NCBI RefSeq assembly: GCF_003253995.1
Contig: NZ_QKZL01000003.1
Coordinates: forward strand, 186,001 to 250,000
DNA from: Palleronia aestuarii
Lineage (GTDB): Bacteria; Pseudomonadota; Alphaproteobacteria; Rhodobacterales; Rhodobacteraceae
Direction of reading: 5' to 3'
Length of the DNA: 64,000 nucleotides
Shown here: piece after piece, positions 1 to 64,000 of the stretch
How the letters are laid out: each line of letters begins with the position of its first letter
Position numbering within the stretch: position 1 is the stretch's first letter
Position numbers and translations under genes: made by a program
The notes under the pieces: model-generated
Told to the model about the DNA's origin: nothing
Seen by the model: only the letters and a program-made list of their open reading frames with translations
The model's database searches: none

Positions 1-86
1 TCGGCCGTGCCGGTCTCCAGCACGGTCTGGCCGGGCAGGAACTTCAGCGTCGCCGGATTCGGCGTGGATTCGGTCTGGATGAACAT
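1..86 (-). CDS. Nfu/NifU-family Fe-S cluster scaffold protein (5' fragment)
   Basis: Only the first 28 codons lie in the window; the gene runs off the left edge. The reverse strand from 86 reads MFIQTESTPNPATLKFLPG, which is the characteristic start of the Nfu N-terminal domain (pattern MFIQTEaTPNPatLKFlPG). Members carry or deliver Fe-S clusters to apo-enzymes in the cytoplasm; the C-terminal CxxC scaffold domain is outside the window and cannot be checked. The fragment is too short for the usual ORF cut-offs. Identification from the N-terminus is strong, but whether the gene is intact is unknown. Confidence 0.85.
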   Translation of the reverse strand, partial: MFIQTESTPNPATLKFLPGQTVLETGTA

Positions 87-158
87 CGGAGCGACCCCTT
101 CGTCAGGAGAACCTCATATGCCGTCCCGGCCCGTCACTGTCAACCGTTTGGAACGATT

Positions 159-878
159 CTAAAGTGTCGCCGCCATGCGGATCGCGAGGAGCGTTCCCAT
201 GAGGACGGGCTGGTGCAGGAGGTAGATTGCAAGCGAATGTCGACCGAGGAAGGCGAGCGGATCGGTTGTCATCGCGCGGCGCCCGGTCGGCAGGAAACGG
301 CCCGCGAGGAGCCCCGCGAGTACGGCCGCGAACCAGGGAAAGATCGGCTCGTAGTCGAAGGAGGGCGGCGGCGCGGGATCGAGGCCCAGCGGATAGAGCG
401 CTGGGTGGGAGAAGAGTGGCGAGGTCAGGAGCGGTGCTGCGACGAGTACCGCCACGATCGCCACGGCGACGACCCAGCTCGGGGCGCGCAGGAACGGGAT
501 CGCGAGGACGCTGAAGGTTGCGATCGCGTGCAGGATGCCGAAACGGATCGGGTAGGGCATCGCGATCCACGTCGCGAGCGTGATCGCGGCCGCGGCAAGG
601 CAGAGGAGACCCAGCCGCCGCAGGAATGGCCGGGCGCGCAGGCTGGTGCCGAACGCGATCTGCAGCGATACGCCTGATAGCAGCAGGAACGTCCCCGCGA
701 TCGAGATCGCGAAGAGGCGCCAGCCCGATCCCGATCCCACTGGCCAATCGACGAAGCCGAGAAAGGACAGGTCGAACGATCCGTGGAACACGATCATCGC
801 GAGGAGCGCCACGCCCCGCGCCCGGTCGAGCCAGGTAATGCGATGCGGCGGCGCGGCGGAGAGCGTCGTGGCGGTCAC
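159..878 (-). CDS. Heparan-alpha-glucosaminide N-acetyltransferase-like (DUF1624) membrane protein
   Basis: A 239-residue integral membrane protein. The N-terminal part carries the family signature LDRARGVALLAMIVFHGSFD, and six to seven hydrophobic segments follow, ending in a segment with SLAIYLLHQP, which resembles acyltransferase-type membrane proteins. The family moves acyl groups across or within the inner membrane; the substrate here is unknown. The GTG start at 878 is chosen because it overlaps the stop of the upstream stress-protein gene (GTGA, 4 bp), so the two genes are probably translated in a coupled way. The longer frame upstream is only a shadow of the stress-protein gene. Confidence 0.75.
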   Translation of the reverse strand: MTATTLSAAPPHRITWLDRARGVALLAMIVFHGSFDLSFLGFVDWPVGSGSGWRLFAISIAGTFLLLSGVSLQIAFGTSLRARPFLRRLGLLCLAAAAITLATWIAMPYPIRFGILHAIATFSVLAIPFLRAPSWVVAVAIVAVLVAAPLLTSPLFSHPALYPLGLDPAPPPSFDYEPIFPWFAAVLAGLLAGRFLPTGRRAMTTDPLAFLGRHSLAIYLLHQPVLMGTLLAIRMAATL

Positions 879-1330
879 GTGATCATTTCGAGCTGTTCCT
901 TGCTGAGATCGCCCGGAACGATTGTCAACGGGATGGGCAGCCCGCCCGCGTTTCGCGACAATTGCGAGACGAGGGGGCCCGGCCCCCCCTTCTGGTTGCT
1001 CGCCCCAAGGACCAGAACCCCGATATCCGGATCGTCTCGGATCTGCGCGAGGATCTGCGGCACCGGCTCTCCCTCGCGGATGACGAGGTCTGGGGCGACG
1101 TTCTGACGGTCGCGCATCCACTTGGCGAAGACTTCGAAATGCGCGTGAATCCGGTCGCGCGCCTCCTCCCGCATGATGTCGCCGACGCCGATCCAGTGGT
1201 TGAATTCGTCGGGCGGGATGATCGAGAGAATCTGGACCCCGCCACCCGTTTTCGCGGCGCGCATGGCCGCGAAACGCATCGCGTTGAGGCATTCGCGCGT
1301 GTCGTCGAGAATGACCAGGAATTTACGCAT
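875..1330 (-). CDS. Universal stress protein (UspA family)
   Basis: A 151-residue single-domain Usp protein. It begins MRKFLVILDDTRECLNAMRFA, a typical first beta strand with the Asp of the nucleotide-binding fold. The C-terminal half contains VLVLGASNQKGGPGPLVSQL, close to the G-2x-G-9x-G(S/T) ATP-binding loop, and then a final strand PLTIVPG. An ATP-binding or stress-responsive role is inferred from the family. The ATG at 1330 was taken over a start nine codons upstream because it begins directly with the first strand. It overlaps the acyltransferase-like gene by 4 bp. Confidence 0.85.
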   Translation of the reverse strand: MRKFLVILDDTRECLNAMRFAAMRAAKTGGGVQILSIIPPDEFNHWIGVGDIMREEARDRIHAHFEVFAKWMRDRQNVAPDLVIREGEPVPQILAQIRDDPDIGVLVLGASNQKGGPGPLVSQLSRNAGGLPIPLTIVPGDLSKEQLEMIT

Positions 1331-1403
1331 GGCTTGCTCCGCCGGATCGGGGCGCATGATGTCGCAGCCTTGCGCCGGTGTCCATCGATGGCATCTGCGT
1401 CTC

Positions 1404-2267
1404 TCACCGGCTCGAAAGCGCCCAGTCCCAGTAGAGTTCGCGAGCGCGGCGGGCGACGGGACCGATTTCGTAGGTTCGCTCGTCGAAGGCCGTCACCGCG
1501 GTGATCTTCGACATGTTGCCCGTGAGGAAGACCTCGTCGGCCTCCCGTACCTCGTCGAAGCCGATAACGCGCTCGCGCACCTCCACCCCGTCCGCGGCGA
1601 GATTGGCGATGTGGCGGGCGCGGGTGATCCCGGCGAGGAACGTACCGTTCGGGATCGGGGTGGAGACGGCCCCGTCCTTTACGATGAAAACGTTGGCCGT
1701 GGCGCTCTCCGCGACATTGCCCATCGCATCCGCGACGAGGGCGTTGCCGAACCCCTTCGTCTGCGCCTCGCGCAGCATTCGCGCGTTATTCGGGTAGAGA
1801 CAGCCCGCCTTCGCGTTGACCACGGCACTCTCGAGGACCGGGCGGCGGAACCGCGTGGTCGTCAGCGTCGTCGTGCTTTCACCCGCGGGCAGCGGGATCG
1901 CTTCGAGACAGACGCAGAACCCGGTCCGGTCGGGAGCGGGCGCGATCGCGCCGGCGCCGCCGTCGATCCCCCAGTACATCGGCCGGATATAGAGAGCCGC
2001 ATCCCTGGGGTAGAGCGCGAGACCTTCGCGGACGATCTCGACCATCTCTTCCGCGCCGATCGTGGGCGTCAGCATCAGGGCGCGGGCGGAGGCGTTCACG
2101 CGCTGGCAATGGGCAAGAAGATCGGGCGCCACGCCATGCGCGTAACGCGCCCCGTCGAAGACCGAGGAGCCGAGCCAGGCGCCGTGATCGGCCGCGCGCA
2201 TCACCAGCGCGTCGCCCTCGTGCCAGGTGCCTTCGAAGTAAGTGCGGATGTCCGAACCGACCGCCAT
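1404..2267 (-). CDS. ilvE: Branched-chain amino acid aminotransferase (PLP fold class IV)
   Basis: A 287-residue class IV PLP aminotransferase. Visible features are MRAADHGAWLGSSVFDGARY near the N-terminus, the KAGCLYPNNARML region containing the PLP-binding lysine, and the glycine-rich TPIPNGTFLAGITRARHI motif that binds the cofactor phosphate. It is expected to interconvert Leu/Ile/Val and their 2-oxo acids in the cytoplasm. The ATG at 2267 follows a good GGAGG site (gggaggattcatc). The longer in-frame start at 2303 would put that Shine-Dalgarno inside the gene. D-amino acid transaminase and aminodeoxychorismate lyase share the fold, but the short IlvE-like form with this N-terminus is typical of Rhodobacterales IlvE. 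Confidence 0.8.
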   Translation of the reverse strand: MAVGSDIRTYFEGTWHEGDALVMRAADHGAWLGSSVFDGARYAHGVAPDLLAHCQRVNASARALMLTPTIGAEEMVEIVREGLALYPRDAALYIRPMYWGIDGGAGAIAPAPDRTGFCVCLEAIPLPAGESTTTLTTTRFRRPVLESAVVNAKAGCLYPNNARMLREAQTKGFGNALVADAMGNVAESATANVFIVKDGAVSTPIPNGTFLAGITRARHIANLAADGVEVRERVIGFDEVREADEVFLTGNMSKITAVTAFDERTYEIGPVARRARELYWDWALSSR

Positions 2268-2550
2268 GATGAATCCTCCCGGGCGCGCAACATCCCCTAA
2301 CATCCGAGATCGAAGGGGGGAACCACCTGACGGAATGCGACGTTCGCCTTAGCGAAGCCGTCGTTGAACTTGGATCGAGACGATTGACGCCGCGGTTTCG
2401 CGAAGACGGACGTACGGTCGATAGTACAGCGCCTTTCGGGCATGGACCGCAGGAACTAATCGCCGTAAAAGAGTGCCGGGGGTTCGTTCATGGCTGCAGC
2501 ATCGTAAAGGTTTCCTCCTCTTCGACCGAAATGTGGGACCAAAACGCAGA

Positions 2551-2766
2551 ATGATGAAGACATCCGTCCGAAAGATACAGATCGTGAGCTTTCTCTGCGC
2601 TCACCTGCCGTTCCTCTGCGTCGGGCTTTATCTTGTCTACGCGGATATTCCAGGCCAGTGGACTCTTGCGGGCATCATGTTCCTTGCGACCCTGTTCGCC
2701 GCGGTCTTCCTGTGGAAGTTCATCGGCAACGTCCTGGCGCCCGAAACCTCCTTTAAGGGCGCTTGA
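2551..2766 (+). CDS. Small two-helix membrane protein, unknown
   Basis: A possible 71-residue protein: a short basic N-terminus (MMKTSVRKIQ), a hydrophobic segment at about residues 10-27, a short loop, a second hydrophobic segment at about 35-55, and a short polar tail. I see no convincing Shine-Dalgarno. The arrangement (two helices, then a tail with LAPETSF) resembles the membrane anchor of sensor or GGDEF proteins, so it may be a remnant of a longer signalling gene rather than a complete one. It converges on the anti-sigma-like gene, whose stop lies 3 bp away. Function not assigned. Confidence 0.4.
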   Translation: MMKTSVRKIQIVSFLCAHLPFLCVGLYLVYADIPGQWTLAGIMFLATLFAAVFLWKFIGNVLAPETSFKGA

Positions 2767-2769
2767 TCT

Positions 2770-3165
2770 TCAGAGCAGCAGAAGGGCGAGGAGGAGAAGG
2801 GCCGCGGCCTTCACAGCGAGCGTCATCCAGGTGAGGCGCCTGTATTCGGGGGCGAAGATCGAGGAGATCACATCGCGAATCCTCGATCGTCGGCTCGGAG
2901 GCGTTCCGAAAAGTTCGTCGCAGACATGATCAAGGACCGAGCCGGAGGGACGAACCTCTTCGACACAGAGTTCTGCGATCTGGGTGAAGTGCAGCTGCCA
3001 GAGGCGGAACTCCCTTTGGAAGTCGAGATCCCCGGCAAGCAGGTGCATCGCTTCACGCCGATCGGTCCCGTCGAGGAGGTCGAGCGCATATTCCGCGGCA
3101 AGTACTGATCTCTCTCTCGAATCCACGATGTCCGCCGCTGGCGTTGAACCTACGCCGCAATGCAA
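2770..3165 (-). CDS. Short anti-sigma-factor-like membrane protein
   Basis: A 131-residue protein. Residues about 22-85 (LAAEYALDLLDG... then VRPSGSVLDHVCDELFG) match the N-terminal cytoplasmic sigma-binding region of RskA-type anti-sigma factors, which normally reads LAaeYvLGlLd followed by a P-x-x-V-W-x-x-I-x-x-x-L-F segment. It ends in one hydrophobic helix (ALLLLALLLL) at the extreme C-terminus, so the periplasmic RskA domain is absent. No ECF sigma gene is adjacent. The start is uncertain: an in-frame GTG at 3126 is also possible. The role in holding a sigma factor at the membrane is inference. Confidence 0.55.
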   Translation of the reverse strand: MHCGVGSTPAADIVDSRERSVLAAEYALDLLDGTDRREAMHLLAGDLDFQREFRLWQLHFTQIAELCVEEVRPSGSVLDHVCDELFGTPPSRRSRIRDVISSIFAPEYRRLTWMTLAVKAAALLLLALLLL

Positions 3166-3273
3166 CGTGAGAGCAATAACGTAAGACGCGAAGGAAAAGT
3201 TGCAACTCGCGGTCCAGATGCCGGATCGGCCGCGCGTGGCGGCCCGGTCTAAGCCCCGTCGATCCGTCGATGT

Positions 3274-4293
3274 TCAGCGCACCATGCCGACCAGATCGAA
3301 GGTTTGCGCCAGGATCGGGGCGGCAATCGCCCGTGCCCGCTCCGACCCGCGGGCGAGCAGCCTATCGATCTCCGCGGGATCCTGCATCAGGCGCGACATC
3401 TCCGTCGCGATGGGTGCGAGCTTCGCGACGGCGAGATCCGCGAGGACGGGCTTGAACCGGGAGAATTCCTGACCCGCGACCTCCCCGAAGGCCACCTCCA
3501 CCGAACGATCCGAGAGCGCGGCATAGATGTTGACGAGGTTGCGAGCCTCCGGACGGTCCTTCAGCCCGTCGAGGCTTTCGGGCAGGGGATCGGGATCCGT
3601 CCGCGCCCGGCGGATCTTTTTCGCGATCGCATCGGCATCGTCGGTCATGTTGATCCGGCTCGCGTCCGAGGGATCGGATTTCGACATCTTCTTCGTGCCG
3701 TCGCGCAGGCTCATCACCCGCGTCGCCGCGCCCTCGATGACCGGCTCCGTGATCGGGAAGAAATCGACACCGTAATCGTGGTTGAACTTCGCCGCGATGT
3801 CGCGCGTAAGCTCGAGGTGCTGCTTCTGATCCTCGCCCACGGGGACGTGTGTCGCGTGGTAGACCAGGATATCGGCGGCCATCAGCGCGGGGTAGGCGAA
3901 GAGGCCGAGCGAGGCTTCCTCCGCGTTCTTGCCGGCCTTCTCCTTCCACTGCGTCATCCGGCGCATCCAGCCCATGCGGGCCACGGTATTGAAGATCCAG
4001 GCAAGCTGCGCGTGCTCGGGCACCTGGCTCTGATTGATGAGGATCGATTTCTCGGGATCGACACCGGAGGCCAGGAACCCGGCGGCCAGCTCGCGGGTAT
4101 TGTGGCGCAGCCGCTCGGGCTCCTGCCAGACGGTGATCGCGTGCATGTCGACCATGCAGTAGATCGTCTCGTGCGTGCCGGCCTCCTGCATCTCGACGAA
4201 GCGACGGATCGCGCCCAGGTAATTGCCGAGGGTCAGCCCGCCCGAGGGCTGGATGCCGGAGAAGACGCGCGGGGTGAAGCTCGGCTCGGACAT
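3274..4293 (-). CDS. trpS: Tryptophan-tRNA ligase
   Basis: A 339-residue class I aminoacyl-tRNA synthetase that charges tRNA-Trp in the cytoplasm. The N-terminus [19 protein letters not shown] contains the TrpRS form of the HIGH motif (TLGNYLG). The KMSKS loop is present in full as [16 protein letters not shown]. Between them is the tryptophan pocket region [30 protein letters not shown]. The length matches bacterial TrpRS. The ATG at 4293 begins directly at the conserved N-terminus; the upstream extension of the frame overlaps the divergent rhomboid gene and is rejected. Confidence 0.95.
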
Positions 4294-4363
4294 GGGCGGA
4301 CTCGCTGGATAATCGGGTTCGCCTCGCTTACCGATGGGGTCCAAGACCGTCAAGGAAGCCCCC

Positions 4364-5050
4364 ATGCGCCCAGCCCACACCGAGAACCCGTTCAATGCGA
4401 TCCCGACCGTGGTCCTGATCCTCGTCGTCGCGATCGGGGGGATCGAGATCGTCTTCCAGCTTGCCGAGCGGGGCCTCCTCGGTGGTGCGTCCGGCGTGGG
4501 CTGGCGGATCGAGGCGCTCAACGCCTTCGCCTTCTCGCCTGCGCTCTTCGACCGGATGGTGGAGACGAATACCTGGCCGCCGCGCGCGCTCCTGCGCTTC
4601 GTGAGCTATGCCTTCGTCCATTACAACTTCACGCACGTGCTCTTCGTACTCGTCTTCCTGCTGGCCCTCGGCAAGATGGTGGCGGAGACCTTCTCCTCCT
4701 GGGCGGTCGTCGTGGTTCTCGCGGCCTCCGCGATCGGCGGCGCCCTAGGCTACGCGCTCCTCGCGCCGGGCCAGATCGCGCTCGTTGGCGGGTATCCCGC
4801 CGTCTACGGGCTCATCGGGGCCTACACTTTCATCCTGTGGGTCGGGCTCGGCGCGGCGGGGCAGAACCGCTCGCGCGCCTTCACGCTCATCGCGTTCCTC
4901 CTCGGCATCCAGCTCGCCTTCGGCCTGCTCTTCGGCGGGGGATACGACTGGATCGCGGACCTTTCGGGTTTCGCCACGGGCTTCGCGATGAGCTTTCTGG
5001 TCTCTCCCGGTGGCTGGCACCGGGTAATGCAGCGGCTTCGACAGCGCTGA
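4364..5050 (+). CDS. Rhomboid-fold membrane protein lacking catalytic Ser and His (probable pseudoprotease)
   Basis: A 228-residue membrane protein with six hydrophobic segments and rhomboid landmarks: [20 protein letters not shown] (the TM2 H-x-x-x-x-H block), YGLIGAY after the active-site helix start, and [10 protein letters not shown] in the last helix. The canonical GxSG serine position reads G-G-Y-P (Tyr144), the canonical A-H-x-x-G histidine reads A-D-L-S-G (Asp199), and the TM2 Asn is Val. Peptide-bond cleavage is therefore not expected. It may instead bind or route membrane clients, as inactive rhomboids do elsewhere (inference). Start 4364 follows AAGGAAG at good spacing; an ATG at 4334 is possible. 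It lies divergent to trpS. Confidence 0.8.
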
Positions 5051-5054
5051 GCCG

Positions 5055-6650
5055 TCAGCGGCGCACTATCCCCTTTAGTTCGCCGAGAGACAGGGCGCCG
5101 ACGAGCTGACCGATCACGGCGTAGCTGACGATCCCCGCCCCGATCAGGATGCCGAGGGCGAGGAATTGCCACGCGCCGAGACCGAGGAGCGCCCCGAGCA
5201 GGATTTGCGTGATCCAGAGGCAGATGCCCATCCCGACAGAGGCCAGGAGGATCCGGGGCATCCGTCTGCGGAACCGGTCGTCGAGCCGTGCCGCTTCCCC
5301 CATCGGACGCGCGCGGCGGATGAGGAGGATCGCCATCGCCCAGCCCGCGAGCGTCGTGCCGAGCGCCGCGGCGAGGAACCCGATCACCGGCGCCAGGCCG
5401 ATCGCGACGAGCGCGTTGATGACGAGCGCCCAGAGCGCGAAGTGGAACGGCGAGCGTGTGTCCTCCCGCGCGAAATAAAGCGGCTGCCAGACCTTCTGGA
5501 GCACGAAGGCGGGCAGGCCGAGCCCGTAGACGGCGAGCGCCGCGGCCGTCGCCGCCGCATCGTCGGCGTCGAAGGCGCCACGTTGGAAGAGCGTGGTCGA
5601 GAGTGGCAGGGGAATGACGAGGAACGCCACCGCGCAGGGTACCGTGAGGACCAGTGCGAACTCCGCGGCGCGACTCATCGCGTGCTGGCCGCCCGCCGTG
5701 TCCTCCGCCCGGAGGCGTCGTGACAGGTCGGGGAGGAGAACCACCCCGATGGCGATGCCGACGACGCCGAGCGGCAGCTGGTAGAGACGGTCGGCATAGG
5801 AGAGCCACGCCACCGCGCCATCGAAGAAGCTCGCGACCTGCCGGCCCACGAGGAGGTTGACCTGCACGACGCCGCCCGCGAGTGCCGCGGGCGCCGCGAT
5901 GCGCGCGAGCCGCCTCATGTCGGGCGTAAGCCGGGGGCGGGTGATCGTCAGCTTGAACCCGGCCCGCGCCGCGGCCCACCAGACGAGCGCGAACTGCACC
6001 GCCCCGGCGAAGGGCACGGAGAAGGCGAGCGTGTCGCCCACGCGGAGGCCCAGAAGGTTGTCGATCCCGATCCCGAGTCCGTCGGTGATCGGCCGGCCCA
6101 TCGCCCATCCGACCAGCATCGAGGCGATGAAGACGATGTTGAGGAGGACGGGCGCGGCGGCGGCGGCGAGAAACCGGCCATTCGCGTTCAGGACGCCCGA
6201 GAGGAGCGCCGCGAGCGAGATGAAGAGGATGTAGGGAAACGCGATGCGCCCGTAGATTACGGCCAACGGGAAGCGCTCGTCGCCCGCGAAGCCCGAGGCC
6301 ATGGCGTAGACGAGAAGCGGCATGAAGATCACGCCCAGGATCGTGAAGAGCGTGAGGATCAGCAACATGCCGGAGAACGCGTCCTGCGCGAATTCGCGTG
6401 GATCCTCGCCCCCTTCGAGGCGCTTCGAGAACATCGGCACGAAGGCCATGTTGAACGCGCCTTCGGCGAAGAAGCGGCGGAACATGTTGGGCAGTGCGAA
6501 GGCGATGAGGAACGCCTCGGCCACCACGCCGGTGCCGAGGAAGGCGGCGATCAGGATGTCGCGGGCGAACCCCACGATGCGGCTCACGAAGGTCCAGACA
6601 CCGACGGTGAGAAAGCCGCGCATCAGGCGGGGCGGGGCAGGGGCTTTCAT
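5055..6650 (-). CDS. murJ: Lipid II flippase MurJ
   Basis: A 531-residue polytopic membrane protein of the MVF/MurJ family, about 14 hydrophobic segments. It starts RGFLTVGVWTFVSRIVGFARD, a hallmark N-terminus, followed by FRRFFAEGAFNMAFVPMFSKR, the conserved loop with charged residues used in lipid II transport. The protein flips lipid II across the inner membrane for peptidoglycan synthesis. It is downstream of glnD and the small SnoaL-like gene on the same strand, with trpS further on, an order common in Rhodobacterales. A long frame on the same strand over this region is a shadow. Confidence 0.93.
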   Translation of the reverse strand: MKAPAPPRLMRGFLTVGVWTFVSRIVGFARDILIAAFLGTGVVAEAFLIAFALPNMFRRFFAEGAFNMAFVPMFSKRLEGGEDPREFAQDAFSGMLLILTLFTILGVIFMPLLVYAMASGFAGDERFPLAVIYGRIAFPYILFISLAALLSGVLNANGRFLAAAAAPVLLNIVFIASMLVGWAMGRPITDGLGIGIDNLLGLRVGDTLAFSVPFAGAVQFALVWWAAARAGFKLTITRPRLTPDMRRLARIAAPAALAGGVVQVNLLVGRQVASFFDGAVAWLSYADRLYQLPLGVVGIAIGVVLLPDLSRRLRAEDTAGGQHAMSRAAEFALVLTVPCAVAFLVIPLPLSTTLFQRGAFDADDAAATAAALAVYGLGLPAFVLQKVWQPLYFAREDTRSPFHFALWALVINALVAIGLAPVIGFLAAALGTTLAGWAMAILLIRRARPMGEAARLDDRFRRRMPRILLASVGMGICLWITQILLGALLGLGAWQFLALGILIGAGIVSYAVIGQLVGALSLGELKGIVRR

Positions 6651-6718
6651 GCACGATCTCCAGCGGTTTGGGCCGCTATGGAATGCGGTGGGGAAGGAGG
6701 CAAGGGCGCCCGAGCGCC

Positions 6719-7069
6719 TCAATCGGGTTCGGGAGGATGGCAGGCCGCGGCCTGCCTCACGCGACCGTCCGCGTCGGACCAGAGGGTCTCCGCGGCGCGG
6801 ACGCCGTCGTGGTTGCGATAGACGATCGTGAGGACGCCCGCGCCCACGAACAGGTCCTCGATGCGGAAGGCCAGGTTCGGCTGGCGGGCGAGCGCGGCGG
6901 ACCGGTAGGCGGCGAGGGCCACCTTGCCGCGGACCTCTCCGTCGCCGGTCAGCGCTTCCGCCTTGCGGGACCGAAAGACGATGTCGTCGCCATAATGCTC
7001 CAGGATGCGGTCGAGGTCGTGGCTGTTCCAGCCAGCCTCCCATTCCGCGGCGAAAGCTTTCGCATCCAT
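6719..7069 (-). CDS. SnoaL/NTF2-like small protein
   Basis: A 116-residue protein with the pattern of an NTF2-like alpha+beta barrel: an N-terminal helix (AFAAEWEAGWNSHDLDRILEHY), then DDIVFRS, and later strands FRIEDLFVGAGVLTIVYRN. The W-N-S-H-D-x-D-x-I-x-x-x-Y-x-D-D block is typical of SnoaL-like polyketide cyclase-fold proteins of unknown substrate. It begins 1 bp after the glnD stop and precedes murJ by about 70 bp, so it is probably cotranscribed with both. No enzymatic function can be assigned. Confidence 0.7.
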   Translation of the reverse strand: MDAKAFAAEWEAGWNSHDLDRILEHYGDDIVFRSRKAEALTGDGEVRGKVALAAYRSAALARQPNLAFRIEDLFVGAGVLTIVYRNHDGVRAAETLWSDADGRVRQAAACHPPEPD

Positions 7070-7070
7070 C

Positions 7071-9890
7071 TCAGCGTCGCGCCCGCTCCGCGCCCCTGTC
7101 GATCGATTCGCGCAGCTTGCGTTCCAGCCCCTTGCGCTTGGATTCGGAATAGAGCTTCAGGCCGAACATGTCCTTGACGTAGAACGTATCGACGACCTGC
7201 GCGCCGTAGGTGGCGATGACGGCGCTCGCGATAGAGATGTTCGCGTTCGCGAGGACGCGGGTCAGGTCGTGGAGGAGTCCGGGGCGGTCGCGCGTATCGA
7301 CCTCGACGATCGTGTAGATCTCCGAGCCTTCGTTGTCGAAGGCGATGTTGGTCGGGACGCGGAAATTGCGCTCCCGTTTTTTGATCCGGTCGCGGTCGGT
7401 GAGGCCGTCGCGGGCGATCACTTCGCCACGCAGGGTCTTCGATATCGTGGTGCGCAACCGCGGCAACCGCTGCGCGTCGTAGGGATGGCCGTCACCGTCC
7501 TGCACCCAGAAGACCGCCGTGGCATAGCCGTCCTTCGATGTATAGGTCCGCGCATCCACGACGTTCGCCCCGACGAGCGCGAGGGCGCCCGCGAGGCGGG
7601 AGAAGATGCCGGGATGGTCCGACATGGCAAAGCAGATCCGCGTGGCATCGCGGTCGACGTCGTCGGTGACGTCGATACGGATCTCGTCGGCCCCGATATC
7701 GCGCAGCATCCGGGCAAAGGCCTTGTGGGACGACAGACCGAGCCCCTGCCAGTAGGGCGGATAATGACGCTGCGTCTCGATCCGGACGTCGCGGCGGTCC
7801 CAATCGGAGAGCGCGTCGCGCAGGCGCGTCCGCGCCTCGTTGCCGCGATTCTCCCGATTGAGCGCCTCGAGCCCGTTCTCGAGCGCGTGCGACGTCTCCG
7901 TATAGAGACGCTTCAGCAGCTGTCCCTTCCAGTTGTTCCACGTGCCCGGCCCGACGCCGCGAATGTCGCAGACGGTGAGGATCGTCAGCAGATCCAGTCT
8001 TTTGCGCGTCCGCACCGCCTTGGCGAAGTCGCGGATCGTGCGCGGGTCGCTCAGGTCGCGTTTCTGCGCCATGTCCGACATCAGGAGGTGGTAGCGCACC
8101 AGCCATTCAACCGTCTCGGCATCTTGCCGGCCGAGGCCGAGGCGCGGTCCGACCTTGCGCGCGATGCGGGCGCCGACGACGGAATGATCCTCAGGACGGC
8201 CCTTCCCGGTGTCGTGCAGAAGAAGCGCGATATAGAGCACCTTGCGGTTCACACCGCCTTTGAGGATGGCCGTGCAGACCGGCAGTTCCTCTGCGAATTC
8301 CCCGCCCTCGATCCCGCGGAGATGGCGGATGCACTGGATGGTGTGTTCGTCCACCGTGAAGTGATGGTACATATTGAACTGCATCATCGCGACGATCGGT
8401 TCGAACTCAGGCAGGAACGCCCCCAGGACGCCGAGTTCGTTCATCCGCCTCAGGGCGCGGTCGGGAAACTGGTGCTTCAGAAGCAGATCGAGGAAGATCC
8501 GCACGGCCTCTGGATCGTTCCGCATCTCGTCGTCGATGAGCGACAGATGCGAGGCGATCGTCCTCATCGCGTCGGGATGGAGCAGCAACCCGGTCCTGAG
8601 CGCTTCCTCGAAGATACGCAGGATGTTCAGCTTGTCCGACAGGAACGCCGCCTCGTCCGCGTAGGATAGCCGGTTCTGAAGGATCGCGAAGCCCGGCTTC
8701 ACGGGCTTGCGGCGGCGGAAGAATCCGATGAGTTTCGGCGGCGCCTTGATGAAATCGGCTTCGAGGCTCGCCAGGAGGATACGGGTGAGTTCCCCCACGC
8801 GGGTCGCGTGACGGAAGTAGTCCTGCATGAATTGCTCGACGGCCCGGCGGCCCGCGCGATCCTGATACCCCATCCGTTCCGCGACCTCGACCTGAAGGTC
8901 GAAGGCCAGCTGGTCCATCGCGCGGCCAGTGATCAGGTGAAGGTGGCAGCGTACGGCGAGAAGGAACGATTCTGCGCGGACGAAGCTCTCGAATTCGTCC
9001 TGCGTGTAGGTTCCTCGGGCGACAAGCTCGGCGGCGTCCTGCACGCCATTCACGTACTTCGCGATCCAGAAAAGGGTCTGCAGGTCGCGCAGGCCCCCCT
9101 TGCCCTCCTTCACGTTGGGCTCGACGACGTAGCGCTGTCCCCCCTGCCGCTCGTGACGCTCGGTGCGTTCGGCGAGCTTGGCGACGATGAAGTCGCCCCC
9201 GGTCCCCGTGAAGAGCTCGCCCCAGAGCGTCGTCTGCAGCTCCGTGGCCAAAGCCTTGTCGCCGGCAAGGAAGCGGTGCTCGAGAAGGGAGGTGCGGATC
9301 GTGTAATCGTCCCGTCCAAGCCGCACGCAATCACGGACCGTTCGCGAGGCGTGGCCCACCTTCAGCTTCAGGTCCCACAGGATGTAGAGCATCGATTCGA
9401 TGACGGACTCGGCCCAGCTCGTGAGCTTCCAGGGGCTGAGGAAGAGCAGGTCCACATCCGAGAAGGGCGCCATTTCCGCCCGTCCGTAGCCGCCGACGGC
9501 GAAGATCGCGAGATGCTCGCCCTCGGTCGGAGAGTTGCACGGATGCAGATGCGTGAGGACGATCTCGTGGACCATCTCCACGATCCGGTCGGTGAGCCAG
9601 CTATAGGCCGACACGGTTGCGCGAGAGTCGAGCGGTGCCGCCGCGAAGGCCGCCTCGATCTCGGCGCGTGCCGTGGATCGCGCCGCTTTCAGATGCTCGA
9701 CCACGACCGCCCGCACGGTCGCGGGCGTGGCATCGGGCGAAAGGTCCGCCTCGATCACCGCACGAATGGCTGCCGCGTCGAACAGCCGTTCGCCCGGGAC
9801 GATGAGCCCCTTGGGGGCGCGATGCGTGTCGTCGGGTCCCGCGGCGGTGCTAGTAGCCGCCGGAACCGAAACGCCTTGGGGCAGGGTCAA
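7071..9890 (-). CDS. glnD: PII uridylyltransferase / uridylyl-removing enzyme
   Basis: About 939 residues, as expected for alphaproteobacterial GlnD. The order is a nucleotidyltransferase domain (GGYGRAEMAPFSDVDLLFLSPW gives the G-x-x-x-x-D-x-D motif), a linker, an HD hydrolase domain (CIRHLRG, then ALLLHDTGKGRPEDHS), and two C-terminal ACT domains (PGIFSRLAGALALVGANV and RPGLLHDLTRVLANANISI). It uridylylates PII under nitrogen limitation and removes UMP under excess glutamine. No ATG lies near the expected start; a TTG at 9890 preceded by AGGTGG seven bases away is my choice. This makes it overlap the upstream lipoprotein gene by 41 bp. The true start could be slightly different. Confidence 0.92.
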   Translation of the reverse strand: MTLPQGVSVPAATSTAAGPDDTHRAPKGLIVPGERLFDAAAIRAVIEADLSPDATPATVRAVVVEHLKAARSTARAEIEAAFAAAPLDSRATVSAYSWLTDRIVEMVHEIVLTHLHPCNSPTEGEHLAIFAVGGYGRAEMAPFSDVDLLFLSPWKLTSWAESVIESMLYILWDLKLKVGHASRTVRDCVRLGRDDYTIRTSLLEHRFLAGDKALATELQTTLWGELFTGTGGDFIVAKLAERTERHERQGGQRYVVEPNVKEGKGGLRDLQTLFWIAKYVNGVQDAAELVARGTYTQDEFESFVRAESFLLAVRCHLHLITGRAMDQLAFDLQVEVAERMGYQDRAGRRAVEQFMQDYFRHATRVGELTRILLASLEADFIKAPPKLIGFFRRRKPVKPGFAILQNRLSYADEAAFLSDKLNILRIFEEALRTGLLLHPDAMRTIASHLSLIDDEMRNDPEAVRIFLDLLLKHQFPDRALRRMNELGVLGAFLPEFEPIVAMMQFNMYHHFTVDEHTIQCIRHLRGIEGGEFAEELPVCTAILKGGVNRKVLYIALLLHDTGKGRPEDHSVVGARIARKVGPRLGLGRQDAETVEWLVRYHLLMSDMAQKRDLSDPRTIRDFAKAVRTRKRLDLLTILTVCDIRGVGPGTWNNWKGQLLKRLYTETSHALENGLEALNRENRGNEARTRLRDALSDWDRRDVRIETQRHYPPYWQGLGLSSHKAFARMLRDIGADEIRIDVTDDVDRDATRICFAMSDHPGIFSRLAGALALVGANVVDARTYTSKDGYATAVFWVQDGDGHPYDAQRLPRLRTTISKTLRGEVIARDGLTDRDRIKKRERNFRVPTNIAFDNEGSEIYTIVEVDTRDRPGLLHDLTRVLANANISIASAVIATYGAQVVDTFYVKDMFGLKLYSESKRKGLERKLRESIDRGAERARR

Positions 9891-11016
9891 GGATGACCAC
9901 CTGATTGTTCTGGACCTGAGCGACGGCGAGTCCGCGCTGATTGGTGCCGTTGGGAAGAAGCCGGAAGACACCGGTCGCCCCCGCGAAGCCCGAGGGTTGG
10001 GTGAGCCCCACGGCATTGAGCGCCGAGCCGTTGGCCGCGAGGGACCCGACCGCCTGTACGGCGTCGTAGGCGAGGCCCGCGAGCGGATGCGGTGCGCTTC
10101 CGTAGGCCGCACGGTAGCGGGCCTCGAACTGCGCCTGCACGCTTTGGTCGGGCAGGGTGAAGAGTCCGCCCTGCAATCCCGGGAGCGAGAGCGCCTGCGG
10201 GGCCGCATTCCAGCGCGTAAGGCCGAGATAGCGGGTCTGCGCGGGATCGATGCCGTTCTCGGGGAGGGTCGATGCAATCAAAGGAAGGTCGCTGTCGACG
10301 TTCGCGGTAAGGAACACGGCATCCGCGCCCGTCTGCTCGATTGCCTCCGCGATGCGCGGACCGGCCTCCACGATGCCCTGCTGGGAAAGCGGATAGCCCT
10401 GCACCGTCGCCACGCTGAGGCCTGCGGACCGCGCCGCGTCGACGATCGCGTCGCGTCCCGCATTGCCCGAGACGTCGTCGGCGTGGACGACGGCTATGGA
10501 ACTGCGCCCGTTCCGCGCGGCATAGGAGGAAAGGCGCGACGCGATATCGTTGAAGGTCGGGCCCAGGACGAAGACGTTGCCGCCCGCCACCGCGGTGTTG
10601 TTGGAGAACGACAGGACGTTGATGCCGCTGCCCGCGGCCACCCGTGCGGCTTCGGTCGTGTTCTGCGCATAGAGGGGGCCGAGGATGATCTGCGCCCCCT
10701 CGGTGATGGCCTGCGAGGCCGCGGCCGTGGTGCCCGACGCGGTGTCGTAGACCGTGAGATCGATCTGCGCCCCGACGAGATCGGATGCCGCGAGCCGCGC
10801 CGCATTCTCGAGCGAGCGCGCCACGTCCGACGCGCCGCCGGTATCGCCCAGGGGAAGAAGCATCGCGACCTCGACCGGCGCATTGCCACCCACGGTCGGA
10901 CCCGAAAGCGGACCGCGAACCGGGAGGGGGCCGCAGGCGGCGAGCGATCCGAGGGTCAGGAGCGAGAGGAGGCGCAGACCCAGCGGCTTGCGCAGGGCAG
11001 ACAAAAAGGCAACCAT
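9850..11016 (-). CDS. Penicillin-binding protein activator lipoprotein (LpoA/LppC-like)
   Basis: A 388-residue predicted lipoprotein: signal peptide with LLTLGSLAAC, the Cys at about residue 28 being the lipidation site. The mature part has the periplasmic-binding-protein type 1 fold (VEVAMLLPLGDTGGASDVARSLENAARLAASDL, then IILGPLYAQNT). This corresponds to the C-terminal half of LpoA, the outer-membrane activator of PBP1A, without the N-terminal TPR half found in gammaproteobacteria. It is divergent to rsmI, which matches the well-known lpoA-rsmI-yraN arrangement. The role in peptidoglycan synthesis is inferred from family and context. Confidence 0.8.
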   Translation of the reverse strand: MVAFLSALRKPLGLRLLSLLTLGSLAACGPLPVRGPLSGPTVGGNAPVEVAMLLPLGDTGGASDVARSLENAARLAASDLVGAQIDLTVYDTASGTTAAASQAITEGAQIILGPLYAQNTTEAARVAAGSGINVLSFSNNTAVAGGNVFVLGPTFNDIASRLSSYAARNGRSSIAVVHADDVSGNAGRDAIVDAARSAGLSVATVQGYPLSQQGIVEAGPRIAEAIEQTGADAVFLTANVDSDLPLIASTLPENGIDPAQTRYLGLTRWNAAPQALSLPGLQGGLFTLPDQSVQAQFEARYRAAYGSAPHPLAGLAYDAVQAVGSLAANGSALNAVGLTQPSGFAGATGVFRLLPNGTNQRGLAVAQVQNNQVVILDPAPRRFGSGGY

Positions 11017-11102
11017 CGGTCGAACTCTCCCTGTGACGAGACCGTCTTTTTCGTGAGCGACCCTATGCCCTCCCTTGCGTGGTGTAAATCGGATGACGGG
11101 CT

Positions 11103-11951
11103 GTGAGTGCGCCCCCGCTCGCTCCCGGCCTCTATCTCGTGGCGACGCCGATCGGCTCGGCGCGCGACATCACGCTCCGTGCGCTCGACATCCTCGCTTC
11201 GGCCGATGTGCTGGCCGCCGAGGATACACGGACGCTCCGCAAGCTGATGGAGATCCACGGGATCGCGCTCGGGGACCGGAAGATCCTCGCCTATCACGAT
11301 CATAACGGCGCTGCGATGCGGCCGAGGATCCGCGCGCTGGTGGAGGAGGGGCTGTCGGTCGCCTATGCCTCCGATGCGGGCACGCCGCTCGTCGCCGATC
11401 CGGGTTTCCAGCTCGCCCGCGAACTCGGCGCGGCGGGTCTGCCGGTCACGACCGCGCCGGGCGCCTCCGCCGCCCTCGCCGCGCTCAGCCTCGCGGGGCT
11501 GCCCACCGATCGCTTCCTCTTCGCGGGGTTTCTGCCTCCCACCGATGCCGCCCGCGCCCGCGCGCTCGAGGACCTCGCCAGCGTCCCGGCCACGCTGATC
11601 TTCTTCGAGGCGCCGAAACGCGTGTTGCGGACGCTGAAGGGCCTGCGGGAAGTGCTCGGGGATCGCGACGCGGCCCTCTGCCGGGAATTGACCAAACGGT
11701 TCGAGGAGGTGCGGCGCGGCCGGCTCTCCGAGCTCGTGGCGGGGTGCGAGGCCGACCCGCCGCGCGGAGAGATCGTGCTGGTGATCGACCGCGACCGCGC
11801 GGGGGCGGACGAGGGGCGGGTGGAGACGGCCTTGCGCGAGGCCCTGAAGACGATGCGCGTAAAGGACGCCGCGCAGGCCGTCTCCGACGCCTACCGCGTG
11901 CCGCGCCGCGACGTCTATCAGCTGGCGCTCAGCTTCGGGCGCGAGGAATGA
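11103..11951 (+). CDS. rsmI: 16S rRNA 2'-O-ribose C1402 methyltransferase
   Basis: A 282-residue SAM-dependent tetrapyrrole-methylase-fold enzyme. Signature stretches are LYLVATPIGSARDITLRAL, ADVLAAEDTRTLRKL, VAYASDAGTPLVADPGF (the SAM-binding loop) and TAPGASAALAALSLAGLPTDRFLFAGFLP. It methylates C1402 of 16S rRNA in the decoding centre. The start is GTG at 11103. The stop overlaps the ATG of yraN (ATGA), and the lpoA-like gene is divergent. Confidence 0.93.
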   Translation: MSAPPLAPGLYLVATPIGSARDITLRALDILASADVLAAEDTRTLRKLMEIHGIALGDRKILAYHDHNGAAMRPRIRALVEEGLSVAYASDAGTPLVADPGFQLARELGAAGLPVTTAPGASAALAALSLAGLPTDRFLFAGFLPPTDAARARALEDLASVPATLIFFEAPKRVLRTLKGLREVLGDRDAALCRELTKRFEEVRRGRLSELVAGCEADPPRGEIVLVIDRDRAGADEGRVETALREALKTMRVKDAAQAVSDAYRVPRRDVYQLALSFGREE

Positions 11952-12298
11952 GCGGCGCCATCGGACATCACGCGGGCGCGGCGGCCGAGGAGATCGTTGA
12001 GCGTCATTACGAGGCGCTGGGCTTCGCGCTCGCCCATCGTCGCTGGCGCGGGAAGGGCGGGGAGATCGACCTGATCCTGCGCGATGGCGATACCGTGGTC
12101 TTCGTCGAGGTGAAGCTCGCCCGAAGTCACGCGAAGGCCGCCGAGAAGGTTCAGGGCCCGCAGATCGCCCGGCTCTTCGATGCCGCGGAAGAATTCCTGG
12201 GCGGCGAGCTCGCCGGCACGCTGACCGAGGCGCGCTTCGACGTGGCGCTCGTCGATGCGCGCGGGGTCGTGGAGATCCGGGAGAACGCCTTCCTCTAG
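11948..12298 (+). CDS. YraN family protein (UPF0102, nuclease-like fold)
   Basis: A 116-residue protein with the UPF0102 hallmarks: GHHAGAAAEEIVERHYEALGFALAHRRWRGKGGEIDLILRDGDTVVFVEVK. The G-E-I-D-L-I and V-E-V-K residues form a PD-(D/E)xK nuclease-like core, as in Holliday-junction-resolvase-like proteins. Its precise substrate is unknown. ATG 11948 overlaps the rsmI stop by 4 bp, so translation is coupled, and gshB follows 61 bp downstream. Confidence 0.88.
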   Translation: MSGAIGHHAGAAAEEIVERHYEALGFALAHRRWRGKGGEIDLILRDGDTVVFVEVKLARSHAKAAEKVQGPQIARLFDAAEEFLGGELAGTLTEARFDVALVDARGVVEIRENAFL

Positions 12299-12359
12299 GC
12301 CATTGCCCCGGGGGCGGGCCTGCGCCATGTAAGGGCCCGACGCCGAACGGGAGAGCTTC

Positions 12360-13301
12360 ATGGGCCTGAAAGTCGCCATCCAGATGGACCCGATCGGTCC
12401 GATCGACATCGACGCCGACAGCACCTTCCGCATCGCGGAGGAGGCGCAGGCGCGGGGCCATACGCTCTTCTACTACACGCCCGACAAGCTGTCCTGGCGC
12501 GAGGGGCGGGTGATGGCGCGCGGCTGGCCGCTCGAGGTCCGGCGCGAGAAGGGCAACCACTTCACCCTCGGGGAGGAGCAGGACGCGGCGCTCGCGGATT
12601 ACGATGTGGTCTGGCTACGCCAGGATCCGCCGTTCGACATGGGCTACATCACCACGACCCACATCCTCGACCTGATCCGTGGCTCCACCCTCGTCGTCAA
12701 CGATCCGTTCTGGGTGCGGAATTATCCCGAGAAGCTTCTGGTCCTCAAGTTTCCGAAGCTGACGCCGCCGACGCTCATCGCCCGCGACCTCCCGACGCTG
12801 AGGGAGTTCAAGAAGCGCCACGGCGACATGATCCTGAAACCGCTCTACGGCAACGGGGGCGCGGGCGTGTTCCGCCTGCCCGAATCCGATGGCAACCTCG
12901 CTTCGCTCCACGAGCTTTTCGCGGGGATCAATCGCGAGCCGCTCATCGCGCAGAAGTTCCTGCCCGACGTCTCGAAGGGCGACAAGCGCATCATCCTCGT
13001 CGACGGGGAGGCCGTGGGTGCCATCAATCGCGTGCCGCAGGCAGGCGAGACGCGCTCGAACATGCATGTCGGCGGCCGGGCGGAGAAGGTCGCGATGACC
13101 GCGCGTGACCGCGAGATCTGCGAGGCGATCGGGCCGCTCCTGAAGGAGAAGGGCCAGATCTTCGTCGGCATCGACGTGATTGGCGATTACCTCACTGAGA
13201 TCAACGTGACCTCGCCCACCGGCATCCAGGAACTCGAGCGGTTCGACGGAACTAACGTCGCGGGCGCGATCTGGGAGGCGATCGAGGCGCGCCGCGCCTG
13301 A
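12360..13301 (+). CDS. gshB: Glutathione synthetase
   Basis: A 313-residue ATP-grasp ligase that joins gamma-glutamylcysteine and glycine. The N-terminus [21 protein letters not shown] is the standard GshB start. Further landmarks are [20 protein letters not shown], the ATP-grasp lysine strand [16 protein letters not shown], and the metal-binding [21 protein letters not shown]. The length equals that of the family. It is downstream of rsmI-yraN in the common alphaproteobacterial order and converges on comM, whose stop is 8 bp away. Confidence 0.95.
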
Positions 13302-13309
13302 GCCCCCTC

Positions 13310-14818
13310 TCAGGCGGCGTTTCCGATGCGGAAGGAGAGGGCTTCGGCCACATGGGGTTTGCGGACCCCCGCGCTGCCGTCGAGATCCGCGATCGTCCGC
13401 GCGACCCTGAGCACGCGGTGATAGCCGCGCGCGGACAACCCGAACCGCTCCGCCGCGCGCACGAGCAGCGACTTGCCCTCGGCATCCGGCCGGGCGACTT
13501 CGTCGAGGAGGGTGCCTTCCGCATCGGCGTTGACTCGTACGCCTTCCGCCGACACGTACCTGTCCGCCTGCACCCGACGCGCCGCGGCCACCCGCTCCGC
13601 GACCTCCGCGGAACTGTCGCCCGATGCGGGCAGGTCGAGGTCGGAGAAGGTCACGGGCGGCACGTCCACGCGCAGGTCGAACCGGTCCATGAGGGGGCCG
13701 GAGACGCGCGCCATGTATTCTTCTCCGCAAACGGGCGCGCGAGCGCAGGCGCGGGCCGGATCGCTCATGTAGCCGCACTTGCACGGGTTCGCGGCAGCGA
13801 CGAGCAGGAAGCGGCAGGGATAGCGGACATGCGCGTTCGCCCGCGCGATCACCACGTCGCCGGTCTCGATCGGCTGGCGCAGGGTCTCGAGGACGGGGCG
13901 CGCGAATTCCGGGAACTCGTCCATGAAGAGGACGCCGTTATGGGCAAGACTGATCTGGCCGGGCTTGGCGCCCTTCCCGCCGCCCACGATGGCGGCCATC
14001 GAGGCGGTGTGGTGCGGCTCCTGGAAAGGTCGGTCGCGGGAAATACCGCCTTCGTCGAGGAGCCCAGCGAGCGAGTGGATCATCGAGGTCTCGAGCGCCT
14101 CGCGCGCCGTCAGCGGTGGCAAGAGACCCGGCAGGCGCTGGGCGAGCATCGACTTGCCCGATCCGGGTGTGCCGACGAGCATCAGGTGATGCCGCCCGGC
14201 GGCCGCGATCTCGAGCGCGCGCTTGGCGCGTTCCTGTCCCTTCACCTCCCGCAGGTCGCGCAGACCCGTCCCCGAGCGCACGGTACCGGCCTCGGCCGGG
14301 GGGAGGGGAGAGCGGCCGAGGAAATGCTGGATCGCCGCGGCGAGCGTCCTCGGTGCGATGACGGTCGCCGCGTCCACCCATGCGGCTTCCGCGCCGCAGC
14401 CCGCTGGGCAGAGCAGAAGCCGGTCCTCCGCGGCCGCGGTCATCGCCGCGGGAAGCGCACCGATGACCGGGACGAGCGATCCGTCGAGCGACAACTCGCC
14501 CAGGGCCAGCGTACGCTCCACCGCATCGGGCGGGACCGCACCGATCGCGGCGAGAAGCGCCATCGCGATGGGCAGGTCGAAATGTGACCCTTCTTTCGGC
14601 AGGTCCGCGGGCGAGAGATTGACGGTGATCCGCTTGGAAGGCAGCGCGATCGACATCGCGGTGAGCGCGGCACGCACCCGGTCGCGGGCTTCGCTCACCG
14701 CCTTGTCGGGTAGCCCCACGATGGAGAAGGCCGGCAGGCCGGGCGCGACGGCGCATTGCACCTCGACGAGGCGGGCCTCGATCCCCTCGAAGGCCACCGT
14801 GTAGGCGCGCGTGACCAA
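13310..14818 (-). CDS. comM: YifB/ComM family Mg-chelatase-like AAA+ ATPase
   Basis: A 502-residue hexameric AAA+ helicase-family protein. The N-terminal Lon-protease-like domain begins VTRAYTVAFEGIEARLVEVQC. The ATPase core has the Walker A motif LMLVGTPGSGKSMLAQRLPG and the Walker B motif VLFMDEFPEF. The C-terminal part has the Mg-chelatase-type region with clustered cysteines (ANPCKCGYMSDPARACARAPVC). ComM promotes branch migration during natural transformation in other bacteria. The first codon is TTG at 14818 with GGGGAGA upstream; no ATG is available at the conserved start. Confidence 0.9.
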   Translation of the reverse strand: MVTRAYTVAFEGIEARLVEVQCAVAPGLPAFSIVGLPDKAVSEARDRVRAALTAMSIALPSKRITVNLSPADLPKEGSHFDLPIAMALLAAIGAVPPDAVERTLALGELSLDGSLVPVIGALPAAMTAAAEDRLLLCPAGCGAEAAWVDAATVIAPRTLAAAIQHFLGRSPLPPAEAGTVRSGTGLRDLREVKGQERAKRALEIAAAGRHHLMLVGTPGSGKSMLAQRLPGLLPPLTAREALETSMIHSLAGLLDEGGISRDRPFQEPHHTASMAAIVGGGKGAKPGQISLAHNGVLFMDEFPEFARPVLETLRQPIETGDVVIARANAHVRYPCRFLLVAAANPCKCGYMSDPARACARAPVCGEEYMARVSGPLMDRFDLRVDVPPVTFSDLDLPASGDSSAEVAERVAAARRVQADRYVSAEGVRVNADAEGTLLDEVARPDAEGKSLLVRAAERFGLSARGYHRVLRVARTIADLDGSAGVRKPHVAEALSFRIGNAA

Positions 14819-14852
14819 ATCCGTCTCCCCGCATGACGTTTCGGGGAGAGCG

Positions 14853-15737
14853 CTACCCCATGCGGCTTTCATCGAGGTTAAGCCGCATCGCCTCGAAGGC
14901 CGGCCAGGCTTCCGGGTCGGCCAGCGTCTTGTCGCGGCAGAATGCGTTGCAAAAACCCCAGACCGTCCCGTAGAGGGACAGGAAATGCGTGACGGGATCA
15001 CCGGAATAGGGACAGGCGGGATTGACGGAGGGCCCGTTCGCCTCCGTCGCCGGCAAGGGTGTCGGCCCCGGCCAGGCGCGCTGTGCGAAGTCGCGCGCGT
15101 AGACGGCGAAATCCGGTCCCGAGACGAGCCCCATCGCGCGCCAGCGGCGGAAGGCGGGGTCCGCGAGGTGGCGGGCCATGTAGGCTTGCGCGAGTTCGCC
15201 CACGGGGAGGTCGTATCCCGCGATCCGGGCCGCGACGGGGGCGAAGAAGGCATCCGCGATCGAGTATGTCCCGGCAAGCCACGGTCCGCCGGATAGATCG
15301 AGGGCATGGGTCCATATCGTCTCGATCCGGTCGAGATCCGCGCAGACGGCATCGTCCGGCACGTAGCCCGCCCAGGCGCGCCGCAAATTCATCGGGCAGT
15401 CCCTGCGCAACGCGGGGAAGTCCGAATGCATCTCCCCCGTGAGGCTTCGCGCGGTGGCGCGCAGCTTCGGATCGGCAGGCCAGAGACCGAGGTCGGGATG
15501 CCGGTTGGCGAGTTCTTCCGCGATCGCGAGCGAATCGCAGATCACGGCACCTTCCGGCGTCACGAGGGTCGGCACCGTGCGCGCCGGCGGCTCGCCGATC
15601 TGATGGGCGAGCGACGCGTCCTGATAGAGCCCCGCGAGGTGCGTGCGGTGCGCGATGCCGAACCGTTCCACGACGAGCCAGGCGCGGAGCGACCAGCTCG
15701 AATAGGCGCGATCGCCGAGATGGAGGTCATATGTCAT
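14853..15737 (-). CDS. Glutathione S-transferase family protein with C-terminal extension
   Basis: A 294-residue protein. Residues 1-80 form the thioredoxin-like GST N domain (YDLHLGDRAYSSWSLRAWLVVERFG, with PTLVTPEGAVICDSLAIAEELA as the cis-Pro and glutathione gamma-Glu site). The all-helical C domain follows. The final 65 residues are an extension rich in Cys and aromatic residues (NPACPYSGDPVTHFLSLYGTVWGFCNAFCRDK) beyond a standard GST of about 220 residues. The substrate is unknown. ATG 15737 begins directly at the first strand. Confidence 0.8.
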   Translation of the reverse strand: MTYDLHLGDRAYSSWSLRAWLVVERFGIAHRTHLAGLYQDASLAHQIGEPPARTVPTLVTPEGAVICDSLAIAEELANRHPDLGLWPADPKLRATARSLTGEMHSDFPALRRDCPMNLRRAWAGYVPDDAVCADLDRIETIWTHALDLSGGPWLAGTYSIADAFFAPVAARIAGYDLPVGELAQAYMARHLADPAFRRWRAMGLVSGPDFAVYARDFAQRAWPGPTPLPATEANGPSVNPACPYSGDPVTHFLSLYGTVWGFCNAFCRDKTLADPEAWPAFEAMRLNLDESRMG

Positions 15738-15795
15738 GCGGCGAGGCTAGAAAGGTAGCGCCGGTTTTCCTAACGACGCTTTGAGGATCCGGCCA

Positions 15796-16365
15796 TCACG
15801 GGTGGTGATCTATCGTCTCCACGGCCCAGTCCGCTCCGGCCCGGATGCGGGTGAGCGAGAGCGGCGCGATCCTCTGGGCCATCGCCTCCTTCGGGCGGAG
15901 GCCGGCGGCGCGCTGGTACTGGCTCAGGATGACGCCGAAATGTGCGACGACGATCACGTCGCCGCCGAACTCCGCGAGAAGGTCGACGGCGCGATCCGCC
16001 CGTCGGCAGAGGTCGTTCCAGCTCTCGCCGCCTGGTGGGCGCACGTCACCCGGGCGGTCCCAGAAGGCGAAGGCGAGATCCGGGGTTTCTGCCGAAATCT
16101 CGTCATGCTCGCGCAGTTCCCATTCGCCGAAATGCATCTCCCTCAGGTCCGGGTCGTGCGGCAGGCGGGGGCGCGACTTTTGCAGCGCGTCTGCGGTGCG
16201 GACGGCCCGTGAAAGATCGGAAGAGAGGACGGGAGCGTCCTTTGGCAGCAGCGCCTCCAGCCTGTCGATTGCCTCGAGATCGGAAAGGTCGGCCGCGATG
16301 TCGCTGTGTCCCACCATGCCGCGCGCATGCGTCGGGCCATGACGGATGAACCAGAGCCGGGTCAT
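15796..16365 (-). CDS. Histidine phosphatase, probable alpha-ribazole phosphatase
   Basis: A 189-residue phosphoglycerate-mutase-superfamily enzyme. The RHG catalytic motif is LWFIRHGPTHARG and the second catalytic histidine is in VIVVAHFGVILSQ. Its start overlaps the stop of the adenosylcobinamide kinase gene by 4 bp, which suggests CobC, the phosphatase that removes the phosphate from alpha-ribazole-5'-phosphate in the last steps of cobalamin assembly. The assignment rests on that context. No other cobalamin gene is in the window. Confidence 0.7.
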   Translation of the reverse strand: MTRLWFIRHGPTHARGMVGHSDIAADLSDLEAIDRLEALLPKDAPVLSSDLSRAVRTADALQKSRPRLPHDPDLREMHFGEWELREHDEISAETPDLAFAFWDRPGDVRPPGGESWNDLCRRADRAVDLLAEFGGDVIVVAHFGVILSQYQRAAGLRPKEAMAQRIAPLSLTRIRAGADWAVETIDHHP

Positions 16366-16898
16366 CCTGGGAGGTCGGGCATCGCGCCCTTGAGGCACAG
16401 TGGCAGCCCCGCCATCACAGCGACGACGCAATCCGATCGCGCCGCCATCTCGCGGTTGATCCGCCCCTGGAGATTGCGGAAGCGTCGCGACAGGGCATTG
16501 TCGGGCACGATCCCTTGTCCGACCTCGTTCGACACGACGACGACTGGACCGGTCGCGGCGTCGAACGCCGCGAGGAGGGCGTCGATCTCCCGTTCGGCAT
16601 CGCGCTCCGACAGGACGAGGTTCGAGAGCCACATGGTCAGGCAATCCACGAGGGTGACATGGCCTGCGCCGATCCCGCCAAGCGTATCCGCGAGTTCGAC
16701 TGGTGCCTCGAGAGTGCGCCATCCATCACCGCTGCGAGCCTCGACATGGAGGGCGATCTTGGCGGCCATCTCTCCATCCAGAGGTTGCGCCGTCGCGATG
16801 TAGACGCGCGTTTTGTCGCAGGACTTTGCCAATCTTTCCGCTAGGTTGGACTTACCCGAGGCGGCGCCGCCTAGCACGAATGTCAGACGAGGCAACAT
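16362..16898 (-). CDS. cobU: Adenosylcobinamide kinase / adenosylcobinamide-phosphate guanylyltransferase
   Basis: A 178-residue bifunctional nucleotide-loop assembly enzyme (CobU, called CobP in some alphaproteobacteria). It starts LPRLTFVLGGAASGKSNLAERLA, containing the P-loop GGAASGKS. It continues with VYIATAQPLDGEMAAKIALHVEAR, where the guanylylated histidine is expected, then VTLVDCLTMWLSNLV and VVVVSNEVGQGIVP. It phosphorylates adenosylcobinamide and then transfers GMP. It is divergent to rpoH. Confidence 0.93.
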   Translation of the reverse strand: MLPRLTFVLGGAASGKSNLAERLAKSCDKTRVYIATAQPLDGEMAAKIALHVEARSGDGWRTLEAPVELADTLGGIGAGHVTLVDCLTMWLSNLVLSERDAEREIDALLAAFDAATGPVVVVSNEVGQGIVPDNALSRRFRNLQGRINREMAARSDCVVAVMAGLPLCLKGAMPDLPG

Positions 16899-17023
16899 CG
16901 TCGGGGAACTTTCTTTCGTTTGAGGGCGTCTCCCCAGTGACGGCGGTCCTAGACCGTCCGGTACAGTTTAGCAACGGCGCCGCGTGCGTCGCCCGCACGA
17001 CCCGATTGGTATGGAGACTCATG

Positions 17024-17902
17024 ATGGCTTTGGACGGTTCCTACGATCAGACATTGTCCCGCCGCGCGATGCAGGCGGAACTTCTCGATGCCGAGACGGA
17101 ACTGGCGCTCGCCTATGCGTGGCGCGATCATCGCGACGAAGCGGCGCTGCACCGCCTGATCACGGCCTACATGCGCCTCGCCATCTCGATGGCCGCGAAG
17201 TTCAAGCGGTACGGCGCGCCGATGAATGACCTGATCCAGGAAGCGGGTCTCGGATTGATGAAGGCGGCCGACAAGTTCGACCCCGATCGCGGCGTACGAT
17301 TCTCGACCTACGCGGTCTGGTGGATCAAGGCCTCGATCCAGGATTACGTCATGCGCAACTGGTCGATGGTGCGGACCGGTTCGACATCGTCGCAGAAATC
17401 GCTGTTCTTCAACATGCGCCGGGTTCAGGCGCGCCTCGAGCGCGAGGCGGCCTCGCGGGGCGAACGGCTCGACAAGCATCAGATGCGCCACATGATCTCG
17501 ACGGAAGTGGGCGTCCCCCTCCATGACGTGGAGATGATGGAGGGACGTCTCGCCGGATCAGATTTCTCGCTCAACGCCACGCAGTCGATGGAGGACGAGG
17601 GGCGTCAGTGGATCGATGCGCTAGAGGACGACAGCGCACAGGCCGACGAGACGGTCAGCAACGCCAAGGATATCGACACGTTGAGGCACTGGCTCGTCGA
17701 CGCGATGGGGCAGTTGAACGAGCGCGAACGGTTCATCGTGCGCGAGCGCAAGCTGCGCGATCAGCCCCGCACGCTCGAAAGCCTCGGGACGGAGCTCGGT
17801 CTCTCGAAGGAGCGGGTCCGCCAGCTCGAGGCGGCGGCGTTCGGCAAGATGCGCAAGGCGCTGGAGACCACCTCCGTTGAGGTGCGCCACTTCCTCGCGT
17901 GA
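17024..17902 (+). CDS. rpoH: RNA polymerase sigma-32-type factor, RpoH2 class
   Basis: A 292-residue group 3 sigma factor. Region 2 reads LITAYMRLAISMAAKFKRYGAPMNDLIQEAGLGLMKAADKFDPDRGVRFSTYAVWWIKASIQDYV, including the core-binding and -10 recognition residues. The QKSLFFNMRRVQ block is the RpoH box. Region 4 ends with an HTH in LGLSKERVRQLEAAAFGKMRKAL. Overall it resembles the second RpoH paralogue of Rhodobacterales, used in heat and singlet-oxygen responses (family knowledge). Start 17024 (MALDG) follows GGAG by about 7 bases; ATG 17021 is equally in frame. The longer upstream frame overlaps cobU and is rejected. Confidence 0.92.
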   Translation: MALDGSYDQTLSRRAMQAELLDAETELALAYAWRDHRDEAALHRLITAYMRLAISMAAKFKRYGAPMNDLIQEAGLGLMKAADKFDPDRGVRFSTYAVWWIKASIQDYVMRNWSMVRTGSTSSQKSLFFNMRRVQARLEREAASRGERLDKHQMRHMISTEVGVPLHDVEMMEGRLAGSDFSLNATQSMEDEGRQWIDALEDDSAQADETVSNAKDIDTLRHWLVDAMGQLNERERFIVRERKLRDQPRTLESLGTELGLSKERVRQLEAAAFGKMRKALETTSVEVRHFLA

Positions 17903-18705
17903 GGCGCAGCACGGCGCTGCTTCTGGGAGCCATCCTGACCGCCACGTCGTCGCACGCGGAGGAACTCGCGGCGGACGCAGTTCCGCTCGATGCGGATATC
18001 GTCGTGATGGGCGAGTATCACGACGTACCGGCTCATCATGTCAATCAGGCAGACTGGGTACGGCGCATGGGCGCACGTGCCATCGTCTTCGAAATGCTGG
18101 TGCCGGGGCAGGGCGATGCTGCGGAAGCAGAGCGCCTCGCGCCGGCGGAGATCCTCGGTGCAGCCCTCGATTGGGAAGCGCGCGGCTGGCCCGACTTCGC
18201 CATCTACGATCCGATCTTCAAGGCCTCGGGCGAGGCCGAGCTCTTCGGCGCGGAAGTCTCGCGGGAGGCGCTGGGCGAGGCCGTCGCCGAGGGTGCAGCC
18301 GCCGTCTTTCCGGGCGACGCGGCGCTCTTCGGCCTCGACGAGGCCCTGCCTGAAGACGTTCGGGCCGAGCGGGAGGCGGAACAGGACGAGGCGCATTGCG
18401 GGCTCTTGCCCGAGGAGATGCTGCCCGGAATGGTTGAGGCGCAGCGATTGCGCGACGCGACGCTGGCCGCTCAGGCGCTTGCCGCCTTGGATGCAACGGG
18501 CGGGCCGATCGCGGTGGTCACGGGGAACGGACATGCCCGCCGCGACCGCGGCGTGCCCGCGATGCTGGCCCTCGCGAGACCCGATCTGCGCGTTCTCGCC
18601 CTGGGTCAGCTCACGGCGCCCGATCCCGATGCACCCTTCGATGCCTGGGTCGTGACCGCGGACGACGCATCCGGTCGCGGCGATCCGTGCGACGCGCTGC
18701 GGTAA
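17899..18705 (+). CDS. ChaN/Tiki-superfamily exported protein
   Basis: A 268-residue protein with an N-terminal signal sequence (ALLLGAILTATSSHAEE) and the haem-binding-uptake/TIKI fold signature: DIVVMGEYHDVPAHHVNQADWVRRM near the start, FEMLVPGQ, and IAVVTGNGHARRDRGVPAML at the end. Members include the haem-binding ChaN lipoprotein and metal-dependent proteases; no clear lipobox Cys is seen here. Start is GTG at 17899, overlapping the rpoH stop (GTGA), so it is probably made together with the stress sigma factor. The link to stress is inference. Confidence 0.72.
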   Translation: MRRSTALLLGAILTATSSHAEELAADAVPLDADIVVMGEYHDVPAHHVNQADWVRRMGARAIVFEMLVPGQGDAAEAERLAPAEILGAALDWEARGWPDFAIYDPIFKASGEAELFGAEVSREALGEAVAEGAAAVFPGDAALFGLDEALPEDVRAEREAEQDEAHCGLLPEEMLPGMVEAQRLRDATLAAQALAALDATGGPIAVVTGNGHARRDRGVPAMLALARPDLRVLALGQLTAPDPDAPFDAWVVTADDASGRGDPCDALR

Positions 18706-18763
18706 GCCGCCTTGCCGCCCGGGCGGGTTCTGCCTAGGGTCCGGCGCGACCGGGGGCATCCGC

Positions 18764-19966
18764 ATGCTGACAGGCAGACACATCCTTCTCATAGTCGGCG
18801 GCGGGATCGCCGCCTACAAGTCGCTCGACCTGATCCGCCGGCTCAGGGAGCGGGGGGTCACGGTGACGCCGGTGCTCACCCGGGCGGGGGCCGAATTCGT
18901 CACCCCGCTTTCCGTTTCCTCGCTGGCGGGACGCAAGGTCTATACCGATCTCTGGGATCTGACCGACGAGGCGGAGATGGGACACATCCAGCTTTCCCGC
19001 GTGGCCGATCTGATCGTCGTGGCGCCCGCGACGGCCGATCTGATGTCCAAAATGGCTATGGGCCGTGCCGACGATCTGGCGGCGACGCTGCTTCTTGCGA
19101 CGGATACACCCGTCCTGATCGCGCCCGCGATGAACGTGCGGATGTGGGAGCACGCCGCGACGAGACGCAATCTCGCGACGCTCACAGCCGACGGGATCGG
19201 GGTCGTCGGGCCCAATGAGGGTGGCATGGCCTGCGGGGAGTACGGGCCGGGCCGGATGGCGGAACCGCTCGAGATCGTCGCGGCGATCGAGGCGCGGCTC
19301 GGCTCTGGCCCGTTGACGGGACGCCACGTGCTCGTCACCTCCGGGCCGACGCACGAGCCGATCGACCCGGTCCGCTATATCGCCAACCGTTCCTCGGGCG
19401 CACAGGGCGCGGCCATCGCCTCCGCCGCGCGGGCGGCCGGCGCGCGGGTAAGTTTCGTCACCGGCCCCGCGACGGTGCCGCCGCCCACGGGCGTCGATGT
19501 GATCCGGGTGGAGACGGCGGCGGAGATGCTCCGTGCCGTGGAGGCGGCCTTGCCCGCCGATGCCGCGGTCTTCGCGGCAGCCGTCGCGGATTGGCATGTC
19601 GAGGGGGCGGGAGACACCAAGATGAAGAAGCGCCCGGGCGAGGTCCCGCAAATCCGCCTGGCGGAGAATCCCGACATCCTGCGTCGGATCGCCGGTCTCG
19701 ACGCGGGCAGGCCGCCCCTCGTCGTGGGCTTCGCTGCCGAAACCGAGAACGTCGAGGAGAACGCCGCCGCCAAGCGGTTGCGCAAGGGCTGCGACTGGAT
19801 CCTCGCCAACGACGTCTCCGCCGATACCGGGATCATGGGCGGGAGCGAGAATGCCGTGACGCTGATCGCGCAGGACGGCGTGGAGCGCTGGCCGCGCGCG
19901 GGCAAGGACGCGGTCGCGCGCCGCCTCGTCGACCGGATCGCGGCGCATCTGGCGACCACGGCATGA
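18764..19966 (+). CDS. coaBC: Bifunctional phosphopantothenoylcysteine decarboxylase / phosphopantothenate-cysteine ligase
   Basis: A 400-residue two-domain coenzyme A enzyme. The N-terminal flavin-dependent decarboxylase domain (CoaC) begins [26 protein letters not shown] and contains [14 protein letters not shown] with the catalytic region [16 protein letters not shown]. The C-terminal ligase domain (CoaB) contains [24 protein letters not shown] and KMKKRPGEV. Its TGA overlaps the ATG of dut (4 bp), the start of a coaBC-dut-ThiF coupled set. Confidence 0.96.
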
Positions 19967-20427
19967 CGGAGGTTCTGGTCATGCGCGAGCCCTGGGCGGA
20001 CAACGCAGTCGCGTTGCCCGATTACGCGACGCCTGCCGCCGCGGGGGCGGATCTGCGCGCGAACTTCCCCGAGGAGGTCCGGCAAAAGGGCTGCGTCCTC
20101 GCGCCCTTCGAGCGGGCCGTCGTTCCCACCGGGTTGCGCGTGGCCCTGCCAGACGGGATGGAGATGCAGATCCGCCCGAGATCGGGCCTCGCGCTGAAGC
20201 ACGGGCTGACGCTGGTCAATACTCCCGGAACGGTCGATGCGGATTACCGTGGGCCGGTGGGCGTGCTGATGGTCAATCTCGGCACGGAGCCGGTGACGAT
20301 AACTCACGGAATGCGGATCGCGCAGGCCATCCTCGCTCCCGTCGTCCGGGCCACCTTCCGTTCCGTCATGACGCTCGACGAGACGCAGCGCGGGGCGGGC
20401 GGGTTCGGCTCCACCGGGACCGGCTGA
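19963..20427 (+). CDS. dut: dUTP diphosphatase
   Basis: A 154-residue homotrimeric dUTPase that hydrolyses dUTP to dUMP. Its five motifs are visible: [13 protein letters not shown] (I), [20 protein letters not shown] (II-III), [19 protein letters not shown] (III, with the catalytic Asp), GMRIAQAIL (IV), and the glycine-rich C-terminal lid [10 protein letters not shown] (V). The ATG at 19963 overlaps coaBC; the longer frame upstream is inside coaBC and is rejected. The last base of its stop is the first base of the next ATG. Confidence 0.96.
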
Positions 20428-21500
20428 TGCTGCTCTTTCTTCTCGCAGCGGCTGCGATCTGGTGGCTCGGTCGGCGCGCGGGCTGGCCGGTCCAGGCGCG
20501 TGCGATCACGCTCGGCCTTCTCTACGTCTCGATCCTCGCTCTCACGATTGTCCTGCCGGTCGGAAACGGCCTGCGCGCGGCGCTTGGAGGCTCCACAGGG
20601 GATTGGGCGCTTCTGGGGATCCTCGGCTTCGTCGTCGCGGCGTATCGCGTCGTCCTCGTCAGGCTTCGCGCGCGGGTGCGGCCCGAGAACCGCAAGCCAG
20701 AGACCCCGCCCGGCGCCTTCGCACCCGGCGAGATCGAACGCTATGCCCGCCATATCGTCCTACGCGAGATCGGCGGCACGGGGCAGCGGCGATTGAAGGA
20801 AGCGCGCGTCCTCGTCGTCGGGGCAGGGGGTCTGGGCTCGCCCGCGCTTCTCTATCTCGCCGCGGTGGGTGTCGGGACGATCGGGGTGATCGACGACGAT
20901 CGCGTGGAGGAATCGAACCTGCAGCGACAGGTGATCCACACCGACGGCCGGATCGGCATGCCCAAGGTGTTCTCGGCGGAAGCCGCCATGCGGGCGGTCA
21001 ACCCTTACACGGTCGTGCGCCCCTACAACCGCCGCTTGACGGAGGAGATGGCGACGACGCTCGTCTCCGACTACGATCTCGTCCTCGACGGATGCGACGA
21101 TTTCGCGACCCGCTATGCAGTCAATCGCGCCTGCATCGCGGCCGGCATTCCGCTCGTTCACGGGGCGCTGTCGCAGTGGGAAGGGCAGGTCAGCGTCTTC
21201 GCCCCGCATGCGGGCGCCCCATGCTATCGCTGTCTCTTTCCCGAACCGCCCGCGTCGGGCCTCGCGCCCACCTGCGCCGAGGCGGGCGTCCTCGGGCCGC
21301 TGCCGGGCCTCGTCGGATCGCTCATGGCGGCGGAGGCGATCAAAGAGCTGACCGGGGCGGGAGAGAGCCTGCGTGGACGGATGGCGATCCACGATGCACT
21401 CTACGGAGAGAACCGCACCATCAGGATCGCCCGCGATCCGGCCTGTCCCGATTGCGGCGACGTGGCCCCGGGACTAGCCAATCGCAGTGGCAACGCGTAG
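20427..21500 (+). CDS. MoeB/ThiF/HesA-type adenylyltransferase with N-terminal membrane segments
   Basis: A 357-residue protein. Residues 1-75 hold two to three hydrophobic segments (LLFLLAAAAIWWLG, ITLGLLYVSILALTIVLPVG, WALLGILGFVVAAY), unlike soluble MoeB. The E1-like domain follows: YARHIVLREIGGTGQRRLKEARVLVVGAGGLGSPALLYLAAVGVGTIGVIDDDRVEESNLQRQ, with the adenylation Asp and Arg, and zinc-binding cysteines in CYRCLF and CPDCG. It probably adenylates the C-terminus of a MoaD- or ThiS-like sulfur carrier. The start overlaps the dut stop by one base. Confidence 0.85.
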   Translation: MLLFLLAAAAIWWLGRRAGWPVQARAITLGLLYVSILALTIVLPVGNGLRAALGGSTGDWALLGILGFVVAAYRVVLVRLRARVRPENRKPETPPGAFAPGEIERYARHIVLREIGGTGQRRLKEARVLVVGAGGLGSPALLYLAAVGVGTIGVIDDDRVEESNLQRQVIHTDGRIGMPKVFSAEAAMRAVNPYTVVRPYNRRLTEEMATTLVSDYDLVLDGCDDFATRYAVNRACIAAGIPLVHGALSQWEGQVSVFAPHAGAPCYRCLFPEPPASGLAPTCAEAGVLGPLPGLVGSLMAAEAIKELTGAGESLRGRMAIHDALYGENRTIRIARDPACPDCGDVAPGLANRSGNA

Positions 21501-21536
21501 ATCCCGACCTTCTTTCCTGAACATCGGAGTTCCTCC

Positions 21537-23561
21537 TTGACCAATCCCCTCCTCGACGACTGGACCACGCCTTACGAGATGCCGCCGTTCGACCGGATCG
21601 AAGACGACGACTTCGCACCCGCGCTCGACGCGGCGCTCGAGGAGGCCCGCGCCAATGTCGCGGCGATGGCGGGGAATACGGAGGCGCCGTCCTTCGCGAA
21701 CACGATCGAGGCGCTGGAGCGCGCGGACGAGACGCTGGGACGGGTTCTGTCGGTCTTCTACAATCTCGCTGGCGCGGACAGCAATCCGGAGCGCGAGGCG
21801 TTGAGCCGTGATTTCTCTCCCAAGCTTTCCGCCTATTCCTCGGAAGTGTCGATGAATGCCGAGCTCTTCGCGCGGATCGAGGCGGTCTGGAACACGCGCG
21901 AGACGCTCGATCTCTCAGAGGAGCAGATGCGGCTCCTGACGCTCACCCGCCGGTCCTTCGTCCGGCGCGGTGCGGAGCTCGAAGGTTTCGCGAGGGACCG
22001 TCTCGCGGAGGTCACACGGCGACTTTCGAGCCTCGGCGTTGAGTTCGGGCAGAACCTGCTCGCCGACGAACGGGCGTGGTTCATGGAGCTCGCCGAGGGG
22101 GATCTGGAAGGACTTCCCGATTTTCTCGTCGAGGCGGCCCGTGCCGCAGGCAAGGAGAAGGGGGTGGACGGTCCCGCGATCACGCTCTCGCGTTCGCTCA
22201 TCGTGCCGTTCCTGCAATTCTCGCCCCGCCGCGACCTGCGCGAGCAGGCCCATGCCGCCTGGACGGCACGCGGCGCCAATGGCGGCGAGACCGACAATCG
22301 CGACATCGCGACCGAGATCCTGGCGCTGCGCGAGGAACGTGCGGGACTTCTGGGATACGACAGCTTCGCCGAGTTCAAGCTCGAGCCGGAAATGGCCAAG
22401 ACGCCCGAGGCGGTGCGCGATCTCCTGATGAAGGTCTGGGAACCGGCGCGGGCGGCGGCGGAGGCGGATCAGATCCGGCTGACCGCGATGATGCACAAGG
22501 ACGGGGTGAACGGCGATCTCGAACCCTGGGACTGGCGCTACTACTCGGAGAAGCGGCGCGAGGAGGAGCACGACCTCGATGAGGCCGAGTTGAAGCCCTA
22601 CCTGCAGCTCGACCGGATGATCGAGGCCGCGATGGCCTGCGCCCACCGCCTCTTCGGCCTCGAGTTCCGGCGAGTGGAGGTACCGCTCTACCACCCGGAT
22701 GTCCGTGCTTGGGAGGTGACGCGGGACGGGCGGCACATGGCCGTCTACCTCGGCGACTATTTCGCACGTGGATCGAAGCGCTCCGGGGCCTGGTGTTCCG
22801 CCATCCGGTCACAGCAGAAGCTCGCGGGCGACATCCGGCCCGTCGTCGTCAACGTCTGCAACTTCGCGCGTCCCGCAGAAGGGCGGCCTGCGCTTTTGAG
22901 CTACGACGACGCCCGCACGCTCTTCCACGAGTTCGGCCATGCGCTGCACCAGATGCTGTCCGACGTCACCTACGAGAGCCTGAGCGGCACGTCCGTCGCG
23001 CGGGATTTCGTGGAACTGCCGAGTCAGCTCTACGAGCACTGGCTGGAAGTGCCTGAGGTATTGTCGGAATTCGCGACCCATGCGCAAACGGGTGAGCCGA
23101 TGCCGCGTGATCTCCTCGACCGGCTGCTCGCGGCGAACACCTACGACACGGGGTTCCAGACGGTCGAATACGTTGGCTCCGCCCTCGTCGATCTGGAGTT
23201 CCACGCGGGCGAAGCGCCGGAGGATCCGATGGAGGAACAGGCGCGCATCCTGGAAGATATCGGGATGCCGAAGGCCGTGGGGATGCGGCACGCGACGCCC
23301 CATTTCGCCCATATCTTCACCGGGGACGGCTATTCGTCGGGCTATTACAGCTACATGTGGTCGGAGGTGATGGACGCCGACGCCTTCGCGGCGTTCGAAG
23401 AGGCGGGCGGTCCCTTCGATCCGGAAATTGCGCGCAAGCTGGAGGCCCATATTCTTTCGGCCGGCGGGGTCAAGGAAGCGGAAGAGGCCTATACCGATTT
23501 CCGCGGACGCATGCCAGGGGTGGAAGCCCTCCTGAAGGGCCGTGGCCTGATCGACGCCTGA
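21537..23561 (+). CDS. M3 family oligopeptidase (oligopeptidase A / Dcp type)
   Basis: A 674-residue cytoplasmic zinc metallopeptidase of the M3A family. The active site is LFHEFGHALHQML, with HExxH at residues 464-468. Other typical stretches are NPLLDDWTTPYEMPPFDRIEDDDFAPAL at the N-terminus and GYSSGYYSYMWSEVMDADAFAAFEEAG near the C-terminus, where substrate-binding Tyr residues lie. It degrades short peptides. Initiation is at TTG 21537, after GGAGTTCCTCC. Oligopeptidase A and dipeptidyl carboxypeptidase cannot be separated by eye. Confidence 0.9.
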   Translation: MTNPLLDDWTTPYEMPPFDRIEDDDFAPALDAALEEARANVAAMAGNTEAPSFANTIEALERADETLGRVLSVFYNLAGADSNPEREALSRDFSPKLSAYSSEVSMNAELFARIEAVWNTRETLDLSEEQMRLLTLTRRSFVRRGAELEGFARDRLAEVTRRLSSLGVEFGQNLLADERAWFMELAEGDLEGLPDFLVEAARAAGKEKGVDGPAITLSRSLIVPFLQFSPRRDLREQAHAAWTARGANGGETDNRDIATEILALREERAGLLGYDSFAEFKLEPEMAKTPEAVRDLLMKVWEPARAAAEADQIRLTAMMHKDGVNGDLEPWDWRYYSEKRREEEHDLDEAELKPYLQLDRMIEAAMACAHRLFGLEFRRVEVPLYHPDVRAWEVTRDGRHMAVYLGDYFARGSKRSGAWCSAIRSQQKLAGDIRPVVVNVCNFARPAEGRPALLSYDDARTLFHEFGHALHQMLSDVTYESLSGTSVARDFVELPSQLYEHWLEVPEVLSEFATHAQTGEPMPRDLLDRLLAANTYDTGFQTVEYVGSALVDLEFHAGEAPEDPMEEQARILEDIGMPKAVGMRHATPHFAHIFTGDGYSSGYYSYMWSEVMDADAFAAFEEAGGPFDPEIARKLEAHILSAGGVKEAEEAYTDFRGRMPGVEALLKGRGLIDA

Positions 23562-23746
23562 TCGGGCGGGCTTCGACGCGCCGGCGATCTCCGTCGTTGC
23601 GGGGCGTCGGGCCGGGGTCGTGCGCCGATGCATTTCGGGCGACGGCGCGCCTCACTCCGCCGCGCGTGAAACGGCACAGGTAATCCCGGATCATGCGCAT
23701 TTTGGCGTTGCAAACCGCCGGGTCATTATTTACGCCCACCCGTGAC

Positions 23747-23823
23747 GCGCTGGTAGCTCAGTTGGATAGAGTATCTGACTACGAATCAGAGGGTCGGGGG
23801 TTCGAATCCTCCCCAGCGCGCCA
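23747..23823 (+). tRNA. tRNA-Arg (anticodon ACG)
   Basis: A full 77-base cloverleaf with encoded CCA. The acceptor arm GCGCTGG (23747-23753) pairs with CCAGCGC (23813-23819), the anticodon stem-loop is TCTGA-CTACGAA-TCAGA with anticodon ACG at 23781... read as positions 23781-23783, and the T-arm contains GGTTCGAATCC. Its 3' end is the integration site of the downstream element, and the element restores the tRNA sequence exactly. Confidence 0.97.
23809..23823 (+). other. attL: tRNA-Arg 3' end serving as element attachment core
   Basis: The 15 bases CTCCCCAGCGCGCCA at the tRNA 3' end recur exactly and in the same orientation at 38927-38941. The sequences diverge on the right side immediately after CCA. 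The integrase gene lies just inside this end, as is usual for tRNA-targeting tyrosine recombinases. The two copies bound an element of about 15.1 kb. Confidence 0.9.
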
Positions 23824-23989
23824 CTACCTTCCGCGAAGCATTGGTATCACTGGCTTCTTGGTTGGTTTTGTCTAAGGCAGATTGGGCCTTAGACAATTTA
23901 CGGCGTCCCGAAGGATGCTTCCCAGTCGCTTCTCTCCTCATGCCCCTGCGAAATTTCATCGAGGTGTCGCCGAAGTGACACGCGGCAGA

Positions 23990-24019
23990 AAGCAAAAGGG
24001 CCGCACCAAGTGCGGCCCT
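23990..24019 (-). terminator. Rho-independent terminator of the integrase gene
   Basis: A perfect 9-bp stem (GGGCCGCAC at 23998-24006 with GTGCGGCCC at 24010-24018) and 3-base loop. Read on the minus strand it is followed by CTTTTGCTTT. It lies about 20 bp past the integrase stop and before the tRNA. Confidence 0.8.
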
Positions 24020-24037
24020 CTTCGGATGCTTGGACGC

Positions 24038-25114
24038 TCATTCTTTCAAAAACTTGCCGGTCTCAAGCGCGGAGGGTTCAGGGCTGAGAAGCCGCCGCCG
24101 TTCGGCGCGCTTCGTGTAGCGCTCGATTTCCTTCAGCGTCTCATGTCCGCTCCACGCAGCGATCTGATGAATGTTCGCGCCACGCTCGGCATGAAGAATC
24201 ATCCGGCTCTTCCGTAGCCCGTGAGACGTTTTCCCCGCAGGGACGTTGGCCATTTGAGCCCTTTCCGAGAACCACTGCGAGGCGCCCTTGCGGGACCGAG
24301 GTTTGCCATGCACCGTCAACATAAAGGTTTCGGTGCGTTCTCCCATGGCGGCGATCGCGAGGCGAAGATGCTCGAGATCTTCTGCTACCGCGAACTTCGG
24401 CAACCCTCTGTCGAATGGCACCGAGACCTCACTATTGGTCTTCTCTTGGATGAAGACAAGCCAACCATCGTCATCGACGTTCTTAGGGCCAAGACCGACG
24501 GTGTCCGAGATCCGGGAACCGGCCCAGTATTGCAGCTCGAAGGCTATGCGTTCCTCGGTGCCATATTCCCAGCGAGAGCGATATTTGGAGATATCCGAGA
24601 AAGTCCAAGGAAGGTACCCTTGAGTGGCCTCTACCTTTAGCTTCTTCACCCCTTCGGTGGGCTTCGTGATGATCAGACGCCGCCCGAGCGCGAATTCTCC
24701 AAGAGCGCTCCACGACTTGAGGCGCTCGTTTGCTGGATTTCGCTCCATGCTATCCATCTGGTGTCGGATGTGTTCGGGGCGCACGCTGGCGAAAGCGACC
24801 CTGCCGACGGCGCCATCGTTCACTGCCAGAAGCCGCATCATGTCGCGGCGTCGGACGTCCCGGTAGGACTCTGAAAGGCCCTTGAAGGAGTGCGAGCGCA
24901 GATACTGTGCGACGATATCGGCAACAGAATTCGGCTTTACAAGCTCCACGACCTTAGGCGGCTTGGCTGCCCCTTGATTGCAGGCTGCGAGGTAGGCGGC
25001 CAGGAAGTCTGGGTGGTCCTCGGGAAGATGGGCTGGCAACTGACTTCCCGTGGCGCGGTGGTAGACGTACTTGATGCCGCCGCTTTCGTATCGCTTCAGG
25101 CCTTTCAGTTTCAT
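24038..25114 (-). CDS. Tyrosine recombinase / integrase of the tRNA-Arg element
   Basis: A 358-residue phage-type integrase expected to recombine attL and attR. The N-terminal arm- and core-binding part includes VADIVAQYLRSHSFKGLSES. The catalytic domain shows the first Arg in YWAGSRISDTVGL, the beta-hairpin Lys region in FIQEKTNSE, H-x-x-R in TSHGLRKSR, and the late His and nucleophile Tyr in AAWSGHETLKEIERYTK. All catalytic positions are present, so it looks functional. Its ATG overlaps the stop of the excisionase-like gene by 4 bp, and its 3' end faces the tRNA attachment site with a terminator between. Confidence 0.92.
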   Translation of the reverse strand: MKLKGLKRYESGGIKYVYHRATGSQLPAHLPEDHPDFLAAYLAACNQGAAKPPKVVELVKPNSVADIVAQYLRSHSFKGLSESYRDVRRRDMMRLLAVNDGAVGRVAFASVRPEHIRHQMDSMERNPANERLKSWSALGEFALGRRLIITKPTEGVKKLKVEATQGYLPWTFSDISKYRSRWEYGTEERIAFELQYWAGSRISDTVGLGPKNVDDDGWLVFIQEKTNSEVSVPFDRGLPKFAVAEDLEHLRLAIAAMGERTETFMLTVHGKPRSRKGASQWFSERAQMANVPAGKTSHGLRKSRMILHAERGANIHQIAAWSGHETLKEIERYTKRAERRRLLSPEPSALETGKFLKE

Positions 25115-25368
25115 GCTGCTGCCTGGTTTGGCGTCATGCCGAACGCTGCCGCCGCCTTGTCGTTGGTTTCGATCTCGCATGTCTTTTCTCCGTTGTATTC
25201 GAGGCGATCGGCGTAGTCGTCGAGATCGCGGAGGTCCCAGAGCCGGTTTCCGCCGGACCTTTTCGATTGCAGGTCAAGACTGCGAAACTTGCTCTCGGAC
25301 ACGCCGAGGTATCTTGCAGCTTCACGTGCCTGCATCAGGCGCGGTGCATAGCCGTAGCTCTGGGACAT
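25111..25368 (-). CDS. Excisionase-like HTH (MerR/AlpA-type) DNA-binding protein
   Basis: An 85-residue protein with a winged-helix excisionase signature at its N-terminus: LMQAREAARYLGVSESKFRSLDLQSKRSGGNRLWDLRDLDDYADRL. This matches the helix-turn-helix plus wing of AlpA/Xis-type proteins that bend attachment DNA and direct excision. The ATG at 25368 has GGGAGAG about 6 bases upstream. It sits directly before the integrase with an ATGA overlap, the usual xis-int arrangement. Confidence 0.8.
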   Translation of the reverse strand: MSQSYGYAPRLMQAREAARYLGVSESKFRSLDLQSKRSGGNRLWDLRDLDDYADRLEYNGEKTCEIETNDKAAAAFGMTPNQAAA

Positions 25369-25725
25369 CAGCACTCTCCCCGGGAGGCGATGATGCGCGA
25401 CAGGCAAGGAAGGCGATCGGAGCTTTCAGCCCGACAGCTCTTCTTGAATATGCGCTCCATTTTCCCCTCCACCGATCGGGTTGGTTGGTCGATCGAGAGC
25501 GGCTTGCCGCTCTCGGGAGGGAGATCGGTTCAGCGGCAGATAACGATTGGATTTCCCTTCTTGGGGTACACCCCCGTTATCGGTGGCCGATCGGCGTCAA
25601 GAGGCGTGTCGATGGAGCAGCAGCAAGGAGATGGGTGTCGACACGCCCGCTCACGGTGATCCAGCCGTGAGCTTGGGTCTTGCGACCCTCAAGACGCGGC
25701 ACCCCACGTGGGGCACCGCGGATCT
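25369..25725. other. Non-coding stretch with five consecutive inverted repeats
   Basis: No convincing gene is seen. Five inverted repeats follow each other: 25495-25514 (GAGAGCGGC/GCCGCTCTC, 2-base loop); 25539-25545 with 25575-25581 (GATAACG/CGTTATC); 25603-25612 with 25638-25647 (GGCGTGTCGA/TCGACACGCC, perfect 10 bp); 25649-25656 with 25665-25672 (GCTCACGG/CCGTGAGC); and 25696-25719, centred on the palindrome CCCCACGTGGGG at 25702-25713. The last lies just past the stop of the minus-strand gene at 25726 and may end it, though no T-run follows. The region could be an origin, a regulatory zone or a structured RNA. Confidence 0.55.
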
Positions 25726-26196
25726 TTATCGGTGAATCAGGTTTCCAGCCTCTCGCATGGCGTCGAGCGCAGAAATGGTCGCGAGGACGAGGTTCGACAG
25801 AAGGTCGAGTTCTCCGATCACTTTGCCGAGCGTTCGCGCGGCGGGATCGACATGAAGCACCTCGTAGCCGCCTCTTACGTGATCAGCGTCGCCGTGCCAG
25901 GATGTGTAGGTGCCCGCGTCTACCCGGTCTTGGAGCGTTGCCCTGAGGGCATCGACCTCGTCCAGAATGCTCAGCGAAAAGAGCCGCCGACGATCAAGCC
26001 GACCGACAAAGGTTCGGGCGATGGCGCGCCGTTCTGGCGGCAGATGCGGGATCACGACGTCGTGGACCTGTGTCGTGACGATATGGGCCTGCATCAAAGC
26101 GATGGCTGCTATCCGCGTAACGAGATTTTCGGTCATCTCCGTATCTGCGATGAGATTGACCAGCGTCGGGAAGTGCTTGAGAGGACTCGGCATCAT
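25726..26196 (-). CDS. Element-encoded protein of unknown function (156 aa)
   Basis: I do not recognise this protein. It is mostly helical by composition, soluble, without signal peptide or obvious catalytic motif. It begins MMPSPLKHFPTLVNLIADTEMTENLVTRIAAIALMQAHIV and has an acidic/basic middle (HLPPERRAIARTFVGRLDRRRLFSL). Its start overlaps the stop of the next gene upstream by 4 bp (ATGA), which argues that both are real and translated together. The pair sits between the excisionase and the relaxase on the mobile element. Confidence 0.6.
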   Translation of the reverse strand: MMPSPLKHFPTLVNLIADTEMTENLVTRIAAIALMQAHIVTTQVHDVVIPHLPPERRAIARTFVGRLDRRRLFSLSILDEVDALRATLQDRVDAGTYTSWHGDADHVRGGYEVLHVDPAARTLGKVIGELDLLSNLVLATISALDAMREAGNLIHR

Positions 26197-26585
26197 GCGG
26201 CGGCCCTCCCCGCGACGCCCTCTTGGCAGGACGTCAGAGCCTCTTCGAGGCCGTCCGCGAGCAAGCAGATGTCTTCGACGACAGGGCTTGCTGGATCGAT
26301 CAGCGCGAACTGGGCAGCTTCGATCCGCGACGGATCGTGAACGTGCTCGAGCATGAGAAGGTCGAGCAGACCGGCGAGCGCTCTCATTGTGCTGCGCGTC
26401 GGTAGCTGCGGCGCGGCCACGCCGTCCAGCGCCGCTTGAGCGAGGCGCAGACCGGGTGTGGCACCCAGCAATTCCGCGGCCGCGAAGAGGCCTTCGCGAT
26501 GCTCCTCGACGAAGCCTCTAAGCTCGTCGAAGGCGTCCGATGACGCAAAACCGGTGTGCTCGGATGGTGGGGTGAAATCGAACAT
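26193..26585 (-). CDS. Element-encoded protein of unknown function (130 aa)
   Basis: An unrecognised 130-residue protein, acidic and helix-rich (FDELRGFVEEHREGLFAAAELLGATPGLRLAQAALDGV, then DICLLADGLEEALTSCQEG). No membrane segment and no known motif is visible. It is the first gene of a two-gene unit with the 156-residue protein and is transcribed away from the relaxase. A promoter would have to lie in the hairpin-rich region upstream; AGGGAGATCCTCTC precedes the ATG at 26585 (minus strand) and can supply a ribosome site. Confidence 0.6.
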   Translation of the reverse strand: MFDFTPPSEHTGFASSDAFDELRGFVEEHREGLFAAAELLGATPGLRLAQAALDGVAAPQLPTRSTMRALAGLLDLLMLEHVHDPSRIEAAQFALIDPASPVVEDICLLADGLEEALTSCQEGVAGRAAA

Positions 26586-26673
26586 GAGAGGATCTCCCTC
26601 GGGGTTTCCGGATCAGGTCCGGGTCAAGCAGTGTTCGATCTTCTCTCTCAGTCCTGTGTCTCTCTTTCCCCTC

Positions 26674-26729
26674 GGTGCATCATTCAGTTTCGGCTCTCGG
26701 AGAGAGGAGCCGAAACGGAATGATGCACC
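26674..26729. repeat. Large 23-bp inverted repeat in the mobilization region
   Basis: The left arm at 26674-26696 (begins GGTGCATCATTC, ends TTTCGGCTC) pairs with the right arm at 26707-26729 with one mismatch in 23 and a 10-base spacer. It lies between the divergent gene at 26585 and the relaxase. It may be an operator, part of oriT, or a single-strand origin. Confidence 0.75.
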
Positions 26730-26872
26730 CCGCCCGTGCTACTGCGCGCGTCATTCCTCCCGGCCGAAGGCATCGCGATGTGGCCTTGGCGCTCGGCGCC
26801 GTCATGTCGGGAGAGGTCGAGGAGAGGGCCTGCCCTTTCCTCGCCGGGGCCGGGGAGGCCCGAGCAGCGGGG

Positions 26873-26908
26873 GGCCGGGGGGAGAGTGCGGAACGACTCC
26901 CCCCGGCC
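26873..26908. repeat. Perfect 12-bp GC-rich inverted repeat
   Basis: GGCCGGGGGGAG at 26873-26884 is exactly complementary to CTCCCCCCGGCC at 26897-26908, separated by 12 bases. It is part of the multi-hairpin region (26586-27146) upstream of the relaxase. No T-run follows on either strand, so a terminator is unlikely. Confidence 0.7.
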
Positions 26909-27034
26909 GCCGGAGGCGCGGGAGTGCGCGCAGCGAGCTTCCGTTGGCCGTCCGCCCAGGACCGCCTCCCCGGCGCAAGGGGCCCTCGGAGAGCCGCGCG
27001 TAGTGAGCCCCTGGAGGGGGGCGTCTCGCACTAC

Positions 27035-27079
27035 GCATAGTCGGACACTATGCCTGATACGCGCGCCTGCGGCGCGCGT
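27035..27079. other. Candidate origin of transfer (oriT) upstream of the MobV-like relaxase
   Basis: On the minus strand 27053-27035 reads GCATAGTGTCCGACTATGC: 7-bp arms and a 5-base loop. The MobV prototype oriT (pMV158) is a small hairpin nicked in its loop at TAGTGTG/TT, and the TAGTGT half is present here. A second hairpin, ACGCGCGCC/GGCGCGCGT at 27059-27079, adjoins it. The site lies about 95 bp before the relaxase start, where MobV elements usually have oriT. This is inference from position and partial motif similarity. Confidence 0.45.
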
Positions 27080-27146
27080 CGCAGACATTCCCGGAGGGGC
27101 ACCCTTTTTACCTATTTCCCCGTCGCCTCGAACAAAGGAGATGGCG

Positions 27147-28907
27147 ATGGAAGGATATCAATTCGCGCGCCTGGAGACGTTTTCCGTCCAAGGCGCACCC
27201 GGCAGCAAGCCGACGAAGATACGTAAGAACGGCGCGCGGGCATGGACCGCCGAGGAGGTTCTTCGGGAAGCGGAGCGTCATCCCATGGCCTCACTGCACG
27301 TGAACCCCGGTTGCCCGCCGCCGCAGATACTTCCTGGCACGGTGGGATCGTTCGCAGCTGTGCGGGCCGAGCATGCCAAGGCTGCGGCCGCGAAGGAATC
27401 CTACATGCGGAAGGGCAAGGACGGGAAAAAGAAAAAGGCCTGGCGGAAGCTGCGATCAGATGCCCGGACGCTCTATTCCTCCGTCGTCTCGCTTCCGACA
27501 CTTACGCGCGACGCACTCGCTGATCCGGCTCTCGCCGCCGACTGCGTCGCGCTTCTCACCGAGGCGATGCAGCACGAGCAGAAGACCTTGGCAGCTCGCG
27601 GAGGTGTGCTCCTGATGGGGGTGATCCACTGGGATGAGGAACATGTCCATGCGCACTATCTCGCCGTCGCGCCTCAGGCTGGACGGGCCGACGGCCTGCA
27701 TCCTGGACATGCTGCGAAGGCCGTTTTCAATGCTGCCCATGTCGATGCCGATGGCACAGATAGGAAAGCTGTCGGACATGGGGCGAACAGGGCTTACTGC
27801 GAGGCCATGCGCGGCTGGCAGGACTCGTTTCATGAGGAGGTCTTCGAAGGGGCCGGACTTCTCCGGTATGGGCCGAAGCGCCATCGGTTGAGCCGGGCGG
27901 ACTACCAGAAGGCGAAGGCCGCGAAAGCCCAGCAGGCTGAAGACGCTAAGCGCAGCAAGATCTTGGCGATTGAGATCTCTGGCCAGGAAGAGCAGCTCGC
28001 CGCAATTGTGAAAGAAGCCGCCGAGAGCGCGCGACACCTCGCGCGTGAGAAGGCCTCGATGGCTGGAGACAAGGTGGACCTCTTGGTCCGCGAGCATGAA
28101 GTCGCTTCGTTGACCGTTCAAGCACGCGAGGAGATCTCGCGCGGCCGGTCGGTCGCTTCGACCGCAGAGGCACGGATCAGGGCGCTGAATGTCGGGACAC
28201 GGGCGATCGAGGAGCGCCAGATAGATTACCGGCCAGGGGATCGGGACCGCCGGGAGGGCCTTACTTTCGGACCCGCAGCACCTGCCGACAAGAAGGAGCG
28301 TGGCAAGCTCAAGGAGGCGATCCGGCCGGCCTTCGACGTGTTGGTCAGCTTTGCCAGACGGGTTTTCCGTCTCCGTCAGCGAGAGGAAGCCCATGCGGAA
28401 CTGGAAGCGGAGAGCGAGCGACGGGCTCGCAAACGGGACCGTCAGGATGCCGAGACGCGACGCCGCGCCGGGGTCGTTGCGGCGGCCCTCAGAAGCGATG
28501 GGCAATCGGTACCGGCACCTCTCGAGGCGGTAGCTGCTGGCGAGCCGCTGATCATGTCCGAGGCGAGCTTTCCTGGAGCATGGTCGATCTCGCCGGAGGC
28601 GAAGCCGGATGAGATCCGGGAACGCCTCAATGCTACGACCAATCTCCAGCTACGCACGGCGTGGCAGGCAACCCGGGACGCGGTTGAGCTGGTCGAGAAT
28701 AACACATCTCTGCGAGATCGCTTCGCACTCGGCGTGCGTGTCATCGAAGCGAATGCGGACGATCGGGGGGTGGACCTGGAAAGTGGTCAGCAGAACCTCG
28801 ATACAGCCAAGCGCCCCGAGGTCGCTGCATTGCACCGCGACGAGTTCCTTGGGCCTATAAGGGTCGCCAATGCGGCCAAGGAGCGCCAGCGGGTTCGCGG
28901 ATCATGA
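27147..28907 (+). CDS. MobV-like (Pre/Mob family) relaxase
   Basis: A 586-residue mobilization protein expected to nick oriT and lead the strand into a recipient. Motif I lies at the N-terminus (YQFARLETFSVQG). The metal-binding motif III is VIHWDEEHVHAHYLAVAP, giving H161-x-D-E and H166-x-H168-x-H170, very close to the MobV consensus HxDExxPHxH. The C-terminal half is long, charged and coiled-coil-like (KAKAAKAQQAEDAKRSK, REEAHAELEAESERRARKRDRQDAETRR). ATG 27147 is chosen because AAAGGAG sits 6 bases before it; ATG 27141 abuts that site. The catalytic nucleophile cannot be fixed by eye. Confidence 0.8.
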   Translation: MEGYQFARLETFSVQGAPGSKPTKIRKNGARAWTAEEVLREAERHPMASLHVNPGCPPPQILPGTVGSFAAVRAEHAKAAAAKESYMRKGKDGKKKKAWRKLRSDARTLYSSVVSLPTLTRDALADPALAADCVALLTEAMQHEQKTLAARGGVLLMGVIHWDEEHVHAHYLAVAPQAGRADGLHPGHAAKAVFNAAHVDADGTDRKAVGHGANRAYCEAMRGWQDSFHEEVFEGAGLLRYGPKRHRLSRADYQKAKAAKAQQAEDAKRSKILAIEISGQEEQLAAIVKEAAESARHLAREKASMAGDKVDLLVREHEVASLTVQAREEISRGRSVASTAEARIRALNVGTRAIEERQIDYRPGDRDRREGLTFGPAAPADKKERGKLKEAIRPAFDVLVSFARRVFRLRQREEAHAELEAESERRARKRDRQDAETRRRAGVVAAALRSDGQSVPAPLEAVAAGEPLIMSEASFPGAWSISPEAKPDEIRERLNATTNLQLRTAWQATRDAVELVENNTSLRDRFALGVRVIEANADDRGVDLESGQQNLDTAKRPEVAALHRDEFLGPIRVANAAKERQRVRGS

Positions 28908-28947
28908 CGAGAGATGCCGAGACGGTGGCGTCTCGGCATCTCCACTA

Positions 28948-29643
28948 TCACGCTGCATCCTGTTCGTCGTCGGGATCATCTACTTGCTCCGCGCCGCCGT
29001 CATCGTTTTGCCCGACGATCCGGTCGTCGCCGGAGTCGGGAAATAGAGACATTTGACTGTCGTCCTTCACGGCAGGCGCCGCGGAGCTCTCTTCGTTGGA
29101 TGCGTGACTGTTGCCCTGCGAGGCGAACTCCTCCCGCCCAAGGAGACGACCTTCGAGTTTCGCGATGAGGACCTTGGCGTCCATGAGCTCTGCCGTAAGC
29201 GAAGCGACCCTCTCCTCAGCCTGTTGCGCGCGTTCCCCGGCGGCCTCTGCCTCGGCGACGGCACTGTCACGCTCGTCCTCGACCAGCCCGATATTGTCGA
29301 GGACCTCCGCTTTTTCCTCTTCGACCTCGGCGAGCTGGCTGGCGTGGGCGCGCCGTTCGATAGCCGCTGCCTCGTCGGCGCAGCGCCAGGCTGCCTCCCA
29401 AGCGGAGGCATAGAGGTCAATCACCTCTTCGGGCATCTCGGGGGCCGCGCGCGATGCTTCGGCCGCGGCCTTCTGTTCAGCGAGGACGATCTTCACGATT
29501 GGCCCGATGTCTCGGAACGATCCCTTCGTGATCTCCCGCACGGCGGCGTTGGTCGGCTTTTCGCCCTTCGCCTGGATGTCGGCGACGGCCTTGCGCACCT
29601 TCTTCTCGAGGGCGGCGTTGGTCTTCTTCGTAGCTTCGGTCAT
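28948..29643 (-). CDS. KfrA-like DNA-binding coiled-coil protein
   Basis: A 231-residue protein. Residues about 10-55 (LEKKVRKAVADIQAKGEKPTNAAVREITKGSFRDIGPIVKIVLAEQ) match the KfrA N-terminal DNA-binding domain of plasmid proteins, in which a helix-turn-helix is followed by a long alpha-helical coiled coil. Here the coil spans about 85-180 (EVEEEKAEVLDNIGLVEDERDSAVAEAEAAGERAQQAEERVASL). The tail is acidic (DDEQDAA). KfrA proteins repress their own promoter and help plasmid maintenance. Start 29643 begins at MTEATKK. It converges on the relaxase gene. Confidence 0.75.
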   Translation of the reverse strand: MTEATKKTNAALEKKVRKAVADIQAKGEKPTNAAVREITKGSFRDIGPIVKIVLAEQKAAAEASRAAPEMPEEVIDLYASAWEAAWRCADEAAAIERRAHASQLAEVEEEKAEVLDNIGLVEDERDSAVAEAEAAGERAQQAEERVASLTAELMDAKVLIAKLEGRLLGREEFASQGNSHASNEESSAAPAVKDDSQMSLFPDSGDDRIVGQNDDGGAEQVDDPDDEQDAA

Positions 29644-29783
29644 TCTTGGCACCTGCTCGGGTAATGGTAAGCGCCGGTAATACCGTCTCGGCGCTACCAC
29701 CCCGTCCCGAGGTGGCAGGAAGAATGTCGGATCGTCGGTCGAAGGTCGGAAACGCGACAGTCAGAAAAGTTGGTATTCTGCGC

Positions 29784-30701
29784 TCAAACGCTGTCGAACC
29801 ATGAGCCGTCGATGCGAACCCGTTCGACCATCTCGGTCGCGACTCCAAGCCCGTTCTCCTTGAGCAGGTCGCACAGACGGTCTCCGTCGATGAGGTCGAT
29901 GGCGATGGCGCCGTCCCTGGTCGCTTCATCGGTCGCGGCCGGGGTGTAGTGGCTCGTGGTGATGAAAAGCCCCTTATCGGCCCGTCCCTGAAGGGCCCCG
30001 CGGAAGTCGCGGATTTCCTTCGCGCCGACGCTGCCTCTCCAGCGCTTGCACTGGAAGTAGACCTGGAACGAGACGAGGTTCACGCGCAGGACGCCGAGCC
30101 CGTCGATGCCGCCGTCGCCGGTCTTTCCGCGGACCTCGACCTTGGTGAAGCCAGCCTCGCGCAGGAGACGCTGGGACAGTCTCTCGAAGGCATCTGGCGC
30201 CATAGACCCGAGGACGGAGAGCAGCGCGGTTTTCCAGTCCTCTTCGTCCGCCGGCCCAGCATCCGCGTCTGCGATAACGACATCCGCATCGCCGGAAACT
30301 TCGGCCGCTTCCTTGGCCTTGCGTTTTTGCCGCGCCTTCTCGCGTTCTTCGGCCTGAACGGTCTCGACGATGGCAGCCGCGGGTGCGCGATCGTGGATGG
30401 CGCTGCCGGCCTCGGTAATCGCCCAGACGCCACGTGCGGAGTTCTCGACGGCACCGCCGCGCCGAAGGTAGGTGCGCGCCCAAGCGAGGTAGTAGTTCAC
30501 CTTCAGGCGTTGATCATTGTTCGGCATCGGGATCGCCTGCTCGGCCTCCGACAAGCCCTCGAGCTCGATGACGGTCTCGTCGATCTCCTGGATGCTGCCC
30601 GACCCGCCGAGGTGCCGAAGGGCGTCGAGAGTGGCGACCATCATGCCAGCGAGATCCGGCAACCCCTCGGGCTCGATGATGAAGCGGCGATCAGATGGCA
30701 T
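29784..30701 (-). CDS. Mrr-type restriction endonuclease
   Basis: A 305-residue protein. The N-terminal winged-helix Mrr_N-like region includes LDALRHLGGSGSIQEIDETVIE and LAWARTYLRRGGAVENSARGVWAITEAG. A charged linker (REKARQKRKAKEAAE) follows. The C-terminal PD-(D/E)xK-type nuclease domain shows ERLSQRLLREAGF, GKTGDGGIDGLGV and the Q-x-K core in FQVYFQCKRW, then GLFITTSHYT. Mrr enzymes cut DNA carrying particular methylation. Its start overlaps the stop of the large methyltransferase gene by 11 bp, so the two are one operon. An alternative ATG lies at 30713. Confidence 0.88.
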   Translation of the reverse strand: MPSDRRFIIEPEGLPDLAGMMVATLDALRHLGGSGSIQEIDETVIELEGLSEAEQAIPMPNNDQRLKVNYYLAWARTYLRRGGAVENSARGVWAITEAGSAIHDRAPAAAIVETVQAEEREKARQKRKAKEAAEVSGDADVVIADADAGPADEEDWKTALLSVLGSMAPDAFERLSQRLLREAGFTKVEVRGKTGDGGIDGLGVLRVNLVSFQVYFQCKRWRGSVGAKEIRDFRGALQGRADKGLFITTSHYTPAATDEATRDGAIAIDLIDGDRLCDLLKENGLGVATEMVERVRIDGSWFDSV

Positions 30702-33700
30702 AGCGGCCCTCATCAGTCATTTCGGCCATGCCGAGGCCTGCCAGCGTCTCGAGCAGCGGGGCGACCGTGGTGGCGCGGCCGCGGGCGAAGGTGCGGGCGA
30801 CGGTTTCGGCGTCGGCCTCTCCGAGATCCTCCAACGCCTCGCAGACGGCGGCGATCTGAGCGGGGAGCGACTTCGGCCAGGGGGCCTTGCCGGTCTTGGC
30901 GGCGGCGGCGATCTCCAGCTTGCCTTGCTTCGCCTCGGCGGCGAGGCCGTCGGGGTTCTGGTAATCGGGGCGGAGCCAGCGGACATGGCCGCGCGCTTCC
31001 TCGGCGGCGCGTTCGTGGTTGAGGGCCACGAGGTTCATCAGGAGGTCGTTCTCGGAGAGATCGGCCGGCCAGCCATAGGCCTCGGCCACGGCGGCGTCGA
31101 TCCGGTCGTGGATGTCCTTGAGCAGACCGATCAGCCCGTCCTCGTAGACCTGCTTGTCCTTGCCTTCGATGACCTCGCCCGCGCGGAGTTTTTCGAGGGT
31201 GTTGTACATCTGGGTCAGCGTCAGCTTCGGGTGCTGCGCCTGTCGCTCCTTGCGGTGGGCGTCGAGCTCCTCACCGAGCTGGCGGAGGATGGTGCGTTGC
31301 GTGGGGGTGAGGTCGGGGAACGGAAACTTGTAGAAGCAATCGGCGTGGTTGTAAGTCGGGTCATTGCCCACACCAAGCCAGCCCCCTGCTGCCAAAGCCC
31401 AGACTGTGTGCTGTCGAGAGGATAGAACCGCCAGTTCTTCGGCTCTATCAATGGTAATCGCAACGACCTTGCTCTCGTGGAGTATATCTTCCGGGAGGAA
31501 CTGGAACACACGGTGACGTGCGGTTCTCGTTGTTGCGATATATCGTTTCAGTCCCGAGAAGGCGGGTCGAAAAGTGCTTATCGGTTCCCCGAAAAGCCAC
31601 CAATTTCGCCGACGCCACTCACGCTGGTTCTGGTCGCGCTCAGGCTTCACCGTGTCGGCAACGTGTTGGTAAACCTCCGGAAAACTATGCCTGACTTGAT
31701 CTGAAGTCAGTCCGAAAAGATCGATTACATGAGCATCTCTCGGTTGGCCCGTTAGGTCGCGTCCGTTTCTGAAAGGACGGATGTGATTTTCCAGACCGGG
31801 TCGGATGCCCAAGCCAAGCTCACGGGCTTCATTCTCCGAGACAATGAAGCCCGGACCGTGGAGCTTTACCCCCATGCCTGCGATACGCAGATTAGATTTC
31901 AACGGCACGGCGCTACCGATATCTGCGCCGATCCGTAGGTTCGAGAAGATTAGGCCCATCTCTGTCTTGAGCTCGACATGCCGCCCCTCGGCCTCGTTTC
32001 GCTCACCACTCTCGGAGACCACCGTCACCAGCCGACCCGGTCGACTGCCGGCCGCTGCCACTGTCATGCCGATCCGCACGGCGGCCCCATCCACGGTATC
32101 TACCCACGGGTGGTCCGGGATCGCGAAAAGCAGCGACAGAGGGCGCTTAGCATCGCCAAGGTGCGGCTCCAGGACCCGACGGTTGAACGCCTGACGCAGC
32201 GAGTTCGTTGTGATCAGGCCAAACCTCCGCAACCCGGTCTGGCCGTCATAGGCTCGCGCCTTCAGTGCCGCCTTTTCCCACCAGAACATCACGAGGTCGG
32301 CGCTTTGCGGCATCTTCGGATAGGCCTTCCACAGCGCCTCGACGTAGCCGTCGCCCAGCGCCTCGCGCATACGGCTCGCCCCGATGAAGGGCGGGTTGCC
32401 GACGATGAAGGTCGACTCGGGCCACACCGCCGGCCGGGGATCGGCGTAGTCGTAGATCTGCATCCGCGCCGAGGGGTCCGGCACCTCCTCCCCCGTCGCC
32501 GGGTGGCGCATGGTGGTCGTGCCGTCCCAGCGGGTCACGGGCGCGCCGTTGTCGTCCAGCCGGGGCGTGCGGTTCGTCCACGTGAGCACGGCGTCGCGAT
32601 GTTCGATGTTCTTGAAGTCGCGCAGGATCGGCTCGGAAGGCGCGGCTTTGCCGTGAGTGCGGTAGTGCCATTGCAGGTAGCCGATCCACAGCACCAGCTC
32701 GGCGACGTTGGCGGCCCAGGGGTTCAGCTCGATCCCGAGGAACTGGTGCGGGTCAACGGTGTATCCTGCAAGGCCAAGGTTTGTCTGCGTTTCGCCCAGC
32801 TCCTCCATGGTGGCGACAACCTCGCCTTCGAGGCGCTTCATCAGCTCCAGCGCGACATAGAGAAAATTTCCCGACCCGCAGGCAGGGTCAAGCACCGTGA
32901 CCTCGCAGAGCTGGCGGTGGAAGCCTTGCACCTCGCGCAGCGCTTCCTTTTCCTTGCCCTGGCTGCGCAGCAAATCGGCGGCGGCTTGCACGCTGCGCCA
33001 GTCGGCGCGCAGGGGCTCGATAATTGTCGGCATCACAAGCCGTTCGACATAGGCGCGAGGCGTGTAGTGCGCGCCCAGCTTGTGCCGGCTCTTCTTGTCG
33101 AGCGCGCGTTCCAGCAGGGTGCCAAAGATCGCCGGTTCGACTTGCTTCCAGTCCGCTTCGGCCGCCTCGATCAGCAGGCTAAGCTGCACCTCGTTCAGGG
33201 GCAGCGCCGAAGCGTCGCGGAAGAGCCCGCCGTTGAAGCGGAGGAGCTTCGCCATGAGGACCGTCGAGGTGCCGCCGGTGTTCATCGTCTCCCAGAGCGA
33301 CTGGAGCACCGGCGCGGCCATCTCGGGCTTGCCGCGCAGGTCCCGCAGCTTGTCGCGGAAGGAATCCTTGGGCAGCAGCTCCACATCCTCGGCGAACATG
33401 GTGAAGAGGCAGCGCATGAGGAAACGGGCGACATCCTCTCCCTCATGGCCCTGGCCCTCGAAGCTGCGTCCAAGCTGAGCCAGGTGGTCGGCGATTTCAC
33501 GGGTGACCCGTGCCGCGGTGCGCGAGGGATCGAGAGACAAGGGGTCGGACCAGATGGTCCGCAGACGCTCGCGGACCTCGTCATCCCGGAGATCTTCGAG
33601 TGTGATGCGGTAGCGGTTGCCATCGGGGAACTGAGTGTAGCCCTGTCCTTGGCCGGAGAAGTCGGCGTAGACCTCGATGACATGCGCGACGTCGACGACC

Positions 33701-34134
33701 AGCAGGAATGGTGGCCATCCGTCCTCCTTCGAGATTGCCCGGGCGTAGCCGTCCGCCTGGTTTCGGGCGCGTAGCATCGTATCTTCGAAGCCTCGCGTGC
33801 CTCGGCGACCATGCCCCAGTTGACCCTGGGGGGCGTCCTCAGCCGACAGGAGGCTGAGCTGCTCGGATTCAGCCTTCGGGCCAGCGCCCTGCTTCGCCTC
33901 CATGACGAAACACTGTCGGCGGTAGAGATCTATCCGCCGCCGTCGGCGTGTCCCGGTGTGGGTTTCGGTGACTGGGCGTTCGAAGCGATAGTCGTTTGTC
34001 TGACCATCGCTCTGGGCAGGTTTCGGACGGTCGACCCCGAGTATGTCGCAGAGCTCGGATGCGAAGGTCTGAAAATTCGCGATCTCGCTTCCGCCGGATG
34101 CACGCCACCGCGTAATGAAATCTTCAACTTGCAA
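30691..34134 (-). CDS. MmeI-like fused restriction-modification enzyme (type IIL/IIG)
   Basis: An 1147-residue single-chain R-M protein. The nuclease site near the N-terminus is RRRRIDLYRRQCFVMEAKQ (D69, E79-x-K81). A helical connector follows. The methyltransferase domain has SAM motif I DPACGSGNFLYVALELMK near residue 415 and the adenine-methylation motif IV NPPF near residue 578. The following region to about 960 should hold the target-recognition domain. MmeI itself is about 920 residues, and here the last ~130 residues add a winged-helix-like tail (LPAQIAAVCEALEDLGEADAETVARTF...). It both methylates and cuts, so it needs no separate specificity subunit. Start 34134 fits the family; the primase-like frame overlaps it by 205 bases. 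Confidence 0.88.
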   Translation of the reverse strand: MQVEDFITRWRASGGSEIANFQTFASELCDILGVDRPKPAQSDGQTNDYRFERPVTETHTGTRRRRRIDLYRRQCFVMEAKQGAGPKAESEQLSLLSAEDAPQGQLGHGRRGTRGFEDTMLRARNQADGYARAISKEDGWPPFLLVVDVAHVIEVYADFSGQGQGYTQFPDGNRYRITLEDLRDDEVRERLRTIWSDPLSLDPSRTAARVTREIADHLAQLGRSFEGQGHEGEDVARFLMRCLFTMFAEDVELLPKDSFRDKLRDLRGKPEMAAPVLQSLWETMNTGGTSTVLMAKLLRFNGGLFRDASALPLNEVQLSLLIEAAEADWKQVEPAIFGTLLERALDKKSRHKLGAHYTPRAYVERLVMPTIIEPLRADWRSVQAAADLLRSQGKEKEALREVQGFHRQLCEVTVLDPACGSGNFLYVALELMKRLEGEVVATMEELGETQTNLGLAGYTVDPHQFLGIELNPWAANVAELVLWIGYLQWHYRTHGKAAPSEPILRDFKNIEHRDAVLTWTNRTPRLDDNGAPVTRWDGTTTMRHPATGEEVPDPSARMQIYDYADPRPAVWPESTFIVGNPPFIGASRMREALGDGYVEALWKAYPKMPQSADLVMFWWEKAALKARAYDGQTGLRRFGLITTNSLRQAFNRRVLEPHLGDAKRPLSLLFAIPDHPWVDTVDGAAVRIGMTVAAAGSRPGRLVTVVSESGERNEAEGRHVELKTEMGLIFSNLRIGADIGSAVPLKSNLRIAGMGVKLHGPGFIVSENEARELGLGIRPGLENHIRPFRNGRDLTGQPRDAHVIDLFGLTSDQVRHSFPEVYQHVADTVKPERDQNQREWRRRNWWLFGEPISTFRPAFSGLKRYIATTRTARHRVFQFLPEDILHESKVVAITIDRAEELAVLSSRQHTVWALAAGGWLGVGNDPTYNHADCFYKFPFPDLTPTQRTILRQLGEELDAHRKERQAQHPKLTLTQMYNTLEKLRAGEVIEGKDKQVYEDGLIGLLKDIHDRIDAAVAEAYGWPADLSENDLLMNLVALNHERAAEEARGHVRWLRPDYQNPDGLAAEAKQGKLEIAAAAKTGKAPWPKSLPAQIAAVCEALEDLGEADAETVARTFARGRATTVAPLLETLAGLGMAEMTDEGRYAI

Positions 34135-35678
34135 TACCCGTCTCCCCGTTGGAGATCAGATTGCACGCAAGGGCTTGAATCAACAATGCCATCTCGAGGG
34201 CGATTTGCGCAGGGAATGCGAATATCATGCGTTTCCGCTTCGTCGCCGGACGGTTGCGGCGGCGTGGCTGGTGGCTGGTGCGGGGGCAGAATAGCTGAGG
34301 AGCGGGGCTCCTCAGCTTGCGCCTTCGGCAAGGCATAGCCCCCCTGTAGCGGGCACGGACCAGTCTCATCGTACCGGCTCGACTCTTGGCTATCAGCAAC
34401 GATGCCTGCCCGTTTCCTTCTGAAGAAGGTGCTCCGGGAGATTCCGAGCGCGACCCAAGGCTGCCGCCGTTCCTGATCGTTCTTCTCCAGCCACTCATTG
34501 CGGGCGGTGGCTCCGGCATCATGCCGGCGTGCGCGCTGTCTGCGCGCTTTGCGACGCGCGCGCTCTTCCGGAGGCATGATCTGTTCCAGCCCGAGAGCTT
34601 CGGATGTCCGCCCGGAGATGCCGAGCAGTTCTGCGATCATAGCTCCGGAGTAGTGATAGCGGCCGTCGCGTAGGGGGGCGGTGGATCTCGGAAGTTCCGC
34701 CTGGCGACTGGCAAGCTTCGCTACGGCCCTCACCTCCGCGGCCGGCAGGAACGGTGTCGCCGAGGCCGCTGCTGCCATGACCCTCTGCTCGACTTCGGCC
34801 GGCGTCGAAGTATGCGACAGGCTCGTAGCGAAGAGGTGCAGCCAAGTGTTTCGGAAGCCCTCAGGGACTCTGCCGCCCCAAGCGCAACAAATGCGCTCCA
34901 GATCACGCTGAACGGCACGAAACTTGGCCCGCGGCGTTAGGCCGCCGGGTGTCTGTTTGATTCCGGCTTTCTTCTTCTTGGTCGCTTCCTTGTTGGATCG
35001 TAGCTGCTCACGCGTTGGCCGTCCTGCGGCAAGATAAATCGCATCTGCCAAGGCGTCGAAGAAGTAGCGGCGCAGAGAACCGCCAATAACTGCGGCTTCC
35101 TTTCCACTCTTCGAATTGATCGACCCGGGTAGGCGCGTGATGCGGGCGGCATCCCGGCGCGACGGGTCCGCACCATGGACACGAAAAAGCGCGATCAGAG
35201 CATCTTGCGCTGCCTGCCAGCGAGGTAGCGCTCGGGCCGGCATCTCATCGATCAACCAGATCGCTCCCAGCCCTCGCCCGGTGAAAAGCAGGATACTCGG
35301 TTCCGGCAAGCCAAGTTCAGAAGCCCTTGCACTGATTGCGGAAGCCCAACGACCTGTGTCCGCCGGTCGACTCGGAACGCGATCGATGTCAAGATCGAGG
35401 AAGAGGCCGTTGAGAGCTGCGAGTCGATGCCCTGAGCGTGGTCCATGGAAGCGATGCAACGTGATGTATGCGTCGTAGTCGAGCAAGGGTTCGATCCATC
35501 GCGGCGCATCCTCGACCGAGTAGGTCTTCGTAAAGATCCGGTCTCGGCAAGCCTTTACCATGATCGATGTCTTGCCGACGGAACCAGGAGTGTGGAGAAT
35601 CCGCACGTAGTCCGCCGGTGAAAGGGTATTGCCGACGGGAGTGTGTATATCGAGAATTGAAGGGGCAAAGTGTTCCAT
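33930..35678 (-). CDS. Primase-like replication protein of the element (archaeo-eukaryotic-primase type)
   Basis: A 582-residue frame. The N-terminal half has a primase-like core: LAALNGLFLDLDIDRVPSRP with the paired acidic residues D-x-D, ILLFTGRGLGAIWLIDEMP, and ARITRLPGSINSKSG with a nucleotide-binding pattern as in RepB'-like and RepA-type replication primases of mobile elements. A later helix-turn-helix (QPWVALGISRSTFFRRKRAGI) may bind DNA. It probably supports replication after excision. The last ~68 codons run out of frame through the start of the methyltransferase gene and are low-complexity (RPSHPSSATYSGSTV), so the native C-terminus may have been lost when the restriction cassette was acquired. 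Confidence 0.65.
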   Translation of the reverse strand: MEHFAPSILDIHTPVGNTLSPADYVRILHTPGSVGKTSIMVKACRDRIFTKTYSVEDAPRWIEPLLDYDAYITLHRFHGPRSGHRLAALNGLFLDLDIDRVPSRPADTGRWASAISARASELGLPEPSILLFTGRGLGAIWLIDEMPARALPRWQAAQDALIALFRVHGADPSRRDAARITRLPGSINSKSGKEAAVIGGSLRRYFFDALADAIYLAAGRPTREQLRSNKEATKKKKAGIKQTPGGLTPRAKFRAVQRDLERICCAWGGRVPEGFRNTWLHLFATSLSHTSTPAEVEQRVMAAAASATPFLPAAEVRAVAKLASRQAELPRSTAPLRDGRYHYSGAMIAELLGISGRTSEALGLEQIMPPEERARRKARRQRARRHDAGATARNEWLEKNDQERRQPWVALGISRSTFFRRKRAGIVADSQESSRYDETGPCPLQGGYALPKAQAEEPRSSAILPPHQPPATPPQPSGDEAETHDIRIPCANRPRDGIVDSSPCVQSDLQRGDGYCKLKISLRGGVHPAEARSRIFRPSHPSSATYSGSTVRNLPRAMVRQTTIASNAQSPKPTPGHADGGG

Positions 35679-36282
35679 CGCAAGGAACTGGTTCCAAACA
35701 GCTCCCCCTCAAAACTTGTCGAGTAACCTGTTCGAACCCTCGTTTTAGTAACCCGCGCAGGTCGTTTCACCAGAGGGAGTACGGAAATCGCAGGAGCGAA
35801 CACCTATGGTCGCCGAGGAGCGGCCCATTCTGTGAAGTTGCTTGCGTTGGCTTGCTGGGTGCGCCGCGGTCGTTCTTCGCGGTCGCGAGGGTACCCCGGC
35901 CACACCGCACGAGCGGACATTCAGTCGGTGACCCGGACCAGAGCCCGCTCGATTGACACGAAGGGCGGAGAGTCGTTCGCTGCGGTCAGCGCCGATGCCT
36001 GAAAAGGGCGGGCAGCAACCGTTCGCTGCAATTGCCACTAACGACCGGTTTGCGCGGGGAGGCGAAGTTAAGCGCTCTTGCGATCAGGGTTTGCTGAACT
36101 GTAGGAATGGTAGCCTTGAGGGACTGGCGGACAAACATGAGAACCGATAAGCTTACGCAAGTAATCTATTTTGTGTGACCCTGTCGGAGCGGTTCAGACT
36201 CAACTTCGGAAGACAGAATTCACATGAAACATATTCACTATAGGAAACCTTTCTCGAAGACCTGCGGAATGAAATCATTAGC
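35679..36282. other. Non-coding stretch between divergent primase and channel genes
   Basis: No supported gene; the open frames here have random composition. Base composition changes from GC-rich near 35680-36060 to AT-richer after about 36140, where the two-gene cargo cassette begins. This should hold the promoters of the leftward primase gene and of the rightward channel gene. The sequence TTCACATGAAACATATTCACTATAGG just before 36250 has a TATAGG that may act as a -10, but I see no good -35 at standard spacing. Confidence 0.4.
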
Positions 36283-37179
36283 ATGAGTCGAGAGACAAGA
36301 GATTTCTTTACTTTGAGGAAGCCTTATGAAGAGCTTTCGACCCCAAGTGAGTTTTGGGCATTAGTGGACGGTGACGACGAGAAGGTGCTTAAAGATCTTC
36401 TTTTCAGGCCAGATAAGCTTGAGAGCGTTGAGCCGCCTAAGAGATGGCGGGTTAGAAACAAGAAATTCTGTAACGTATCCTTCTCAAAAACTCTACTTTC
36501 ACAAATTGAGTTCACCGATTGCCATTTTGAAGAATGCCTCTTTACGGGATCGGTAATCTACGATTGCAGGTTCAATTTTTGCATTTTTGTGAATTGTAAC
36601 TTTTACCGGGCGCGAATTCAAGAATGCTTTATTGACCCCAAGGCGTTCGCCGAATGCCTTGACCCTAAGAGGCATGCGAACATTGGCGTAGGGCTTTACC
36701 AAGAGCTTCTGCACAATAGTAGACAGCAAGCCCAGACGGAATTCACAAGTTACGCACAATACAAATTCGTGCAATGGAAAAGATATCTAAAGAGGAGTGA
36801 AATTAGAAACTCAGATGCTGGTCGATTGGTGAAATTACTGAAGTCAATAGCCTTAGTTCCTTCATGGCTGTTTGAGTTGACGACGGGGTCTGGCATGCGA
36901 CTAAGCAATCTTGCCATAACGTCCTGTGTCTTGCTTGCTACCATTACCGGCATAAATTACTTTTACTGCTCGACCTTTGGTCTTAGCTTGCAAGGCGACC
37001 CGGTTCTGACGATCACCGAAGCATTCTATTTCTCGACAATAGTAGTAACATCTCTCGGTTTCGGGGACATAACGCCCGGCACTGATCTGGGCAGGATTGT
37101 AGTTGCGTTTGAAGCGATTGTTGGCTTCCTGACATTTGCCTTACTTGTTTCTATGACATTCAGGAAAATCACAAGTTGA
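36283..37179 (+). CDS. Pentapeptide-repeat protein fused to a potassium-channel-type pore
   Basis: A 298-residue protein of unusual build. Residues about 62-118 are pentapeptide-like repeats with Phe/Leu/Ile at the centre (FCNVSF, IEFTDCHFEECLF, CRFNFCIFVNCNF). A helical, charged linker spans about 120-200. The C-terminus is a two-helix channel: TM1 at about 207-230, a pore loop with filter TSLGFGD (256-262, near the K+ signature TVGYG/TVGFGD), and TM2 at about 268-292. There is no signal peptide, so the repeats should face the cytoplasm as a sensor or assembly module (inference). Codon use is visibly AT-richer than neighbours. The nucleotidyltransferase gene begins 7 bp after its stop. Confidence 0.8.
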   Translation: MSRETRDFFTLRKPYEELSTPSEFWALVDGDDEKVLKDLLFRPDKLESVEPPKRWRVRNKKFCNVSFSKTLLSQIEFTDCHFEECLFTGSVIYDCRFNFCIFVNCNFYRARIQECFIDPKAFAECLDPKRHANIGVGLYQELLHNSRQQAQTEFTSYAQYKFVQWKRYLKRSEIRNSDAGRLVKLLKSIALVPSWLFELTTGSGMRLSNLAITSCVLLATITGINYFYCSTFGLSLQGDPVLTITEAFYFSTIVVTSLGFGDITPGTDLGRIVVAFEAIVGFLTFALLVSMTFRKITS

Positions 37180-37186
37180 GGGCGAG

Positions 37187-38050
37187 ATGATTTCAATCTG
37201 CGAAATAGGCTCAGTTGCTCGATGCGAGAGCGACATACTAAGTGACAAGGACCTCCTTGCAGTCGGATGTTCGGTCGAGGCGGAAATGGCTGTTTCTGAC
37301 TACAAAGCGAGCGGATGGAATATAGCGCATTACTCCTGGTTGGAGTTTAATGAAATGGCGCAGTCTCAATCGTTATTTGTCCAGCATGTCAAACAGGACG
37401 GGCGGATAGTCCGAGATGACCAAGGATATTTGCGGAATCTGTTGGATATCTACAGACCCAACTGCAATTACACCGAGCAGCTATCGTCTGCGATCAAACC
37501 AATCCGCTTATTCGGAGGGGTTGAGTCGAGCTATTGGGGAAAGCTATTTCAGGCCGATATTCTATATGTGGCTGTTCGCAATGCTTGCATACTCCATCGG
37601 GCAACTGTCGCGGAGCCGGAGTTTGATTTTAAGAGATTGATTGATTGGGCAAGCTGCATTGTAGGCCTGACGCCCGCGGAAAAAGACACGTTGCTGCGCC
37701 TTCGCTTATTAAAGCATGCATATCGGGCGCGATGCACGGCCATAGATGTCTCCGATCTCATTGAGATTTCAAGCGCTACGAGAAAGCTGGCTAATTATTG
37801 GGCTGGACTTTCTTGTGCGACCGAAAATGCAAAAGAAGTCTCAAATGGTTACTTCGAGATGCGCGCACTCGAAGGTCAGCTTGTTCGCGCAGTTGGACCC
37901 GTATACATGGATAAATTGGACAGATCTCACGAACTGACGGAGCTATGGTCCACGATATGTAACTCTGACCCTTACAAGCCGAGACCTCCTCGTCTACAAA
38001 AATGGTCCAAGAACGTGTCAGATTTCCTCGCATGGCAGCACAGGCACTAA
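37187..38050 (+). CDS. Polymerase-beta-type nucleotidyltransferase with possible HEPN-like tail
   Basis: A 287-residue protein. The N-terminus shows the nucleotidyltransferase motif: G8-S9-V-A-R then S19-D20-K-D22-L-L, i.e. G-S-x(10)-D-x-D. It is followed by SLFVQHVKQDGRIVRDDQG, a segment seen in MNT-like proteins. A clear third catalytic carboxylate is not visible. The rest is helical and carries R131-N-A-C-I-L-H137, which fits the HEPN pattern R-x(4-6)-H, but this is tentative. GAGGGCGAG before the ATG is a good ribosome site, and the 7-bp gap from the channel gene argues for one operon. AT-rich composition signals recent transfer. Confidence 0.7.
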   Translation: MISICEIGSVARCESDILSDKDLLAVGCSVEAEMAVSDYKASGWNIAHYSWLEFNEMAQSQSLFVQHVKQDGRIVRDDQGYLRNLLDIYRPNCNYTEQLSSAIKPIRLFGGVESSYWGKLFQADILYVAVRNACILHRATVAEPEFDFKRLIDWASCIVGLTPAEKDTLLRLRLLKHAYRARCTAIDVSDLIEISSATRKLANYWAGLSCATENAKEVSNGYFEMRALEGQLVRAVGPVYMDKLDRSHELTELWSTICNSDPYKPRPPRLQKWSKNVSDFLAWQHRH

Positions 38051-38165
38051 AGGCGCTACTTCGGCGCAAACCATACGTGCAAGAGTTGCAGTCTACATTT
38101 CCGAATAAAATTATCCCCGGGCTGGTTCATGTCTTTCACCAAGCTCGCTTTGAATGGCGGGTTCG

Positions 38166-38332
38166 GGCCGAGGCTGTGTGGAAACTCAGATTTACCAAAA
38201 TGGCGAGGGACGATTTCCTTCTCAGGCCACTCACGGCCGCCAGCATCGGAACAAAACTCCTCAGGATCGCCAGCTGGCGAACGCTATCCCAGAGCCGACC
38301 ATGTCCTGTCGAGTTTTCACACAGCCTCGGCC
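38166..38332. mobile_element. MITE-like / IS-remnant with 22-bp terminal inverted repeats
   Basis: The left end at 38166-38187 (GGCCGAGGCTGTGTGG then AAACTC) and right end at 38311-38332 (GAGTTTTCACACAGCC then TCGGCC) are inverted copies with one mismatch in 22. The outer bases GTTCG/CGAAC extend the match. The 167-bp body has no transposase frame. The termini resemble those of IS families whose ends read GAGTTTTCACACAG, so this may be a deletion derivative. No target duplication was confirmed. Confidence 0.55.
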
Positions 38333-38366
38333 GAACGCAGTCGAGATCCGGCTGCAAGTCGAGCGG

Positions 38367-38621
38367 CTACGGTGATCGCAGATCGAAATCATGTGGAGCT
38401 GGTCGGTCGTCCTCAGGAACTTGTCCACGATCTTTCGCGACGTGATCAGAACTCTCTTGCGGACCCTTCCCTTTCTGCACAATCGCGATCAGCCGATCCA
38501 CGGCCTCAGGATCGTGTGGCCTGTCGCGCACGTAGGTTCGCAGCACATACGCTACGAAGGCAAGTCCAAGAACAGTCGAAACGAAGTAGACCAAGAGGAA
38601 GACGATTTCGAACGAAGTCAT
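38367..38621 (-). CDS. Small single-helix membrane protein, unknown
   Basis: An 84-residue frame: one N-terminal hydrophobic helix (FEIVFLLVYFVSTVLGLAFVAYVL) followed by a basic then acidic cytoplasmic tail (RTYVRDRPHDPEAVDRLIAIVQKG). AGGTTG lies upstream on the minus strand, and ATG 38627 is an alternative start. The composition looks protein-like, with positively charged residues after the helix, but no family is recognised. It is the last gene before the right attachment site. Confidence 0.4.
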   Translation of the reverse strand: MTSFEIVFLLVYFVSTVLGLAFVAYVLRTYVRDRPHDPEAVDRLIAIVQKGKGPQESSDHVAKDRGQVPEDDRPAPHDFDLRSP

Positions 38622-38627
38622 GATCAT

Positions 38628-38926
38628 TCAACCTAAACATAGAGAGAGTGCCATCTCTGCGACCCGTAGAGGCGAGCGTTGAGACACTATCGTCCGACTA
38701 TGCCCGTCGCGGACATGGGAGCCGAGGCTGACGATGCCTGCGCGATCCTTGGTCAGGGCCTTGGCATTCCGCGGTCGAACTCTCGTTGCCTTCAGTCAAG
38801 AGAGGCCTTGACAGTTTTCGTGCGCCGGATGGTTAGACATAGACCCAACTAAGCCATTGCGAAGCATAGGGCCGATATTTTGTCTAATATCCTATAAGGC
38901 ATTGAAAATAAAAGATTTGGGAAGTT
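38628..38926. other. Right end of the element, no gene seen
   Basis: No convincing coding frame. Two points are visible: the 12-mer GTCCGACTATGC at 38692-38703, identical to one half of the candidate oriT hairpin, and an AT-rich run (GCATTGAAAATAAAAGATTTGG, around 38899-38920) just inside the attachment core, which could serve integrase-arm or host-factor binding. Confidence 0.4.
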
Positions 38927-38941
38927 CTCCCCAGCGCGCCA
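38927..38941 (+). other. attR: 15-bp duplicate of the tRNA-Arg 3' end
   Basis: CTCCCCAGCGCGCCA repeats 23809-23823 exactly and in the same orientation. Only the 3' tail of the tRNA is present, not a second tRNA, which is the pattern left by tRNA-targeted integration. It marks the right boundary of the element. Confidence 0.9.
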
Positions 38942-39429
38942 TTTTTCTCTCAAGAAGTGATATAGCGGTTTTCCAGCATGGTCGGAGGACTGATCTGACT
39001 CCTCCCTTTTCTGTCGGCGCCAAGCTTCGGATCAAGGTGCCCGGTTCGGTTCGAGATTCATCGATTTCAGCTCTGGCTCGAAGAAAGCAGTAGAGATCGT
39101 CGGAGTTTGATCGAGTGTCGTCGGAACGGTCGCGTCGAAACGCTCCGGCGTAAGTGTTCACTTACCAAGGATCGTAGAAACTGATCTGTGCGCGGATCGC
39201 TTCAGTTTCGCCCTTGGAGCCATGACGCGGAGCACAGCCTAGCGAACCTGTGGAACCAGAATTTTGCCGGATGTCGGGGCCATTCGACCATGGTCTATCG
39301 GCAGGACGACAAGAACGATACCGCAGCTTCACACGTCGTGCTTCATTTGCAGGCCCCGGGATGGCGCGAGCCATCATTCTGTAACCGCAACCTGCCGACG
39401 GGGTATCGTCAAAACTATCGCAAGAAAAA

Positions 39430-39504
39430 TGGCTGGGGTGGTAGGATTCGAACCTACGATACACGGTACCAAAAACCGATGCCTTACCGCTTGGCTACAC
39501 CCCA
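39430..39504 (-). tRNA. tRNA-Gln (anticodon TTG)
   Basis: A 75-base tRNA on the minus strand with encoded CCA. The acceptor TGGGGTG pairs with CACCCCA, the anticodon loop is TTTTGGT with anticodon TTG, and the T-arm contains GGTTCGAATCC. The outermost anticodon-stem pair appears to be T-T, otherwise the cloverleaf is regular. It lies about 490 bp right of attR. The stretch 38942-39429 between them holds no gene I can support. Confidence 0.95.
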
Positions 39505-39653
39505 ACGTGGCTCGCGTTCTATGCAGGAGCGGGGCCGGGTGCAAGAGGTTCGGGACCGGTTTCTCCGATCCGTGTCACCTTCCGATCAAGTTGTCCGGGT
39601 CACCACGTCGGAGGGCGGTTGCGCCCGACTTCCTCGTGGATAGGGTGCGCGGC

Positions 39654-40238
39654 ATGGAAGACCTCATGGACGCGCTACGCGGCTGCACGATCTGTGCCGA
39701 ACGGTTCGCGCACACGGCGACGGGGCATGCGCCCAACCCGGTCGTCTGGTTCCGTCCGGGCGCGCGTCTGCTCATCGCCTCCCAGGCGCCCGGGTTGCGG
39801 GTCCACGAGGCGAACACGCCTTTCTGGGACCAGTCGGGCGTTCGGCTGCGAGACTGGCTCGGGCTCGACGAGGCGACCTTCTACGATCGCAGCCGGGTGG
39901 CGATCGTGCCGATGGCCTTCTGTTTTCCCGGCTACGACAAGGCGGGCTCGGACCTCCCGCCACCGGCGATCTGTGCGCGAACGTGGCGAAGGCCGATCCT
40001 CGAGGGGCTAGACGAGATCGAACTCAGCGTCTTGATCGGCGGACATGCGCAGAAGTGGCACCTGGGGGGCAAGCGGTCCGTGACCGAGACGGTGCGGGCT
40101 TGGCGCGATTACGCTCCCGCGATCTTTCCGCTGCCTCATCCGAGCTGGCGGAACACAGGCTGGCTGAAGCGCAACCCCTGGTTCGAGGCGGAGGTGCTGC
40201 CTGCCCTGCGCGACCGGGTGAAGGAGGTCCTATCATGA
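39654..40238 (+). CDS. Uracil-DNA glycosylase superfamily protein
   Basis: A 194-residue protein of the UDG superfamily. Motif 1 is represented by RLLIASQAPGLRVHE (family form GEAPG), and motif 2 by FPLPHPSWRNTGW (family form HPS). Cysteines in GCTICAERF, FCFPG and PAICART could bind a 4Fe-4S cluster as in family 4/5 enzymes, but this is unproven. It likely excises uracil or another damaged base. ATG 39654 is chosen as the first Met of the domain; its TGA overlaps the next start (ATGA). Confidence 0.75.
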   Translation: MEDLMDALRGCTICAERFAHTATGHAPNPVVWFRPGARLLIASQAPGLRVHEANTPFWDQSGVRLRDWLGLDEATFYDRSRVAIVPMAFCFPGYDKAGSDLPPPAICARTWRRPILEGLDEIELSVLIGGHAQKWHLGGKRSVTETVRAWRDYAPAIFPLPHPSWRNTGWLKRNPWFEAEVLPALRDRVKEVLS

Positions 40239-41011
40239 CACCGCTCGACCGGGCCCATGACGCGATGATGGCGGACGAGGCCGACGATGCCGCACGGCTC
40301 GCCTTCTACGAACGGGTGGCGGATGCGGAGCTCTATCTCCTACTCGACGGGGAGCCTTCGGGTGACGTCCTCGACCCGCGGATCTTCGAGACGAGCCAAG
40401 GCGCCTTCGCGCTCGTGTTCGATCTGGCCGATCGGCTCGCGGAATTCGCAGGCGGCCCCGCGCCCTACGCGGCACTTTCCGGCCGGCTTCTCGTCGGCAT
40501 GGTGGCGGGGCAGGGATGCGGGATAGCGCTCAATCCCGGCGTGGCGCCGTCTTCCATCCTGTTGCCCGCGGACGCGGTCGGATGGATCGCCGCCACGCTT
40601 GCGGAGGAGGCCACGGAACACGAGGCGCGGCCGGTGGAGCTTACCTTCCCCGCGGGCTTGCCGGAGCGGCTCCTACCCGCGCTCGATGCGAAGCTCGGGC
40701 TTGCCTCGGGACGGGCGAGGTTCGCCTATCTTGCCGCGGTTCGCTACGCCGACGGGACGAACGGCCACATGCTGGCCTTCGTCGGCGCGACACCGGGGGC
40801 GGAACGCGCGCTCGCGGGCGCGGTGCGCGAGGCATTGGTCTTTTCCGGCCTCGAAGCGGGGCAGATCGACGTCGCGTTCTTCGATCCGTCCGACGCGATC
40901 GCGGCGCGCCTCGCGAAGGTCGGGCTCAGGATCGACCTTCCCGTTCCGGAGGAGCCCGGGCCGCGCGACGCTCCGGGCAGCGATCCGGACCGTCCGCCGC
41001 GCCTGCGCTAG
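40235..41011 (+). CDS. SseB-family protein
   Basis: A 258-residue protein with the SseB N-terminal pattern (AFYERVADAELYLLLDGE, FALVFDLADRLAEFAGGPAPYAALSGRLLVGMV, GIALNPGVAPSSILLP) and a C-terminal SseB-like domain ending in IDVAFFDPSDAIAARLAKVGLRIDLP. SseB proteins are linked to enhanced serine sensitivity in E. coli; the mechanism is unclear. It starts inside the stop of the glycosylase-family gene, so the two are coupled. It converges on the dehydrogenase at 41013. Confidence 0.75.
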   Translation: MTPLDRAHDAMMADEADDAARLAFYERVADAELYLLLDGEPSGDVLDPRIFETSQGAFALVFDLADRLAEFAGGPAPYAALSGRLLVGMVAGQGCGIALNPGVAPSSILLPADAVGWIAATLAEEATEHEARPVELTFPAGLPERLLPALDAKLGLASGRARFAYLAAVRYADGTNGHMLAFVGATPGAERALAGAVREALVFSGLEAGQIDVAFFDPSDAIAARLAKVGLRIDLPVPEEPGPRDAPGSDPDRPPRLR

Positions 41012-41012
41012 C

Positions 41013-41942
41013 TCAGTAGCCGGCGTCGCGGTCCACGAGGTGGAGGAAGGGCTCGCCCGCCTCGCCGCGCCGGACGTTCTCCGCGATCACGGTGGCGGCG
41101 GTCGGGGGACGAGTGCTCGACGCGATATGCGGCGTCACGGTCACGCCGGGATGGCTCCAGAACGGATGATCGCGCGGCAGCGGTTCGGTGGCGAAGACGT
41201 CGAGCGTGGCATGGGCGATCTGTCCGGTCTCCAGCGCCGATATCAGCGCGGAATCGACGATGAGTGGCCCCCGCCCGGGATTGATGATGACGGCCCCCGG
41301 CGGCATCCGGTCGAGCGCGTGGCCGTCGATGACGCCCCGCGTCGCCTCTGTCAGCGGCAGGAGAAGGACCAGGATATCGGAGCGTGCGAGGATCGCGTGC
41401 AGCCCCTCCGTCCCCGAAAGCGTCGTGATCCCGTCGATCGTCTTTTGCGAACGGCTCCAGCCCGCGACGTCGAAACCCAGGCCCGCAAGCGTGGTCGCGC
41501 AGGCCGCGCCGAGCGCGCCGATTCCGAGGATGCCGACACGACGGTCCTGTGCCAGGGGCGGCGCTTCAGGACGCCAGACGCCGTCCTGATTGTGGATGTG
41601 ATCGTCGATCCCGAGGTGATGGCGCAGGACGTGGCCGGTGACGTATTCCACCATGCCGGACGTCAGCCCCGGATCGACCATGCGCGCGAGCGGCACGTTC
41701 AGTGTCGGATTTCCGGTGACGGCTTCCACCCCGGCCCACAGGTTCAGCACGGCCTTCAGGCGGGTGAAGGCCGAGAAGTCGACGAGCCCGGAACTTGGCG
41801 CGTAGACGATGTACTCCACGGTTTCGGGGTCGTGCCGGGTCGAGAGCGTGACGTCGAGGCCAACCGCGTCGAAGGCCGTCTCGAGCGGGGCGCGGTACTT
41901 TTCCCACGATTCGTCGCTCGCCGAGAAGAGGATGGTTACCAT
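41013..41942 (-). CDS. D-isomer-specific 2-hydroxyacid dehydrogenase, GhrA-like
   Basis: A 309-residue NAD(P)-dependent oxidoreductase. The Rossmann motif is VGILGIGALGAACATTLAGLGFDVAGWSRS, and the catalytic block is INPGRGPLIVDSALISALETGQIAHATLDVFATEPLPRDHPFW followed by VTPHIAS, which holds the active-site His. The short N-terminal half and overall length resemble glyoxylate/hydroxypyruvate reductase A. The substrate is inferred only. Start 41942. Confidence 0.82.
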   Translation of the reverse strand: MVTILFSASDESWEKYRAPLETAFDAVGLDVTLSTRHDPETVEYIVYAPSSGLVDFSAFTRLKAVLNLWAGVEAVTGNPTLNVPLARMVDPGLTSGMVEYVTGHVLRHHLGIDDHIHNQDGVWRPEAPPLAQDRRVGILGIGALGAACATTLAGLGFDVAGWSRSQKTIDGITTLSGTEGLHAILARSDILVLLLPLTEATRGVIDGHALDRMPPGAVIINPGRGPLIVDSALISALETGQIAHATLDVFATEPLPRDHPFWSHPGVTVTPHIASSTRPPTAATVIAENVRRGEAGEPFLHLVDRDAGY

Positions 41943-42073
41943 GGCAGCGCGATCATGCGGGCCAATGCTGAGAGCCTGTGGATGCGGACGACCGAGCAGG
42001 GCATCCGGGCGCCGGGAGTAAGGGATCGTATCATGCTCCGGACTATTCCACGGCGGCTGCCGGCACGCCAGCC

Positions 42074-43219
42074 CTACCGCGTTCGCGGCCGGTGGACATG
42101 TGCCGACTGGGCGATGCCGAACCCCAGGAGCAGCACCAGCATGGCCGAGCCCCCATAGCTGACGAGCGGGAGCGGCACGCCCACGACGGGGGCGAGACCC
42201 ATGACCATCGCCATGTTGACGGCGAAGAAGAGAAAGAAGGTCGCGCCGATCCCGAGCGTGACGAGCGAGCCGAACCGGTCGCGATTCGCGATTGCGGAGA
42301 CGACGCAGAAGAAGACCACCGCCACGTAGAGCGAGAGGAGGGAGAAGGCGCCGACGAAGCCGAACTCCTCTGCAAGCGTGGTGAAGATGAAGTCGGTATG
42401 CTTCTCGGGCAGGAAGTTGAGACGCGACTGTGTGCCTTGCATGAAGCCGCGCCCCGTCCAGCCGCCCGATCCGAGCGCGATCTTCGATTGCGTGATGTGA
42501 TAGCCCGCGCCGAGCGGATCGGAGGCCGGATCGAGAAAAGTGTCGATACGGCGGAACTGGTAGTCCTTGATGAGCTGCCAATCCGTCCCCCTGGAGGAGA
42601 AGACCGCGGTCACCGCGCCCACACCGGCACCGACCACGCCCACGAAGTACCACCAGGAGACGCCGGCCAGGAACATGATGATCCCGCCCCCCGTCACGAG
42701 CAGGATGGAGGTGCCGAGGTCCGGCTGCCGCAGGACGAGGTATGTCGGCAATGCGATCAGGAAGAGCGGGATGATCACCCAGAGCGGTCGCGATGTCTTG
42801 CCGATGTCGAGCCAGTCGTAATAGGCGGCGAGCATCATCACGAGGGTGATCTTCATCAGCTCCGAGGGCTGGAGCCGGATGATGCCGAGATCGATCCAGC
42901 GCTGTGCCCCCATCCCGGTCGTGCCGTGGAACTCCACGAGAAGCAGGAGCAGGAGCGAGACCCCGTAGGCGAGACCGGATACGTTTCGCCAGAACCAGAC
43001 GGGAACCATCGCGGCGGCGATCATGACCGTGAGCCCGAGGGCGAACCGCTTCATCTGCGGCTCCGCCCAGGGCTCGAGCGATCCGCCGGCCACCGAGTAG
43101 AGCATCAGGAAGCCCACCGAGGCGACCGTTGCCAGCAGTAGGACGATCGGCCAGTTGAGGTAGAGAAGCTTTGTGGGGCCCGTCGGAACGGTTCTAAGGT
43201 TGTTCTCGAGATAACTCAC
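42074..43219 (-). CDS. rodA: Rod-shape peptidoglycan glycosyltransferase RodA
   Basis: A 381-residue SEDS-family membrane protein, about ten hydrophobic segments. Signatures include GAQRWIDLGIIRLQPSELMKITLVMMLA, DLGTSILL, FLPEKHTDFIFTTLAEEFGFVG with the catalytic Asp loop, and GLAPVVGVPLPLVSYGGSAML. It polymerises glycan strands from lipid II together with PBP2. The start overlaps the mrdA stop by 4 bp, and it is the last gene of the mreBCD-mrdA-rodA cluster. Confidence 0.95.
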   Translation of the reverse strand: MSYLENNLRTVPTGPTKLLYLNWPIVLLLATVASVGFLMLYSVAGGSLEPWAEPQMKRFALGLTVMIAAAMVPVWFWRNVSGLAYGVSLLLLLLVEFHGTTGMGAQRWIDLGIIRLQPSELMKITLVMMLAAYYDWLDIGKTSRPLWVIIPLFLIALPTYLVLRQPDLGTSILLVTGGGIIMFLAGVSWWYFVGVVGAGVGAVTAVFSSRGTDWQLIKDYQFRRIDTFLDPASDPLGAGYHITQSKIALGSGGWTGRGFMQGTQSRLNFLPEKHTDFIFTTLAEEFGFVGAFSLLSLYVAVVFFCVVSAIANRDRFGSLVTLGIGATFFLFFAVNMAMVMGLAPVVGVPLPLVSYGGSAMLVLLLGFGIAQSAHVHRPRTR

Positions 43220-45138
43220 GCGCGCGACAACCGGTTGCCCGGGCGAAAATCCTGCCTCAACGTCAGGCTGCTCTGCAGCGTCTCGATATCGCCGCGCTGC
43301 TCGGGCGGATAGCTGTCGAGCGGCGGCAGCGTACCGTAAAGCGCGTAGAGCAGGATATCCCGCGCGACCGGCGCTGCCGTGGAGGAACCGCCGCCGCCAT
43401 GTTCGACGACGACGGACACCGCGACGCTCGGCGCGTCATAGGGAGCGTAGCCGACGAAGAGCGCGTGGTCGCGTTCCTCCCAGGGGACGTCTTGGTTGTT
43501 CACCACGACGCTGCGCACCTGTGAGGTTCCGGTTTTGCCCGCCATGATCCGGCCATCCGCATCGATCCGCGAGCGGTAGGCGGTGCCGCGGGCGGAATTC
43601 GACACGGCATGCATGCCGTCGCGGATGACCCTGAGATGGTTCTCGTCGAAGCCGAGAGGCTCGAGCCCCCGCGGCGCCTGCTCGACGCCGCCCACCATCT
43701 TGACGAGACGCGGTTCGATCCGCGTGCCCGTCGCGATCCGTGAGGTCATCACCGCGAGTTGCAGCGGGGAGGCCAGGACGTAGCCCTGTCCGATCGCCGC
43801 GTTGAGGCTGTCGCCCACGCGCCAGGACTGGTCATAGCGCTCCCGGATCCAGTCCCGGTCGGGCATCACCCCCGCCGTCACCGCCGACATCGGCAGGTCC
43901 ATCTGCTGCCCGATGCCGAAGCGCCGGGCCGTCGCGGCGATGCGGTCGATACCAACCCGCTGCGCGAGTTCGTAGTAATAGACGTCGCAGGATTGCTCGA
44001 GGCTCTTCTCCAGATCGACCCAGCCATGCCCGCCGCGCTTCCAGCAATGGAAGCGCCTGTTGCCAAGTTGCGTGTGGCCACCGCAATAGAACCGGTCCTC
44101 CGGCTTCAGAAGGCCCGCATCAAGCGCCGCGAGGGACACCATCATCTTGAAGGTGGAACCTGGCGGGTAGGCGCCCTGGACGGCCTTGTTGCCGAGCGGG
44201 CGATAGCGGTTTCCGGTTAGCTCCTGATAGCCGTCGACCGAGATGCCGCGCACGAAGCGGTTTGGATCGAAGCTCGGGGCATTGCCCACCGCAAGGAGGT
44301 CGCCGTTGCGCGGATCCATCACCACGGCGCTGGCGCTTTCGTTGAGGCCCAGGCGCGCCTCCACGAAGTTCTGCAGCCGGCTTTCCACGGTGAGCTGGAT
44401 GCTGTCGCCCGGCACGCCGTCGTCGCGACCGAGCTCGCGCATCACGCGTCCGGCGGCGTTCACCTCGATCTGGCGCGCGCCGGCCTTGCCGCGCAGGCGC
44501 CGCTCGTATTTCTGCTCGACCCCGGTCTTGCCGATCTGGAACTTGGGGATCTGCAAGAGCGGATCGTCGTCGTCCATCCGGCTCAGATCGTAATCGCTGA
44601 CGGGCCCGACATAGCCCACGATATGCGCGTAATCCTCCGCGAGCGGGTAATTGCGGGTCAGGCCCACATCGGGCGTGATACCCGGCAGGGCCGGGGCGTT
44701 GACCGCGATGAGCGCGACATCCTCCCAGGAGCGCTGGTCGGTCAGCGTCACCGGCACGAAGGGCGAGCGCCGTGCAAGTTCGCGGTGCGCGCGTTCGAGG
44801 TCCATCGGATCGATCTCGATGAGCTTCTTGAGCTTCTCGATCGCCTCGTCGACGTCGCCCGCATCCTCCCGCACGATCACGATGCGGTAATTCTGGGCAT
44901 TCTCCGCGAGTGGGATGCCGTTGCGGTCGAAGATGAGGCCGCGCGGTGGCGCGATGAGCCGCATGTTGATGCGGTTCTCTTCGGCCAGCATGCGGAACGC
45001 ATCGGCCTGCTCCACCTGCATCTGTCGCATGCGCCATCCGAGGATGCCCGCGCCGCCGAGTTGCAGCCCGCCCAGGATGACCGCGCGACGGGCGATCCGG
45101 CGCCGGGACGTGTCGAGATCCTTCGGCGATCGGTTCAT
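43216..45138 (-). CDS. mrdA: Penicillin-binding protein 2 (elongation transpeptidase)
   Basis: A 640-residue class B PBP. It has a short cytoplasmic tail, one membrane segment (AVILGGLQLGGAGILGW), a dimerisation domain (RGLIFDRNGIPLAENAQNYRI) and a transpeptidase domain. The catalytic motifs are SxxK in AYPPGSTFKMMVSLAALDAG, SxN in QSWRVGDSLNAAIGQG region with SCDVYYY, and KTGT in RIMAGKTGTSQ. It cross-links the lateral wall with RodA. ATG 45138 overlaps the mreD stop by 4 bp. Confidence 0.95.
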   Translation of the reverse strand: MNRSPKDLDTSRRRIARRAVILGGLQLGGAGILGWRMRQMQVEQADAFRMLAEENRINMRLIAPPRGLIFDRNGIPLAENAQNYRIVIVREDAGDVDEAIEKLKKLIEIDPMDLERAHRELARRSPFVPVTLTDQRSWEDVALIAVNAPALPGITPDVGLTRNYPLAEDYAHIVGYVGPVSDYDLSRMDDDDPLLQIPKFQIGKTGVEQKYERRLRGKAGARQIEVNAAGRVMRELGRDDGVPGDSIQLTVESRLQNFVEARLGLNESASAVVMDPRNGDLLAVGNAPSFDPNRFVRGISVDGYQELTGNRYRPLGNKAVQGAYPPGSTFKMMVSLAALDAGLLKPEDRFYCGGHTQLGNRRFHCWKRGGHGWVDLEKSLEQSCDVYYYELAQRVGIDRIAATARRFGIGQQMDLPMSAVTAGVMPDRDWIRERYDQSWRVGDSLNAAIGQGYVLASPLQLAVMTSRIATGTRIEPRLVKMVGGVEQAPRGLEPLGFDENHLRVIRDGMHAVSNSARGTAYRSRIDADGRIMAGKTGTSQVRSVVVNNQDVPWEERDHALFVGYAPYDAPSVAVSVVVEHGGGGSSTAAPVARDILLYALYGTLPPLDSYPPEQRGDIETLQSSLTLRQDFRPGNRLSRA

Positions 45139-45674
45139 GCGCCGCGCCTCACCGCATCGCGTTCCGCCGCACGTGGGGGGCGGACACGGAAAAGCGACTG
45201 CGTGGCGAAGACCACCGCGGGATAGAGCGCCGTCGTGATGACGCATTGCAGCCCCAGCGCCCCCACGCTCGCCTGGGGGATCATGAAGATCGTGAAGATC
45301 AGCCATTCGAGGGCCGTCAGGGCGAAGAGAACGCCCGCGACCTGCATCCATTCAGCGAAGAAGGGCATGTCGCCTCCAACCCGGTGCCGTCCGCGCAGGT
45401 ATTCGGTGCCGAGAACGACCAGCGCCGACCAGAGGCCGAGCGGACGCATGAGCAGGATATCGGCGCAGAGAAAGACTGCGGCGATCAGCGGCGCCGGCAC
45501 GAAATCCGGGCGGCGCAGAAGCCATGCGATTGTCAGAAGGACAAGAAGATCGGGCGCAGGGACCGTGCCGCGTCCGAGGTTGACGGGCAACACGCTAACG
45601 AAGAGAAGTGCCGCCGCCGTTGCGACGAAGAGCATGCGGAACGACCATCGCCGGGAGACGAACGTCTCAACCAT
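45135..45674 (-). CDS. mreD: Rod shape-determining protein MreD
   Basis: A 179-residue membrane protein with about five hydrophobic segments, weakly conserved as is usual for MreD. Recognition rests on its size, the pattern PDLLVLLTIAWLLRRPDFVPAPLIAAVFLCADILLMRPLG, and its place between mreC (8-bp overlap) and mrdA (4-bp overlap). It helps organise the elongasome in the inner membrane. Confidence 0.9.
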   Translation of the reverse strand: MVETFVSRRWSFRMLFVATAAALLFVSVLPVNLGRGTVPAPDLLVLLTIAWLLRRPDFVPAPLIAAVFLCADILLMRPLGLWSALVVLGTEYLRGRHRVGGDMPFFAEWMQVAGVLFALTALEWLIFTIFMIPQASVGALGLQCVITTALYPAVVFATQSLFRVRPPRAAERDAVRRGA

Positions 45675-46572
45675 CGCCGGGCTCGCTAAGGTTCGTCAGG
45701 AAAGCGGGCAGTGCGAGCGGCAGGACCAGCCCACCCGGATCGCCGATCGCCTCGTTCGGCTGGAACCTCAGGACGCGGAGATATTCCAGTCGCTCGTAAT
45801 CCGCCGCGAGCCGGACGCGAAGCCGCCCATCGGCGCTCTGAACGACCTGTCCGACGAGCTGTCCGGCGGGCAGCACCCCGCCATCTCCGGAACTGACCAC
45901 CCGGTCGCCGGGACGGACCGCGTCGGGCGCCTCGACGAAATCGAGCGGTGGCAACTTGGAGTTGTCTCCGGCGAGGATCGCGCGCTGCCCGGAGGGTTGA
46001 ACCATCACCGGCACGCGGCTGTTGCTATCGGTCATGAGGATGACCCGAGACGACGTCGCGCCGACGCCCGACACCCGCCCGACGAGGCCAAGACCGTCGG
46101 TCGCGGCCCAGCCGTCGCGGATCCCGTCCCGCGCGCCGATGTTGAGCAGGACCGATTGCCGGAACGGCGAGCCCGAATCGGCGAGAACGACGCCGGTGAT
46201 GAAGGTCAGCGCCGGATCGAGGCGGACCTTGTTGAGGTCGAGCAGCTTCGCGTTCTCCTGCTCGAGCTGCAAGGCCGCTTCCTTCCAGGCCTTCATACGC
46301 TGCAGTTCACGCCGAAGGTCCTGATTCTGTTCGTATATTCTTCTGTAGCTATCGAAGTTCTCGACCATGCCGACAAGTTTCGTGACCGGGATCAGCGCCC
46401 AATCGAATGTCGGGACGACCTGATCCACGATCTGCGCACGCAAACGCTCGGCACGGGGACTGTCGATCCGCCAGAAGAGGAACAATCCGACCAGCGCGAC
46501 AAGCAGTATCCCGACGACGATCCGGCGCGCCGGTCGCGTGAAATCCTTGCTGTTGCGTCTGCCTGTCGCCAA
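45667..46572 (-). CDS. mreC: Rod shape-determining protein MreC
   Basis: A 301-residue bitopic protein: a basic cytoplasmic tail, one membrane segment (IVVGILLVALVGLFLFW), a periplasmic coiled coil (NQDLRRELQRMKAWKEAALQLEQENAKLLDL), then the beta-barrel domains (QSVLLNIGARDGIRDGWAATDGLGLVGRV). It links the MreB scaffold to PBP2. It follows mreB by about 50 bp and overlaps mreD by 8 bp. Confidence 0.95.
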   Translation of the reverse strand: MATGRRNSKDFTRPARRIVVGILLVALVGLFLFWRIDSPRAERLRAQIVDQVVPTFDWALIPVTKLVGMVENFDSYRRIYEQNQDLRRELQRMKAWKEAALQLEQENAKLLDLNKVRLDPALTFITGVVLADSGSPFRQSVLLNIGARDGIRDGWAATDGLGLVGRVSGVGATSSRVILMTDSNSRVPVMVQPSGQRAILAGDNSKLPPLDFVEAPDAVRPGDRVVSSGDGGVLPAGQLVGQVVQSADGRLRVRLAADYERLEYLRVLRFQPNEAIGDPGGLVLPLALPAFLTNLSEPGDG

Positions 46573-46625
46573 GGGCTGATCTCCGGTCGACGATCACGCC
46601 ACGCCGCCACGGAACGCGGGCGCGG

Positions 46626-47729
<1,104 letters not shown>

Positions 47730-47878
47730 TTATAGGGATGGCTTCCGCCGGGGAAAAGGGCAGGGCCCAAGCCGGGGCGCATCTTTTCTCGCTAAATCCA
47801 CGCAGGGATGTCACAACTTCCAGGCGAACAAGTCTCCTGTCCTTCGTGACATCCCGGATTTATGGCGAGCGGGGGCGA

Positions 47879-49450
47879 TCAGACCGCGTCGCGGTAGCTC
47901 ACCACCTTCGTGTCGTTGCCTTCGGGCGAGCTCGCGCGTTTCACGAGAAGCCGGTTCAGCGCCGCGATATATGCCTTGGCGGAGGCCACGACCGTGTCGG
48001 TATCGGAAGATTGCCCCGTGACGATGCGGCCCGCCTCGTCGAGCCTCACGGTCACCGTCGCCTGGGCATCGGTACCTTCCGTTACGGCATGGACCTGGTA
48101 AAGTTGCAGCCGAGCCTCGTGCGTCACGAGCTCCTTCACCGCCTTGAAGACAGCGTCGACGGGTCCGTCGCCCTGGGCGGTAACCTGATGATCGACGCCG
48201 TCGATGGTCAGCGTCATGTCGGCCGATTGGGGCGCTTCGGTCCCGCAGATGACGCGCAGGAACTTCAGCGAGAGTGTATCCTCGCCGCCCGCCTGTTCGC
48301 GCATTAGGGCTTCGAGATCCTCGTCGTAGACCTCCTTCTTGCGGTCGGCGAGCGCCTTGAAGCGGACGAAGACGTCCTTGAGCTGGTTGTCGCCCACCTC
48401 GTAGCCCAATTCCTTCAACTTCGAGCGAAGCGCGGCGCGGCCGGAATGCTTGCCCATGACGAGCGAGGTTTCCTTCAGGCCGACATCCGACGGGCGCATG
48501 ATCTCGAACGTTTCCGCGTTCTTCAGCATCCCGTCCTGGTGGATGCCGGATTCGTGCGCGAAGGCGTTCTTGCCGACGATGGCCTTGTTGAACTGCACCG
48601 GGAACCCCGAGACCGCGGCGACGCGGCGGGAAATGTTCATGATCTTCGTCGTGTCGATCCGCGTGCTCCACGGCATGATGTCGCGACGCACCCTGAGCGC
48701 CATCACCACCTCCTCGAGGGCGGTATTACCTGCCCGCTCGCCGAGGCCGTTGATGGTGCATTCGATCTGCCGCGCGCCGCCCGCGACGGCGGCCAGCGAG
48801 TTGGCCGTCGCCATGCCGAGATCGTTGTGGCAATGCGTGGCGAAGATCACGTCCTCGCCGCCATCGACCTCCGCGATCAGGCGGCGGATCAGCTCCGCGG
48901 ATTCCACGGGCGCGGTATAGCCGACGGTGTCGGGAATGTTGATCGTCGTCGCCCCTGCCTTGATCGCGATCTCGACGGTGCGCTTGAGGAAATCCCATTC
49001 CGTCCGCGTTGCGTCCATCGGCGACCACTGGATGTTGTCGCAGAGATTACGCGCATGGGTGACGGTCTCGTGAATGCGCTCCGCCATCTGGTCCATGTCG
49101 AGGTTGGGAATGGCGCGGTGGAGCGGCGAGGTGCCGATGAAGGTGTGGATCCGGGGCGAACGCGCGGGCGCGACGGCCTCCCAGGCGCGGTCGATATCCG
49201 TAATGTTCGCACGGGCGAGGCCGCAGATCGTGGCGTCCTTCGCACGTTCCGCGATGGCGCGGACGGCGGTGAAATCGCCTTCGGACGCGATGGGGAAGCC
49301 CGCCTCGATGATGTCGACGCCCATCTCGTCGAGCATCTCCGCGATCTCGAGCTTCTCGGCATGCGACATGGTCGCGCCGGGGCTCTGCTCGCCGTCGCGC
49401 AGGGTGGTGTCGAAGATCAGGACGCGGTCGGCGTCGATGTCGGTCGTCAT
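47879..49450 (-). CDS. leuA: 2-isopropylmalate synthase
   Basis: A 523-residue enzyme that condenses 2-oxoisovalerate with acetyl-CoA as the first committed step to leucine. It has the TIM-barrel signature VLIFDTTLRDGEQSPGATM, metal ligands in FATHCHNDLGMATANSLAAV, and the connecting motif NAFAHESGIHQDGMLKN. The C-terminal regulatory domain (after about residue 395) binds leucine for feedback inhibition in the family. A leucine-rich leader peptide lies 77 bp upstream on the same strand. Confidence 0.96.
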   Translation of the reverse strand: MTTDIDADRVLIFDTTLRDGEQSPGATMSHAEKLEIAEMLDEMGVDIIEAGFPIASEGDFTAVRAIAERAKDATICGLARANITDIDRAWEAVAPARSPRIHTFIGTSPLHRAIPNLDMDQMAERIHETVTHARNLCDNIQWSPMDATRTEWDFLKRTVEIAIKAGATTINIPDTVGYTAPVESAELIRRLIAEVDGGEDVIFATHCHNDLGMATANSLAAVAGGARQIECTINGLGERAGNTALEEVVMALRVRRDIMPWSTRIDTTKIMNISRRVAAVSGFPVQFNKAIVGKNAFAHESGIHQDGMLKNAETFEIMRPSDVGLKETSLVMGKHSGRAALRSKLKELGYEVGDNQLKDVFVRFKALADRKKEVYDEDLEALMREQAGGEDTLSLKFLRVICGTEAPQSADMTLTIDGVDHQVTAQGDGPVDAVFKAVKELVTHEARLQLYQVHAVTEGTDAQATVTVRLDEAGRIVTGQSSDTDTVVASAKAYIAALNRLLVKRASSPEGNDTKVVSYRDAV

Positions 49451-49526
49451 GGGATTGTCTTTCTCGTTGGTGTCTCGCTGATCCGGCGCTTCTTCCACCC
49501 CTGAGCGGTCGCGCCGAATGGCACGC

Positions 49527-49586
49527 TCAGAGGCGCGTAAGGAGAAGCCGGCGGCGCAGGGCCGTGATGCGAGTCCCGAGTGACAT
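49527..49586 (-). CDS. Putative leucine-rich leader peptide of leuA (19 aa)
   Basis: A short frame upstream of leuA on the same strand encodes MSLGTRITALRRRLLLTRL: 6 Leu in 19 codons with a Leu triplet near the end. Such peptides stall ribosomes under leucine shortage and control transcription attenuation. After its stop the minus strand can fold CTGAGCG with CGCTCAG (around 49501-49532). No clean T-run terminator is seen, so the mechanism is uncertain. A TATCAT lies about 7 bases before its ATG, so it could be read from a leaderless transcript. There is no strong Shine-Dalgarno. Confidence 0.5.
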   Translation of the reverse strand: MSLGTRITALRRRLLLTRL

Positions 49587-49664
49587 GGTGCGTATGATAC
49601 AGACGATCCTCGTGAAGAAAACCCCAAGTTTGACCGTTTTCATCCTCCCCCTAGATCGCCGGAA

Positions 49665-50378
49665 ATGGACAACACAGTGAGACAGGCCCTCGTCACCGGG
49701 GGAGCGAAGGGGATCGGGCGAGGGATCGTCGAGCACCTTTTGGAACAGGGCTGGCGCGTGATGGCGCTCGACCGTGATGGCGACGCGCTCCGCGCTTTCG
49801 GGAAGCGGGACGGGCTTTTGACATGTGAGGCCGACGTTTCCGACGAAGCGTCGGTGCGGGACGCGATGGAATCGCTCGATGGCCTCGATCTTCTCGTCAG
49901 CAATGCGGGTCTTGCCGGGCCGTCGAACGGGCCCGTCGAGGAACTGGCCCTCGCGGACTGGAACGCCTGGATCGGGACGAACCTGACCGGCGCCTTTCTC
50001 ATGGCCAAGTACGGGGCGCCGCTCCTGCGCGAGCGGAACGGGAGCCTCGTTCTGGTCTCGTCCACGCGCGCCTTCATGAGCGAGCCCCGGACCGAAGCCT
50101 ATGCCGCCTCGAAGGGCGGGCTCACGGCGCTCACCCATTCCCTCGCGATCTCCCTCGGCCCCGATATCCGCGTGAACGCGATCGCACCGGGCTGGATCGT
50201 GACCGAAGGATGGGACGAACTTCGCCCCGTCGATCACGCGCAGCATCCCGTCGGCCGCGCCGGTCGGCCGCAGGACATCGCGGAGGCCGTCCTCTATCTT
50301 TCCGGCGCGGGCTTCGTCACCGGGCAGACGCTGGTGGTCGATGGCGGCATGAGCGTGAAGATGATCTACGAGGAATAG
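49665..50378 (+). CDS. SDR family oxidoreductase
   Basis: A 237-residue classical short-chain dehydrogenase/reductase. The cofactor motif is ALVTGGAKGIGRGIVEHLL, the structural NNAG motif is LLVSNAGLAGP, and the catalytic residues are the Ser in LVLVSSTRAF and Y-x-x-x-K in EAYAASKGGL. The C-terminus VTGQTLVVDGGMSVKMIYEE is typical. The substrate is unknown. It is first in an SDR-SDR-photolyase operon, divergent from leuA. Confidence 0.85.
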   Translation: MDNTVRQALVTGGAKGIGRGIVEHLLEQGWRVMALDRDGDALRAFGKRDGLLTCEADVSDEASVRDAMESLDGLDLLVSNAGLAGPSNGPVEELALADWNAWIGTNLTGAFLMAKYGAPLLRERNGSLVLVSSTRAFMSEPRTEAYAASKGGLTALTHSLAISLGPDIRVNAIAPGWIVTEGWDELRPVDHAQHPVGRAGRPQDIAEAVLYLSGAGFVTGQTLVVDGGMSVKMIYEE

Positions 50379-50381
50379 CGG

Positions 50382-51044
50382 ATGGAACGGGCATTGGTGA
50401 TCGGCGCGTCGGGTGGCATCGGTCGGGCGTTGGTTGGGGAGCTCGAAAGCCGTGATACGCAGGTCACCGGACTTTCCCGCAGCGGGGATGGGCTCGACGT
50501 GACCGACGAGGCGTCGGTGGAGCAATCGCTCGGCGCGCTCGATGGCCCCTTCGACCTGATCTTCGTCGCCACGGGCGCGCTTACCTCCACGCGGGAGGCG
50601 CCGGAAAAGTCGCTGGGCGATCTCGGTGCGGAAGAGCTGTCGGGGCAGTTCGCGCTGAACGCCATCGGGCCGGCCCTGGTCCTGAAACACGCGCGCAGGC
50701 TCCTGCCGCGCGACGGTCGCTCGGTCTTCGCGGTGCTCTCGGCGCGGGTGGGGTCGATCGGCGACAACCGTATGGGCGGGTGGTATTCCTACCGCACGTC
50801 GAAGGCCGCGCTCAACGCCCTGATGCATGGCGCGGCGGTCGAACTTCGCCGGTCGAAGAAGGACGCGATCCTCGTCTGCCTCCATCCGGGCACCGTGGCG
50901 ACGACCTTCACAGAAGATTATCCCGGTCACGACAAGGTCTCGCCCGAAACGGCGGCGGAGAACCTCCTCGACGTAATCGTGGGTCTCGAAACTTCGCAAT
51001 CCGGAGGGTTCTACGACTACGCCGGGACGGAGATCGTCTGGTGA
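50382..51044 (+). CDS. SDR family protein, C-factor (CsgA)-like
   Basis: A 220-residue short-chain dehydrogenase of the smaller C-signal type. The Rossmann motif is ALVIGASGGIGRALVGEL, the acidic cofactor strand is short, and the catalytic motif is Y-x-x-x-K in WYSYRTSKAALNALMHGAAVEL; LHPGTVATTFTEDY is typical of this group. It begins 3 bp after the previous SDR and its stop overlaps the photolyase GTG (GTGA), so the three genes are strongly coupled. A role with the photolyase is suggested only by context. Confidence 0.83.
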   Translation: MERALVIGASGGIGRALVGELESRDTQVTGLSRSGDGLDVTDEASVEQSLGALDGPFDLIFVATGALTSTREAPEKSLGDLGAEELSGQFALNAIGPALVLKHARRLLPRDGRSVFAVLSARVGSIGDNRMGGWYSYRTSKAALNALMHGAAVELRRSKKDAILVCLHPGTVATTFTEDYPGHDKVSPETAAENLLDVIVGLETSQSGGFYDYAGTEIVW

Positions 51045-52564
51045 GCCGGCTGATCCTCGTCTTGGGCGACCAGCTCACACGCAACCTCTCGGCGCTCGAG
51101 GATCTCGGGGCGGGTGACGTCGTTCTCATGGCGGAAGTGATGGAGGAGGCGTCCTACGTCCCGCATCATCCGAAGAAAATCGCCTTCCTCTTTGCCGCCA
51201 TGCGCAAGTTCGCGGCCGGCCTTCGGGAGGAGGGGGTCGAGGTGCGCTATGTCACGCTCGACGATTCCGAAAATTCCGGCTCAATCACCGGCGAGTTGCT
51301 CCGCGCGGCGGAAGCGTACGGAACGGACGAGGTGATCGTGACCCAGCCCGGCGAATGGCGGCTTATCGAGGCGCTCGACGATTGCCCGCTCAGGTTGACG
51401 CAGCGCCCCGATACCCGCTTCGTGGCGAAGCGATCAGAGTTCGAGACATGGGCCGAGGGGCGGTCGGAGCTTCGCATGGAATGGTTCTACCGCGAGATGC
51501 GGAAGAAGACCGGGCTCTTGATGGACGGAGACGATCCTGCGGGCGGGCAGTGGAATTTCGACCACGACAATAGGAAGGCCAATCCGGGGGAGATCGCCTA
51601 TGGCGGGCCCATGCAGTTCACGCCGGACGAGATCACCGAGGATGTGCTCGACCTAGTGGAGGCGCGGTTCGGTGACAATTTCGGCGACCTGCGTCCCTTC
51701 TGGTTTGCCACCGACCAGGGTGAGGCGCGCCGGGCCCTGACGCGTTTCGTGAAGGAGGCGCTGCCGCTCTTCGGAGATTATCAGGACGCGATGCTCGACG
51801 AGGAGGCGTTCCTATACCACGGCATCATCGGGCTCTATCTCAATGCGGGTCTCCTCGAACCGCTCGAGGTCTGCCGCGCGGCGGAAGAGGCCTACCGGTC
51901 AGGGGACGCGCCCATCAACGCGGTCGAGGGCTTCATCCGCCAGATCATCGGCTGGCGCGAATTCATCCGCGGCATCTATTTCCTGCAAGGTCCGGACTAC
52001 GCACAACGCAACGAGCTTGGCCACGGCCGTTCGCTCCCGGATTTCTACTGGGGGGCGGAGACGAAGATGCGTTGCATCTCCCGCACGGTGGCCCAGACAC
52101 GCGAGAACGCCTATGCCCACCATATACAGCGGTTGATGGTGACGGGCAATTTCGCCCTCCTCGCGGGGATCGAGCCGCAGCAGGTCCAGCATTGGTACAT
52201 GTCGGTCTATGCCGACGCCTATGAATGGGTGATGAGCGCCAACGTGATCGGCATGAGCCAGTTCGCCGATGGTGGGCTCATGGCGTCGAAACCCTATGTC
52301 TCGTCCGGCAACTACATCGCCAAGATGTCGGATTACTGCAAGGGATGCGCCTACGACGTGAAGACGAAGGTGGGCGAGGGGGCCTGTCCGTTCAACCTGC
52401 TCTACTGGGCCTTCCTCGACCGCCACCGCGAGCGGTTCGAGCGCAATCCGCGCATGGCGCAGATGTACGCCACCTTCGACCGCATGGACGAGGAAAAGCG
52501 CGAGGCGGTCCTGTCGGAAGCGGAGACGTTCCTCAACCGCATGGCGCAGGGCGCTCTGGTCTGA
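51041..52564 (+). CDS. FeS-containing bacterial cryptochrome/photolyase (PhrB/CryB class)
   Basis: A 507-residue member of the iron-sulfur bacterial cryptochrome/photolyase class. The N-terminus LILVLGDQLTRNLSAL begins the alpha/beta antenna domain, and the FAD-binding C-terminal domain has QIIGWREFIRGIYF and HHIQRLMVTGNFALLAGIEPQQVQHWYMSVYADAYEWVM. Cys residues in MRCISRT, YCKGCAYD and GACPFN are where the four 4Fe-4S ligands lie in this class. It probably repairs (6-4) photoproducts or acts as a blue-light regulator, as CryB does in Rhodobacter. Start GTG 51041, overlapping the SDR stop. Confidence 0.92.
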   Translation: MSRLILVLGDQLTRNLSALEDLGAGDVVLMAEVMEEASYVPHHPKKIAFLFAAMRKFAAGLREEGVEVRYVTLDDSENSGSITGELLRAAEAYGTDEVIVTQPGEWRLIEALDDCPLRLTQRPDTRFVAKRSEFETWAEGRSELRMEWFYREMRKKTGLLMDGDDPAGGQWNFDHDNRKANPGEIAYGGPMQFTPDEITEDVLDLVEARFGDNFGDLRPFWFATDQGEARRALTRFVKEALPLFGDYQDAMLDEEAFLYHGIIGLYLNAGLLEPLEVCRAAEEAYRSGDAPINAVEGFIRQIIGWREFIRGIYFLQGPDYAQRNELGHGRSLPDFYWGAETKMRCISRTVAQTRENAYAHHIQRLMVTGNFALLAGIEPQQVQHWYMSVYADAYEWVMSANVIGMSQFADGGLMASKPYVSSGNYIAKMSDYCKGCAYDVKTKVGEGACPFNLLYWAFLDRHRERFERNPRMAQMYATFDRMDEEKREAVLSEAETFLNRMAQGALV

Positions 52565-52604
52565 CGGCGGAGGTCCCGGCGCGGTGGCCGGGACGCCGTG
52601 GCGC

Positions 52605-53600
52605 TCAGGCGGCTTCGGCGCTTTCCATCTCGCCGAGCACATCCGCGGCGATCTCGAAGGAGCGGAGCCGCGCGGCATGGTCGTGGATCTGTCCCGTGAG
52701 GATCAGCTCGTCGGGCCGGTGGGTCGCGATGAGGCGGCGCAGCGCGTCACGCACTTGGCCGCGGTCACCCACGGCACTGATCCTGAGCGCATGGTCGACA
52801 TTGCGGCGGATCGGCTCGCCGATTTCCGCGTCGATATCATCGACCGGGGTCGGAAGCTTGCCCGGCATACCGGTCCGCAAACGGGCGAAAGCCTGCTGCA
52901 TGGAGGTGCGCAGGTACCGCGCATCCGCTTCCGTATCCGCCGCGAAGACGTTGACGGCCAGCATGAAATGCGGCCGGTCGAGCTGCGCGGAGGGGCGGAA
53001 CCGGGCGCGGTAGATGTCGCGCGCCTCTTCCAGCGCGTCCGGCGCGAAATGCGAGGCGAATGCGTAAGGCAGGCCGAGATGCGCGGCCAGTTGCGCCCCG
53101 TAAAGGGAGGAGCCAAGGATCCAGAGGGGCACGTGCGTGCCCTCACCCGGATGCGCATGGACGGCGGCAGCGGGGTCGGGCGCGCCGAGATAGCTTTGCA
53201 GCTGCATCACGTCGGACGGGAAATCGTCGCTTCCGGGCCGCCGCAAAGCCCGCATGACGGCCATGTCTCCACCCGGCGCACGGCCGAGGCCGAGATCGAT
53301 GCGGCCCGGATGGATCGTGGCGAGCGTGCCGAACTGCTCCGCGATCGCGAGGGGGGCGTGATTGGGCAGCATGATGCCGCCGGCACCGACGCGGATCGTG
53401 CGCGTGGCCGACGCGATGTGGCCGATCAGGACGCTCGTCGCGGCGCTCGCGATGCCGGGCATGTTGTGATGTTCCGCGAGCCAGTAGCGGTGATAGCCCC
53501 AGCCTTCGGCATGGCGGGCGAGGTCGACGGAATTGGCGATCGCCTGCCCGGCATCCGAGTTTTCAGGAACGGGGGCGAGGTCGAGGACGGAATGGTGCAT
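52605..53600 (-). CDS. LLM-class flavin-dependent oxidoreductase
   Basis: A 331-residue luciferase-like monooxygenase-fold protein. Signatures are [78 protein letters not shown], the standard FMN/F420 TIM-barrel pattern. The group with this sequence usually uses FMNH2. The substrate is unknown. ATG 53600 begins [11 protein letters not shown]; longer upstream frames are not supported. It is transcribed towards the photolyase operon. Confidence 0.85.
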
Positions 53601-53655
53601 GGCGCGCGGTCTCCTTTCCCCTCCATTTGGGGGTGCCGGGCGCAACGGTAAAGGG

Positions 53656-55176
53656 TCAGCCGTCGACCGCTTCCTGCGCCCCGGTCTCGTCGTCCTCGGT
53701 CGCGGCAGGCCCGGGGGCTGTATCCGCATCCTGGTCGGGCGCCGACTCCTCGACGGGAGGGGCATTGCCCTCGACCCTCACAAGCGTGCCGTCCTCCCAG
53801 CGACCACTGGCCGAACGGCCGCCCGCATAGGTGATCGTCCCTTCACCCTGGCGTTCGCCATCGACGAACATCCCCTCGTAGACATCGCCATTGGCGTAGC
53901 GCGCGATACCGGACCCGTCGATCTCGCCCCCGCTCCACTCCCCCGCGTAGCTCGATCCGTCCGGATAGGTGATCGTTCCGGTACCGTTGCGCAGGCCATC
54001 GGCGAACTCTCCCTCGTAGACGGTACCGTCGGCATAGGTCGCGGTGCCCGTGCCCTGCCGCTTCCCCGCGACCCAGCCGCCGGTATAGCGGTAGCCGTCC
54101 GGATAGGTCATCGTGCCCTGGCCCTCGTTGCGGGCGGCGACGAAGGTACCTTCGTAGACGGCGCCGTCCGGATAGGTGGCGATGCCCGTACCCTCGATCA
54201 TCCCGCCCGACCACTCGCCCTCGTAGGTGCTGCCGTCGGGATAGGTGATCTTCCCGGTGCCCTCCGGCAGGTCGCTTTGGAACATGCCCTCGTAGACCGA
54301 TCCGTCGGAATAGGTAACGCGGCCCTCACCCTCGATCCGCCCGTCCGACCACTCGCCCGCATAGGCATATCCATCCGGCCGCGTGAACGTCCCCGTTCCG
54401 GCCCGCTCGTCCGCCTCGAAGAGGCCCTCGTAGACATCACCGTTGGCGTAGGTGACGCGCCCCTCGCCCTGGCGTTCCCCGCCGACGAGCGTGCCCTCGT
54501 AGACGTCGCCATTGGGCTGCGTCAGCGTTCCCGTGCCGGTGATCTCGCCGCCCTGCCATTCGCCGTCGTAGGTCGTGCCATCGGCCATCTCAAGCCGCCC
54601 TGTCCCCTCGCGCGCACCATCGACGATGCCGCCGTCGTAGATCGTTCCATCGGGATAGGTGATCCGCGCCTGTCCGCTTTTCGCGCCGTCGACCCAGGTT
54701 CCCTCGTAGACGTAGCCGTCCTCGCCCTCCATCCGGCCGAAGCCGTGGCGCCGGGCGTTTCGGAAGCCCCCCTCGTAGCGCGTGCCGTTGGCATAGGTCG
54801 CGACCCCCTGGCCGTCGATCCGACCGTCCGTCCACTGGCCCTCGTAGGTCGATCCATCCGCGAAGGTGATCCGGCCGTCGCCCTCGGGCTTGCCCCGCGC
54901 GAAGGTCCCCTCGTAGACGGAGCCGTCGGGAAAACGGGCCACGCCCTGGCCGCGGATCTCGCCTTCGACCCATTCGCCGGAATATTCGTAGCCGTTGGGA
55001 AGTCGGTAGGTTCCGGTGCCGTCCTGCAGTCCGTTCGCGAAGGTGCCCTCGTAGACACCGCCGTCCTCGTATTGCTTGGTGACGACATCGCCGCCAGACT
55101 GTGCCGAAGCCGTTCCGGCAAGAAGGCCGACGGCCAGGGCCAACAGGGTCTGCTGCACGATATGCCCCCTTTGCAT
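53656..55176 (-). CDS. Exported MORN-repeat protein (19 repeats)
   Basis: A 506-residue protein with a signal peptide ([19 protein letters not shown]) and 19 tandem MORN units of 23 residues, from about residue 38 to 465 (pattern VYEGTF-x-x-G-x-x-x-G-x-G-x-x-x-Y-x-D-G-x). Units alternate between ending F and W (VYEGTF versus TYEGEW), so the higher-order unit is about 46 residues (138 bp). The tail is acidic and Pro/Ala-rich ([20 protein letters not shown]). MORN repeats bind membranes or partner proteins; the periplasmic role here is unknown. It is divergent to nadE. Confidence 0.88.
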
Positions 55177-55317
55177 GGCGTCGGTTCGTCCGCCGCCCGG
55201 GTTGCGAGTTGGCGTCGAAAGTAAGGGTCGCGTCCGCGCGCCGCAATGATTTTCGCCCGCCCGTATCTTTCCATCCGGAGCAGTTCTGCTAAGCCCGTCG
55301 CCAAAGAAAGGCGTGGA

Positions 55318-56976
55318 ATGACCGACGAATTTCGCCTCACGCTGGCGCAGCTCAATCCCGTCGTGGGCGACCTCGACGGAAATGCGAAACTTGCCCGGGA
55401 GGCATGGGGGGAGGCGCGGTCCGCCGGCGCCGGCATGATCGCCTTCACCGAGATGTTCATCACCGGCTACCAGATCCAGGACCTGGTGATGAAGCCTGCC
55501 TTCGCCGCGGCCGCGATGGACACGATCGAGCGGCTCGCCGTCGAGTGCGCGGACGGCCCCGCTATCGGGATCGGCGGCCCCTATGCGGTGGAGGGCAAGC
55601 TTTATAACGCCTACTGGATTCTCGAGGGTGGGCGCGTCGCGGCGCGGGTCCTGAAGCACCGCCTGCCCAACAAGGAGGTCTTCGACGAGGTCCGCATCTA
55701 CGATTCCGGTCCGATCACGGGGCCCTATCGCGTCGGCCCCATCCGGATCGGCACACCGATCTGCGAGGATGCGTGGACCGGCGACGTTGCCGAGGCGATG
55801 GCGGAATCGGGGGCGGAGATCCTGCTCGTCCCGAACGGCTCGCCGTATCATCGGGGCAAGTTCGACACCCGGCTCTCGCTCATGGTGGCGCGGACGATCG
55901 AGACGGGGCTCTCCTCGATCTATCTCAACATGGTGGGCGGACAGGACGATCAGGTCTTCGACGGCGCCTCCTTCGTCCTCAATCCGGGCGGCGTCCTCAC
56001 GCATCAGATGCCGGCCTTCGATAGCGCACTTGCCCATGTCGATCTGGTGCGGACCGAAGCGGGATGGCGGGCGAAGGACGGCGAGAAGTCAAAATTGCCC
56101 GATGCCTGGGAACAGGATTACCACGCGATGGTGGTGGGTCTGCGCGACTATTGCGGGAAGTCCGGGTTCGGCAAGGTGCTGCTCGGTCTTTCGGGCGGAA
56201 TCGATTCCGCCATCGTCGCGACGATCGCCGCCGACGCACTCGGTCCCGACAACGTCCGCTGCGTGATGCTGCCGTCCGAATACACGTCGAAAGCCTCCCT
56301 CGACGACGCCGCGGCGGTGGCACGCAATCTCGGCTGCCGTCTCGACGAGGTCGGGATCGAGGGGCCGCGAAAGGCGGTGACGGAGGCGCTGGCGCATCTC
56401 TTCGAAGGGCGCGAGCCGGATCTCACCGAAGAGAACATCCAGTCCCGCCTGCGGGGCCTGAGCCTGATGGCGATCTCCAACAAGTTCGGAGAGATGCTGC
56501 TCACCACCGGCAACAAGTCCGAAGTGGCGGTCGGCTACGCGACGATCTACGGCGACATGGCGGGCGGCTACAATCCGATCAAGGATCTTTACAAGACGCG
56601 CGTCTTCGAGACCTGCCGCTGGCGCAACGCCAACCATCGCGACTGGATGCTCGGCCCATCCGGAGAGGTGATCCCGCCGGGCGTGATCGACAAGCCGCCC
56701 ACCGCCGAACTTCGTGCCGACCAGCGCGACGACGAAAGTCTGCCGCCCTACGAGGTGCTCGACGTCCTTCTCGAAGAGCTGATCGACAACGAGGCGTCGG
56801 TGGCCGAGATCGTCGCCAAGGGCTTCGATCGCGATATGGTGAAGAAGGTCGAGGCGCTGATCTATGCAAGCGAATACAAGCGCATGCAATCGGCGCCGGG
56901 TCCCCGCCTGACGCGCCGGAGCTTCTGGCTCGATCGCCGCTACCCGATCGTCAATCGCTGGCGCGATCCCTCCTGA
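55318..56976 (+). CDS. nadE: Glutamine-dependent NAD+ synthase
   Basis: A 552-residue two-domain enzyme. The N-terminal nitrilase-like glutaminase domain shows Glu in FTEMFITGYQ, Lys in KHRLPNKEVFDE and the nucleophile Cys in IGTPICEDAW. The C-terminal synthetase domain shows the PP-loop VLLGLSGGIDSAIVATIAADALG and GNKSEVAVGYATIYGDMAGGYNPIKDLYKT. It amidates nicotinate adenine dinucleotide using glutamine-derived ammonia. Start ATG 55318. Confidence 0.96.
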   Translation: MTDEFRLTLAQLNPVVGDLDGNAKLAREAWGEARSAGAGMIAFTEMFITGYQIQDLVMKPAFAAAAMDTIERLAVECADGPAIGIGGPYAVEGKLYNAYWILEGGRVAARVLKHRLPNKEVFDEVRIYDSGPITGPYRVGPIRIGTPICEDAWTGDVAEAMAESGAEILLVPNGSPYHRGKFDTRLSLMVARTIETGLSSIYLNMVGGQDDQVFDGASFVLNPGGVLTHQMPAFDSALAHVDLVRTEAGWRAKDGEKSKLPDAWEQDYHAMVVGLRDYCGKSGFGKVLLGLSGGIDSAIVATIAADALGPDNVRCVMLPSEYTSKASLDDAAAVARNLGCRLDEVGIEGPRKAVTEALAHLFEGREPDLTEENIQSRLRGLSLMAISNKFGEMLLTTGNKSEVAVGYATIYGDMAGGYNPIKDLYKTRVFETCRWRNANHRDWMLGPSGEVIPPGVIDKPPTAELRADQRDDESLPPYEVLDVLLEELIDNEASVAEIVAKGFDRDMVKKVEALIYASEYKRMQSAPGPRLTRRSFWLDRRYPIVNRWRDPS

Positions 56977-57193
56977 TCCCGTCCGGACGGTGCAGTTCAC
57001 GCGACCTCGGATCGGACAGCTCCCGGTCCTAGTACAGCAGGCATCCGGGATCACCTGATCGGGTCAGGCAGTACGCGCGTTCTTCGACCCTTCGCCTACA
57101 TCATTCTCCGTAGGTGTCCGCCGACAGGTTCAGGAAGAGCGTGGGAATGCCCACGAAACGTTTGGTCCGCAATATTATTTTTAGAACGGACAC

Positions 57194-57718
57194 TTATGAT
57201 GCGCCAACGGCTCGATCCTTTGTGAATTCCATCCGGTAGACCACCTCTTCTCCGGTGGTCGGATCGACGCCAGGAGCTCCGTTGATGAACAGCCGATCTC
57301 CTTCGAGCGTGAACGGACGGTCGAGCGCCCCGCGCCAGGTCGGGTTCCACGACCCGTCGACCTCATGGATGACCCGATTTCCCTCTATACGGTACGAGGC
57401 GACATAAGCGAGCATGTCGTCGAAGAGCCTCGCTTTCTCCTCCATCGTCCACGCCCGATCTCGTGGCGGGAAACGATCGCGACGGAACACCGATGCCATC
57501 ACGCGCCCGCAGCGATGGTATGCGATATAGCCGATCGGAGAGGGCCCCAACGCGTCTGTGATCTCTCCGGTCGCGACGGACGTTCGGGTCCAGGCATCCA
57601 TACGCCACGAACCGATCAATGCCTCGAGTCCCGCCACCAATGCATCCTCCCGCCGACTTGCGTTCTTAATAATGCACGCGGTTCGATCCTGTCGCCAGTG
57701 CGCCTGCGCGCGGGTCAT
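57194..57718 (-). CDS. Lipocalin-like domain protein
   Basis: About 174 residues. The core GSWRMDAWTRTSVATGEITDALGPSPIGYIAYHRCGRVMASVFRRDR matches the lipocalin-like pattern L-x-G-x-W-x-L...G-P-x-x-x-G-x-I-x-Y-x-x-x-G. Later strands are YRIEGNRVIHEVDGSWNPTWRG and FTLEGDRLFING. There is no signal peptide, so it should be cytoplasmic; the ligand is unknown. The start is uncertain: ATG 57718 is used, while 57784 would be longer. The 57000-57190 stretch before its stop and after nadE holds no gene I can see. Confidence 0.65.
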   Translation of the reverse strand: MTRAQAHWRQDRTACIIKNASRREDALVAGLEALIGSWRMDAWTRTSVATGEITDALGPSPIGYIAYHRCGRVMASVFRRDRFPPRDRAWTMEEKARLFDDMLAYVASYRIEGNRVIHEVDGSWNPTWRGALDRPFTLEGDRLFINGAPGVDPTTGEEVVYRMEFTKDRAVGAS

Positions 57719-57782
57719 GCAAGACTGGCCGATCCCAAGCGACCCTAAAAGCTGCCAATGAAGTTCGCGGTCATGCCCAAAC

Positions 57783-57812
57783 AAAAAAAAGCCCGCCGGA
57801 AAACCGGCGGGC
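57783..57812 (-). terminator. Rho-independent terminator after the Bax-inhibitor-1 gene
   Basis: On the minus strand, GCCCGCCGG-TTTT-CCGGCGGGC forms a perfect 9-bp stem (57791-57799 with 57804-57812) followed by eight T. It lies about 33 bp past the stop of the gene at 57846 and precedes the lipocalin-like gene. Confidence 0.93.
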
Positions 57813-57845
57813 CTGGCATCGTCGTCCGATGATCCGATCAGCGGA

Positions 57846-58622
57846 TCATTCGCGGTTCCCCATGAAGCTCAGGAGGAACATGAAGAGGTTGATGAAGTCG
57901 AGATAGAGGTTCAACGCCCCCATGATCGCCGACTTGGCGAGCCATTCACGGTCCATCGAATGCGCATGCTGGATGTAGTCGTTCTTGATCCGCTGTGTGT
58001 CATAGGCGGTCAGGGCCGCGAAGATCAGCACGCCGAGCGCCGAGATCGCGAACATGATCGCGGGCGAGGCCAGGAAGATGTTCACGATCGACGCGACGAT
58101 CAGGCCGATCACGCCCATGATAAGGAAGCTGCCCCAGCCGGAGATATCCTTCTTGGTCGTGTAGCCCCAAAGCGACAGGCCCGCGAAGGCGATCGCCGTG
58201 ATGAGGAACGTCTGCGCGATCGACACACCCGTGTAGACGATGAAGATCGAGCTCAGCGACAGGCCCATCAGCACCGCGAAGGTGTAGAAGAAGAGCTGCG
58301 CACCGGCCGCGGAGATGCGGTTGATGACCGCCCCGAACGCAAAGACCATGATCAGCGGTGCGAACATGATGAGCCAGCGCAGCGGCGAGGCATAGATGGC
58401 CTGCCCGAACTGCGTGAGGAACGTGTCGTTGGCGATCTGCGCGGTGGCACCCGACGGATCGGCCGTGGTGGCTAGACCGGCGAAGGACCAAGCGGCAAGA
58501 CCCGTGATGACCATGCCGACGGACATCGTTCCGTAGACCTTGTTCATGTGAGCCCGTAGACCCTGATCGATCTCGGCGGCGCGCGTCCCTGCGCCAGTCC
58601 GGATCGTCTGATAGTCAGCCAT
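57846..58622 (-). CDS. Bax inhibitor-1 / YccA family membrane protein
   Basis: A 258-residue protein with seven hydrophobic segments (for example ITGLAAWSFAGLATT, WLIMFAPLIMVFAFGAVI, FLITAIAFAGLSLWGY, FLIMGVIGLIVASIVNIFLA, ALGVLIFAALTAYDTQRI, ALNLYLDFINLFMFLLSFMGNRE). The ALTAYDTQxI and LYLDFINLF motifs are diagnostic for the BI-1/TMBIM family. Related proteins act as calcium leak channels or interact with FtsH; the bacterial role is not settled. Followed by a clear terminator. Confidence 0.9.
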   Translation of the reverse strand: MADYQTIRTGAGTRAAEIDQGLRAHMNKVYGTMSVGMVITGLAAWSFAGLATTADPSGATAQIANDTFLTQFGQAIYASPLRWLIMFAPLIMVFAFGAVINRISAAGAQLFFYTFAVLMGLSLSSIFIVYTGVSIAQTFLITAIAFAGLSLWGYTTKKDISGWGSFLIMGVIGLIVASIVNIFLASPAIMFAISALGVLIFAALTAYDTQRIKNDYIQHAHSMDREWLAKSAIMGALNLYLDFINLFMFLLSFMGNRE

Positions 58623-58760
58623 TGATCGCCTCCAAGATGCCTAGTTATGCCGGGCGGTGAATGGATCCCGTACCCTCCACATCGATATTGTCAGGAGAGC
58701 ACGATATTTCAAGATACATTGGCATCGCGCGATCGTGAACTCCGGCGGCAATTCGTAGGT

Positions 58761-59021
58761 TCAGGTCCGGTGGTTCGAGGTATCGTCCCAGAAAGGTCTG
58801 GCCGTCTCTCTGCGCGCGTCCTCTCGTGTCACCCCGATATCGGCAAGATGTTCGGGTCCTAGATATGCCAGCGCCTGCCGTCCCCGACGGAGTTGGCTCC
58901 AGCGCGCGAAGGTTGCACGCAGGCTGAAGTGGACCGGTATGCGGGGTAGATATGTACCGGATATCGAATAGCTCGTGGATTTTGTCTCCGTGATTGGAGG
59001 GGGACGTTTGATCAGTTCCAT
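58761..59021 (-). CDS. DUF1127 protein
   Basis: An 86-residue protein whose C-terminal half RRGRQALAYLGPEHLADIGVTREDARRETARPFWDD is a clear DUF1127 domain (R-x-x-L-x-x-L-x-x-x-x-L-x-D-I-G-x-x-R-x-x-A). Some small DUF1127 proteins bind RNA or affect phosphate and stress physiology in alphaproteobacteria. It lies divergent to the LysR gene, 69 bp apart, a layout often seen in Rhodobacterales and suggesting control by that regulator (inference). Confidence 0.82.
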   Translation of the reverse strand: MELIKRPPPITETKSTSYSISGTYLPRIPVHFSLRATFARWSQLRRGRQALAYLGPEHLADIGVTREDARRETARPFWDDTSNHRT

Positions 59022-59090
59022 TGATCTATACGGAAGCGAGAGCTATACCGAAAACGAATGATATTGACGTGACGCATCAGGAAATTTGAT

Positions 59091-59987
59091 ATGCCGAAGA
59101 ACCTCGACCTGACTGCCCTGCGTTCGTTCGTTGCTGTCGCGGAGAAGGGTGGGGTCACGCGTGCCTCGGGCTATCTCAACCTGACGCAATCGGCGGTCTC
59201 GATGCAGCTAAAGCGTCTCGAGGAAAGCCTCGGCCTCGGCCTCATCGACCGATCGGCCCGCAGCGTTTCCCTCACGGCCACCGGGGAGCAGCTGCTGTCA
59301 TACGCAAGACGGATGCTCGATCTCAACGATGAGGTCATGGCGCGGATGACCGATACGGCCTTCGAGGGGGAGATTGTCCTCGGCGTGCCGCATGACGTCA
59401 TATATCCCGCGATCCCCAACGTCTTGCACCAGTTCGCGACCGATTTTCCGAGGATGCGGGTTAAGCTCCACTCCCAGCACACGAGCGGCCTGAAGGAGAT
59501 GCTCGCCCGCGGGCAATGCGACTTCATCCTGACGACGGAAGACACGCTCGATCCCGGAGGCGAAACGCTCGCGACCATCCCGCTCGTCTGGATCGGGGCA
59601 CCGAACGGCACGGCATGGCGCGAACGGCCCTTGCGACTTGCATTCTGCACCAACTGCATCTTTCGCAAGGGCGCGCAGCGCGCTCTCGATGCGGCGGGGA
59701 TCGATTGGGAGATGGCCATCGAGTCCGATTCCGACCACGCCGCCGAAGCGACCGTGGCCGCCGATCTCGGGGTCTATGCCGTGCTCGACGGCACGCAACC
59801 GCCCTATATCGAGCGCGTCCCCACAGGCTCCGGACTGCCCGATCTCGCGGCGCAGAACATCAACCTCTATGCATCGGGAATGGTGAAGGGGGAAGTCGCG
59901 CAGGTCCTCACTGATCTGCTGCGGCAGAACTACCGGACGATGTCCCGGCCGCGCAGCGCGATCCGGGGCGTCGCAGCGGCCGAATGA
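59091..59987 (+). CDS. LysR-family transcriptional regulator
   Basis: A 298-residue LTTR. The N-terminal winged HTH is LDLTALRSFVAVAEKGGVTRASGYLNLTQSAVSMQLKRLEESLGLGLIDRSARSVSLTATGEQLL. The C-terminal effector domain starts at about residue 92 (EGEIVLGVPHDVIYPAIPNVLHQFATDFPRMRV). The ligand is unknown. It probably controls itself and the divergent DUF1127 gene from the 69-bp shared interval. Confidence 0.9.
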   Translation: MPKNLDLTALRSFVAVAEKGGVTRASGYLNLTQSAVSMQLKRLEESLGLGLIDRSARSVSLTATGEQLLSYARRMLDLNDEVMARMTDTAFEGEIVLGVPHDVIYPAIPNVLHQFATDFPRMRVKLHSQHTSGLKEMLARGQCDFILTTEDTLDPGGETLATIPLVWIGAPNGTAWRERPLRLAFCTNCIFRKGAQRALDAAGIDWEMAIESDSDHAAEATVAADLGVYAVLDGTQPPYIERVPTGSGLPDLAAQNINLYASGMVKGEVAQVLTDLLRQNYRTMSRPRSAIRGVAAAE

Positions 59988-59996
59988 GAGCCGTAG

Positions 59997-60959
59997 CTAT
60001 CCCATCGTGATGACGATTTTCCCGGTGGCCTTGCGTTCGCGAAGGAGTGCAAGGCCCTCCGAGGCACGCTCGAAGGGCAGATGTTGGGAGATGTGCGGCC
60101 GCAGATGCCCGTCGGCATGCCACTTCATGAGAGTTGCCAGGCTTTCTTTCAAGACCTCCGGGGCGAACTGCGCATAGGCCCCCCAGTAAATCCCGATCAG
60201 GCTCGTGTTCTTCACGAGAAGATGGTTGAGCGCCACCTCCGGAACCGTGCCGCTCGCGAACCCCACGACGAGCGCACGACCTTCAGGGCGGCACGCGCGG
60301 AGGGCATGCTTCATCGCCTCGCCCCCCACGGCATCGAAGACGACGTCGCAGCCGCCGAGATCGAGGAGGGCGGCTCGCAGGTCGGGCGTCTCCGCGTCGA
60401 TCACGTAATGGGCGCCCGCCTCCTGCGCGACGGACAACTTCTGGCGCCCGCGCGCCACGGCGATGACCCTGGCGCCGAGATGGCGGCCGATCTCTACAGC
60501 GGCAAGCCCGACGCCACCGGCGGCCCCGAGGATCACGAGCGTCTCTCCCCGGGCGAGGCGAGCGCGGCGGTCGAGAGCGAGATGCGCGGTCCCGTAGGCG
60601 ATCTGGAACCCCGCGGCGATGTCGAAGGGCATCGTGTCGGGCAGCCGGATCGCGCGGTCCGCGTCGAAGACACCGAAATGCGCCAATCCGCCCTGACCGG
60701 CATAGACTGCGACGCGATCTCCCGGAGCGAACGCAACGTCATCCGACCCCACCGCATCGATCGTGCCCGCGACCTCCAACCCGAGCGTGAAGGGCAAGGC
60801 AGGCCGCTCCTGGTACGATCCACGCGCCAAGAGAAGGTCGGCGAAGTTCAGTCCGCATGCGGCAATCTTTAGGCGGATTTCCCCGGTTTTTGGAGGAGGG
60901 CAATCAATTTCACGCATTTGTGGCTGCTGCGTATGCGAATGAACTTGAAGCGCCTGCAT
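59997..60959 (-). CDS. NADPH:quinone oxidoreductase family protein (MDR superfamily)
   Basis: A 320-residue medium-chain dehydrogenase/reductase without structural zinc. Signatures are the GroES-like start (IRLKIAACGLNFADLLLARGSYQERPALPFTLGLEVAGTIDAVGSDD) and the Rossmann motif LVILGAAGGVGLAAVEIGRHLGARVIAVARG. It probably reduces quinones or other carbonyls with NADPH. It converges on the LysR gene, whose stop is 9 bp away. Confidence 0.87.
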   Translation of the reverse strand: MQALQVHSHTQQPQMREIDCPPPKTGEIRLKIAACGLNFADLLLARGSYQERPALPFTLGLEVAGTIDAVGSDDVAFAPGDRVAVYAGQGGLAHFGVFDADRAIRLPDTMPFDIAAGFQIAYGTAHLALDRRARLARGETLVILGAAGGVGLAAVEIGRHLGARVIAVARGRQKLSVAQEAGAHYVIDAETPDLRAALLDLGGCDVVFDAVGGEAMKHALRACRPEGRALVVGFASGTVPEVALNHLLVKNTSLIGIYWGAYAQFAPEVLKESLATLMKWHADGHLRPHISQHLPFERASEGLALLRERKATGKIVITMG

Positions 60960-61153
60960 GGCATGTTCCTTTTAGTGGAAACCAATTCGTGCTATACAAC
61001 CTTGCCGGAATGTACTTTGCGATCGTCGATAGGAACCCGACCTATCCCCAGCGTGATACAGGGTTAATTTGCGACCTGTCTATTTGGGCAGGTTGCGCAA
61101 ATGGTTGTTTGCGAGCGATTTGGTTCAACCAGGATGATAGGGGATGGGATGAT

Positions 61154-61531
61154 ATGAAGCACCCGGTAGACGTTCATGTGGGCAAACGTGTCCGCCATCG
61201 CAGATGGATGGTCGGCATGACCCAGCAACAACTTGCCGAAAAAGTCGGCATCAAGTTTCAACAGATCCAGAAGTACGAAACCGGCATGAACCGCGTCAGT
61301 GCCTCCCGTCTCTGGGACATCGCAGATGCGCTCGAGGTTCCGGTGGCGTTCTTCTTCGAGGGGATCGATCAGGCCGAGGCAGACATGCCGATGTCCGAAG
61401 GCCTCGGCCCGAAGACGGACCTGCTCGCCGACCGCGAAGCGCTTGAACTCGTGCGCTCGTATTACGCGATCCCGGAGGCGCAGCGCCGCCGGCTCTTCGA
61501 ACTAGCGCGCGTTCTGAGCGACGTCGCCTGA
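61154..61531 (+). CDS. XRE-family transcriptional regulator
   Basis: A 125-residue regulator. The HTH is VGKRVRHRRWMVGMTQQQLAEKVGIKFQQIQKYETGMNRVSASRLWDIADALEVPVAFFFEG, closely like alphaproteobacterial regulators that begin DxHVGxRVRxRR. The C-terminal helical part (REALELVRSYYAIPEAQRRRLFELARVL) is typical of this group. ATG 61154; the longer frame upstream overlaps the divergent quinone oxidoreductase and is rejected. Targets unknown. Confidence 0.88.
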   Translation: MKHPVDVHVGKRVRHRRWMVGMTQQQLAEKVGIKFQQIQKYETGMNRVSASRLWDIADALEVPVAFFFEGIDQAEADMPMSEGLGPKTDLLADREALELVRSYYAIPEAQRRRLFELARVLSDVA

Positions 61532-61611
61532 CGGAACGGCCGTTCCCGCCCCTGGTCCAGCTCACGGATCACAAGGGGGCGGGACGGCCGTGAAAGAGAT
61601 CGGTCGCCTCC

Positions 61612-62409
61612 ATGCCGCACGATGCAGGCCTCATCCAGGAACTGATGGAGACGGCCCATGCGGCCGTCGACATCGCGAGACCCGAGACATTGCGATATTT
61701 CCGCAAGCCGGGACTGATGACGGCGAACAAGACGACGGATGGTTTCGATCCCGTCACCGAAGGGGATCGAGCCGCGGAACGGGCCATGCGGGAGCTTTTG
61801 GCCCGCAAACGGCCAGACGATGCCGTTCTGGGCGAAGAATTCCCGCCCGTCTCAGGTACGAGCGGGCTGACCTGGATCCTCGATCCGATCGACGGGACCC
61901 GGGCCTACATGTCCGGCGCGCCGAGCTGGGGTATCCTGCTCGCCGTGGCCGACGAGGATGGCCCGATCCTCGGGATCGTCGACCAGCCCTATATCGGCGA
62001 GCGGTTCGTGGGAGGACCTGACGGCGCCTGGCTCGATGGCCCCGCAGGACGCATTGCCCTCGAGACGCGGGATACGTCCGACCTTTCCGAGGCCATTCTT
62101 TTCACGACGTATCCGGAAGTCGGCACCGAAGAAGAAAGCGCGGCATTCTGGCGCCTCGCGGCCCGCGTGAAACTGACGCGATACGGGCTCGACTGCTATG
62201 CCTATGCGCTCCTCGCGGCCGGTCAGATCGACCTAGTGGTCGAGGCGGGATTGCAGACCTATGACATTCAGGGCCCGATGGCCGTCGTCCGCGCCGCGGG
62301 TGGCATCGTCACGGACTGGCAGGGTGGAGACGCGTCCAACGGCGGTCGTGTGATCGCGGCCGCGAACAGAGCCCTTCACGAACAGGCTCTCGCCCTTCTT
62401 GCGACGTGA
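61612..62409 (+). CDS. hisN: Inositol-monophosphatase-family histidinol-phosphatase
   Basis: A 265-residue metal-dependent phosphatase. Motifs are EEFPPVSGTSGLTWILDPIDGTRAYMSGAPSWGILLAV (metal ligands Glu, Asp-Pro-x-Asp-Gly-Thr) and ASNGGRVIAA, with the third metal Asp in LQTYDIQGPMAVVRAAGG. HisN-type enzymes with the R-x-Y-M-S-G-x-P motif dephosphorylate histidinol phosphate. Inositol or other monophosphate activity is possible. Confidence 0.85.
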   Translation: MPHDAGLIQELMETAHAAVDIARPETLRYFRKPGLMTANKTTDGFDPVTEGDRAAERAMRELLARKRPDDAVLGEEFPPVSGTSGLTWILDPIDGTRAYMSGAPSWGILLAVADEDGPILGIVDQPYIGERFVGGPDGAWLDGPAGRIALETRDTSDLSEAILFTTYPEVGTEEESAAFWRLAARVKLTRYGLDCYAYALLAAGQIDLVVEAGLQTYDIQGPMAVVRAAGGIVTDWQGGDASNGGRVIAAANRALHEQALALLAT

Positions 62410-62950
62410 CGCGAGCGCAGCCGATTCGCGAAACGGGTCCGGGCCTTTCCCGACCTGATTGTCTCAACGAAACTCACAAAAACGATCAGATCGCAAAAGT
62501 GATATTGTTTCCGGGGCCGGGATTTGTTCGTTGGAGCCCGCGAAAAAGTTCGTCGCCATGCGGTACGACCGCCTCAGTAACGCGGGCAACGATGTAGCCG
62601 GTATCTCTTCAGACGCGCTTGGCGTACCGGTCAAAACGGGGATGTCCGACCGCTACATCTGCCAGGCCCAAGCGTTGTCGCCGACATCCATCGCCTGTTG
62701 CTCTAACCTTGAACTCGCCTGTGCCGGAGAGCCTAGGCGATCGCATCGTCTGACCATGGGGCTCGCAAGATCGATCGCCCCTTGCCGAAGTTTATCGCAT
62801 CCATCGCGATGGACACAGACGACGACCAATCCATCCGAAAAGATCTATCGGCAGAATGAAGGCACTCGCGAGCTCGCCTTGAAGCAATCGCAAGAGTTTA
62901 TTCACCTTTTCGATCTGTTCTGGGCGATACCCGGATCACGGAGGTCGAAG
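62410..62950. other. Intergenic stretch with no supported gene
   Basis: A frame open through here leads into the CAP-domain gene, but its composition is not protein-like before the ATG at 62951. I see no tRNA, clear terminator or long inverted repeat. It probably holds the promoter of the CAP-domain lipoprotein. Confidence 0.4.
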
Positions 62951-63397
62951 ATGCGCGCGTTCGTCTTCATCGCTTTGCTCTTGCTCGTCGCCTGTCAGGG
63001 AACGACGTCTCCGGTGCTTTCACCGGACCGATCCGCGGCTTCGGTGGAAGGCGGCCTCAACGCTTACCGCGCGGCGGCGAATGTGCCACCCGTGACACGG
63101 GACCACCGCCTCGATCGCGCGGCCCGGAGCCATGCGGCCGATATGGCGCGTCACGGCTTCATGGATCATCGGGGGTCCGATGGATCGACCCATGCGACCC
63201 GCATCCGACGGAGCGGTTATCCTTACTGCGGGGCCGCCGAGAACGTCGCCAAGGGGCCCTTTTCGCACCACTCCGTCATGGCGGCGTGGTGGGGCTCACC
63301 CAAGCACCGCAGCAACATGGTACTCGCTCGCGTCGAGCATTATGGGCTCGCGCAGGTCGGCGATGCCTGGGTGCTCGTCCTAGCACGATCCTGCTGA
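62951..63397 (+). CDS. CAP-domain lipoprotein
   Basis: A 148-residue protein. The N-terminus MRAFVFIALLLLVACQG is a lipoprotein signal with Cys at 15. The mature part is a CAP/SCP-PR1 domain: LNAYRAAANVPPVTRDHRLDRAARSHAADMARHGFMDHRGSDGSTHATRIRRSGYPYCGAAENVAKGP, with the conserved His and Glu, then WWGSPKHRSNMVLARVEHYGLAQV. Function in bacteria is unclear; roles in envelope or extracellular binding are possible. The last 18 bases overlap the guanine deaminase stop region. Confidence 0.85.
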   Translation: MRAFVFIALLLLVACQGTTSPVLSPDRSAASVEGGLNAYRAAANVPPVTRDHRLDRAARSHAADMARHGFMDHRGSDGSTHATRIRRSGYPYCGAAENVAKGPFSHHSVMAAWWGSPKHRSNMVLARVEHYGLAQVGDAWVLVLARSC

Positions 63398-64000
63398 GCG
63401 GCGACCGGCTACCCAGACGCCCGCCACGGCACGGTCGTCGCCCATCATGATCGTCGGGAAGATCGCCTCCCATGGATCCTCCGCTTGGGCGACGCGCTGT
63501 GCGATCGCGGGTGTGGAGGCCAGGTCGAGCGCTACGAGATCCGCCGCGCTCCCCATCTCGAGCGTGCCGATCTCCGCCTCCATCTTCAGCGCCCGGGCGG
63601 AGCCTTCGGTGGCGAGCCAGAGCAGTTGCGCGGGATGGAGCGCGGTGCCTGCGAGTTGCGCGATCTCGTAGGCGGCCGCCATGGTGCGCAACATCGAAAA
63701 GGACGAGCCGCCGCCGGTATCGGTGGCAAGCCCGACGCGAAGCCCCTCGGCCTTTGCTTGGCCCATGTCGAAAACCCCCGACCCGATGAAGGTGTTCGAG
63801 GTCGGACAATGGACGAGTGCCGCACCGACCTCGCGCAGCCTGTCGCGTTCGCGCGGCTCGAGATGGATGGCGTGGCCATAAAGCCCGTTCCCGCCGAGAA
63901 GGCCGTGGCTCTCGTAGGTGTCGAGATAGTCGCGCGCGTCGGGAAACAGGTCCCGAACCCACGCGATCTCGTCGAGCTGTTCGCTCAGGTGGGTCTGCAT
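63380..64000 (-). CDS. guaD: Guanine deaminase, C-terminal part (runs off the window)
   Basis: The visible 206 residues are the C-terminal two-thirds of an amidohydrolase. MQTHLSEQLDEIAWVRDLFP contains the metal-ligand His of the barrel, followed by GHAIHLEPRERDRL, LVHCPTSNTFIGSGVFDM, and the metal Asp in LATDTGGGSSFSMLRTM. This combination is typical of guanine deaminase (GuaD), which converts guanine to xanthine in purine salvage or catabolism. The N-terminal metal motif lies beyond 64000. The first Met shown is internal. Confidence 0.85.
   Translation of the reverse strand: MQTHLSEQLDEIAWVRDLFPDARDYLDTYESHGLLGGNGLYGHAIHLEPRERDRLREVGAALVHCPTSNTFIGSGVFDMGQAKAEGLRVGLATDTGGGSSFSMLRTMAAAYEIAQLAGTALHPAQLLWLATEGSARALKMEAEIGTLEMGSAADLVALDLASTPAIAQRVAQAEDPWEAIFPTIMMGDDRAVAGVWVAGRRSAGSC

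Follow-up and report, generated by a model that had tools for sequence, protein, structure and literature searches.

In pMV158, as described in excerpts of PMC5863519, the first inverted repeat of the origin of transfer (IR1) stands 8 nt before the cut and is followed by the spacer ATAGTGTG/TT, a second inverted repeat (IR2) encloses the cut without its extrusion having been detected there, and the relaxase, MobM (MOBV1), cuts DNA through a histidine. The pMV158 record included in the present analysis (L063) carries the same spacer, with the cut on the mob-coding strand. A chromosomal counterpart is the streptococcal integrative and mobilizable element (IME) IMESag-rpsI, which has a single MOBV-type relaxase (MobSag, MOBV1) whose gene is immediately preceded by an oriT (excerpts of PMC5090054). 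Proteobacterial MOBV relaxases with a predicted oriT upstream of mob are found in MOBV2 modules, e.g. those of pBBR1 and of the Paracoccus plasmids pMARC4, pMOS2, and pAES1.

Here, we describe a site in a 64-kb stretch of DNA, referred to as the window, that is very probably the origin of transfer of a 15-kb IME residing in a tRNA-Arg gene, where it would be read and cut by the element's own MOBV-like relaxase (Table 1). The assignment draws on conservation, geometry, covariation, a predicted protein fold, an end repeat, and type IV genes elsewhere in the genome. With pMV158 the site shares an IR1 standing 8 nt before the (predicted) cut, a spacer opening with ATAGT, a G before the cut, an IR2 that encloses the nick, and a position upstream of mob on the coding strand, and its relaxase shares the HUH motif and, by prediction, the fold of MobM. 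It differs from pMV158 in having a longer IR1 loop, GC-rich leader hairpins, and an alphaproteobacterial integrative element as its carrier; in its relaxase clade, which appears to read ExxR where MobM reads HxxR; and in its core, which is TAGTGTG/T in pMV158 and TAGTCGG/T in the clade (with A after the cut in the window). Instead of the MOBV1 nic core GTGTG/TT (or GTGCG/TT), the window reads TAGTCGG/A and 42 of 46 relatives read AGTC[GT]G/T. IMESag-rpsI differs in its core (GTGCG/T), its HxxR relaxase, its insertion in rpsI rather than in a tRNA gene, and its Gram-positive host (excerpts of PMC5090054). The TAGTCGG core is not described in excerpts of PMC5703827 and PMC9791958. We regard site and relaxase as a distinct variant of the known MOBV transfer system.

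Table 1. Features of the element and of its putative origin of transfer (positions refer to the window).
Feature	Position	Strand	Remarks
tRNA-Arg(acg)	23747-23823	+	left end repeat = its final 15 bases (23809-23823)
Tyrosine integrase	24038-25180	-	PF00589, E 6e-14
Two small hypothetical ORFs	25726-26196, 26193-26585	-	second has a relative in 5/30 loci
Leader hairpin	26859-26922	+	conserved loop GAGTGCGGAACGA at 26884-26896
Interrupted palindrome GGCCCTCGGAGAGCC	26981-26995		just 5' of IR1; in most closer relatives (alignment, by eye)
IR1, probable relaxase recognition repeat	26998-27005 (GCGTAGTG), 27029-27036 (CACTACGC)	+	loop of 23; covarying arms in relatives
IR2, the hairpin noted in the initial annotation	27035-27053		arms 7/7; predicted nick in loop
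Nic core ATAGTCGG/ACAC	27037-27048 (ATAGTCGG, 27037-27044)	+	core in 46/49 relatives
GC hairpin adjoining oriT	27059-27079		9-bp arms
MOBV-like relaxase P0001	27141-28907	+	588 aa
KfrA_N-domain protein	28948-29700	-	relative near mob in 12/30 loci
Mrr-like endonuclease (cargo)	29784-30713	-	
MmeI-like restriction-modification protein (cargo)	30691-34134	-	adjoins the Mrr-like nuclease
Primase/replication-like protein	33930-35678	-	weak matches
HalA/HalB-like pair (Hailong anti-phage system)	36283-37179, 37187-38050	+	E 7e-14 and 5e-15; below NCBIfam curated cut-offs
Right end repeat CTCCCCAGCGCGCCA	38927-38941	+	exact copy of 23809-23823

Because the 3' end of the tRNA-Arg gene recurs as an exact 15-bp copy at the right end, the element measures 15.1 kb. 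It has the parts expected of an IME, namely an integrase, a tRNA end repeat, and a relaxase with an oriT, and no type IV secretion genes of its own: none of these gene families was found among the 10 element proteins scanned, and VirB4 and coupling-protein families are encoded on other contigs of the genome. A look-up in 11 congeneric genomes, in which the matches to the left and right flanks lie apart from each other, revealed neither an empty site nor an excised circle. Of 20 homologous loci scanned, 11 have a tRNA gene within the fetched stretch. The HalA/HalB-like pair sits in a low-GC patch of the element, and a strong inverted repeat (26674-26729; arms of 23 nt, 96% complementary, 10-nt spacer) separates the leader from the small genes that run leftward. 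Near the right end, a second ATAGTCGGAC (minus strand, 38692-38701) stands within GCATAGTCGGAC, as it does in the oriT; counts of the motif are not above chance, a search for an inverted repeat there found none, and its presence is possibly fortuitous.

Conservation was assessed in the upstream DNA of relaxase relatives from family genomes and elsewhere. Before counting, we excluded L009 (truncated), L031 (the second piece of one gene), and six redundant loci from genomes already represented (L033, L036, L038, L040, L042, and L046). A first count covered 52 upstream regions, or 47 once five ‘group D’ loci (L010, L011, L012, L015, and L016) are omitted. Among the 47, the motif [ACT]AGTC[GT]G is present on the mob-coding strand in 42 (on average 7.6 and at most 16 in 100 shuffled sets). 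In 37, it is accompanied by an inverted repeat with its right arm ending 7-10 nt short of the cut (on average 1.5 and at most 6 in the shuffled sets). The opposite strand has the core in 6/47 and core plus inverted repeat in 3/47. In a second count of 49 loci, with four plasmids added and L057 and L060 (both without the N-terminus) left out, [ACT]AGTC[GT]G followed by TC or AC is present on the plus strand upstream of 46 of the related relaxases, although these core counts are not independent events because close relatedness is common among the loci. In L053 and L058, the core is found on the minus strand, where it is likewise preceded by an inverted repeat (computed for L058, by eye for L053), and no core was found in the upstream region of L028. 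The same core precedes mob in four of five plasmid-record relatives (L062, L066, L067, and L068) and is absent in L065.

IR1 is conserved along with the core, which usually lies 8-9 nt after the right arm of this repeat. In the window, IR1 pairs at 8/8 positions and stands 8 nt before the predicted cut; in the relatives, this gap is 8 nt, or 9 in one subgroup, with a few best fits differing. IR1 arms that pair at 7/8 positions or better come in 14 distinct combinations, among which every position has changed on both sides. As for IR2, perfect arms of at least 5 surround the predicted cut in 24/46 loci versus 7.8% of background positions, and arms of at least 7 in 7/46 versus 1.5%. A specificity scan for [TA]AGTCGG plus an 8-nt repeat (at least 7 pairs) at a gap of 8-9, run on both strands of 24 loci (416,595 bases), gave 18 matches: 14 lie no more than 650 nt upstream of mob, and 4 lie at other places, 2 of which belong to further mob copies on the contig of L058. 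This Magnetospirillum molischianum contig of 12,147 bases has three mob copies about 4,090 apart and is probably a concatemer of a 4.1-kb plasmid. Applied to the window, the same scan returned three matches: the oriT site (8/8, gap 8) and, with a gap of 9, two occurrences of AAGTCGG that presumably reflect chance. A blastn search with the oriT region against plasmids yielded just one weak match (14%), and in an Rfam scan of 23500-30500 the tRNA alone reached its gathering score, the best intergenic match being to a plant miRNA family (E 0.036, far below the gathering score).

Since core and inverted repeat are conserved beside homologous relaxases, a MOBV-like oriT geometry at this site is, as far as sequence comparison goes, well supported. 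To this extent the initial annotation, which had proposed a MobV-like oriT, was borne out; its strand and nick, however, are not supported, the conserved core being the plus-strand TAGTCGG, and it had overlooked IR1. The conserved signal and its inverted repeat thus probably represent an oriT whose core and predicted nick lie not on the strand named in that annotation but on its complement.

The neighbouring relaxase is MOBV-like by fold and motif III, but the classical HxxR motif is apparently absent. By itself, P0001 has no match in Pfam (E up to 0.1), NCBIfam, PHROGs, or PDB sequences. Among 22 aligned relatives, 16 match PF01076 (Mob_Pre) at E <= 0.01 (the window protein does not even at 0.1) and six match the Relaxase family, and a profile built from the relatives finds MobM at E 1.3e-4. 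A search of phage records for a relaxase relative found none. In comparisons with the AlphaFold model of P0001 (22 sequences; mean pLDDT 82.6, pTM 0.48), the top six structural matches (rank 1-6) are all entries of MobM, the best of them being 4lvj (Z 13.5, rmsd 3.2, 168 residues aligned, model residues 5-244); Foldseek also places MobM at the top, but at E 0.02. P0001 is therefore predicted to have the MobM relaxase-domain fold.

Among 48 relatives (L049, L057, and L060 being left out as incomplete), E43, R46, H53, H163, D165, E166, H170, and H172 are invariant (48/48). Y219 is found in 47, the exception being L028 (F), the very locus that has no core. Motif III (HxDExxPHUH) is represented by H163, D165, E166, H170, and H172, its P being V in the window protein and variable in the clade, and motif II (NYD/EL) is not seen among the near-invariant columns, in a region aligned without confidence. 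At the position of the MOBV1 motif I HxxR (MobM residues 22-25), the protein reads ExxR: E43xxR46 aligned to MobM H22xxR25 in all three hhalign modes (probability 88, low-confidence region), and H22 is the residue that we take to be the MobM nucleophile. Because E43xxR46 falls on H22xxR25 and MobM cuts via a histidine, the alignment suggests that this relaxase clade probably lacks the histidine nucleophile of MobM. We hypothesize that H53 or Y219 replaces it; the change from HxxR to ExxR bears on how the MOBV family cleaves DNA.

The hairpins 5' of IR1 have the loop GAGTG[CG][CG]GAACGA, and leader loops (GAGTGCGGAACGA or GAGTGGCGAACGA) precede two different MOBV oriT types in the family (26859-26922 in the window; L079-L108). 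These leader hairpins may be a single-strand origin, a protein site, or RNA. A pattern based on the loop is present in 27/394 family genomes; 16 leader places were fetched, and six genomes with single matches (L085, L087, L088, L089, L094, and L098) were set aside, their matches looking like chance among the matches listed. A relaxase domain was sought at the 16 places, and none was found at four (L115, L121, L127, and L129). Where a leader accompanies the window-type catalytic domain, [TA]AGTCGG is present in 14/14 loci, and where it accompanies the other MOBV catalytic domain, TANTGAGTA is present in 16/17 (core TAGTGAG/TA), the seventeenth, L123 (= L097), reading AAGTGAGTA; a stray [ACT]AGTC[GT]G also occurs in 3 of these 17 loci (330 nt scanned). 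The other domain defines a second MOBV lineage within the same family, comprising the five group D loci and 12 leader-selected loci, which shares the leader hairpins with the window and differs in its HxxR catalytic domain and TAGTGAG/TA core. The predicted oriT of pMOS2, CTAGTaAGTgc, is closer to this core than to TAGTCGG (excerpts of PMC3832669). The five group D relaxases also have the C-terminal domain in common with the window protein (E 4e-41 to 5e-23), whereas the N-terminal domain is not shared.

As core type changes with catalytic domain among leader-bearing loci, the simplest reading of these sequences is that catalytic domain and nic were replaced together. A broader scenario is conceivable, although we hold it only tentatively and think it somewhat doubtful: a proteobacterial MOBV-like clade would have lost the catalytic histidine (HxxR to ExxR) and would attack via His53 or Tyr219 at a new nic, TAGTCGG/T, with catalytic domain and nic being swapped as a cassette between leader hairpins and, in part, the relaxase C-terminal domain. 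Such naturally swapped domains provide a convenient means of testing which relaxase region reads nic. In the clade, the leader is present at 10/10 loci with the C-terminal domain versus 4/39 without it (49 loci; Fisher p 1.2e-7, not corrected for kinship). As a general rule, an association of leader and C-terminal domain was rejected, because none of 16 leader-picked loci showed the domain in the 1.8-4.2 kb examined. As to a link between leader and primase gene, a primase relative was found in just 2/30 loci.

In the mechanism that we propose, the element's relaxase, encoded 96 nt downstream, would read IR1 (26998-27036) and cut the mob-coding strand 8 nt past it, in the nic core that directly follows the repeat. 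The predicted cut lies between G27044 and A27045 of the plus strand; the relaxase would remain bound to the 5' end and pilot the strand to a recipient via a type IV secretion system supplied in trans. IR2 could place the nick in its loop, and may matter less than IR1 because the pMV158 IR2, too, encloses the cut and yet has no detected extrusion.

Several alternatives deserve consideration. The site could be a decayed and inactive oriT, since the dinucleotide at the predicted cut is GpA, as in just four of 46 loci (the window, L004, L032, and L048; the other 42 have GpT), and since the excision and transfer of the element are matters that we infer. Decay is nonetheless unlikely: IR1 pairs throughout, as does IR2 (7/7), the relaxase frame is intact with all clade-invariant residues, and the GpA form is common to the Poseidonocella relatives L004 and L032.

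Sitting just upstream of mob, the repeats might alternatively do no more than regulate the mob promoter, as an operator or attenuator. Operator and oriT roles can coexist, for in pMV158 there is overlap between oriT and the mob promoters, and MobM acts as the repressor of its own gene (excerpts of PMC5863519). An operator without an oriT is, however, highly improbable here: the core is found anywhere from about -33 to -593 before mob (chance matches being likelier far upstream), lies on the other strand in L053 and L058, occurs in L127 without a relaxase in the next 3.8 kb, and changes along with the type of catalytic domain.

The initial annotation itself had the minus strand nicked in TAGTGT, as in pMV158, on the loop side of a 19-mer hairpin, GCATAGTGTCCGACTATGC. 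That hairpin exists, with 7-nt arms and a 5-nt loop, and so does the second, GC-rich hairpin reported next to it; the distance to the relaxase, put at about 95 bp, is 87 nt when measured from the hairpin to the ATG at 27141. GCATAGTGTCCGACTATGC is unique in the 4.5-Mb genome, with a single match even if 3 mismatches are allowed (0.01 expected). The 552-nt intergenic region folds better, as DNA, than its shuffles (z -4.4 for the plus and -3.8 for the minus strand), with 0/100 shuffles equally good on either strand. Perfect hairpins with arms of at least 7 and loops of 3-8 are not rare, numbering 70 in the window, and the hairpin alone therefore says little; its meaning depends on comparison. 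TAGTGT is identical to the pMV158 nick site over 6 nt, but the next base differs (TAGTGTC here, TAGTGTG in pMV158). When the regions 5' of relaxase homologues are aligned, the plus-strand core and IR1 are kept, but the minus-strand motif is not: it occurs in just 3 of the 47 regions, L002 (= the window), L004, and L032, all close relatives, and was rejected as the nick on this ground. On the plus strand, TAGTGT occurs in one region, L058. Moreover, the window has no IR1 before the minus-strand TAGTGT, and although L053 and L058 do have a core on the strand opposite mob, it reads TAGTCGG. A minus-strand nick accordingly has very little probability. That the site serves relaxase-mediated plasmid recombination (Pre/RSA type) rather than conjugation, as the annotation of relatives as plasmid recombination proteins might suggest, is very improbable, although the present sequences are compatible with both roles; for MobM of pMV158, the same site serves conjugative transfer (excerpts of PMC5863519).

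An oriT cut by its MOBV-like relaxase thus being the preferred reading, its spread is of interest. P0001 has a match at E <= 1e-5 in 29/394 family genomes (the window's own included; five via the C-terminal domain only), and relatives are also found in Rhizobiales, Desulfobulbaceae, and small plasmids of enterobacteria and Aeromonas, i.e. the relaxase-oriT pair is fairly widespread. In PLSDB, 27 of 35 plasmid records with a relaxase relative, small enterobacterial plasmids among them, are typed as non-mobilizable, so this path of gene flow probably goes unnoticed in current plasmid typing.

Such elements can be found with an explicit nic rule (inverted repeat, 8 nt, ATAGTCGG/T), and so can an oriT that stands without a relaxase nearby. 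At L127:360-640, a complete oriT is seen, consisting of leader, palindrome, IR1, and CATAGTCGG/TC; a relaxase domain match was sought in the next 3.8 kb and none was found. L127 could be an orphan oriT that is mobilizable in trans. The neighbouring ORFs, judged by eye, resemble a nuclease, parts of an IS transposase, and an integrase.
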